Part shown: one piece after another, positions 1 through 37,627 of the stretch | How positions within the stretch are numbered: position 1 is the stretch's first letter | Layout of the letters: every line of letters begins with the position of its first letter | Source of the DNA: an uncultured Opitutales bacterium | GTDB lineage: Bacteria > Verrucomicrobiota > Verrucomicrobiia > Opitutales > Intestinicryptomonadaceae | NCBI GenBank assembly: GCA_944389915.1 | Contig: CALXOC010000086.1 | Location: 1-37,627, forward strand | Length of the DNA: 37,627 bases | Direction of reading: 5' to 3' | Program-made: the position numbers and the translations under genes | Notes under the pieces: model-generated | The model's database searches: none | What the model was told of the DNA's origin: nothing | Seen by the model: the letters and a program-made list of their open reading frames with translations, nothing else

Positions 1-1
1 A

Positions 2-1939
2 ATCGACAACATATGCTCCGCCGACAATCTCGCAAAGCGCATGAAGTTCTTTGCAGAAAAATTGTCGTCGGTAGAGTCTCCCGCCTATAAGAAGATTCTA
101 CTCGATGATCCCGCGGGGCTATCGGCACTTTTTTTCGACAAATTAGCCGCCGAAAATAAAAAGAACTGCTGCGCTCTTTCAACGCCTAAAAAAGCCCTAT
201 TTGCCATGGAGGGAAGCTTTTCTTCGGCGGATTCCGAACAAAGCAGAATTTTAATTTCTAAAGTCAGGGCGGCCTGCCTTGGGGCGCAAGAAAAGTTCCC
301 GGGTGTCGGGATAGCCTATTCCGGCGCATACAGGGTGTCGGCCGACAACGCCGAAATAGCGGAATCCGACACATCGCTATGCTTGAAGCTAAGCGCTTTT
401 CTCATGTTGATTTTGTGCCTTTTGGCCTTTAACAACAAGGCGTGCGCCTTTGCCGCCCTCCTGCCCTCCATGTCCGGAACGGCCATCGCCCTGGCGATAT
501 CGAGCCTTGCGTTAAACGAATTGTCAACCATATCGATAGCATTTGCAAGCATAGCCATCGGGGTAGGCATTGACTATGCAATTCATTTGATATACGCTTT
601 GAAATCGGCGCCCGATTCATATCCCTACGGCCTGATACGGCCGGTAAGCGCCGCCGCGGGAACTACTCTGATAGCCTTTCTAACCATGTGCGCGCTCGGC
701 AGCAAAGGTTTTTTTCAGATAGGTTTTTTCGGAGCGATATCGGTATTTAGCTCGGCGATATTAAGCTTTTTAATGCTTCCCGGCATGATACCGGGAGGCG
801 GAGACGGACGCCCCACCCCATTTGAAAGGCTCGCGCAGGCGCTAATTCTGGCCTTAAAAAGGACGCGAAAGGCTATAATTCCCGCAATTTTAACAATGAG
901 CATAGCCTCTCTATGCGCGATATCATTGCTGAAATTTGACGGCAAAATATCAAATTTAAGCGCGCGCAGCGCAGCATCTGAAAATGACTACAAAACTATC
1001 GGCAAAACTTGGGAAAAGACCTTCAATACAAAAAAAATAGCAATAAAATGCGATTCCGACGGCAAGACGCTTGCGGAGGCTCGGAAAATATCGGATTTTC
1101 TGGGCAAGAGCGGAATAGCAGACCCGTCAATAACATATATCCTGCCTCCTATCGGCGTTGCGGAAGACAACATTTTGCGTTGGAAAAAATATTGGACCCC
1201 CGAAAAGCTCAAGCTGCTCAGGGCCAACTTAGCTTCCGCGGCGCGTTCTGCGGGAATAAAAAGCGATCCCCTATTAAAGAAAATCGACGAATACTTCGGA
1301 GAAGAAACAAGCTATAATCCGAAGCAAATCATAGGCTCCGGCATTCTGAAAGCCTGGGCGGTCAGTACTCCCGACGGAATAAGTCTGGCGCTCGACGTCC
1401 CGCTTTCAAAAATCGGGGAAAGTTCAAAATTTTATGATTACATAAAAAGAAATTTCAGCGGCGCCACTTATATAGATATGGAATACTTCGGCACGCATAT
1501 TTCCGAAAAAGCGAAGATGTGGCTTATAACATTCGCCAGCTTAGCGCTGGTTCTTGTAGCCGCATATCTGATAATTGCAATGGGCGGCCCAATGCGGGCC
1601 GCAAGGGTCATATTGCCGGTGCTAATAGGCTTGACGTGGGCATTAGGCGCGCTTGCGGCCCTCGGCATCGATATAAACATAGTAAATGTAATCTTTGCGA
1701 TATTTGCGGTATGCATGGCGCAGGATTACGCAATGTTTCTATCCGCGTCAAAAAAGGCGGATTCTTCGCTTGCGGCGGTTCTACTGTCGGCAGCCACAAC
1801 GGTGTGCGCATTTGGTACCTTCGCATTCGCCGAGCACCCCCTTTTAAAGGGACTGGGGCTGACCGCGGCAATTTCGATATCATCGATACTCGCAGCGAGC
1901 ATCTTATTTTTCGGCCTTTCCCTTACTGAGGAAAAATGA
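2..1939 (+). CDS. MMPL-family (RND-like) lipid exporter, 5' partial
   Basis: Inner-membrane transporter of the MMPL/RND superfamily, which in aryl-polyene and flexirubin clusters is thought to move the lipid product toward the outer membrane. The reading frame is open to the window edge, so the N-terminus is missing; the ATG at 41 is internal. The visible part has two membrane blocks. One contains the GVGIDYAIHL helix-4-type motif (about 554-600) after a run of hydrophobic helices. The second contains the matching AQDYAMFL motif near the C-terminus. A soluble periplasmic loop of about 200 residues separates them (about 940-1500), as expected for RND-fold proteins. The stop overlaps the next start (ATGA at 1936-1939), indicating translational coupling to the acyltransferase. 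Family assignment is firm; the substrate is inferred from the neighbouring ketosynthases. Confidence 0.88.
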   Translation: MDNICSADNLAKRMKFFAEKLSSVESPAYKKILLDDPAGLSALFFDKLAAENKKNCCALSTPKKALFAMEGSFSSADSEQSRILISKVRAACLGAQEKFPGVGIAYSGAYRVSADNAEIAESDTSLCLKLSAFLMLILCLLAFNNKACAFAALLPSMSGTAIALAISSLALNELSTISIAFASIAIGVGIDYAIHLIYALKSAPDSYPYGLIRPVSAAAGTTLIAFLTMCALGSKGFFQIGFFGAISVFSSAILSFLMLPGMIPGGGDGRPTPFERLAQALILALKRTRKAIIPAILTMSIASLCAISLLKFDGKISNLSARSAASENDYKTIGKTWEKTFNTKKIAIKCDSDGKTLAEARKISDFLGKSGIADPSITYILPPIGVAEDNILRWKKYWTPEKLKLLRANLASAARSAGIKSDPLLKKIDEYFGEETSYNPKQIIGSGILKAWAVSTPDGISLALDVPLSKIGESSKFYDYIKRNFSGATYIDMEYFGTHISEKAKMWLITFASLALVLVAAYLIIAMGGPMRAARVILPVLIGLTWALGALAALGIDINIVNVIFAIFAVCMAQDYAMFLSASKKADSSLAAVLLSAATTVCAFGTFAFAEHPLLKGLGLTAAISISSILAASILFFGLSLTEEK

Positions 1940-2820
1940 AAAAAAACACCTACAGCAAAAAAATGTGGACCGGCAGAATGCGCGGAGGCTACTGGGGAAA
2001 TTATATATTTTTAAGGCTTCTAAAAATAGGACTTCTGCCGGCATATGCGCTGTTGCTTTTTGTTGCGCTCTACTATGTGCTATTCAGGATAAACTTGTTA
2101 AAAAGCTCCCGGGTGTATCTTGAAAAAATTTTAAAGCGCAAAATAAGCGTTCCCTCGCTGCCTATATTCAAATTGGCGTTAAATTTCGGGGTCTCAATGC
2201 TCGACCGCGCTGCGTTTTTCGGGGCTTCAAAAAGCGTAAGGATAGATTCAAAAGCAAGCGATACCCTTATTCGACGCGCGCTGAAAGAAAAGCGCGGGGT
2301 GATAATATTGACAGCCCATGTGGGCGGATGGCAGATAGCCTCCGCGTCCCTTGCGTCTTTCGGCATTCCCGTGTCGGTAATAGGCGAAGAGAACGAAGAC
2401 GAAAAAATTAAACGCCTAATATCCGGCAACGATAAATTCACCCCACCAAATATAATCCCCAACAGCCCCGAAAGTTTTTTCTACGCCTATTCCGCGCTAA
2501 AGCGCGGACACCTATTGGCCATGCACGCCGACCGCTTTATTTCCGGAAGGTTTTTAAATGCCAACTTTTTGGCTTCGGAGGCCCGCTTCCCCACATTTGC
2601 CTACGCGCTGGCGCGTAAAACCGGAGCGCGCATAATACAGGTCTTGTGCGTGAGAAAATCTCTTTTTAATTACGAGACATCGGCATTCGACATAACCCCA
2701 AAATCGGGCTGCCGCGACTTTGAGTCCGAGGCATTGCGCGCCTATGTTGGGAATATGGAATTTACGTTGGAAAGATATCCCTATCAATGGTACAATTTTT
2801 TCGATTTTTGGGCGCAGTAA
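1936..2820 (+). CDS. Lipid A lauroyl-type acyltransferase of the aryl-polyene cluster type
   Basis: 294-residue membrane-associated acyltransferase of the LpxL/HtrB-like (LABLAT) superfamily, likely joining an acyl-ACP product of this operon to a lipid head group. An N-terminal membrane helix (about residues 22-50) precedes the catalytic domain. The motif HVGGWQ (His128) aligns with the family HX4(D/E) motif but has Gln at the acidic position. The later block HADRFISGR followed by ARFPTFAYALA resembles acyltransferases found in aryl-polyene clusters (COG4261-like, from memory). It starts inside the stop of the MMPL gene (ATGA), so it is co-translated. The acceptor is unknown. Confidence 0.82.
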   Translation: MKKNTYSKKMWTGRMRGGYWGNYIFLRLLKIGLLPAYALLLFVALYYVLFRINLLKSSRVYLEKILKRKISVPSLPIFKLALNFGVSMLDRAAFFGASKSVRIDSKASDTLIRRALKEKRGVIILTAHVGGWQIASASLASFGIPVSVIGEENEDEKIKRLISGNDKFTPPNIIPNSPESFFYAYSALKRGHLLAMHADRFISGRFLNANFLASEARFPTFAYALARKTGARIIQVLCVRKSLFNYETSAFDITPKSGCRDFESEALRAYVGNMEFTLERYPYQWYNFFDFWAQ

Positions 2821-2880
2821 ATCCGTTTAAACTTGCGCGAGAAGCCTGAACTGCTACTCTGGCGAGCGAGTAATAAGAAA

Positions 2881-3144
2881 ATGGAAAGAAGCGAATTAAT
2901 TTCACAACTTAAAAATGATGTTATAGAGTGTCTAAACCTTGCGGGCACATCGCCGAATGATTTGGACGAAAATGCGCCTCTCTTCGGCGACGGCGGATTG
3001 GGATTGGATTCCATCGACGCCCTTGAACTGGTGGTTATGCTTGAGAAAAAATATTCGCTGACTATTGAGGACAAATCCGACGCCAAGACGCTATTTGCTT
3101 CCATATCCTCAATGGCCGACAGCATATTGGCTCTCAAAAAATGA
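2881..3144 (+). CDS. Acyl carrier protein
   Basis: 87-residue ACP that would carry the growing chain as a thioester on 4'-phosphopantetheine. The attachment motif is GLDSIDALEL with Ser44, followed by the usual acidic helix II/III region. The ORF can be extended to a TTG at 2833, but that extension adds 16 basic residues unlike an ACP N-terminus, so the ATG at 2881 is chosen although no strong ribosome binding site precedes it. Its last codons overlap the next gene (ATGA at 3141-3144), placing it in the same operon as the ketosynthases that use it. Confidence 0.9.
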   Translation: MERSELISQLKNDVIECLNLAGTSPNDLDENAPLFGDGGLGLDSIDALELVVMLEKKYSLTIEDKSDAKTLFASISSMADSILALKK

Positions 3145-5294
3145 TTCGAACTCCCGCAATAATAGCGCTCTCGGCTGTAGCATGCGGAGGCAAAGGCGCC
3201 GATGAAAACTGGAAATATTTATCCGGAGACTCCTTGGCTTTTGCCCCGCAAAAGCGCTTTCGCAGCCCCAAATACGCCTCTAAGCTTTGCGCATCTTTTG
3301 ACATGCAAGGCAATTCGCATAGGCGGCCGCTTTGCAACTGGGCATCTTTGTCGGCTCTTGAAGACTGCATTAAACAGGCCCCACTGACCCCGTTTTCGAA
3401 GGAGCGCATAGGGGTTTTCGCCGGCACGAGCGTCGGCAACATTTTAGAGTCTGAAAACGCCCTCGAAGATATGCTGGACAAGGGCGATGATTGTGCCGAG
3501 TATAAAAATTTCTTAAATTACGAATGCTCCTCGCTGAGCGATGCCATTGCGCGGAAAGCCCGCGCGGAGGGCCCCAGGTTTGCGGTGTCCACCGCATGCT
3601 CCAGCTCGGGGCTTGCGCTCTCGGCGGCATGCTCGGCTTTGCTTTGCGGCGACATAGACTCCGCAATAGTCTGCGGGGCAGACACGCTCTCAAGAATAAC
3701 CGTAAACGGTTTTGCCTCATTAGAGCTTCTCTCCAAATCGGCCTGCAAGCCCTTTGACGCCGATAGAGACGGAATAACTTTGGGAGAAGCCGCATGCGTG
3801 ATGATTTTGACGCGCGCCGATTTGGCCCACAAATTCGGCATAAAAATACGCGCATTCATAACTTCGTGGAGCTGCACATGCGACGCCTACCATGCTACAA
3901 GCCCGCATCCGGATGCCGAGGGCATGAAGCGCGCCATAGGGTCGGCAATAAAAAAGTCGGGACTGCCAGCCTCCGATATAGCTTACTATTGCGCCCACGG
4001 CACGGGTACCCGCGCGAACGACTCTGCGGAAGTAGCCGCAATGGTGAGCGCTTGGGAAAATCCACCGAAATTTTCTTCCATAAAGGGCAAGTTCGGGCAT
4101 ACTCTCGGCGCAAGCGGGCTTCTCAACGCCATATTTTCTTGCGAGGCAATAGAACGCGGAGAGCTGCCAAAAAATTACGGCTTTTCAAAAAGGGACGAAA
4201 ATTTGGGAATAACTCCAATCGCGGAAAACACGCCTTTCAATGCCAATAATGTTTTGACTTCGTCTTTCGGATTCGGAGGAAACAATTCATCGCTTGTGAT
4301 ATCGAAAAAACCGACGCCTTGCCTTTTCCCAGAAAAGGGGCCAAGCGAAATTTTTTTGGACGGCGGCGGGGCTGTTCACAACGGGGCAATCGGTGTTGAA
4401 AATGTTTTGGGCGGAATCGGAGTAAATCTTGAATGCGACATCTCCAAGCTGCTTCCCGAATTGCCGCCAATAAAAAAGCGCCGGTGGGCAAAGCTCCAGC
4501 AGATGGCATTGCAGTCGGTTTCAGAAGCCTTGGCCGGCTATTGCCCGGATCCTGAAAACAGCTGCGTTAGCTTCGGCACGGGACTCGGAATGTTGGAATG
4601 CACCCAGCGCTTTGTTGCTAATGTAATAAGCAAGGCAGAATGCGAAGCTCTGCCGACGGCCTTCACAAATTCCGTCCACAATGCAATAAGCTCTTCCATA
4701 GCTATCCGATTCGCAATAAAAGGCTTAAATTGCATGTTGAGCGCCAAGGAACTGTCTTTTGAATGCGCGCTATGGCAGGCTATTTTGGAAATGCGCTCCG
4801 ACGGAATTGAAAAAGCGATTGTCGGCAGTTGCGACGAACGAACGCCGCTATTGTCCAAAATACGCAATTGCGCGCTGTCTTTTGCGGACAACTCAATCCC
4901 CCTCTCGGAGACTTCCGCCGCATATCTGGCAAGCTCCACAAGGTCGCCGCGCAGCTTTGCCCGCCTGAAATTGCTCAACATAGAATCCTGCCGTAGAGAT
5001 TGCGCTTGCGAGGCCGAGCGCATAAAGCACCTAATTGACAATGCAAAAATACCTGAAATTTCATCGGTATTCTGCCCTTTTTCTTACAACAGGGCCCAGC
5101 GCAATTACTTAAGCTCGCTATTTAAGGCTCTGAAACTGCCATTATGCGAATTTTACGAAAGGCGCTTTGGCGCAAACTATTCCATTTCCGCGCTCGCTCC
5201 CATACTGGCGCGCGAGCGCGGAAAAGGATTCCACCTGTCGTACACAAAGTCGAGTACCGGGCAGCGGGCCGTGTCAATATGGGAGATTTTTTAA
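3141..5294 (+). CDS. Ketosynthase fused to a chain-length-factor-like ketosynthase domain
   Basis: 717-residue two-domain condensing enzyme. The N-terminal half (about residues 5-390) is a complete KAS I/II-type beta-ketoacyl-ACP synthase with catalytic Cys153 (STACSSSG), His286 (AHGTGT) and His320 (KFGHTLGASG), ending in the conserved SFGFGGNN glycine-rich loop. The C-terminal half (about 405-717) lacks these residues and carries a TAFTNSVHNAISSS block typical of the Ketoacyl-synt_2 (PF13723) domain found as a chain-length-factor-like protein in aryl-polyene clusters. In most known clusters these are separate proteins, so this looks like a covalent KS-CLF heterodimer. It overlaps the ACP upstream by 4 bp and the LolA-like gene downstream (TAATG). 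Domain identification is strong for the KS and good for the CLF part. Confidence 0.88.
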   Translation: MIRTPAIIALSAVACGGKGADENWKYLSGDSLAFAPQKRFRSPKYASKLCASFDMQGNSHRRPLCNWASLSALEDCIKQAPLTPFSKERIGVFAGTSVGNILESENALEDMLDKGDDCAEYKNFLNYECSSLSDAIARKARAEGPRFAVSTACSSSGLALSAACSALLCGDIDSAIVCGADTLSRITVNGFASLELLSKSACKPFDADRDGITLGEAACVMILTRADLAHKFGIKIRAFITSWSCTCDAYHATSPHPDAEGMKRAIGSAIKKSGLPASDIAYYCAHGTGTRANDSAEVAAMVSAWENPPKFSSIKGKFGHTLGASGLLNAIFSCEAIERGELPKNYGFSKRDENLGITPIAENTPFNANNVLTSSFGFGGNNSSLVISKKPTPCLFPEKGPSEIFLDGGGAVHNGAIGVENVLGGIGVNLECDISKLLPELPPIKKRRWAKLQQMALQSVSEALAGYCPDPENSCVSFGTGLGMLECTQRFVANVISKAECEALPTAFTNSVHNAISSSIAIRFAIKGLNCMLSAKELSFECALWQAILEMRSDGIEKAIVGSCDERTPLLSKIRNCALSFADNSIPLSETSAAYLASSTRSPRSFARLKLLNIESCRRDCACEAERIKHLIDNAKIPEISSVFCPFSYNRAQRNYLSSLFKALKLPLCEFYERRFGANYSISALAPILARERGKGFHLSYTKSSTGQRAVSIWEIF

Positions 5295-5935
5295 TGAAAA
5301 CATTTTTATTATGCCAATTCTTATTTGCTCTCGGAGCCCTTTCCGCATCAGCTAACTTTCCGGCGGACATCTCAAAAAGATTCAAAGAGATGAACTCCGT
5401 AAAAGTAGAGATGAGGCAGGAAAAATTTGTGAGCCTTTTGGAAGAAAAGATTGTAGCCGACATACTCCTTGTTGCCGATTCTAAAGGCAGAATACGTTGG
5501 CAGACCGGAAAAATTCCGCAAAGCATAGCCATACTTTCTGAAGGCAAATTGAGCCGTTTTGAACTTGCGAACGGGAAATATGCCGAAATAAAGTCGAGGG
5601 CAGATTCGGCAATTTTGCCGATATTAAAAAAAATTACGCAAATGGCCCTATGCGACTTTTCCGGATGCAAAAACAATTTTGATATGACATTCAAAAACGG
5701 CGTCGTAACGCTTGTGCCAAAAAGCGAAAATCTTATCTGCGCCATTTCAAAGATCGAAATAACCTTAAATAGCAATAGCACTGCGCCATCTAAAATCCGC
5801 ATTGACGCGCCGGACGGAGATTGGACCATCTATAAAATAATAAAAATAACGGAAGATCCGCAGGACCTTGAAAAGGCATTTGACACAAAGAATCCGGAGG
5901 CTTTCGGAAAAAAATCGGCATGGAGCAGACGATGA
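5294..5935 (+). CDS. LolA-like outer-membrane lipoprotein carrier
   Basis: 213-residue periplasmic protein of the LolA/LolB-like fold. LolA paralogues in aryl-polyene clusters are thought to shuttle the lipid product across the periplasm. A signal peptide is visible (MKTFLLCQFLFALGALSASA). The following segment, with a MNSVKVEMRQEKFV strand and an RIRWQTG segment, matches the start of the LolA half-barrel. The ATG at 5294 shares its first base with the TAA of the ketosynthase (TAATG), so translation is probably coupled. An in-frame ATG at 5279 would add five residues inside the previous gene and is less likely. Function is inferred from fold and context. Confidence 0.75.
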   Translation: MKTFLLCQFLFALGALSASANFPADISKRFKEMNSVKVEMRQEKFVSLLEEKIVADILLVADSKGRIRWQTGKIPQSIAILSEGKLSRFELANGKYAEIKSRADSAILPILKKITQMALCDFSGCKNNFDMTFKNGVVTLVPKSENLICAISKIEITLNSNSTAPSKIRIDAPDGDWTIYKIIKITEDPQDLEKAFDTKNPEAFGKKSAWSRR

Positions 5936-6435
5936 GAAAATTCGCAGCAATGTTCATTTTCGCTCTCCTCGGGCTCGCGCAGCTTTACGCTATAGAATCG
6001 CCCTTTAGGGGAAAATCATATTCTCAACGCGGAATATTATCCTTCGGCGGGGAATCCCTGCCAATCAGCGCGCATGTCAAATTTTTTCCCGACAACTCCA
6101 CCGCCTTGCAGATGGAGACAGCAGGCCTTGCAATAGCCAAACTCAAATTGGATTCTCGGGGGGACGCCTTGCTATGCTTTGCCCCTCCCCCTTTGGGCGA
6201 ATCCTTTGCGAAAAAATATGTATTGCCCGTCTTCAAGGCGATATTGCTTTTCGACGCCTCCTATTCGCGCGCATACTTCGATTCAAAATGGCAAATCACA
6301 AGCATTATCACGCCCCGCTTTAAGATAAATTTCAAAGATTATCCCACAGGCGGGAAGCCCCCCCGCCTTCCCCGCATACTTGAAGCTGAAGGAAGGGATT
6401 TTCGCCTGAGTCTTGAACTCGTAAATGCAAAATAG
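5932..6435 (+). CDS. Small secreted protein of the ketosynthase operon, function unknown
   Basis: 167-residue protein with a signal peptide (MRKFAAMFIFALLGLAQLYA), therefore periplasmic or outer-membrane associated. No catalytic motif is recognised. Position and size resemble the small DUF3261-type lipoprotein/periplasmic protein often found beside LolA-like and MMPL genes in aryl-polyene clusters, but no lipobox Cys is visible and the match is by context only. The start at 5932 overlaps the preceding stop as ATGA; an in-frame ATG at 5920 is possible. Its end overlaps the next gene by up to 11 bp. Confidence 0.7.
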   Translation: MRKFAAMFIFALLGLAQLYAIESPFRGKSYSQRGILSFGGESLPISAHVKFFPDNSTALQMETAGLAIAKLKLDSRGDALLCFAPPPLGESFAKKYVLPVFKAILLFDASYSRAYFDSKWQITSIITPRFKINFKDYPTGGKPPRLPRILEAEGRDFRLSLELVNAK

Positions 6436-8935
6436 AAATAATACCATGTTCCCGGACATAGACAAAACGCCGAAATCCGATGCAGAATCAATATTGCCCG
6501 AAGCGGCCATAAGCGGCGTAGGCATAATATCCCCAATCGGGTGCGATGAGAAATCCATATTGGAATCTTTAAGAAGCGGCAGAGACGGAATAGCCCAAGC
6601 TAAAAAAATAGACGTATCCGCATTCGCCTCAAAACTTTGCGCGGAAGTAGATGCTTTTGACTGCTCTTTGCATATGACAAAACGGGAGCTTTCGGAATAT
6701 ACGGACCCCTTTTTGAGATTGGCAATAAATGCCGCAAGAATGGCCCTCAAAGACGCCGGAGATGATTTGCCCAAAGGAGAAAAATTCGGCATGGTACTTG
6801 CCAGTTGCAACGCCGGATTGGCCTCAAGAGAGGCGGAATACATAAAAAAATACGCAGACCCTGCGGCGCGCTTCGATATGTCGGTATGCGCGCAATCGGA
6901 GTTTTACGCCCTGGCAAAGGTGTTGGCCAAATGTCTAAATATCACCGGCGAATGCTGGATGATAAACACAGCGTGCTCAGGCTCTACGGCGGCTATAGGA
7001 TTAGCTCAATCCCTAATAGAGAGCGGGCGCTGCGAAGCCGTCATAGCGGGAGGAGCCGATGCCATGGTACTTTCAAATTATGCCGGTTTTAACGCGTTAA
7101 AAGTGGTATCTTCGGAAAAAATTGCGCCATTCTCGACGCCTATTGGAATGAACATAGGAGAGGGCGCCGCTTTTTGGGTATTGGAGCCGATGTCGAAAGT
7201 ATCGGCAAAAAGCGGGAAGTGCTACGGCAAAGTCATAGGGCACTCAAGCTCTTTAGACGCGCACCATCCGACGCAGCCCGACCCCCGCGGCGACGGCGCA
7301 TATAGGGCAATGCTCGAAGCGCTTCGAGATTCGGGCTTGAAAGTTTCCGACATTGCCTGCATAAATGCGCACGGTTCCGGAACCGCCGCAAACGACAAAG
7401 CCGAAGCCCTGGCAATTGCGCGCTTTTGCGCCGGCGGCGAGAAGATACATGTAACCTCCACAAAGTCATACACGGCGCATTGCATGGGCGCAACGGGGAT
7501 AATAGAGGCCACATGCCAGCTATTCGCAATGAACGCGAATTTTATTCCGCCAACACTGCGCTTTTCAAATCCCCGCGCGGGTTGCGCAAACATAAGCGTT
7601 GCAAAAGAGGCAATAAACATTGATTACCCCTGCTTTTTGTCGGCAAACTACGCCTTTGCCGGGAGCAACGCAGCTATTGTGGTATCGAAGCCGGATTTTA
7701 TTTCAAAGCCCAAAACTAAAAGGGAAAAGAAAAAAATAGTCATAAGCGGAATCGGCGGCATAAGTTCTCTCGGATTGGATATTGAAACCCAATTAAGGCG
7801 GCTAATGAACGGAGATATCGGAATTGAAAAGATATCCAGATTCGCCTCGGACCGCTTCGCCGGAATGGTGGACTTGCCGCCATTGAGAAGCCTCGACAGG
7901 CGCTTAGATTTCGCGGGAATGAATCTAATAAGCATATACGCGACCCTCGCGGCAAAGGCGGCTATTGACAGCGCATCTCTGCAAATAAGGCGGGAGAATT
8001 GCGATAGAATAGGCATGGCGCTTGCAGTATGCAGGGGAAGCGACGAATCGGCCCATATGAAGGCGGTATTTGCAAATCCCGACATGCGCGGAGACATAAA
8101 CAGTTTTTCAAACATAACCGCAAATTCCACGACCGGCTGGGTTTCAAAGGCACTGGAAATAAAGGGAGCCAACACTACCCTAACAAGCGGATTAGATTCG
8201 GGCATTCAGGCTGCCGAATACGCCTACAATCTTGTTTTGGAGGGACGTTCCGACGCATGCATAGCAGTGTCCTCCGACGAGTTGTACGCGCAGGAGCTCG
8301 AAGCCTATGAGAAAGTGGGCTTCCTCTACACCGGAGAATCCGAAAGGGACTTCGGCCCCCGCTTTGACGACGACTTTAGAAGCGTCATGGGAGAGGGCGC
8401 CGCCGCGCTGTTAATCGAGAGCGAGGAATCTTCCGCAAAGCGCGGCGCAAAAATCTACGCCCGCCTTCTCTCATGTGCAAGCACCATCGATTCCTGCGAT
8501 TTTCTATCTCCCGGCATCGAATGCGACGGCCTTGAACGCGCGGCAAAAATCGCCTTAAAGCGCGCTGATTTGAGCCCCTTCGACATCGATTTAATACTGT
8601 GGGCGCCCAAAGGGAACCGGCAGGACGAAAAAACCCTGCGCTTGCTTCGTGGCATCTTCCCTGAAAAGCCCTCCTTTTGCAGCTCTTTTCAAACAGGCAA
8701 TATAGAAACCGGCGCTACTTTGCTCAATTTGGTTTTCGCGCTCGGCGCGTTGAGCCGGGGCGGGAGATTGTGGAAACAGAAAAACGCAATGATGGAAAGC
8801 CCTGCTCTTTTCGATTTTAAGCATGCCGATGACGCAAAAATATTGTGCCTGTCAAGTTCGAGAAGCGCCAACAACCACGCCCTCATATTATCTTTACCGG
8901 CAAGAACAAATAGTTTTATAGGGCCGCAACATTAG
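6425..8935 (+). CDS. Ketosynthase fused to a degenerate ketosynthase (second KS-CLF fusion)
   Basis: 836-residue condensing enzyme. Residues about 27-425 are an intact beta-ketoacyl-ACP synthase with Cys184 (NTACSGST), His316 (AHGSGT) and His352 (YTAHCMGATG). After a basic linker (about 426-437) a second full-length ketosynthase fold begins (IVISGIGGISSLG) but has lost all three catalytic residues. The Cys loop reads TLTSGLDSG, similar to the GGLDA loop of chain length factors. The HGTGT motif is replaced by WAPKGNRQD, and the GH motif by TGNIETG. The arrangement suggests a fused active/inactive heterodimer. The start at 6425 overlaps the upstream gene; ATG 6446 is an alternative. Last gene of the operon; its stop overlaps that of the convergent KAS III gene. 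Confidence 0.87.
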   Translation: MQNRNNTMFPDIDKTPKSDAESILPEAAISGVGIISPIGCDEKSILESLRSGRDGIAQAKKIDVSAFASKLCAEVDAFDCSLHMTKRELSEYTDPFLRLAINAARMALKDAGDDLPKGEKFGMVLASCNAGLASREAEYIKKYADPAARFDMSVCAQSEFYALAKVLAKCLNITGECWMINTACSGSTAAIGLAQSLIESGRCEAVIAGGADAMVLSNYAGFNALKVVSSEKIAPFSTPIGMNIGEGAAFWVLEPMSKVSAKSGKCYGKVIGHSSSLDAHHPTQPDPRGDGAYRAMLEALRDSGLKVSDIACINAHGSGTAANDKAEALAIARFCAGGEKIHVTSTKSYTAHCMGATGIIEATCQLFAMNANFIPPTLRFSNPRAGCANISVAKEAINIDYPCFLSANYAFAGSNAAIVVSKPDFISKPKTKREKKKIVISGIGGISSLGLDIETQLRRLMNGDIGIEKISRFASDRFAGMVDLPPLRSLDRRLDFAGMNLISIYATLAAKAAIDSASLQIRRENCDRIGMALAVCRGSDESAHMKAVFANPDMRGDINSFSNITANSTTGWVSKALEIKGANTTLTSGLDSGIQAAEYAYNLVLEGRSDACIAVSSDELYAQELEAYEKVGFLYTGESERDFGPRFDDDFRSVMGEGAAALLIESEESSAKRGAKIYARLLSCASTIDSCDFLSPGIECDGLERAAKIALKRADLSPFDIDLILWAPKGNRQDEKTLRLLRGIFPEKPSFCSSFQTGNIETGATLLNLVFALGALSRGGRLWKQKNAMMESPALFDFKHADDAKILCLSSSRSANNHALILSLPARTNSFIGPQH

Positions 8936-9969
8936 GAGTCTATTTGCGAATAAAGTTTGTCGGGCCAAGTCAATAGGGCGCTTCCCCACGATAACCCCAC
9001 CCCGAAAGCGCTGACAAGCACTTTCATGCCGGGTTTTAAGCGCCCGGATTTAGCGGCTTCGGCAAGGGCCAGCGGGAGGCTCGAGCCTCCGCAATTACCG
9101 TATTCGCGCACGTTGCAATACATCTTTTCCGGGGGTATGCCGAGTTTTTTTGCGATTGAGGAGAGCATCATCTCGCCCGCTTGGTGAAATACGAACAAAT
9201 CTATGTCGGCTGCAGAGATATTATTCCTTTTTAAGAGCTTTGAAACGGAGGCGGGCACTATTTTGTATGCGAATGAAAAAATCCTGAGCCCGTCTATGTA
9301 CATGTCAGCATTAGAGCGAAAATTATGGTTCTGGTCCTCGCGCACGATAAAATCTTCGGGAGCGGGGGGATTTCTGAAAGCCGAAGCCGGAACGATGAGG
9401 CTGTCGTACCCCGATCCGTCGGTGCCAAAATCAAAATCTGCGGTGTCGCCAAATTCGGAAACTTCCAATATGGAGGCGCTCGCGGCGTCGGAAAAGAGCG
9501 TTACTGCACTTTTATCCAAAGGGTTTATCAATTTTGAAGGCGTGTCTCCGGTGAGTATCAAGGCTTTGGAGCACAATCCAGACTCAATCCAAGCGCGGGC
9601 GGTCGCCAACAAATATGGATATTGAGAGCATCCGAGATTTACGTCGAAGGCGGCGCAAGACTTTGGAAGGCCGAGGCGCTCCTGAATGACGCAGGCGGTA
9701 GTCGGCATTATGTAGTCGGGAGTCTGCGTGCCAAATATCAGTAGCGAAATCTCGCCTCTATCGCAGGCGCCGGAATTAAAGAGCGCTTCCGCAGCGCTTA
9801 CAGCCAGATCCGAGGCGCATTCATTCTCGGCGCATATGCGGCGCTCATATATGCCCGTCATTCGGGTTATTTTCTCCATTACATCGCTTCCAAAACGTCC
9901 GGCCAAAACTTCGTTGGTCAATCTCCCCTTCGGAAGGGTGCATGATATGTGTGTGAGGCGCGCCTTCAA
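8932..9969 (-). CDS. 3-oxoacyl-ACP synthase III (FabH/KAS III family)
   Basis: 345-residue thiolase-fold condensing enzyme. The Cys-His-Asn triad is visible: Cys114 (NLGCSQYP), His262 (FVFHQAGEMM) and Asn292 (EYGNCGGSS). KAS III enzymes start chains by condensing an acyl-CoA with malonyl-ACP; relatives also transfer acyl groups. The usual oxyanion/dimer segment LFGDGAGA is altered to LFSDAASA. The start is a TTG at 9967-9969 preceded by an AAAGGAA Shine-Dalgarno with suitable spacing, and the protein begins directly at the conserved first strand. It faces the KS-CLF operon tail to tail, with stop codons overlapping at 8932-8935, so it may supply primers for that pathway or be independent. A paralogue lies at 21917-22975. 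Confidence 0.88.
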   Translation of the reverse strand: MKARLTHISCTLPKGRLTNEVLAGRFGSDVMEKITRMTGIYERRICAENECASDLAVSAAEALFNSGACDRGEISLLIFGTQTPDYIMPTTACVIQERLGLPKSCAAFDVNLGCSQYPYLLATARAWIESGLCSKALILTGDTPSKLINPLDKSAVTLFSDAASASILEVSEFGDTADFDFGTDGSGYDSLIVPASAFRNPPAPEDFIVREDQNHNFRSNADMYIDGLRIFSFAYKIVPASVSKLLKRNNISAADIDLFVFHQAGEMMLSSIAKKLGIPPEKMYCNVREYGNCGGSSLPLALAEAAKSGRLKPGMKVLVSAFGVGLSWGSALLTWPDKLYSQIDS

Positions 9970-10180
9970 GCGAGTTCCTTTCTATAAAACCCTGTAAAAT
10001 TAACACATCTTAAGGACTGCAATCAACAAGAATTTCCGAATTCCTTTAAAATCGAAACGCAAATAAAAAAATAAGCGATATTTGCAAAAAAAAGCTTCAC
10101 TTGAATGTCCATATGTGCAAAACTCCCGCCGCTTTCTTTTTATTATAAGAAGCACTTCTAAAACTCATACACCAATTATT

Positions 10181-11446
10181 ATGAAAAATAGAATACTTGC
10201 GCTTGTCGCATTATTTTGCACAGGCGGAGCGTTCGGAGCAGGTTTCCAAGTTTTGGAACAAGGTACCGGTAATATCGGTTCCGCGCTCGCGGGCGCAACG
10301 ACAAATGCGAATGGGGACGCCTCCGCAGCGTTCTGGAATCCGTCGGCAGTCTTCTTCTCCGGATTTGAAGTTGGCGACGTGCTTGTCGATTCGGCTATAA
10401 ATTTTATAGTTCCGAACTTCGACTTTGATGATATGGGCTCAACCGATTTGGGAATGCAGCAGGGGAACATGACAAACGTCCCAAACAACGGGGGAAACGG
10501 CGGGAAACTGGGAGTGGTTCCAAATTTCTTTGTGGTTTACCGCGCTACCGAAGATGTCAGTTTCACCTTTTCGGTAACGAGCACATACGGCCTTACAACC
10601 GAATACGACGACAACTGGTTCGGGCGCTTCCACGGAATATCGAGCGATCTCAAAACCATAGACATAAATCCAAGCCTTGCCTATAAAGTCAACGACTGGT
10701 TTTCTGTTTTCGGTGGCGTATCCGCACAATTCATACACGCGGAGCTGACACAGGCATACGCATTGGCCTTCCCAAATTTTGCAATGACAAGGCTTACCGC
10801 GCAAAGCTGGGGCATAGGAGGCAATGCCGGATTCACAATCAAGTATGCCGACGAGGGGCGCATAGGCTTCAGCTGGAGAAGCGAAGTGGCGCAGAATATA
10901 TCGGGCAATATGAGGGTAAACGGAGATGTCGTGGCCCCCGCATACGCAGATATAAACTTGCCTCAAACATTTAATGTGGGAATATACCAGCGGCTTCCCG
11001 GAAAATACAACCGCTTCGCGCTAATGGCAGACTACGCATATACACTGTGGTCTTCTTTCGACGAACTCTGCATAAAAAACGAGCAGACGGGAGCAGTAAT
11101 AAGCAATACCCAGGAATCGTGGAGCAACGTATCGCGCATATCGGTCGGATTGCATTATTATCCTGAATTTAACGAAAACTTTGTATTTCGCATCGGTTCG
11201 GCATGGGACCAATCGCCAATAAAGTCGAAAGAGCATCGAACTGTGCGCATTCCCTGCACCGACCGTATTTGGTTTGCATGCGGCATAGGATATAAATACC
11301 AGGCCCTTAGCATCGACGTCGGCTATATGTATATATGGTTCTACGACAACCCAATGATAGAAAACACCGGACCAACGGGTACTATACGAGGGGAATTTCA
11401 CGGCAGGGCAAGCGTAATTTCCGCCCAAATTAGCCTAAAATTCTAA
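10181..11446 (+). CDS. FadL/OmpP1/TodX-family outer-membrane transport protein
   Basis: 421-residue outer-membrane beta-barrel of the family that takes up long-chain fatty acids and other hydrophobic compounds. A signal peptide (MKNRILALVALFCTGGAFGA) is followed at once by the family signature GFQVLEQGTGNIGSALAG and the NPSAVFFSGF hatch motif; alternating amphipathic strands fill the rest, and the chain ends in an aromatic beta-signal (ISLKF). The open frame extends upstream to 10082, but that part is not signal-peptide-like, so the ATG at 10181 is chosen. It stands alone between a divergent KAS III gene and a terminator at 11461. The position next to lipid genes fits a role in hydrophobic substrate traffic, but the substrate is unknown. 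Confidence 0.88.
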   Translation: MKNRILALVALFCTGGAFGAGFQVLEQGTGNIGSALAGATTNANGDASAAFWNPSAVFFSGFEVGDVLVDSAINFIVPNFDFDDMGSTDLGMQQGNMTNVPNNGGNGGKLGVVPNFFVVYRATEDVSFTFSVTSTYGLTTEYDDNWFGRFHGISSDLKTIDINPSLAYKVNDWFSVFGGVSAQFIHAELTQAYALAFPNFAMTRLTAQSWGIGGNAGFTIKYADEGRIGFSWRSEVAQNISGNMRVNGDVVAPAYADINLPQTFNVGIYQRLPGKYNRFALMADYAYTLWSSFDELCIKNEQTGAVISNTQESWSNVSRISVGLHYYPEFNENFVFRIGSAWDQSPIKSKEHRTVRIPCTDRIWFACGIGYKYQALSIDVGYMYIWFYDNPMIENTGPTGTIRGEFHGRASVISAQISLKF

Positions 11447-11460
11447 CCCATGCTCCAACA

Positions 11461-11490
11461 AAAATCCTCCAAATCCGGGGGATTTTTTTT
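11461..11490 (+). terminator. Intrinsic terminator after the FadL-like gene
   Basis: A 10-bp stem (11461-11470 with 11477-11486, one G-U pair) with a 6-base loop runs into a tract of eight T. It lies 15 bp after the stop codon and closes the FadL-like transcript. Confidence 0.85.
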
Positions 11491-11630
11491 ATTTACAATC
11501 CACCCATGAGCATTGATGAACATTCAAATTTTCAGCGTGTTTTGGCTTAAAAATAAAAATTTTTTAACAAATTTTCTCTGTTAGTTTTCCCGCTCCGCCA
11601 AATTATTTAAATTCTTAACAACATATTTTA

Positions 11631-11650
11631 TAAAAACTTTGGAGTTTTTA
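11631..11650. repeat. Perfect 8-bp inverted repeat upstream of the HPr gene
   Basis: TAAAAACT (11631-11638) and AGTTTTTA (11643-11650) flank a 4-base spacer, about 11 bp before the candidate -35 box of the HPr gene. It could be an operator or a weak hairpin; AT-richness makes chance occurrence plausible. Confidence 0.35.
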
Positions 11651-11661
11651 TTTAAATTTTC

Positions 11662-11689
11662 TTGACCTGAATGATTATTAAGGCATTAT
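11662..11689 (+). promoter_or_regulatory. Candidate sigma-70 promoter of the HPr gene
   Basis: TTGACC (11662-11667) and CATTAT (11684-11689) are separated by 16 bp and lie about 35 bp before the HPr start. The match to the consensus is fair; no experiment supports it. Confidence 0.4.
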
Positions 11690-11724
11690 CACTTGCTTTA
11701 ATTCAAAAATTGCAACTAACAGTC

Positions 11725-12006
11725 ATGGCGGTAACAGAAGTAACAAGAACGCTGACAGTTCAAAATAAGATGGGTATCCACGCCCGTCCGGCCGCAATGA
11801 TTGTGCGCATTTCAAATAAGTACGCGCATACGGATGTTTTAGTTGAAAAAGACGGGGAACAAGTAAACGCCAAAAGCATTATGAGTTTGATGATGCTCGC
11901 AGCAGGAAAAGGTTCCGAAGTTAAATTTATAGCGGAAGGTGAAGACGCAGAGCAAATGCTGGATGAAATCGCCGCACTCTTTGATAGAAAATTTGACGAG
12001 GAATAA
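11725..12006 (+). CDS. ptsH: HPr phosphocarrier protein
   Basis: 93-residue phosphocarrier of the phosphotransferase system. The active-site His19 lies in GIHARPAA, aligned with His15 of classical HPr. Ser51 lies in AKSIMSLMML, aligned with Ser46, the target of HPr kinase in organisms that have it, so the protein may act as a regulator as well as a phosphate relay. The frame could start upstream at 11671, but the ATG at 11725 gives a family-length N-terminus. No enzyme I or sugar permease gene is adjacent, which fits the regulatory or nitrogen-type use of HPr seen in genomes with few PTS permeases. The gene appears to be transcribed alone. Confidence 0.93.
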   Translation: MAVTEVTRTLTVQNKMGIHARPAAMIVRISNKYAHTDVLVEKDGEQVNAKSIMSLMMLAAGKGSEVKFIAEGEDAEQMLDEIAALFDRKFDEE

Positions 12007-12092
12007 ATCTTATAAAAATTCTTCCCCTCTACAGGCCTTAGGCGTGAATTTTACTTGAAAAGGGCATCTCTGCTTTTAAGTAAATTACCTGT

Positions 12093-13253
12093 ATGTCGAA
12101 ACTTATCCTATCACTGGCTGTTCTTAGCTTATTGCTCCAAAGCACAGTTTTTCCCCTATCGGCAGAGGAAAGCGATATTGCAAAAATTGATTCAAACTTT
12201 GCGGTTGAAAAAAAAGGCACCGGAGAGCTTGTCGTGTATATGAACGCCCTTCTTCCGCCATTCAAAGTGGAGGGATTCCCATGGTACAAAAACGGAGAAG
12301 CGCTAAACAGGTTGCCGCAAGGCGTAAAAAAATCGGAAGTAAACAAAGGCGTACTGGCTCTTTCCAAGCATACGGCCGGAGGTTGCGTACGCTTCAGGAC
12401 TAATTCGCCATATATCTATTTAAAAAGCTCTCTTGCCAATAACAGCCCAAACATGGGGCATATGCCGCACACGGGAAGTTCGGGATTCGATCTGTTTGTA
12501 GACGGAAACACGTATGTGAAAACGGTAAATCCGGCACATTATAAGGGTAAAATCCCCGACCCTCTCGAAGTGAAAATTGCCGGGAAAATGCCGAAAGCCA
12601 TGAGGGAGTTCACATTGTATATGCCATTGTACAACGGCGTAAAATCTCTGGAAATAGGATTGGCCCCCGGTTCAAAAATCGAAGCTCCGAGAGCGCATAA
12701 AATATCGAAGCCCATACTTTTTTACGGTTCTTCGATAACCCAGGGAGCCTGCGCTTCAAGAACTTCTAACGCCTATACAGCCATGCTTTGCCGCAAACTC
12801 GACGCCCCTATGATAAATTTCGGATTTTCGGGATCCGCCCTGGGCGAAGCAAAAATGGCGGAGCTAATCGCCTCCTTAGATTTGTCGCTCTTTGTCATGG
12901 ACTACGACTACAACGCTCCAAATGCGGAGCACCTTTGGCGGACGCACGAGAAATTTTTTAATATAATCCGCCAAGCCCACCCGAAATTGCCAATAGTCAT
13001 ATTCTCGAGAGTGACGAATGCAACTGACGAACGTACCCAAGCCGTGCGCCGCACATACGAAAACGCAAGAAAGAATGGAGACAACTACGTGTGGTTCGTG
13101 GACGGACGCGACCTAATGAAAGGCGTGGATTCCTCTTACACTTCAGTCGACGGCACGCATCCGAACGATCTCGGTTTTTACGCCATGTATAAAAACGCTC
13201 TGCCCGTAATAGAAAAAGCGCTGAAAAGCTCCGATGAACCTATTGGAAAATAA
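12093..13253 (+). CDS. Secreted SGNH/GDSL hydrolase with N-terminal beta-sandwich
   Basis: 386-residue secreted esterase-like hydrolase, likely removing acyl groups from carbohydrates. A signal peptide (residues 1-24, ending PLSA) precedes an N-terminal beta-sandwich of the SGNH-N type (about 45-205). The catalytic domain follows, with block I YGSSITQG (nucleophile Ser214, GDS replaced by GSS), block II GFSGSA with the oxyanion Gly, and block V DGTHPNDLGF providing Asp353 and His356. The start ATG at 12093 is fixed by the signal peptide; no clear ribosome binding site is seen. Its stop codon abuts that of the convergent sugar isomerase-like gene with no spacing. The substrate is inferred only. 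Confidence 0.82.
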   Translation: MSKLILSLAVLSLLLQSTVFPLSAEESDIAKIDSNFAVEKKGTGELVVYMNALLPPFKVEGFPWYKNGEALNRLPQGVKKSEVNKGVLALSKHTAGGCVRFRTNSPYIYLKSSLANNSPNMGHMPHTGSSGFDLFVDGNTYVKTVNPAHYKGKIPDPLEVKIAGKMPKAMREFTLYMPLYNGVKSLEIGLAPGSKIEAPRAHKISKPILFYGSSITQGACASRTSNAYTAMLCRKLDAPMINFGFSGSALGEAKMAELIASLDLSLFVMDYDYNAPNAEHLWRTHEKFFNIIRQAHPKLPIVIFSRVTNATDERTQAVRRTYENARKNGDNYVWFVDGRDLMKGVDSSYTSVDGTHPNDLGFYAMYKNALPVIEKALKSSDEPIGK

Positions 13254-14138
13254 TTACAAAAACAACATGGAAGATTTTACAAATTCCGCATTGCTCTTAA
13301 ACAATTCCAGAGCGCCAAATTCTTTTGAAGGAGTAAACCTGTGGGATTCAAATACCAACCAACCGTTATAATCAATATCTTTTATCGCCTGCAGGCAGCC
13401 CGCCATATCCGAGGGATGCCCCTTGCCCGTATTTAGAAGGTGCTCCGAGCTCTTTAAGTGTATCTGACCTATTCTTCCCTTTAAGGCCCGCAAATGCGAA
13501 GGGGTATCGGTATGCCCGTAATATCCGAAATTCATTACGTCGAAATAAATATTCACATTCGGACTGCCCACTGCATCTAATATTTTTATATCGTCGGCTG
13601 AAGAGAGGGAATTTTCAAGAGATATGCTCACGCCCGCATTTTCAGCGTATGGAGCAACAGCTTTCAGCCTTTCCACAAGGGGCTTAAAGAAGTCCCCGTT
13701 CATCTGCAAGCTTCCCTTTTTGCGCATATCGGCCGGGCCGTAAAAAGGCAGCAATATGTTTTTGCAATCAAGTTTCACAGCGGCATCAACAGCCGACTTG
13801 ATATAATCTACCGCGCCGTTTGCCGCGTAAAATGGATGCGCGTTCATGCAAGTGGCTCCTATGGAGCATACCGCCATGCCGGTGCCAAGCATTCTGGCTT
13901 TATAGGCGGCAATTTTGGAATCGCTAAAAAAAGGAAGTTTGGGCGATGAAATCTTAGAGGATATTTGAACGCCGTTAAGCCCGGCGTTTTTTGCAAAATC
14001 CATTATGGAAGGATTGCCGACCAACCTAGCGGACCAATCGCACACACCGAGCGGGAAAGCAGATTTGCGTTTTGCACATGCCGCCGCAACAAAAAGCGGC
14101 ATTGGAAGTATAGATGCTAAAAATTCTCTTCTTTTCAT
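13254..14138 (-). CDS. Sugar phosphate isomerase/epimerase-fold protein with Tat-type lipoprotein signal
   Basis: 294-residue xylose-isomerase-like TIM barrel (AP endonuclease 2 / sugar isomerase-epimerase family). Metal-site residues typical of the fold are visible in SISLENS (Glu), YFDVMNFG (Asp), QIHLKSS (His) and WLVFESH (Glu). The N-terminus MKRREFLASILPMPLFVAAAC combines a twin-arginine motif (RREFL) with a lipobox-like AAAC, so the protein is probably exported folded with its metal and lipidated. The open frame extends to 14216, but the ATG at 14136-14138 gives the signal peptide. It lies 105 bp downstream of the U32 gene and could be read through from it. The substrate is unknown; a periplasmic sugar or inositol-like compound is a guess. 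Confidence 0.8.
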   Translation of the reverse strand: MKRREFLASILPMPLFVAAACAKRKSAFPLGVCDWSARLVGNPSIMDFAKNAGLNGVQISSKISSPKLPFFSDSKIAAYKARMLGTGMAVCSIGATCMNAHPFYAANGAVDYIKSAVDAAVKLDCKNILLPFYGPADMRKKGSLQMNGDFFKPLVERLKAVAPYAENAGVSISLENSLSSADDIKILDAVGSPNVNIYFDVMNFGYYGHTDTPSHLRALKGRIGQIHLKSSEHLLNTGKGHPSDMAGCLQAIKDIDYNGWLVFESHRFTPSKEFGALELFKSNAEFVKSSMLFL

Positions 14139-14243
14139 GCCGACATTCTTATAAGCCGGACTTGAAGGGTCAACCTCAAGTTTGAAAAACTTTAAATTGA
14201 AGTCAATATAGTGCAATTTTATAGAAACACAAAAAAGACAGAG

Positions 14244-15509
14244 TTAAAGCATCTTATAAATTCTGTCCATCGGCCTAAGTTTTTCGGGACAAACAAAAGT
14301 TGCGCTTTCTCCCTTGGAAGCCGATTTTACAGCATTGCCCCCGCTTCCTCGAAGCCCGCCGACAGTCATTTTCAAATATCCGGTGCTTGGTCCCTCTATT
14401 TGTATCTCGTCGCCGCATGAAAGCGAGGCATCGTCTATTATTACATGCGCCACTTGCGCCTTTGCAAAATAGTTTATAACGTGCCCGACAATGACTTTTT
14501 TTCTGGTGGCCATGTTTCCCGGCGAAATCCAATCATCCATCGCCTTGCCCATGTAAAAACCGCTTGAAAATCCCCGATTGAATACAGTTTCAAGCTCTCC
14601 GAGCAAATTTTTTTTCAAATCTTCAAATTCGGACTTAAAATTTTTACGCCTTCGCCCGGCATAATAAAAATCGCGCGCGCGCTTGTATGCCGATACGACG
14701 GTCTCGACATACACGGCATTCCTGTTTCGCCCCTCGATTTTCAGCGAATCAACCCCAGCGGCAAAAATCTTTTCTATAAAAGGCAAAGTGCACAAGTCTT
14801 TAGGGCTCAAAACATAATTTTTTCCCAACACGAAATTTAAAGATGCGTCGCGGGCATCGCTTATTAAATATTGGCGTCGGCACATTTGGCGGCATTCGCC
14901 CCGATTGGCGCTTTTCCCGCAAGAAAAGCCTGACAGAAAACATCTGCCGCTCAAGGACACGCACATGGCCCCATGCGCAAAAATTTCAAACTCGATATTT
15001 TCAGACTCCCCATTTGGAAGCTCCCTGCGCAATGCCGACCTTATTTTCGAGATGTCCGAAAGCGAACACTCCCTCGCCAAAACGAACCTTTTTATTCCAA
15101 AATGCTTGTAATATGCGGCAATTGAGGCGGCGTTTGAGACGCTTGCCTGAGTTGAAAGAAAAACCGGCATTGCCAATTCCCTCGCGGCGTCTATCACCGA
15201 AAAATCCCAAGCAATTATTGCGTCGACACCGCTCTTCGCTGCTTTGCGAACTATTTCACGTATTTTCCTCCGCTCGCCTTCGTAATAAATATTATTTAGC
15301 GTCAAATAAGTTTTGACGCCCGCCTTGGAGCATTCCTCCACAACTTCCGGCATTTCAGCGGGCGAAAAATTTTTCGCCGACGCCCTCATATTCCAGCCCT
15401 TGAGCCCGAAATACACCGCGTCTGCGCCGGACTTAAGCGCCGCCGATAAATTTATAAAATCGCCCGCCGGCGCCATTATTTCCGGCACTTTGTCTCGGAT
15501 GCGCGGCAT
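14244..15509 (-). CDS. U32 family protein, TrhP/YegQ-like tRNA hydroxylation factor
   Basis: 421-residue member of the peptidase U32 family. The family signature is present (FAHGAMCVSLSGRCFLS), followed by further conserved cysteines (SCGKSANRGECRQMC) that in RlhA/TrhP-type proteins are thought to bind an iron-sulfur cluster. Several U32 members are RNA hydroxylation factors rather than proteases; length and C-terminal beta-domain (about 325-421) fit TrhP, which acts in 5-hydroxyuridine formation at tRNA position 34, but RlhA-like or other U32 roles cannot be excluded. The start codon overlaps the stop of the small cysteine-rich gene upstream (TAATG), indicating coupled translation in a prfB-DUF6485-U32 transcript. 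Confidence 0.85.
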   Translation of the reverse strand: MPRIRDKVPEIMAPAGDFINLSAALKSGADAVYFGLKGWNMRASAKNFSPAEMPEVVEECSKAGVKTYLTLNNIYYEGERRKIREIVRKAAKSGVDAIIAWDFSVIDAARELAMPVFLSTQASVSNAASIAAYYKHFGIKRFVLARECSLSDISKIRSALRRELPNGESENIEFEIFAHGAMCVSLSGRCFLSGFSCGKSANRGECRQMCRRQYLISDARDASLNFVLGKNYVLSPKDLCTLPFIEKIFAAGVDSLKIEGRNRNAVYVETVVSAYKRARDFYYAGRRRKNFKSEFEDLKKNLLGELETVFNRGFSSGFYMGKAMDDWISPGNMATRKKVIVGHVINYFAKAQVAHVIIDDASLSCGDEIQIEGPSTGYLKMTVGGLRGSGGNAVKSASKGESATFVCPEKLRPMDRIYKML

Positions 15510-15709
15510 TATAGCTTACCTTCAATAACGAGTTTTGCGAAGTGCTCAAAAGACCTATCGTAAGTGGCCTCGGATTTTTTGTCGAAAAAACACGCAGGCA
15601 GCTGGCGTTTCGAAGCGTGATACCTCACGCATTCGCAACACAAACCGGACTTAGGGCAAGGATATGTGCATGCGCAGCGTTTTTTATTTTCTATGATTTT
15701 GCATTCCAT
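15509..15709 (-). CDS. Small cysteine-rich DUF6485-type protein
   Basis: 66-residue protein with eight cysteines, seven of them clustered in the first 27 residues: Cys3, CACTYPC, then GLCCECVRYH and a later PACFF. This matches the pattern I know for DUF6485 (PF20095), a family of unknown function. The Cys spacing suggests a zinc or iron-sulfur site. It lies 22 bp after prfB and overlaps the U32 start by one base, so it probably belongs to the same transcript. A role as accessory to the iron-sulfur U32 protein is a speculation from coupling. Confidence 0.8.
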   Translation of the reverse strand: MECKIIENKKRCACTYPCPKSGLCCECVRYHASKRQLPACFFDKKSEATYDRSFEHFAKLVIEGKL

Positions 15710-15731
15710 GTCCGTATAAAAACTTCAATTT

Positions 15732-16866
15732 TTAAGATTCGTCGTCCATTTGTATGTTTTTATTTCTCGAGCTCGGCCCGCCCGCGCGCAGCCACGCATT
15801 GACAAACATGTCCAAATCGCCGTCCATAACGGCTTGCAGATTGCCGGTCTCGGCTCCGGTTCGCAAGTCTTTCACCATTTGATATGGTTGAAACACATAG
15901 CTGCGGATTTGATTCCCCCAAGATATTTCGCCCTTTTCGCCGTAAAACCGGTCCATTTCGGCGCGCTTGTCGTCCTGCAGCTTCTCATAGAGGCGGCTCT
16001 TGAGTATTTTCATTGCGCTGGCTTTGTTTTTAAATTGAGACCTCTCGTTTTGGCATGCCACTACTATGCCGCTCGGAATATGCGTAATTCGAACCGCACT
16101 TTCCGTTTTATTTACATGCTGCCCGCCCTTGCCGCTGGAGCGGTATGTGTCGATTTTCAATTCCTCTTCTTTTATATCGAGATCTAAATCGTCTTCTATT
16201 TCTGCAATTACGTCTACGGAGCAAAAAGAAGTATGGCGCCTCTTGTTAGCATCGAAGGGGCTTATGCGCACAAGCCTGTGGACCCCGCGCTCGGCCTTGC
16301 AGTATCCGTAGGCATTGGAACCGCAAACGCGAAAGGTAACTTTGGACATTCCCGCTTCCTCGCCGGCTTGGATATCCTCTATTTCAGTAGTGTACCCCCT
16401 GCGTTCCGCCCAGCGCATATACATGCGCAACAGCATCTCGGCCCAATCGCAGCTTTCGGTGCCTCCGGCGCCGGCGTGTATTGTTATTATCGCGTTGCAT
16501 GAATCGTGCGGCCCGCTTAAGAAGGATTCTATCTCTATCCTGTCCAGGTCCGCGTTGAGACGCTTTACTTCCGAAGACAACTCCTCGCGCAATGCCGGAT
16601 CGTCGTCTGATTCTTCTGCAAGCTCCAATAGGGCCTTTAAATCCTCCACGCGCTTTTCGATTTCTCCAGCCGGAGCGACAAGAGATTTGAGCCTTGCCAA
16701 TTCAGACACAACTTTCTGCGCTTCGCTCTGGTTATCCCAAAAAGAAGCCTCGGCCATTTTTGCTTCAAGAGCCGCAATCTCAGCGCGCTTGGCCGCTAAG
16801 TCAAAGAAACCTCCACAAATATCCGGCGCGTTTGACAATATTGTCGGAAGCAGACTTTATCTCCAT
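15732..16866 (-). CDS. prfB: Peptide chain release factor 2, expressed through a programmed +1 frameshift
   Basis: RF2 terminates translation at UGA and UAA. The gene is in two frames: a 21-codon first part (16866-16804) ends at an in-frame TGA (16803-16801), and the rest (16802-15732, 356 residues) is in the +1 frame, giving about 377 residues. The main part has the RF2 stop-codon tripeptide SPF ([12 protein letters not shown]) and the GGQ motif (GKGGQHVNK) that triggers peptide release. Joining the frames yields [19 protein letters not shown], the normal RF2 N-terminal helix. The start ATG 16864-16866 (MEIKSAS) is chosen; ATG 16876-16878 is four codons upstream. This is autoregulation, not a pseudogene: low RF2 lets the ribosome pause and slip at UGA. 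Confidence 0.95.
16800..16814 (-). promoter_or_regulatory. prfB programmed +1 frameshift site
   Basis: On the minus strand the order is GGAGG (16814-16810), TTT, CTT, TGA, C. This is the known RF2 recoding signal: an internal Shine-Dalgarno three bases before the slippery CTT codon, followed by the poor-context stop UGA-C. E. coli uses AGGGGG, TAT, CTT, TGA, C with the same spacing. Slippage from CUU to UUU lets the ribosome continue at GAC (16802-16800). Confidence 0.95.
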
Positions 16867-16960
16867 ATCAACTATCATGCGCGCGAGTGTTGCAATAATA
16901 TTAATAATATCAACATAAAAAAGCTTGAAAAGAGCCGGCGCTCTGCGATACTTTTTTAAG

Positions 16961-16984
16961 AAAACAACCGTTATTGGTTGTTTT
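16961..16984. repeat. Perfect 9-bp inverted repeat between prfB and the repeat-protein gene
   Basis: AAAACAACC (16961-16969) and GGTTGTTTT (16976-16984) surround a 6-base loop in the 141-bp divergent intergenic region. It could be an operator for either gene or an RNA hairpin; there is no converging gene that would need a terminator here. Confidence 0.45.
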
Positions 16985-17007
16985 ATGAACTTTTTATAAA
17001 AAAGAAC

Positions 17008-17412
17008 ATGCCAGACGAAATACAAAATTCAGCCCCCCAAAAAACCGTACTCCCCGAAGCGGAAACCGCCGCCGAAGCGCCAAAGGCAGTTTTACCTGAA
17101 AATCCTGCGCCGAAGGTAGTGTTGCCGGAAGCCCCAGCCCCTAAAGCCACAGTGCTTCCGGAGGCTCCAAATTCGGCTGCAACAACGCTTCCAAACGCTC
17201 CTGCAGCCGCAACAAAAAAAGTTTCCTTTGAATTGCCCAAAGCTGCGCCAAAGGCTTCCTTCACGCCCAGGCCCACCATGAGCGCAACAAAAAATACCGT
17301 TAAAGTTGCCGCGCAAAGCGACGATAAGCCAAGTACATTGGCGGTAGCCTTAGATTTTGTGGCTGCGGCTGTGGCAGTGGCCTTTGCCGTCATGATTTTT
17401 CTTCACAGGTAA
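17008..17412 (+). CDS. Pro/Ala-rich repeat protein with C-terminal membrane anchor, unknown function
   Basis: 134-residue low-complexity protein. Residues 13-65 contain about five imperfect copies of a ten-residue unit around VLPEAPAPK (TVLPEAE, AVLPENPAPK, VVLPEAPAPK, TVLPEAPNSA, TTLPNAPAAA). A basic Ser/Thr/Ala stretch follows (67-100), then a single hydrophobic helix (about 111-131) ending in LHR. It is likely a tail-anchored inner-membrane protein with an extended, flexible arm. The ATG at 17008 is chosen over 16978 because the upstream codons are AT-rich and lie in the promoter region. It is followed 14 bp later by thioredoxin, so the two may be co-transcribed. I do not recognise the family. 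Confidence 0.72.
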   Translation: MPDEIQNSAPQKTVLPEAETAAEAPKAVLPENPAPKVVLPEAPAPKATVLPEAPNSAATTLPNAPAAATKKVSFELPKAAPKASFTPRPTMSATKNTVKVAAQSDDKPSTLAVALDFVAAAVAVAFAVMIFLHR

Positions 17413-17426
17413 CCATAGTTCAAACA

Positions 17427-17747
17427 ATGTCCGATAAAGTACAACATCTGAATTCGTCGAATTTTGACTCGGCAATTTCCGCCGACAAACCCGTTCTTGT
17501 AGACTTTTGGGCGCCATGGTGCGGCCCGTGCAAAATGCTTGGCCCCACTATAGATCTTTTGGCCGAAGAAGTTGGAGATTGGGCAAGTATATGCAAACTA
17601 AACGTGGATGAAAGTCCGGATATAGCACAGCGCTTTAGCGTAAATGCCATACCCACGATAATATTCTTCCGCAAAGGCCAGAGAGTCGGCGTTTCGGGAA
17701 TGGCCACAAAAGACGCTTTAAAAGCAAAACTTGAACAATTAAAATAG
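17427..17747 (+). CDS. trxA: Thioredoxin
   Basis: 106-residue cytoplasmic thioredoxin with the redox motif WCGPC (Cys32, Cys35), the buried acidic residue in VDFWAPWC and the cis-proline in NAIPTIIFF. It reduces disulfides in ribonucleotide reductase and other targets. Length is exactly that of classical thioredoxin 1, with no signal peptide. The gene starts 14 bp after the repeat-protein gene and is followed by an intrinsic terminator at 17785. Confidence 0.95.
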   Translation: MSDKVQHLNSSNFDSAISADKPVLVDFWAPWCGPCKMLGPTIDLLAEEVGDWASICKLNVDESPDIAQRFSVNAIPTIIFFRKGQRVGVSGMATKDALKAKLEQLK

Positions 17748-17784
17748 ACTTTTTGCTTGTATTAACAACGCTTAAAATATTTTG

Positions 17785-17818
17785 AAAGGGGCTCAATTTA
17801 TCTTGGGCTCCTTTTTTT
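17785..17818 (+). terminator. Intrinsic terminator after trxA
   Basis: A 10-bp stem (17785-17794 with 17805-17814, two G-U pairs) with a 10-base loop is followed by T7. It lies 37 bp after the trxA stop. Confidence 0.8.
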
Positions 17819-17904
17819 ATGCCGCACGCCGTAATTCGCATGAACGCTTGCGAGCTGAAAGCCTAAAAAGAGGTGCAAGCAGGCGTCCAGTTGCGAATTG
17901 CATT

Positions 17905-18855
17905 TCATGGCAATTGCTTCATTATATCGCGGCGGGGACTGTCGCCAAACAGCCGCTTGTATTCGCGGCAGAACTGCGTAACGCTCTCATAACCGACATT
18001 GTATGCCGCATCCGCCACATCGGATTCACTTGAAAGCATTATTTTACGGGCTTCGCTTAAACGCAAAAATTTCTGGTACTGCAAGGGAGTCATAAGGGTC
18101 ATAGCCCTAAAGTGTTTATGGAAAGCGGAAATGCTCATATTGGCTTTCGCCGCCATGTCGGCTATTTTCATTTTTTCCCTAAAATTGCACTTCAACCAAT
18201 TAATTGCCTTGGACATTCGGCTTGTCGGGCTTCCCCCAGTTACAAGCTGCTTCAAATGCCATCCGTGCGGGCCAGAAAGTAGCCTGTAAATTATTTCCCT
18301 TTGCACCAACGGCGACAATACCGGTATATCCTCCGGCGATTCGATAAGCGACACCAGCCTATATAGCGCATCGGCAAAATTATAGTCCATGTTTCCCAAA
18401 ACTATGCCGCGGGAAGGCGGAATAAAATCTTCGGCTTTTATGTCGCTCTCAAAAATAATTTGCGCGATCTCGCGCAAATCGAGCTTCAGTTTAAATCCCA
18501 GATATGGGTTCTGCGCATCCGCTTTAAGCACCTGCTCCGTAGCCGGAAGATTTATAGAAGTTAACAAATATTGCCCGGAGCCACACGCAAAAGCTTCCCT
18601 TCCGACTCTTATAAGTTCTGCCCCCTGAACCGATATGCATAGCGAAGGTTCGTAAATCGCGCAGGCCGGCGCATTAGGCTTTGTTGCACGGAACAAAGAA
18701 ACATTTTGAATAGGCGATTCATAAAAACCACCACCGCCTTTGGTTATCCGATCAATCAATCCCCGCAAACGGTTGCTCTTTTTCTCTACTTCAGGAAATT
18801 GCATTGTTTGAGGGGCAAAAGATTTGATTTCCATATCCAATAAGATGTCTTTCAT
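17905..18855 (-). CDS. AraC-family transcriptional regulator (YqhC-like)
   Basis: 316-residue regulator. The N-terminal part contains YEPSLCISVQGAELIRVG, characteristic of the AraC_N (PF06719) ligand domain. The C-terminal 100 residues hold two helix-turn-helix units (KIADMAAKANMSISAFHKHF and DVADAAYNVGYESVTQFCREY) ending in the usual FGDSPRRDI. YqhC-type members activate aldehyde reductase genes, but no such gene is adjacent, so the target is unknown. The ATG at 18853-18855 is chosen; the frame is open to 18912 and ATG 18832-18834 is another option. It is separated from the fkbH arm by a long non-coding stretch and is probably a stand-alone gene. Confidence 0.88.
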   Translation of the reverse strand: MKDILLDMEIKSFAPQTMQFPEVEKKSNRLRGLIDRITKGGGGFYESPIQNVSLFRATKPNAPACAIYEPSLCISVQGAELIRVGREAFACGSGQYLLTSINLPATEQVLKADAQNPYLGFKLKLDLREIAQIIFESDIKAEDFIPPSRGIVLGNMDYNFADALYRLVSLIESPEDIPVLSPLVQREIIYRLLSGPHGWHLKQLVTGGSPTSRMSKAINWLKCNFREKMKIADMAAKANMSISAFHKHFRAMTLMTPLQYQKFLRLSEARKIMLSSESDVADAAYNVGYESVTQFCREYKRLFGDSPRRDIMKQLP

Positions 18856-19277
18856 GGTATATTTCGAGTAGCTGCAACAACATTTCAGGTCAAATATATG
18901 TTTAAAAATCACTATTTAAAGTCAATATGCTCCAAGAATTTCACCGCAGGTAATTTTACTTAAAGGCAAAATTGAATTAACATATAACAACTGTCTGATA
19001 GTTTAATTTTATTGTATTTTTTTGCGCCTTTCTATCGTTTTGGCGCATAAAGTATAGCCTTTCATTAGCGCTTTAACGCATGCAAGATAAGCTGAAAGAG
19101 CAGCTTCGCACAGCATTAGCTGCAAACTGATTGTATGTTGCTAAGGTGTAAAAAATCAGACTGCATCGATTCGATATCGAAACTGCAATTGGGCGGCAAT
19201 TAAAAGCGGACAATCAAATGTAGGCTCGATTGCGAACAATAATCCAATGCTTCCAGTATGGAAAGGAAGTACAAATC
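18856..19277. other. Non-coding stretch upstream of the AraC gene
   Basis: About 420 bp with no convincing gene. It holds the AraC promoter region, an inverted repeat TGCGCC/GGCGCA (19023-19028 and 19042-19047, 13-base loop) and the perfect 12-bp palindrome TTCGATATCGAA (19170-19181). A 16-codon ATG frame at 19079-19129 (MQDKLKEQLRTALAAN) looks like the start of a coding sequence but stops at once; it may be a gene remnant or chance. Confidence 0.5.
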
Positions 19278-21152
19278 CTACTTTGAAAACAATTCTATAT
19301 ACGTCTTTACGCGTATGAGATCCGGAGTGGCCAAGAAAGACTGATCTGAATCAGAAGATCTTTCCAAAATAAAACCGTGTTTTGGATAAAAATCAGACGT
19401 TTGAGAATTTTTCGGAGTCTGCCTATATATTCCGCGAACACGCTTAAAACCGCGTTCGGAAGCGAATCTGCAGATGTCGCCGAGCATTAAATCTTCAAGC
19501 CCCCTGCCCAATACCCTGCAGCTTAGAAGAAAGGAATTTATCTCTAAAATTTCGGCGTTAGAGGCTGCAGACGCCAATGCTACGCCAACTATACCGTTGT
19601 CTCCAAATTTATCTGTCAACCTAAAGCATTTTGCATAATTATCCTGATTGGAAGCAAAACTCTCAATCTGGCTTTGCGTTTCGCGCCTTGTTGTAAGATT
19701 AAACTGGTTGGTCTTTAAAATCAGTTGAGAAACCCTTGCAATATTGGCTGAATTAATTCCGCTGCATATGCATTTCATATCTAATGATTTCAAGAAATCA
19801 TCTATATTTTTGCATTCCGCATGTGCGCGAATCCTATCCAAGTTTTGCTTGTATGAAAGAGTCCGCTCAATATCATCCTTCGAGATATACAGAGTGTCAA
19901 AGAGTTTCTTCTCTGAAAGAAAGGATATAAAGTCCGCAGGATCTTCGGGCAATAGAAGTGCCTCTACCTGCGGAATTGAAGATTTTACCTCTGCTATTTC
20001 CGCTGGATTGTCGTCAATAAACACAAACGAATCCAAGCCCAAGTTTAAATCCGAAGCCATTTTCAATATAGATTCGCTCTTAGGTTTCCAGTTTGCTGAA
20101 AAGCATACAAAATCATCTTTCTTTAAGACTGCAGCATCATGCTGTTCAAATGGCAACAATGCATCGGTTTCGTTATTTTTAGAGCAGACACAAAGCAGTA
20201 TTCCCCTGTCCTTTAACTCCTTTAAATAAGACTGAAAGGCGACAAATGCCTCACCGCGAGCTCCGGGAGAACCGAGCTCTATGCCGCTTAGACCGTCTTC
20301 GCCTATTACCCCGCCCCACAAAGTATTGTCCAAATCAAGCACACAAACTTTTTTGGGAGCCGAGAGTTTTGCAGATATGACGCGCGCAACATATTCAGCC
20401 AATAGCGGGAGCGCCTCCGTATTCGGATGCTGCTTAGCATGGAACCACATTCGAGCATCCTCCCACCTCCGGGCGCCAAATTCCGCGCGCAATTCGGAAA
20501 TGGGCAAAATTTCAACGCCGCCGCTTTGCGCGGAGGTCCGGCATAGCTCCGAGCAGACACGCCTGTAGACATCGCCCCTGCCCCCGTACTTAAAGGTCAT
20601 CAACGCACCCGAATCGTCATATGGAGAGTCTATATCCGACTGCAGAATTACAGCCTTCGGGCAAAATCTCTTTAATGTGCCCCAATACGACGCTATCTCC
20701 GCGGAAATTTCAGCGGCAACGCTATCGGGGTCTTGGACTTGCATGGGAATGGGGAAATCCCTATAATTTAAGTTTATTAAAATAAAATCAGGGTCAAAAT
20801 CTCCCAGCCAAGAATCCGGATTTAACATATCCTGCCTCCAATTGCCGTAATCGCCGCTACGCAATGTCACCGACATGGACTTTAAGAGTGCAAAATAAGG
20901 CAATATCGGTTCAAGAAATGCAGTTGTAGTGGAAGACAAAATGGCAAGTTTTACAGGTCTTAGACGCAGCGTATTATGCGAATCCGAATTTATGAGTCTG
21001 GAGGCCAGTCTCGAAAATTTCAACGCCGCAGAATAATTGTTCAGCACCGACGTCAGAGAATTTAAAAAAAATTCGCGCGCGGCAAAAAAATCCCCTCTGG
21101 CTATGGCGTCAGAAGCAGATTTAGATAAAGCTTCGTCGTCTTTTGATTCCAT
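19278..21152 (-). CDS. FkbH-like HAD-IIIC phosphatase/GNAT bifunctional protein
   Basis: 624-residue FkbH-family protein. An N-terminal SGNH-like region (about 65-255) is followed by the HAD-IIIC domain with CVLDLDNTLWGGVIGEDG (Asp273 and Asp275) and the FIDDNPAE motif. A C-terminal GNAT-like acyltransferase region spans about 455-600 (ILKTNQFNLTTRR, FGDNGIVGVAL). FkbH proteins load a glyceryl group from 1,3-bisphosphoglycerate onto an ACP and dephosphorylate it, the first step toward glycolytic extender or hydroxyacyl units. The ACP gene directly upstream (TAG then ATG, no gap) is the obvious partner. It is the last gene of the KAS III-VOC-ACP-FkbH arm. Confidence 0.9.
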   Translation of the reverse strand: MESKDDEALSKSASDAIARGDFFAAREFFLNSLTSVLNNYSAALKFSRLASRLINSDSHNTLRLRPVKLAILSSTTTAFLEPILPYFALLKSMSVTLRSGDYGNWRQDMLNPDSWLGDFDPDFILINLNYRDFPIPMQVQDPDSVAAEISAEIASYWGTLKRFCPKAVILQSDIDSPYDDSGALMTFKYGGRGDVYRRVCSELCRTSAQSGGVEILPISELRAEFGARRWEDARMWFHAKQHPNTEALPLLAEYVARVISAKLSAPKKVCVLDLDNTLWGGVIGEDGLSGIELGSPGARGEAFVAFQSYLKELKDRGILLCVCSKNNETDALLPFEQHDAAVLKKDDFVCFSANWKPKSESILKMASDLNLGLDSFVFIDDNPAEIAEVKSSIPQVEALLLPEDPADFISFLSEKKLFDTLYISKDDIERTLSYKQNLDRIRAHAECKNIDDFLKSLDMKCICSGINSANIARVSQLILKTNQFNLTTRRETQSQIESFASNQDNYAKCFRLTDKFGDNGIVGVALASAASNAEILEINSFLLSCRVLGRGLEDLMLGDICRFASERGFKRVRGIYRQTPKNSQTSDFYPKHGFILERSSDSDQSFLATPDLIRVKTYIELFSK

Positions 21153-21380
21153 CTAACCTGAAATTTTTTTCATTATATCGGAAACGGCAGTTATATTTGC
21201 TATATCGCCAGTGGAAAATCTAATGCCGAACTCGCTTTCAACAGCCAAAATTATTTGCACCATTGCAACAGAATCCCAGTCCTCCAAATCCGCGCGTTTG
21301 GTGTCCTCGGAAATTTCGAGCGAAGAGTCTCCGATAACGTCTCTAAATATAGATTGCAACTTTGTCAATTTCTCGGACAT
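21153..21380 (-). CDS. Acyl carrier protein (FkbH partner)
   Basis: 75-residue ACP with the phosphopantetheine site EDWDSVAMVQ (Ser37) and an acidic C-terminal half. The EDWDS form, rather than the DSLD of fatty-acid ACPs, is typical of carrier proteins in FkbH and polysaccharide-modification loci. The ATG at 21378-21380 is preferred to an upstream TTG at 21392. Its stop is immediately followed by the fkbH-like start, so the two are translated together and probably work together. Confidence 0.88.
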   Translation of the reverse strand: MSEKLTKLQSIFRDVIGDSSLEISEDTKRADLEDWDSVAMVQIILAVESEFGIRFSTGDIANITAVSDIMKKISG

Positions 21381-21496
21381 AAATACTTTCAAGGTGTTTT
21401 CATGCCTAAAATTTCGGCAAGTTCAAACAAATTTGCAAAGCGGCTTTTAAAATTTTTACATTAAACTGTAGAAATACGGCATATTTGCATGCATAA

Positions 21497-21916
21497 TTAT
21501 AGTCCTGAAACTTTATCGCCGCCACTTTCCACTATTTCAAAGAGGTTTCTATCGGAATCCATGACCCAAGCTATTTTGCGTCCGGGAAATGCCGAAGCTT
21601 CAACGGGCTCGCTTAATATAAAAAAACCTTTTGAGCGAAAGTTTCTTAGATCCGAAAGTATGTCGCTGCTCTGAAAGCATATATGGTGGAGCTTTTGATT
21701 CCTTTTTATGGCGCCGTCCAACTTGCTATCGTCTCCGCAGGGAGATATAAGTTCCAAAAAGGAATCTCCTCCCGGAAGTTTTAAAAACATTACCCGAGCG
21801 GTCTGGATCTCATCTACAATCTCGTCCGAGACCATTTCATAGCCGCACGACTCCCTAAGGTGTTCGGCTTCCCGCCTCATGTCCTTGGACAACATTCCTA
21901 TATGGTGCAGTTTCAT
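21497..21916 (-). CDS. VOC-family (methylmalonyl-CoA epimerase-like) metalloprotein
   Basis: 139-residue vicinal-oxygen-chelate protein with two beta-alpha-beta-beta-beta modules. Metal ligands expected for the methylmalonyl-CoA epimerase subgroup are visible: His5 (LHHIG), Glu55 (FLELIS), His78 (LHHICF) and Glu127 (LFEIVE). It could epimerise or isomerise an acyl thioester made by the neighbouring KAS III/ACP enzymes; true methylmalonyl-CoA epimerase is unlikely because no mutase or carboxylase is near. Its ATG follows the KAS III stop with no gap, so the two are one transcript. The activity is inferred. Confidence 0.8.
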   Translation of the reverse strand: MKLHHIGMLSKDMRREAEHLRESCGYEMVSDEIVDEIQTARVMFLKLPGGDSFLELISPCGDDSKLDGAIKRNQKLHHICFQSSDILSDLRNFRSKGFFILSEPVEASAFPGRKIAWVMDSDRNLFEIVESGGDKVSGL

Positions 21917-22975
21917 TTAAAACTCAGTAGACGCCTCCGCGGAAATTTTAGTGTTTGGAGAAAATTTCATTGAAAAGAGCCCCCATGTAAGCCCCACTCC
22001 GAATGCGGACAATAAGAGCCTTCCCCCCGAATCGAGCTTCCCGGCCCTTAAAGCTTCAGCCAATAAAACGGGGCTTGATGCGGCGCTTAAATTTCCAATC
22101 TTTTCCATAAAAAGGAATCTGTGGCTCTCCTCCACTCCAAGCCCGTTATAAATGCTCTCGAGCATCAACTTGTTGGCCTGATGCAAAAGCACCAAGTCGT
22201 AAGAGGATATTTCAGCGTTGTGTTTGGCCAGAACTTTCCTGATTGCCTCAGGCACCGCCGTTATGGAAAAATGGAAAACAGCCTCGCCGTTCATTTGAAG
22301 ATTCTCGTCAGTAGTGGTAGTGCCGCCTATGCCTGCCTTTTCTATCTTTGTTTCGCTGGACAGAGGAATACGCATTCCTCCGGCGGGCACAATTAAATAT
22401 TTCCAGCCTGAACTATCCGGGCCCGTCTCGGCGAATTCAAATCCGAATTCATCTTCGGAACGCTCCAATACAAAAGCGGCAGCGCCGTCGCCGTGAAGCG
22501 GGACAAGGCCGCGGTCCTTTGGATTTATAAGATGGGTGATTGTGTCCGAGATTATAAGGAGAATCTTTTTGCACTGCCCGGAAGCCACGAGCCCGTTCGC
22601 AATGCTCATTGCGTAGGGAAAAGCCGCGCAACCTATGGGAAGATCAAAAGCTCCGCAAGAAGAAGGCATTTTCAGCCTATCGTGCAAAACAAACGCAGAA
22701 GCTGGAAGAATGTAATCGCGAGTTTGCGACGCGAAAATCAGCATATCAAAATTAGACTTATCGATACAAAGGGAATCCAACATTCGTTCGGCGGCGGCGC
22801 AGCCCAAATCCGCCGCCGTAATATTTTTAGGGCAAACCCTGCGCTCGCAGATCCCGCTGAGTTTAGAAATATTTTCTATTTTTTTCGAATCAAAGCGCAC
22901 GGCCAAGTCGTCATTGCTGAGAACCTGTACGGGTAAAACATAGTGGGACGCAACTATCTTTGCGCGAAAATTCAT
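21917..22975 (-). CDS. 3-oxoacyl-ACP synthase III, paralogue in the acyl-modification locus
   Basis: 352-residue KAS III-type enzyme with Cys116 (LPIGCAAFPYA), His265 (LLHQANKLML) and Asn295 (KIGNLSAASSP), so it is catalytically complete. Here the nucleotide/dimer segment keeps the usual HGDGAAAFVLE form. It shares the INP-D block and overall layout with the KAS III at 8932-9969, so the two are paralogues. In sugar-acylation loci this enzyme makes a short beta-ketoacyl-ACP that an SDR reduces; the SDR and an ACP are encoded divergently next door. First gene of a KAS III-VOC-ACP-FkbH operon. The ATG start at 22973-22975 lies opposite the divergent ACP gene. Confidence 0.9.
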   Translation of the reverse strand: MNFRAKIVASHYVLPVQVLSNDDLAVRFDSKKIENISKLSGICERRVCPKNITAADLGCAAAERMLDSLCIDKSNFDMLIFASQTRDYILPASAFVLHDRLKMPSSCGAFDLPIGCAAFPYAMSIANGLVASGQCKKILLIISDTITHLINPKDRGLVPLHGDGAAAFVLERSEDEFGFEFAETGPDSSGWKYLIVPAGGMRIPLSSETKIEKAGIGGTTTTDENLQMNGEAVFHFSITAVPEAIRKVLAKHNAEISSYDLVLLHQANKLMLESIYNGLGVEESHRFLFMEKIGNLSAASSPVLLAEALRAGKLDSGGRLLLSAFGVGLTWGLFSMKFSPNTKISAEASTEF

Positions 22976-23106
22976 GTTTTCATAGAATAAACACCCTTAA
23001 ATCCTGTCAACATAAAACCCGTAAATCTGCTTTCTGCCAGACAAGCCAATCCTCATACAAACACGCGAATTGGGCCTTTCCAGAAAGGGCGGAAATAAAA
23101 AACAAC

Positions 23107-23135
23107 TTGACTTTTAGATGCGTATAAAATCTAAA
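23107..23135 (+). promoter_or_regulatory. Candidate promoter of the ACP-SDR-acyltransferase arm
   Basis: TTGACT (23107-23112) and TCTAAA (23130-23135) are separated by 17 bp. Transcription from here would begin just before the GGAGG at 23148-23152. The -10 box is weak. Confidence 0.4.
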
Positions 23136-23162
23136 TACCTTCAAACCCGGAGGCTGTTTGCC

Positions 23163-23450
23163 ATGGCAACAATTGTTCCGCATTTCTCAACTTCGGGTGC
23201 CGGGGCAATTATTATTGTAAATATGAAGAATTTTATAAAAAACTTAAAAGAGAATATCGACGCCTTTGAAGGTGTGGATTTGAAGCCCGAAACAAATTTG
23301 ACGTCGCTCCCCGAATGGGATTCCATAGCATTGTTGTCGACAATGGCAATGATTAGCTCGGTGTATAAAGTAGCCTTAAAGGGAACGGAAATTAATTCCA
23401 CAAAAAATGTTGCGGAACTTTATGAATTAGTGCAATCTAAAGCTTACTGA
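23163..23450 (+). CDS. Acyl carrier protein of the SDR/NeuD arm
   Basis: Carrier protein with the phosphopantetheine motif PEWDSIALLSTM, the Ser lying 34 residues after the internal Met encoded at 23223. Two starts are possible. ATG 23163 has a strong GGAGG (23148-23152) at ideal spacing and gives 95 residues with an uncharged N-terminal extension; ATG 23223 gives a 75-residue protein of normal ACP length but has no ribosome binding site. The 23163 start is preferred on the strength of the GGAGG. It is followed by the SDR gene after 66 bp and probably presents beta-ketoacyl groups to that reductase. It differs from the other two ACPs in the window. Confidence 0.8.
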   Translation: MATIVPHFSTSGAGAIIIVNMKNFIKNLKENIDAFEGVDLKPETNLTSLPEWDSIALLSTMAMISSVYKVALKGTEINSTKNVAELYELVQSKAY

Positions 23451-23516
23451 AAATCTGCACTGCGGCATTGCGCGAATCCATATTCGGCAGCTTCCACATA
23501 TCCACATAAAAATCCA

Positions 23517-24263
23517 ATGGCGAACGCATTTTCCCTTTCAGAAAAAAAAATTTTGATAACCGGAGCATCTTCGGGAATAGGCCTTGCCTCTGCGGACCTA
23601 TTCTCAAAAAGCGGAGCATCTCTCTTTTTAAACGGGCGCAATCAAAATCGTCTCAAAGCGGCAGCTGCAATGTGTTCAGGCCCAGCACTCGCCCTGCCCT
23701 CTGATATTTCAAACCTCACGGGAGTGCGGGAACTTGTCGATTCCATCGATTCGCCTCTCGACGGGATTTTCATGTGCGCCGGCATCACCATCAATTCTCT
23801 GATAAAATTTTCCAACGAATCCGACATCGAGAAGATATTCGATACAAACTGCTTTTCAGCTATGCGGATTTTGCGCGAACTTATAACTGCAAAAAAGTTG
23901 AAAAGAGGCGCTTCAATTGTAATAACGGCATCTGTCGCGGGAGTATTGGCCAATCCCGGGCATTTTTTGTATGGAAGCTCAAAAGCCGCTCTCATAGAAT
24001 TTGCAAAAGAGGCAGCGGTGGAACTGGCCCCAAGAAAAATACGGGTAAACACCATATCACCCGGATTGGTTGATACGCCTATGACCGCAGAATTTATAAA
24101 TTCGGAACCTGAGCTCTGCGCTGCGGACAAGCGCAAATATCTGCTTGGATACGGCGAGGCTTGCGATGTCGCGTATGCCGCGCAGTATCTGCTTTCCGAC
24201 GCATCGCGTTGGGTCACCGGAACAAACCTTATAATTGACGGCGGTTACACCTGCCATAAATAA
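23517..24263 (+). CDS. SDR-family 3-oxoacyl-ACP reductase (FabG-like)
   Basis: 248-residue short-chain dehydrogenase/reductase. The NAD(P)-binding motif TGASSGIG is at 15-22. The catalytic set is complete: Asn111 (DTNCFSA), Ser139 (VITASVAG), Tyr152 and Lys156 (YGSSK). The chain ends with the IIDGGYTC segment typical of FabG. It likely reduces a beta-ketoacyl group on the ACP encoded just upstream, giving a 3-hydroxyacyl unit. The NeuD-like gene follows after one base, so transfer of that unit is the probable next step. A housekeeping FabG is less likely because no fabD, fabF or acpP is adjacent. Confidence 0.88.
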   Translation: MANAFSLSEKKILITGASSGIGLASADLFSKSGASLFLNGRNQNRLKAAAAMCSGPALALPSDISNLTGVRELVDSIDSPLDGIFMCAGITINSLIKFSNESDIEKIFDTNCFSAMRILRELITAKKLKRGASIVITASVAGVLANPGHFLYGSSKAALIEFAKEAAVELAPRKIRVNTISPGLVDTPMTAEFINSEPELCAADKRKYLLGYGEACDVAYAAQYLLSDASRWVTGTNLIIDGGYTCHK

Positions 24264-24264
24264 T

Positions 24265-24894
24265 ATGAAAGATTTAATAATAGTAGGAGCCGGAGGTTTT
24301 GGACGCGAAGTTTACGGTTATGCTTTATCCTGCATAGAAAACGGTGCAAATTGGCGCGTTAAAGGTTTTTTGGACGACAACCCCAATGCGCTCAATCCCT
24401 ACAATTATCCCCTTGGAATAATCGGATCCATATCGGAATGGAGGCCATCTGCCGGCGAACTCTATATAATGGGCTTGGGAGCGCCGAAGGAAAAAAAACG
24501 CATAGCTGAATTCTTAATGTCGCGCGGGGCGGAATTTACAACTTTGATTCACCCTCTCGCATACATAGGCAGAAACGTTAAAATGGGAAAGGCTTGTATC
24601 ATATGCCCCTTTTGCGTATTAAACTGCGATTTGGAATTGGGCGATTTTGTAACGGTCAACACCAACAGCGCGCTTGGACATGACGCGCGAATAGGCAGCT
24701 GGTGCACCTTGTCTTCTCATTCTGACATAACCGGGCGCGTTTCGCTTGGCGAAGGCGTATTTTTTTCCTCCTCCGTTACAACAGTGCCATCAGCCAAAAT
24801 CGGAGACTGGTGCAATGTAGGCATAAATTCTTCTGTTATCGGCCGCATAAAACCGAACACAAAGGTGTTCGGAAATCCAGCTTCGGAAATTTAG
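24265..24894 (+). CDS. NeuD/PglD-type sugar acyltransferase
   Basis: 209-residue acyltransferase with an N-terminal Rossmann-like half (IIVGAGGFGREVYGYA) and a C-terminal left-handed beta-helix built of hexapeptide repeats (from about residue 95). The family catalytic His is His139 in ALGHDARIG. Members acetylate sialic, bacillosamine or viosamine-type sugars; some use acyl-ACP. The ATG at 24265 is one base after the SDR stop. In context it would transfer the hydroxyacyl group made by KAS III, ACP and SDR to a sugar amine or hydroxyl. No glycosyltransferase or nucleotide-sugar gene is in the window, so the acceptor must come from elsewhere. Confidence 0.85.
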   Translation: MKDLIIVGAGGFGREVYGYALSCIENGANWRVKGFLDDNPNALNPYNYPLGIIGSISEWRPSAGELYIMGLGAPKEKKRIAEFLMSRGAEFTTLIHPLAYIGRNVKMGKACIICPFCVLNCDLELGDFVTVNTNSALGHDARIGSWCTLSSHSDITGRVSLGEGVFFSSSVTTVPSAKIGDWCNVGINSSVIGRIKPNTKVFGNPASEI

Positions 24895-24955
24895 TTTTTT
24901 TCCGGAATGCAAGAGCCGCAATCTTTGACTTCGCGGGCTTGTTTTAACACCGCTC

Positions 24956-26143
24956 TCAAGAGGCGGTAGTGGGACCGTATTTTTTCTGGTAATGGCGCGC
25001 TACCATGGCGAGCAGAGCACTTAAAATGCCTCCAAAAATTATTATCCCTGAAAAAGCCGTTTTTATATTGCCCAATCCCGTACATGGAGCCGCCAAGGAT
25101 CCGAGAAAAAACGGAAGAGCCCCCAATAACGCGGAAGCCGTCCCGGCATTTTTATGCTGGCTGTCCAAGACTATTGCAGCCGCGGCGGGAACGGCCAAAC
25201 CGTACATAAGCATGGTTGCAAGCAATACAATTTCCATACTTGCCGCGCCTGCGCCGCCGCATATTAGAATAGATTCGACAATGACGCCTGCAAGCGCTCC
25301 AAATGCCCCGAAAACAACCGCTCTGCGCCTCCGTCTAAATTTTGCCGAAAGAACCGCGCCGACGCCTATGGCGATGGCATTTGCAGCAAATATCCCTCCG
25401 AATTGAACGGGATTAAGCCCATAGATGCCCTCAAATATGAATGGCGAAGCTGAAATGTATGCAAATAAAATTATGGACATAGCTGCCTGCTGCACAATAT
25501 ACATGAACGCAACTTTGTCCAAAAATACGTTTTTGTATAATTTAAAAACGGAAAAGATTGATAGAGCGCTTCTTCTGGATTTCTCGAGAGATTCCTCTAT
25601 AGAGCAAGACATTAAAAGGAGAAATATGCCCAATATAAAGAGAAAGATAAAAATGCCCCTCCAATCCATAAAAGTCAGGGTAAGTCCGCCAACTATGGGA
25701 GCTGCAACCGGCGCAATGCTATGAACCGCCGCTATAAGTGCGAGAAAACGCGCCAAATCCATTCCCGAATATTTATCCGAAGAAATAGATCTCGACAACA
25801 CTATGCCGCCGGCTCCGGCAATTCCCTGAAAAAACCGCATCGCTATAAAGAAGTAAATGTCGCTCGCCAATACGCAACAGAATGTGGCAACTACAAAAAG
25901 CAGCATTGACAGCAAAAGCGGCATGCGGCGTCCAAACTTATCGCTGAGCGGCCCGATAAAGATCTGGCCCAAGGCGAGGCCGAACATGCATACGCTCATG
26001 CTCATTTGCACAGCCAAAGGCGAAGTAGAAAACGCTTCCGGCAACACCGGCAAGGCCGGCAAATACATGTCCGTTACAAATGGCCCGAAAGCGGACAATC
26101 CGGCGAGAGTTACAACGAATAAAAGTTTGCGCCTATTTTCCAT
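24956..26143 (-). CDS. Bcr/CflA-family multidrug efflux transporter (MFS)
   Basis: 395-residue inner-membrane drug/proton antiporter with about 12 hydrophobic helices. The Bcr/CflA N-terminal signature is present (FVTDMYLPALPVL), as are the MFS loop motif GPLSDKFGRR between helices 2 and 3 and the FFQGIAGAGG stretch in helix 4. It converges on the NeuD-like gene with about 60 bp between stops. The start at 26141-26143 (MENRRKLL) directly precedes the first helix. Substrates cannot be read from sequence; position beside the acyl locus does not prove a link. Confidence 0.9.
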   Translation of the reverse strand: MENRRKLLFVVTLAGLSAFGPFVTDMYLPALPVLPEAFSTSPLAVQMSMSVCMFGLALGQIFIGPLSDKFGRRMPLLLSMLLFVVATFCCVLASDIYFFIAMRFFQGIAGAGGIVLSRSISSDKYSGMDLARFLALIAAVHSIAPVAAPIVGGLTLTFMDWRGIFIFLFILGIFLLLMSCSIEESLEKSRRSALSIFSVFKLYKNVFLDKVAFMYIVQQAAMSIILFAYISASPFIFEGIYGLNPVQFGGIFAANAIAIGVGAVLSAKFRRRRRAVVFGAFGALAGVIVESILICGGAGAASMEIVLLATMLMYGLAVPAAAAIVLDSQHKNAGTASALLGALPFFLGSLAAPCTGLGNIKTAFSGIIIFGGILSALLAMVARHYQKKYGPTTAS

Positions 26144-26320
26144 GTTTCAAGCTTGCGCTTTGTAAGTAAATTTCGGGCAAATTCAACATTTAAGAATAAA
26201 TTTTGGAAAAAATTTTATCCGCAGCCAAAGGCTCCCCAATCGGCATTGCTGCGAAATTTTCTTGAAACTTTTAAAAATAAATGCGATCTTAGTATAGTCT
26301 AACTCTAACACCATACTGAT

Positions 26321-26761
26321 ATGAAAAGAATTACATGCATGCTAATCGCGATAACGGCAACCATTGCAGCGGCTTCAGCCACCGACGAATTTACCACGGA
26401 TGCCTCCAAGCTGCCCGAGGCGGCTCGGACGTATATAGCAAAAAATTTTCCTTCTGCTAAAATAGCCGGAATAAAGATAGACCGCGAAATGACGCTGGTT
26501 GAAGATTACAAGGTGATATTTTCCGACGGCACTAAAGCCGAGTTTCTTCCTTCCGGCGAACTAAAGGAAATAGAAAACAAGTCTGCCGGAATACCAACAA
26601 ATCTCCTGCCAAAGGCGGCAGCTGATTATATAGCAAAAAATTATTCTTCCATCAAAGCTGTGAAATTTGAAATTCAGCATTATGGTTTTGAAATTGAACT
26701 CGCCAACGGGCTCGAACTTAAATTCTCGCGCGACGGCAAGTTATTGGAAGTAGATGCATAA
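26321..26761 (+). CDS. Secreted PepSY-like protein with two internal repeats
   Basis: 146-residue periplasmic protein with a signal peptide (about 1-20, ending SAT). Two tandem PepSY-like (DUF2874, PF11396) repeats follow: LPEAARTYIAKNFPSAK...FSDGTKAEFLPSGELKEIE and LPKAAADYIAKNYSSIK...LANGLELKFSRDGKLLEVD. Such proteins resemble the beta-lactamase inhibitor fold and are common in Bacteroidetes and related groups; their ligands are not known. It is a single-gene transcript ending at a strong terminator at 26812. A weak TTTAAA-N17-TATAGT promoter (26270-26298) lies upstream. Confidence 0.83.
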   Translation: MKRITCMLIAITATIAAASATDEFTTDASKLPEAARTYIAKNFPSAKIAGIKIDREMTLVEDYKVIFSDGTKAEFLPSGELKEIENKSAGIPTNLLPKAAADYIAKNYSSIKAVKFEIQHYGFEIELANGLELKFSRDGKLLEVDA

Positions 26762-26781
26762 TGTAACTTTTTTATTTACAA

Positions 26782-26801
26782 AAGCTTAAAAGATTAAGCT
26801 T
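26782..26801. repeat. Perfect 8-bp inverted repeat before the PepSY terminator
   Basis: AAGCTTAA (26782-26789) and TTAAGCTT (26794-26801) enclose a 4-base loop, placing a second hairpin just 10 bp before the main terminator stem. It may protect the mRNA 3' end or be incidental. Confidence 0.4.
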
Positions 26802-26811
26802 CTTGGCCTTT

Positions 26812-26846
26812 AAGGTTTGCCCGCTATTTCGGGCAAGCCTTTTTTA
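26812..26846 (+). terminator. Intrinsic terminator after the PepSY-like gene
   Basis: A 12-bp stem (26812-26823 with 26830-26841, one G-U pair) with a 6-base loop runs into a T-tract. It is the strongest hairpin terminator seen between the acyl locus and the sdh operon. Confidence 0.9.
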
Positions 26847-26977
26847 TTGCGCAAAACGCAAAATAAAGCCGTCAAAATATGGATTTTTTGGCTTTGGGAT
26901 ACAAAATTAGATTGAAAGATCGGCAAGGTTTTGCATAACTTGACTCTTTAAAAATTTTCAGAAATCAATCGAAAATC

Positions 26978-27832
26978 ATGGTCAACATAAAAAAATCAAT
27001 ACTATCGTCGCTTACAAAGAAGTTCGTGATGGCGATAACCGGCTTTGTACTTGCCTCTTTCTTACTGGTACACATGCTCGGCAACCTGCAGGCCTTGGAA
27101 GGCGGCCCGCACGCGATAAACGCCTACGCCCACTTCCTTCAAACCCTGCCCTGGGAAATACTCTGGGGATTTAGGTTGTCTTTGTTGCTTTGCTTCGTCT
27201 TGCACTTCTTAACCGCATATCTGCTGGTAGTGGAGAATAGCGCGGCACGTCCGCAGCGCTACGCCATAAAAAAATCCCTGGCATCCACTCTGGCGGGGCG
27301 CACCATGATTTATACGGGCACCATCATAATAGCTTTTGCCGTCCTTCATATTTTACACTATACGGTTCTCAACTTAAACCCGGAATTTAAGGAGCTTGAT
27401 TGGGTTGCGACCTCAGGATTATACGAGTCCAAAACGCTCCACGACGTTTATGCCATGCTCATACTCGGGTTTTCAAACGACTGGGTGGCGATTGCGTATA
27501 TCGCCTCTATGATAGTCATAGGCTTTCACCTTTCCCACGGCGTAAGCAGCATGTTTCAAAGCATAGGTTTTAGAAATGAGCACTGGCGCTACAGGCTAAA
27601 CGCCATTGCAGTTATATATTGCATTGTAATAGCCCTCGGATTCAGCCTCAATCCGCTTGCTGTTCTTGTTTCAAAATATACCGATTTGCAAATTCTGCCG
27701 CAGCGAGAAGTTGCTTCGCAATTTGAAAAACTCCAAAATGCCGGCAAAAAACCGATTTTTATAAATTACGATTTCCTGTGCGAAAAATCGCAGTGCAAAG
27801 CTGCAGCCTCCAAAATCAACACAAAAAAATAA
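26978..27832 (+). CDS. sdhC: Succinate dehydrogenase/fumarate reductase cytochrome b subunit (B-type)
   Basis: 284-residue membrane anchor of complex II with five hydrophobic helices and several conserved histidines for two b hemes (LVHMLGN, YAHFLQT, LHFLTAY, HILHYT, GFHLSHG). The single large anchor subunit defines the B-type enzyme of Bacteroidetes, Epsilonproteobacteria and PVC bacteria, in contrast to the SdhC/SdhD pair of E. coli. It passes electrons between menaquinone and the SdhB clusters. A C-terminal soluble tail of about 60 residues is longer than usual. It heads an sdhCAB operon; the gap to sdhA is 13 bp. Confidence 0.93.
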   Translation: MVNIKKSILSSLTKKFVMAITGFVLASFLLVHMLGNLQALEGGPHAINAYAHFLQTLPWEILWGFRLSLLLCFVLHFLTAYLLVVENSAARPQRYAIKKSLASTLAGRTMIYTGTIIIAFAVLHILHYTVLNLNPEFKELDWVATSGLYESKTLHDVYAMLILGFSNDWVAIAYIASMIVIGFHLSHGVSSMFQSIGFRNEHWRYRLNAIAVIYCIVIALGFSLNPLAVLVSKYTDLQILPQREVASQFEKLQNAGKKPIFINYDFLCEKSQCKAAASKINTKK

Positions 27833-27845
27833 GAGAGGATAAATT

Positions 27846-29774
27846 ATGAATTTGGATTCTAAAATTCCGGAAGGGCCAATATCGGAAAAGTGGTCTAATT
27901 TTAAATTTCACGCAAAACTTGTAAATCCTTCAAACAGGCGAAAATTTCGCGTGATAGTTGTAGGAAGCGGACTTGCAGGAGCAAGCGCAGCCGCGAGTTT
28001 GGCGGAACAAGGATACAACATAGATTGTTTCTGCTATCAGGACAGCCCGCGCCGCGCGCACTCCATTGCCGCGCAAGGCGGGATTAACGCGGCCAAAAAC
28101 TATCAGAACGACGGCGACAGCATTTACCGCCTATTCTATGACACCGTAAAAGGCGGAGACTTCCGCTCCCGCGAAGCCAACGTATACCGCTTGGCAGAGG
28201 TGAGCGTAAATATTATAGACCAATGCGTGGCGCAGGGCGTGCCTTTTGCCCGCGAATACGGCGGATTGCTCGCAAACAGGTCTTTCGGCGGCGCACAGGT
28301 CAGCAGGACTTTCTATGCGCGCGGACAAACTGGCCAGCAGCTACTATTAGGGGCATATTCAGCTCTCGAAAGGCAGATAGGTCTCGGCAAAGTGAAAATG
28401 CACACCCGCCGGGAAATGCTGGACCTCGTTGTTATAGACGGCAACGCTAAAGGCATAATAGTCCGCAATCTTTTGACGGGCGAAATCGAGCGCTATGCCG
28501 CCGACGCCGTGTTATTATGCACAGGCGGATACGGAAATGTTTTCTACCTTTCCACAAACGCGCAAGGTTGCAATGTTACGGCGGCTTTCCGCTGCTATAA
28601 GCGCGGCGCCGGATTTGCGAATCCGTGTTTCACGCAAATACATCCCACCTGCATACCGCGCCACGGAGACCAGCAGAGCAAGCTCACGCTCATGAGCGAG
28701 TCTCTGCGCAACGACGGCCGCATATGGGTGCCGAAAAACGCCGCCGATTGCGGAAAAAATCCCAACGATATTCCCGAAGAGGACAGGGACTATTACCTTG
28801 AAAGAAAATATCCGAGCTTCGGCAATCTTGCCCCGCGCGATATTTCTTCAAGGGCTGCAAAGGAAGCCTGCGACGACGGCAGGGGCGTAGGCCCGGCTGT
28901 CAAAGGCAAGCGTGAGGGAGTATATCTCGATTTTGCCGACGCCATCAAGCGCGACGGTTTGGCAACCGTAAAGGAAAAGTACGGAAATCTATTCGACATG
29001 TACGAGCGCATTACGGGTGAAAATGCCTACGAAGTTCCGATGCGCATATATCCCGCTTCCCACTATACGATGGGAGGGCTGTGGGTAGACTACACCCTCC
29101 AAAGCACGATTCCCGGGCTTTTCGTTCTGGGCGAGGCGAACTTCTCCGACCACGGAGCCAACAGGCTCGGGGCCTCGGCCCTGATGCAAGGATTGGCGGA
29201 CGGATATTTTGTAATACCCTATACTCTGCCCGACTATCTTGCTCGGGTAGGCGCGCAAAATATAAAGACCGACAGGCCAGAATTCGAGGCTGTAGAAAAA
29301 GACGTCCGCGAGCGTATCAACAAGCTAATGAGCATAAAGGGGACAAAGAGTCCGCGCCAGTTCCACATAGAGCTCGGAAAAGTTATGTGGGAAAAATGCG
29401 GAATGGCGCGCTCCGAAGAAAGCTTAAAGGAGGCGCTTGAAATAATTCCGCAGATTCGCAAGGATTTCTGGAAGAACTTGAGGGTTGTCGGCGACGAAAA
29501 CACCATAAACATAGAGCTTGAGCGCGCCGGCCGCGTGGCGGACTTTATAGATTTCGCCGAAGTCATGGTGCGCGACGCCCTCGAACGCCGCGAAAGCTGC
29601 GGAGCGCACTTCCGCGTTGAATTCCAGACTGAAGACGGGGAAGCCAAGCGAAACGACGCCGAATACTCCTACGCCGCCGTTTGGGAATATACGGGCGACG
29701 ACACCCCGCCGATTATGCATAAGGAACCAATAACGCACGACGAAGTTAAACCCGTCGTCCGCTCATACAAATAA
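27846..29774 (+). CDS. sdhA: Succinate dehydrogenase/fumarate reductase flavoprotein subunit
   Basis: 642-residue catalytic subunit. The Rossmann FAD site ([19 protein letters not shown]) and the covalent-FAD histidine region ([17 protein letters not shown]) are near the N-terminus. The central [11 protein letters not shown] and [17 protein letters not shown] blocks and the C-terminal helical domain complete the family. It interconverts succinate and fumarate at the inner face of the membrane. The start (ATG 27846) has a GAGAGGA ribosome binding site. Whether the enzyme runs as dehydrogenase or fumarate reductase cannot be told from sequence alone; frdA is an equivalent name. Confidence 0.96.
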
Positions 29775-29790
29775 AATTTGAGGAAACAAG

Positions 29791-30546
29791 ATGAAAATAC
29801 ACCTTAAGATTTGGACGCAAAAAAATCCCGATGACAAGGGCCGCTTTGTAACGCACACGGTTGAGAATATTAGCGAGGAAAGCTCATTTCTGGAAATGTT
29901 CGACATTCTAAACGAACAGCTCGTGGCCGAAAACAAAGAGCCCATAGTATTCGATCACGACTGCCGCGAAGGAATATGCGGCATGTGCTCGATGACAATA
30001 AACGGAATACCGCACGGCCCCGAGCGGGAAACAACCGTGTGCCAGTTGCACATGCGAAAGTTTAAGGACGGAGACACCATAGTGGTGGAACCGTGGAGAG
30101 CGGGCCCCTTCCCCGTCAAGAAAGACTTGATTGTTTCCCGCGACGCATTCGATCTGATACAGCAGGCAGGCGGATTCATCACCTCGCGCACCGGTTCCGC
30201 CAGAGACGCAAACGAGATACTTATCCCCAAAGACGTCGTGGAAAAGGCCATGGATGCGGCAAGCTGCATAGGTTGCGGCGCGTGCGTTGCGGCGTGCCCG
30301 AATGCCAGCGCAATGCTTTTCACGTCGGCGAAGGTTTCGCACCTAAACTACTTGCCGCAAGGTTCTCCGGAAAAGGACAGGCGCACAATAGCGATGGTCG
30401 AAAAAATGGACGAACTCGGATTTGGAAACTGCTCGAATTACGGAGAGTGCCAAGCTGTGTGCCCCAAGGGTATCACCCTCGACTTTATCGCAAAAATGAA
30501 CCGCGATTACGCAGTTGCAAAAGCGCGCCAGTTGGCGAATTCGTAA
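29791..30546 (+). CDS. sdhB: Succinate dehydrogenase/fumarate reductase iron-sulfur subunit
   Basis: 251-residue electron-transfer subunit. The N-terminal plant-type ferredoxin domain binds [2Fe-2S] through Cys residues in [12 protein letters not shown] and TVCQLH. The C-terminal domain has the clusters [14 protein letters not shown] and [15 protein letters not shown] for the [4Fe-4S] and [3Fe-4S] centres. It connects the SdhA flavin with the SdhC hemes. A GAGGAA ribosome binding site precedes the ATG at 29791, 16 bp after sdhA. The operon ends with a terminator at 30588. Confidence 0.96.
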
Positions 30547-30587
30547 AAATCAAGGCGGAAAATTCTGCTGAAAAATCCGGAACTCTT

Positions 30588-30624
30588 AAAAGAACCGCAA
30601 CGCTAAAGTGCGGTTCTTTTTTTT
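30588..30624 (+). terminator. Intrinsic terminator of the sdhCAB operon
   Basis: A 12-bp perfect stem (30588-30599 with 30609-30620; core AGAACCGCA/TGCGGTTCT) with a 9-base loop is followed by T-rich sequence, 42 bp after the sdhB stop. Confidence 0.92.
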
Positions 30625-31198
30625 ACGGCGTGCAGCGAGCGTATTTTTTATATTTTCAATACGGAGCGCAGGCAGCGAGAATCTAAAATAAAAATGCCTT
30701 TACATTCCCCTATAAACCGGGAGGCGCGTTCAAATACCGCTACAAGGATATAGCCCGCAATGAGCTACGGAATCGTTAGTTGCGTCGGAGAATTTTGCAT
30801 ATGGCATTGAATAAAATATGGAAATCGCATCAGTCGAATTTTCGCTTAGCCGCAAGCTCGGCACGCCTAAAACTCTTGAATCCGCTATATGTGGGCGTGA
30901 AAAATGCAAAATTGCAAAAAAGATCCCCCCATCTAAAAGCGCGTCCTTTTATTTCGCTTGGCGCGCCCCCTCAAAAAATCTGCCGCACAGGCAATCGAAG
31001 CGCCTATGAAAATTTAAGGTTAAACTTCGCTAATGCGCCATCGGAACGATGAAGCGGGGAATGTATAAAAATAGCATATTCCGCTTGCAAATCATACACC
31101 GAAAATTTCGACGCTTTTTGGCTTTTATCCGAGGCATAAAGCTAAATCCTATAGGCATAATTCGGCGTTTTTTACTTGCGTTTGCCGAGGGGATTTGC
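30625..31198. other. Long stretch without a convincing gene
   Basis: About 570 bp between the sdh terminator and the promoter of the 4.5S RNA. Short open frames exist (for example 30780-31052), but they begin at non-ATG codons, lack ribosome binding sites and resemble no family. A repeated GCAGCGAG occurs around 30630-30680 and an imperfect hairpin with GGAAT/ATTCC arms lies near 31055-31083. An unrecognised small RNA or a decayed gene is possible; nothing can be named. Confidence 0.4.
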
Positions 31199-31204
31199 GC
31201 TAAT
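31176..31204 (+). promoter_or_regulatory. Candidate promoter of the 4.5S RNA gene
   Basis: TTGCGT (31176-31181) and GCTAAT (31199-31204) are spaced by 17 bp, placing the start of transcription at about 31211-31213, exactly where the RNA stem begins. Confidence 0.5.
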
Positions 31205-31212
31205 GAACACAA

Positions 31213-31308
31213 GGTCGGGTCCCATGCAATTGCGGACGCGCGAACCCCGCCAGGTTCGGAAGGAAGCAACGGTAGCGACGCCTAAAATGTGCCGTGGGTA
31301 ACCTGACC
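31213..31308 (+). ncRNA. ffs: Signal recognition particle RNA (4.5S, bacterial small type)
   Basis: About 96-nt SRP RNA that binds Ffh and targets nascent membrane proteins to FtsY. The universally conserved domain IV is present (GCCAGGTTCGGAAGGAAGCAA, 31249-31269) with the GGAA tetraloop and asymmetric internal loop. The ends pair: GGTCGGGT (31213-31220) with ACCTGACC (31301-31308). A CC then T5 tract follows, so the helix itself can act as terminator. No Alu domain is visible, as expected for the short bacterial form. The uppS start lies 18 bp downstream. Confidence 0.95.
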
Positions 31309-31326
31309 CCTTTTTATATATAAATT

Positions 31327-32073
31327 ATGCCTAAACCCAAAGATAACAAATCTTCGCAATGTCCGCCAAAGCATGTAGCCATCATAATGGACGGCAACGG
31401 GCGTTGGGCAAAAGAGCGCGGTAAGGCGAGAATCCAAGGGCATAGGCAGGGAGCGCGCCAAATAGAGGAGGTTATTCGCGCAGCGCGCGACGAGGGGGTA
31501 AAATATTTGACGCTCTACGCATTTTCGTCGGAGAATTGGAATAGGCCTAAAGCCGAAGTCGACGCCCTTATGTCGCTATTGGCGAGCGCCATAAAAAAGA
31601 ACGCCCCGTATTTTGTAAAAAACCGCATACGCTTTAATACTATAGGATACATCTCGGCCCTGCCCTCAAAATGCGTGGAAAGCATAAAAAACCTTGTTGA
31701 AACTACAAAGGAATACGACTCTGGAGTTCTGACGCTTGCCCTCAATTACGGTTCCCGCGATGAAATCACGCGGGCGATAAAAAAATTGCTAATAAAGGCA
31801 AAAGATTCAGAGATATCGCCCGAGCAGATAACATGGAACAGTTTAGAGCAGATGCTCGACACCGCCGGCATGCCCGATCCGGATTTGCTAATACGTACAT
31901 CCGGAGAAATGCGCCTGAGCAATTATTTAATGCTGCAATCCGCCTACTCCGAATTATATTTCACAAAGACCTACTGGCCCGACTTCGGGCGAGACGAATT
32001 CCACAAAGCCGTCATGGAGTACAAGTGCCGCGAAAGGCGCTACGGTTTGACGGCGGATCAATTAAAAAAATAA
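31327..32073 (+). CDS. uppS: Undecaprenyl diphosphate synthase (cis-prenyltransferase)
   Basis: 248-residue cytoplasmic enzyme adding isopentenyl units to farnesyl diphosphate to make the C55 carrier for peptidoglycan and O-antigen synthesis. The catalytic MDGNGRWA motif (Asp22), the YAFSSENW block and the C-terminal RTSGEMRLSNYL and YSELYF motifs are all present; the family form is usually RLSNFLLWQ, here RLSNYLMLQ. No ribosome binding site precedes the ATG at 31327, which lies right after the 4.5S RNA. The stop overlaps the cdsA start (TAATG). Confidence 0.95.
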   Translation: MPKPKDNKSSQCPPKHVAIIMDGNGRWAKERGKARIQGHRQGARQIEEVIRAARDEGVKYLTLYAFSSENWNRPKAEVDALMSLLASAIKKNAPYFVKNRIRFNTIGYISALPSKCVESIKNLVETTKEYDSGVLTLALNYGSRDEITRAIKKLLIKAKDSEISPEQITWNSLEQMLDTAGMPDPDLLIRTSGEMRLSNYLMLQSAYSELYFTKTYWPDFGRDEFHKAVMEYKCRERRYGLTADQLKK

Positions 32074-32939
32074 TGCCGGCAAGAATTTTCAGTACTTTGC
32101 TATTGTGGGCGCTGACGGCTCTCGTTCTAATATACACCGGCAACTACGGTTGGCTTGTTTTAATAACTCTGCTTGCAGCAAGCGCATTATGGGAATTGTG
32201 CGAAATTCTAAAAAAAGCCGGATTTGAACCCATGACAAAAACTTTGCAGCTATGCAACGCGGCAATATTTTTATCAGCTCCGTTTTTATACAGATTCGGG
32301 GTGTGTCCTCCGACCATGCAGGGAAGCATAGTTTTTGCCGCGTGCGCGGCTTTTATTGCGAGCCTGACTTTAAAAGACCCCTTTTCCGACTATCCAAAAC
32401 GCACAATAATACCCTCTATATTGTCGCTGACGGCAATATCATTTACCCTTCAATGGCTGACGGCATTTTGCGAGTATCCCCCCATGGATTTTCCGGGCTC
32501 CGACATCACGGCCTACAAGGGAATGGCAGCGGGCGTATTAATTTTGGCAACGGCAAAGTTTTCAGATGTCGGGGCGTATGTCATTGGAAGGGCCTTTGGG
32601 CGGCATAAGCTTTCCCCTTCCGTCAGCCCGAACAAGACCGTGGAAGGCGCAATAGGCGGAATACTTTCTTCCGGCTGCATTGCCGCCGGATTAATCTGGG
32701 GGTTTTCCGATTTTCTCAATCCCGATGCAAACCTTCCAATGTCTGTATTTGCAGGTTTTGCAATAGGAGCTTTGTCTATAGTTTCCGACTTGTTGGAATC
32801 CGTCCTTAAGCGACGCGCCCAAGTAAAGGACTCGGGAACGATGATTCCCGGCATAGGAGGCGCCCTGGATCTGGCTGACTCCATGATTCTCACAGCCCCG
32901 GCCGGAGTTTTATTATTTTCAATATCTTTTATCGTATGA
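32073..32939 (+). CDS. cdsA: Phosphatidate cytidylyltransferase (CDP-diglyceride synthase)
   Basis: 288-residue polytopic membrane enzyme making CDP-diacylglycerol, the precursor of membrane phospholipids. Six or more hydrophobic helices are followed by FSDVGAYVIGRAFGRHKLSPSVSPNKTVEG and the C-terminal signature region LKRRAQVKDSGTMIPG...DLADS. In the signature the usual His of PGHGG is Ile (PGIGG) and the usual Arg of DRxD is Leu, while both aspartates remain. The start at 32073 overlaps the uppS stop and removes a long spurious extension. The stop overlaps dxr (ATGA). Confidence 0.93.
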   Translation: MPARIFSTLLLWALTALVLIYTGNYGWLVLITLLAASALWELCEILKKAGFEPMTKTLQLCNAAIFLSAPFLYRFGVCPPTMQGSIVFAACAAFIASLTLKDPFSDYPKRTIIPSILSLTAISFTLQWLTAFCEYPPMDFPGSDITAYKGMAAGVLILATAKFSDVGAYVIGRAFGRHKLSPSVSPNKTVEGAIGGILSSGCIAAGLIWGFSDFLNPDANLPMSVFAGFAIGALSIVSDLLESVLKRRAQVKDSGTMIPGIGGALDLADSMILTAPAGVLLFSISFIV

Positions 32940-34102
32940 ATACTCGCCACCTTGCAATTCTCGGCGCCACAGGTTCCATTGGAGACAACACATTGGAAGT
33001 GGCGCGGGCCAATCCCGACAGGCTGAAAGTGGTCGGAATAGCCGGCAAAAAAAATTATGAAAAGCTCGCAAAAATAGCCGACGAATTTGATGTAAAACAT
33101 GTAGCCTTGTACGACGCCAAAGCCTACAGAGAAGCCAAAGATTCCGGACTGTTTTCCGGCAGAAATCTCTATTCCGGAGAGGAGGGATTGACAACGGTTG
33201 CCACACTTGCCGAAGCCGACACAACCGTTGCCGCCGTAGTTGGGACAAGCGCATTGAGACCCACTCTGGCCGCGATAGAATCGGGGAAAGACATAGCCCT
33301 TGCGAATAAGGAGCTGCTTGTGATGGCAGGAAAATTCGTAATGGAAGCGGTAAGGCGCAATAGCGTGAAAATGCTGCCGCTCGACAGCGAGCACAACGCC
33401 ATTTTTCAGTGTCTGAACGGCGAGCGGCACAAGGACGTAGCCAAACTTATCATAACGGCATCCGGGGGAATGTTTAGGGATTTTACGCGCGAGCAAATGC
33501 TGTCTATAAAGCCGGAACAAGCCTTAAAGCACCCAAATTGGGAGATGGGGCCCAAAGTAACCATAGACTCTTCAACTTTGGCGAATAAAGGCTTGGAGGT
33601 AATAGAGGCAAGCTGGCTCTTCGACATGCCGGCCGAAAAAATACAGGTGGTTGTGCAAAAAGAAAGCCTGGTTCACTCCATGGTTCAATTTGTGGACGGC
33701 TCGGTATTGGCGCACATGTCCCCGCCGTCAATGACATTCGCGATAGCGCACAGCCTGATGTGCCCGGAACGCGGGAAAAAGGTTTACGAGCCCATAGATT
33801 TTACAAAGGCAATTTGCATGAATTTTTATCCTCCGGATACCGTGCGTTTCCCATGCCTTGCGCACGCCTACAAGGCGCTCAAAATCGGGGGAACGGCCGC
33901 GGCCGTATTCAACGCATCAAATGAAGTCGCCGTTGCAAAATTCATGGAGGGAAAACTTCCATGGATAAAAATATCCGAAGTGGTGGGCAAAACTATAGAC
34001 AAACTCGGCGGAAGCGATCCGCGCAATCTCGAAGAAATCCTCGAATGCGACGCCCGCGCACGCATGGAAGCGTCCAAAATAGCAGGCGCTCTGGCAGGTT
34101 AA
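32936..34102 (+). CDS. dxr: 1-deoxy-D-xylulose 5-phosphate reductoisomerase
   Basis: 388-residue enzyme of the MEP isoprenoid pathway, converting DXP to MEP with NADPH and a divalent metal. The NADPH motif GATGSIGDNTL is at the N-terminus. The metal/substrate region LPLDSEHNAIFQ, the ASGGMFRDF block, the flexible loop around HPNWEMGPKVTIDSST and the NASNEVAVAKF segment are all intact. The start overlaps cdsA (ATGA at 32936-32939). It is in the same operon as uppS, which uses the isoprenoid products, and ispG, a later step of the pathway. Confidence 0.97.
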   Translation: MNTRHLAILGATGSIGDNTLEVARANPDRLKVVGIAGKKNYEKLAKIADEFDVKHVALYDAKAYREAKDSGLFSGRNLYSGEEGLTTVATLAEADTTVAAVVGTSALRPTLAAIESGKDIALANKELLVMAGKFVMEAVRRNSVKMLPLDSEHNAIFQCLNGERHKDVAKLIITASGGMFRDFTREQMLSIKPEQALKHPNWEMGPKVTIDSSTLANKGLEVIEASWLFDMPAEKIQVVVQKESLVHSMVQFVDGSVLAHMSPPSMTFAIAHSLMCPERGKKVYEPIDFTKAICMNFYPPDTVRFPCLAHAYKALKIGGTAAAVFNASNEVAVAKFMEGKLPWIKISEVVGKTIDKLGGSDPRNLEEILECDARARMEASKIAGALAG

Positions 34103-34103
34103 T

Positions 34104-35885
34104 ATGGGGACTTACGCCGAAATATTTTCAAATACTTGGGGACTCCTGCTGGTAATCCTGTTTTTTGGAGGTTCCATTTTCGTGCATGAACTCGGCCATT
34201 TTCTGGCGGCAAAAATGCGCGGAATGAAGGTGCTTCGCTTTTCCATAGGCTTCGGACCAAGGCTGTTTTCATGGAGGGGAAAAGACGGATGCCAATACCT
34301 CGTTTCACTTTTGCCGCTCGGAGGTTATGTTGCGCTTCCGCAACTTGCCGACATGGGGGCGCTCGAAGGCGGGGAGGATTCGGACAGGGAGCAAATAAAG
34401 AAGCTGCCGCCTGCATCGTGTTCGGACAAAATCATAGTTAGCGCGGCGGGAGCGTTTTTTAATTTGCTATTTGCGGTTCTGTTGGCGGCAATGGTTTGGA
34501 TAGCCGGGATAGAGGAAAATGCCGTATATAAAACTACGGTTGTCGGCTACGTCCCGGAGAAAATCTCAGACATAAACGGGAAAAATTATCCGTCACCCGC
34601 GCGCGCCGCCGGGCTAAGACCGGGAGACAAAATTCTCGAGGTCGACGGCGCAAACGTCGGCGATTTCATGCAGATAATAGAGCGCATAGCCATAGGTTCC
34701 GGCCGCTCTCCCGACGGCTCGCCAAAAGCCGTCTTGAAAGTTCTGCGCGGAAACGCCGAGAAAATTATCGAGCTAAACCCCATTCTAATACGGACAAACG
34801 TCGCAACCGGAGACGAAATCAGAATGATAGGCGCGGTTCCGGCAATGGACATGCGCATTGCAAAAGTAATGGAAAATTCTCCCGCCGCCCTTGCCGGATT
34901 GCGTCCCGGAGACACCGTAATCGGCATCGACGGCATAACCCTATATTCCAACAAGCAACTTTCCGATTACCTGGATTCGCTGCCTGCGGGAGCGGCTGTA
35001 AACCTGAAGGTTTTGAGAGGCTCAAAAGAACTAAATATTGCAATCTCCCCGCAAAAAGTGGAATTGACCCGTCCATATTGCGAGATATCCCTGCCTGACT
35101 CCTCCGCGCTCTCGCTGTTTGAGACTGATGGCAAAGGCGGAGAAAGCTCCATTAAAATATTGTCGATTTCGGGCGGCGACACCGCATTGGAGAATTTGCG
35201 GCCGGGCATGACGCTGTATCGCGCAAACGGCAAAAGCGTCACAAAGCTCTCGCAACTCGCAACCCTTGCCGCAACTTCAAAATCGGGATTAAAACTTTCT
35301 CTGATAGACCCCTCCTTGAAGCTTTGCGATTGCGTGCTTCCCCAGAAATCCCTTTTCAAGATTCTCCCTCCGAAGGAGCGCACTATGCTCGGGTACGAAC
35401 TTGAAAATATAACTATTATAAGCCATCCGAGCATAGCCGCCCAGTTTAAAGAAAGCATTTCCAGAACTTGGAACGCAATATCGAGCCTTTTAAACCCGCA
35501 GAGCGACGTCGGCATAAACAGTCTTGCCGGACCCGTAGACATCGGGCGCGTGATATATAAGCTCTCTATGACCGGCTTTTCCTTGGTGCTGTCTTTCGGG
35601 GTGCTTTTAAATGTGAATCTCGCCATATTAAACCTGCTCCCCATACCGGTTCTGGACGGCGGGCATATACTTTTCGCAATTATTGCGCGCTTGCGCGGCA
35701 AGGCGCTTCCGCCGAGTTTTTTCGCTGGAGTACAGGGAAGCTTTTCCATACTTTTTCTGGCGCTGATGCTTTACGTTGTCTACTGCGGTTTTATGCGATG
35801 GAGCGGAGACGCAAAACTTGACGATTCGGACGGCGCGGCGTCGGAATTTTATGTCAGCGAGATAACTTTTAAAAAACATGAATAA
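34104..35885 (+). CDS. rseP: Site-2 intramembrane metalloprotease (RseP family)
   Basis: 593-residue membrane zinc protease cutting transmembrane segments such as those of anti-sigma factors. The zinc motif HELGH is at residues 28-32 in the first helix, and the third ligand is in the LDGG motif (517-520) with the NLLPIPVLDGGH context. Between them are two clear PDZ domains (about 145-225 and 245-315, each with GLRPGD) and a third degenerate one (about 345-405, NLRPGM). This makes the protein longer than the 450-residue E. coli enzyme. It starts one base after the dxr stop and overlaps ispG. No anti-sigma factor gene is visible in the window. Confidence 0.95.
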   Translation: MGTYAEIFSNTWGLLLVILFFGGSIFVHELGHFLAAKMRGMKVLRFSIGFGPRLFSWRGKDGCQYLVSLLPLGGYVALPQLADMGALEGGEDSDREQIKKLPPASCSDKIIVSAAGAFFNLLFAVLLAAMVWIAGIEENAVYKTTVVGYVPEKISDINGKNYPSPARAAGLRPGDKILEVDGANVGDFMQIIERIAIGSGRSPDGSPKAVLKVLRGNAEKIIELNPILIRTNVATGDEIRMIGAVPAMDMRIAKVMENSPAALAGLRPGDTVIGIDGITLYSNKQLSDYLDSLPAGAAVNLKVLRGSKELNIAISPQKVELTRPYCEISLPDSSALSLFETDGKGGESSIKILSISGGDTALENLRPGMTLYRANGKSVTKLSQLATLAATSKSGLKLSLIDPSLKLCDCVLPQKSLFKILPPKERTMLGYELENITIISHPSIAAQFKESISRTWNAISSLLNPQSDVGINSLAGPVDIGRVIYKLSMTGFSLVLSFGVLLNVNLAILNLLPIPVLDGGHILFAIIARLRGKALPPSFFAGVQGSFSILFLALMLYVVYCGFMRWSGDAKLDDSDGAASEFYVSEITFKKHE

Positions 35886-37627
35886 CAACTATTGCACATC
35901 AAGATTCAACTGCGTCAGGCTAAAGACGCGCGAGGTTAATGTAGGCGGCGTAAAGATGGGCGCGGACAACCCGATAGTCGTGCAGTCTATGACAAACACG
36001 AAGACCCAGGACGTTGAAGCGTCGTTTCGCCAGTGCATACAGTTAGCCGAAGCAGGCTGCCAAATAATCAGGCTGACCGCCCAAAACTTGGAAGCCGCGC
36101 GCGCTCTCGGCGATATTTCAAAAAAGTTCAGAGCCGCGGGCTTTTCAACGCCCCTTGTGGCCGATATACACTTCTTGCCCCAAACGGCCATGGAGGCGGT
36201 TGAACATGTTGAAAAAATACGCATAAATCCCGGCAATTTCACCGATAAAAAGCTTGAGGGCAAACCCGATTACACGGACGCTGAATACGCAGCCGAGCTC
36301 GATAAAGTGAGAGAAAAGCTCACCCCCCTCGTAATGCGGTGCAAGGAGCTGGGGCGGGCCCTGCGCATAGGGACAAACCACGGTTCGTTATCTGACCGCA
36401 TAGTTCGGCGTTACGGAGACACCCCATTCGGCATGGTTGAGGCTGCGTTTGAATTTGCGCGCATATGCCGGGACTTAAATTTCCACAACCTTGTATTCTC
36501 GTTCAAAGCCAGCAATACCCGCATAATGACGGAAACCTATAGACTGGCGGTGCGGCGAATGCTTGAGGAGGGATTCGACTACCCCCTGCATCTCGGCGTA
36601 ACGGAGGCCGGATTCGGCATCGATGCGCGCATAAAGAGTTCCATGGGCATTGGGGGACTGCTCTTCGACGGTATCGGAGACACAATAAGGGTATCACTCA
36701 CTGAAGATCCAGTTAAGGAAATTCCCGTAGCAAAAATGCTCCTTTCCCTTGCCGACAAGGTGCGCTCAGAAAACGCCATCAGACAGGAAAAGGAAAACAT
36801 AGATTTTTACTCCTACACGCGCCGCCCTGCCCGCGCCGTTGTTTGCATAAATACAAAGATAGGCGAAAACGCAGTCCCGCCGGTTGCCTCGATGGGAAAG
36901 AGCCAACACGCCGAGTTCGCATTTGAGAACAAGCTCTGCCGCTTGGACGGGCAATCCGCAATACTCTACGATAAATTTTCGGACGCATGCAAATTATCGG
37001 AAGCCCTGCTTAAAAATGCGTTTGTGGCGGCAGAGATTGATACGGAAAAATTGCTTGATTTCGGCGATGCGCTCAAGGCAAAAAATTTGCTCTTAGTTCC
37101 CCCTTCGCCCTCCGGCGGCCGCCATGCGGTCGGAGAGGCAAGGCTTTTCGCGGCCCGATTAAAAGAGTTGAATTGCGATGCGCCAATATGGCTTAAGTTT
37201 GATAGAAGCAAAGCCGCAAACGCCGACGGAGACGAAATGAGCCTTCTAAGCGAAGCTTCAATATACCTTGGTTCCCTTTTGGTTGACGGAATCGGCGACA
37301 TGGCCTCCGTAGAAATATCCCAAGATCCCGACAAAAACGCCCAATACGCCCTTGCAATACTTCAGGGGGCGCGAGCGAGGCGCTCTAAAGCCGAATACAT
37401 AGCATGCCCGAGCTGCGGACGGACCCTTTACGACATACAGAGCGCCGTCGCAAAAATTCAAGATGCCACATCGCACCTGAAGAACGTAACAATAGCGGTA
37501 ATGGGCTGCATTGTCAACGGCCCCGGCGAAATGGGCGACGCCGATTTCGGCTATGTGGGCGGCGCTCCCGGCAAAATAAGCCTCTATAAAGGCCAGACCT
37601 GCGTTGAAATGAACATTCCCCAGGAAG
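35878..37627 (+). CDS. ispG: 4-hydroxy-3-methylbut-2-enyl diphosphate synthase, long type, 3' partial
   Basis: Iron-sulfur enzyme of the MEP pathway converting MEcPP to HMBPP. The frame is open for 583 codons to the window edge, so the C-terminus is cut. The N-terminal TIM barrel (PIVVQSMTNTKTQD, VADIHFLPQ, GVTEAGFG) is followed by a large inserted domain (about 300-490) and then the [4Fe-4S] domain with Cys510 and Cys513 (CPSCGRT) and Cys544 (GCIVNGPGE). The insertion marks the three-domain form known from plants, Chlamydiae and Bacteroidetes, whereas E. coli IspG has 372 residues. The ATG at 35878 overlaps the last codons of rseP. Confidence 0.95.
   Translation, partial: MNNNYCTSRFNCVRLKTREVNVGGVKMGADNPIVVQSMTNTKTQDVEASFRQCIQLAEAGCQIIRLTAQNLEAARALGDISKKFRAAGFSTPLVADIHFLPQTAMEAVEHVEKIRINPGNFTDKKLEGKPDYTDAEYAAELDKVREKLTPLVMRCKELGRALRIGTNHGSLSDRIVRRYGDTPFGMVEAAFEFARICRDLNFHNLVFSFKASNTRIMTETYRLAVRRMLEEGFDYPLHLGVTEAGFGIDARIKSSMGIGGLLFDGIGDTIRVSLTEDPVKEIPVAKMLLSLADKVRSENAIRQEKENIDFYSYTRRPARAVVCINTKIGENAVPPVASMGKSQHAEFAFENKLCRLDGQSAILYDKFSDACKLSEALLKNAFVAAEIDTEKLLDFGDALKAKNLLLVPPSPSGGRHAVGEARLFAARLKELNCDAPIWLKFDRSKAANADGDEMSLLSEASIYLGSLLVDGIGDMASVEISQDPDKNAQYALAILQGARARRSKAEYIACPSCGRTLYDIQSAVAKIQDATSHLKNVTIAVMGCIVNGPGEMGDADFGYVGGAPGKISLYKGQTCVEMNIPQE

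Follow-up and report, generated by a model that had tools for sequence, protein, structure and literature searches.

Tandem ketosynthase-chain-length factor fusions in an aryl polyene-like export operon of uncultured Opitutales

Aryl polyene (APE) clusters, such as those of E. coli CFT073, Xenorhabdus and Acinetobacter, share with the operon described here a ketosynthase (KS) with its chain-length factor (CLF), a second KS, acyl carrier proteins (ACPs), an LpxL-type acyltransferase (AT), GT2, PlsC, a ketoreductase (KR), a dehydratase (DH), an MMPL exporter and a LolA-like carrier. In APE biosynthesis, ApeO and ApeC form a KS-CLF heterodimer of separate proteins and ApeR is a homodimer (PMC8358021). 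The E. coli CFT073 cluster has separate KS and CLF genes, in agreement with what the preliminary description of this DNA had said of canonical clusters. In the open-access literature we found no KS-CLF fusion in APE clusters; KS-CLF didomains were found there only in PUFA synthases, where PfaC (PDB 6riw) carries an active KS and then a CLF in one chain.

The window analysed is a stretch of 37,627 nt that makes up the entire contig CALXOC010000086.1 (C86) of an uncultured Opitutales bacterium, whose draft genome (GCA_944389915.1) totals 2.2 Mb over 218 contigs. Seven closely spaced genes lie on the + strand at window 2-8935 (Table 1), and adjoining genes share 1-16 nt except at the AT-ACP junction. 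All seven of the overlapping or nearly touching genes first proposed are present, and Pfam and NCBIfam searches back the names given to its members; for the small secreted protein, the same searches gave no match. The MMPL gene lacks its 5' end, which is cut off by the contig end; an N-terminal MMPL piece lies on another contig of this genome, C176. The LolA-like frame opens at 5144 (5144-5935), upstream of its probable ATG. A KASIII gene, absent from the preliminary description, is convergent with the KS2-CLF2 gene and overlaps its end by 4 nt. Just past the KASIII gene, a FadL/TodX-type outer-membrane transport protein is encoded at window 10082-11446.

Table 1. Genes of the operon and the adjoining KASIII gene, in window coordinates
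Feature	Position	Strand	Evidence or remark
MMPL/RND-type lipid exporter, ApeM-like	2..1939	+	HpnN 5.2e-20; hhalign to ApeM 99.3%
LpxL-type acyltransferase (AT)	1936..2820	+	PF03279 2.4e-10; hhalign to ApeJ 98.7%, 249-550
Acyl carrier protein (ACP), ApeE-type	2833..3144	+	PF00550 3.5e-7; probable ATG at 2881
KS1-CLF1 fusion, 717 aa	3141..5294	+	PF00109+PF02801+PF13723
LolA-like periplasmic lipid carrier, ApeL-like (weak)	5294..5935	+	LolA2_flexi 2.3e-8, below cut-off; probable ATG at 5294
Small secreted protein, ~170 aa	5920..6435	+	Conserved in operon
KS2-CLF2 fusion, 836 aa	6425..8935	+	PF00109 twice, PF02801
KASIII (FabH-like) initiating ketosynthase	8932..9969	-	PRK09352 262.7 bits, above cut-off

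By sequence, each of the two fusions combines an active KS with a half of KS fold that has lost the catalytic residues. In KS1-CLF1, the KS half (aa 1-395) carries C153, H286 and H320, and the CLF half (aa 400-717) has lost the Cys and both His. Similarly, the KS half of KS2-CLF2 (aa 20-425) keeps Cys-His-His, and its full-length CLF half (aa 434-836) has lost all three. The active/inactive pairing read from the window alone extends to the family, given that Cys-His-His is intact in all aligned N-terminal halves (11 KS1 and 10 KS2 family members). The possibility that the C-terminal halves are ordinary active KS domains fails on the same alignments, in which no C-half retains the Cys or either His. 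At the Cys site of CLF1 the MAFFT alignment places Glu, and Lys is possible by eye; the Cys is lost either way. The C-halves are KS-type both by Pfam and by fold, and that of KS1-CLF1 scores above the threshold of PF13723, which we take to cover ApeC-type partners.

AlphaFold models of KS1-CLF1 and KS2-CLF2, built from 9 and 7 aligned sequences, reached pTM values of 0.87 and 0.84, respectively. For both models the best Foldseek match was the PfaC KS-CLF didomain 6riw, over the whole length (E values of 5.1e-32 and 1.2e-40; over 900 alignment columns when gaps are counted); the matches listed by VIA-align were single KS domains and so do not bear on the didomain. Given this whole-length match, each fusion probably folds as its own KS-CLF pair within one chain, as in PfaC. 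Unlike PfaC, with which they share 15-16% identity, the window fusions stand alone and end after the CLF half, and neither has the dehydratase domains that follow the PfaC didomain.

For comparison with APE clusters, the E. coli CFT073 proteins served as the yardstick and profiles were compared by hhalign. In the clusters of related genomes, GT2 and AT match the two halves of ApeJ, MMPL matches ApeM, PlsC matches ApeD, KR matches ApeQ and DH matches ApeI, and the ACP is similar to ApeE. LolA gives a weak profile match to ApeL. The ApeM, ApeL (weakly), ApeJ, ApeQ and ApeI/P types are therefore all represented in relatives' clusters, and MMPL, AT and LolA lie in the window; the AT corresponds by profile to E. 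coli ApeJ in its C-terminal half, and the GT2 half is a separate gene. The small secreted protein sits at the position of ApeN, and homology to ApeN was not detected (hhalign 1.6%). These profile matches bear out the APE- or flexirubin-like gene content noted earlier. The flexirubin clusters of Bacteroidota have a related LolA2_flexi and FlxB-type reductase, but all scores are far below the curated cut-offs (LolA2_flexi, 33.7 versus 125; FlxB, in a relative, 216.8 versus 340), and the KASIII of the window is FabH-type and not DarB-type (DarB, 51.1 versus 550).

The two KSs relate differently to those of APE clusters. The N-half of KS1 matches ApeO better than ApeR, and the CLF1 half has a weak hhalign match to ApeC (27%); the grouping of KS1 with ApeO is unsupported in the tree (51/43). 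The N-half of KS2 matches ApeO and ApeR equally. From these comparisons we infer that KS1-CLF1 corresponds to ApeO plus ApeC and that KS2-CLF2 stands in place of ApeR, its orthology not being clear. Judged by its genes, the operon is not a canonical APE cluster. The ApeO-type KS and ApeC-type CLF, unfused in APE clusters, occupy one open reading frame, and where those clusters have ApeR as a lone homodimeric KS, both KSs of this operon are fused to inactive halves. The operon further differs in a split ApeJ, the lack of an ApeN match, extra KASIII and GcvT-like genes, and the absence of a lyase or ApeH beside it.

The operon arrangement, as read from the assemblies, is conserved across the family. 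In genomes with long contigs the core order is GT2, MMPL, AT, ACP, KS1-CLF1, LolA, secreted protein and KS2-CLF2, usually followed by KASIII, and varying sets of ACP2, GcvT-like, KR, PlsC, FabZ-like DH, flavin reductase and VTT genes lie upstream. Several of these are encoded on other contigs of the window's own genome. C176 starts with the MMPL 5' piece, followed by GT2 (58% identical), ACP2 and the GcvT-like gene, and also holds VTT, and C153 carries flavin reductase, DH (52%) and PlsC. The expectation that the remaining enzymes lie beyond the window was thus correct for the dehydratase and ACP2. It failed for the KR, no cluster-type KR being found in this genome (the best match shows 40-41% identity both to the KR of relatives and to ApeQ), and for the ammonia-lyase, and the ligase lies at a separate locus. 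Contig C162, with a KS and FabZ, was considered as the missing left part and rejected: further APE-type genes are lacking there, and in relatives a KS of this kind occurs away from the operon.

How chains are started may also differ. Aromatic ammonia-lyase (PF00221) is absent from all 19 family genomes, and the E. coli APE cluster is likewise without a lyase. In the window's genome an AMP ligase and an SDR gene, a pair conserved in the genus, lie on contig C40 (L188:8472-10420 in G000:C40), adjoining ExbB/ExbD/TonB-like genes. Genus g1 has an AMP ligase of ~410 aa and an SDR at one locus, together with an ACP in some genomes; in g2 this locus adjoins the operon. In G011, KASIII is located inside the ACP-ligase-SDR locus, whereas elsewhere it is usually beside the operon. 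The gene neighbourhoods suggest that KASIII, ACP, ligase and SDR form a starter module that is partly at another locus.

A canonical APE pathway with an aromatic starter, in which the gene fusion is the sole difference, could account for the many APE-type genes and for the ligase, which is weakly similar to ApeH and conserved in the genus. We regard this as rather unlikely. The lack of a lyase argues against it, although that is shared with E. coli, as does the ligase, which in genus g1 is far from the operon rather than in the cluster like ApeH. In the best tree KS2 falls outside the ApeR group, although a single KS2+ApeR clade is not rejected (p-AU 0.151). Furthermore, in the congener G008 the fusion operon is lacking and a true canonical APE cluster is present, with separate ApeO, ApeC and ApeR (L198; G008:C11:20001-40000; ApeR and ApeQ 56% and 58% identical to those of E. 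coli), this being a single genome that cannot show mutual exclusion.

On balance, we favour the reading that the seven genes are the downstream part of a type II polyketide/polyene operon, a new APE-like variant that would build an exported outer-membrane polyene lipid. In this scenario, KS1-CLF1 would do the job of ApeO-ApeC, iterative elongation on the ApeE-type ACP with a pocket shaped by the CLF half, and KS2-CLF2 would be a second elongator replacing ApeR, perhaps acting on chains carried by the second ACP. The KR and FabZ-type DH would act after each condensation, and a conjugated polyene would remain because the cluster has no enoyl-reductase gene. Chains may be started by KASIII and the separate ACP-ligase-SDR module from an acid other than an ammonia-lyase product. 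The LpxL-type acyltransferase and GT2 could then attach the chain to a glycolipid, and MMPL and LolA could carry it outward.

Two features of the relatives' operons bear on the chemistry of the chain. A GcvT-like folate-binding protein is conserved alongside the operon (L042:7852-8931, L200:1422-2507); GcvT, ketosynthase and polyene were not found together in the open-access literature. KS2-CLF2 has an N-terminal extension in G006, G012, G014 and G325, which in G006 is a B12-binding/radical SAM part and in the other three has the same length or opening sequence as in G006. The extended proteins, taken as triple fusions, are 1236-1239 aa long in three congeners (G006 L040/L041, G012 L197:4574-8293 and G014), and that of G325 (L194:2-3475) measures at least 1157 aa. 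It is conceivable, if doubtful, that the two KS-CLF fusions share elongation as a separate class of polyene lipid synthase, in which one of the two is linked to the GcvT-like protein and, in some species, carries a fused B12-radical SAM enzyme, with one-carbon or radical chemistry altering the growing chain while it is on the synthase.

It is improbable that the operon encodes a special very-long-chain or hydroxy fatty acid synthase for lipid A, like the rhizobial AcpXL/FabF1XL/FabF2XL/LpxXL system. The LpxL-type acyltransferase within the operon would fit, as would a match of the KS2 C-half to PRK06519, a model that presumably covers rhizobial FabF2XL, but at 73 bits this match is far below the cut-off of 320, and MMPL, LolA and GT2 indicate a product that is exported separately. 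Still less should be expected of an anaerobic pathway to polyunsaturated or ladderane-like lipids in which B12-radical SAM enzymes act on the chain, a reading that we consider very unlikely. The triple fusions would suit such a pathway, and there is a weak match to the NCBI model rSAM_ladder_B12, at 53.8 bits against a cut-off of 360. FabF paralogs with replaced active-site residues are also reported for anammox clusters (PMC2649909). However, the window's KS2-CLF2 lacks a radical SAM domain, as do most relatives.

The fusions that we place in an exported polyene lipid pathway recur in most genomes of the family, whose members include Opitutales MAGs and Puniceicoccaceae bacterium Marseille-Q1082, one relative's record naming yak abomasum. 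The fused KS1 frame is found in 15 of the 19 genomes (the match in one of these, G005, being interrupted by a stop) and the fused KS2 frame, of at least 778 aa, in 13. In G009, a one-contig genome, there is no KS or AMP-binding match at all, and the sequence is possibly masked. The window being a contig of a draft genome, separate KS and CLF genes might seem to have been joined artefactually, by misassembly or a frameshift, but these counts, well-assembled genomes included, exclude chance or assembly error, and with residues conserved on both sides we give this practically no credence.

Within the phylum, a CLF1-like half was found in 36 of 388 genomes. It is fused to KS1 in the family itself, in G325, G232, G216, G403 and G342, and in one copy in G330 (ORF reading), and is a separate neighbour of KS1 in most of the other genomes of those 36. 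The KS tree and the CLF tree each need at least four fusion or fission changes, a lower bound that gives no dated history, as tree rows were picked by trait and some are long-branched; a single clade of all fused KS1 was rejected (p-AU 1.8e-6). The joining of KS1 to CLF1 probably arose several times, and fission of the fusion is possible. CLF2 was seen solely in fused form, in the family, G325 and G339. Betaproteobacterial frames of 610-693 aa with an ApeC-type half were considered as further fusions and set aside, given that they have no in-frame KS match and that their N-terminal part looks like an out-of-frame KS gene.

Single proteins that match most of KS1-CLF1 or KS2-CLF2 are also annotated on plasmids of Bacillota (Priestia, Pseudalkalibacillus and Lachnospira eligens), of Streptomyces and of Vibrio coralliilyticus. 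Those of Priestia megaterium, Lachnospira eligens and Streptomyces are 784-809 aa long, the Priestia and Streptomyces proteins have lost Cys-His-His in the second half like the window fusions, and the Priestia gene (L213) adjoins KR, ACP, FabZ and a GcvT-like gene. Unlike the window operon, they have no LolA/MMPL/LpxL export set in the stretches examined, and identity is ~25-31%. Given these plasmid proteins and PfaC, a KS-CLF fusion is in itself not new. For two KS-CLF fusions in an APE-like export operon, no earlier description was found in the open-access literature.

A covalent fusion would fix a 1:1 stoichiometry of the two subunits and could yield another chain length. Within one phylum, this KS and CLF are encoded side by side in some cases and as repeated fusions in others, which amounts to a natural experiment on KS-CLF pairing in which one can test how covalent joining affects chain length. 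For the gut bacteria that carry it, the operon points to an APE-like pathway, and naming rules that presuppose unfused KS and CLF genes may give such clusters a wrong name.
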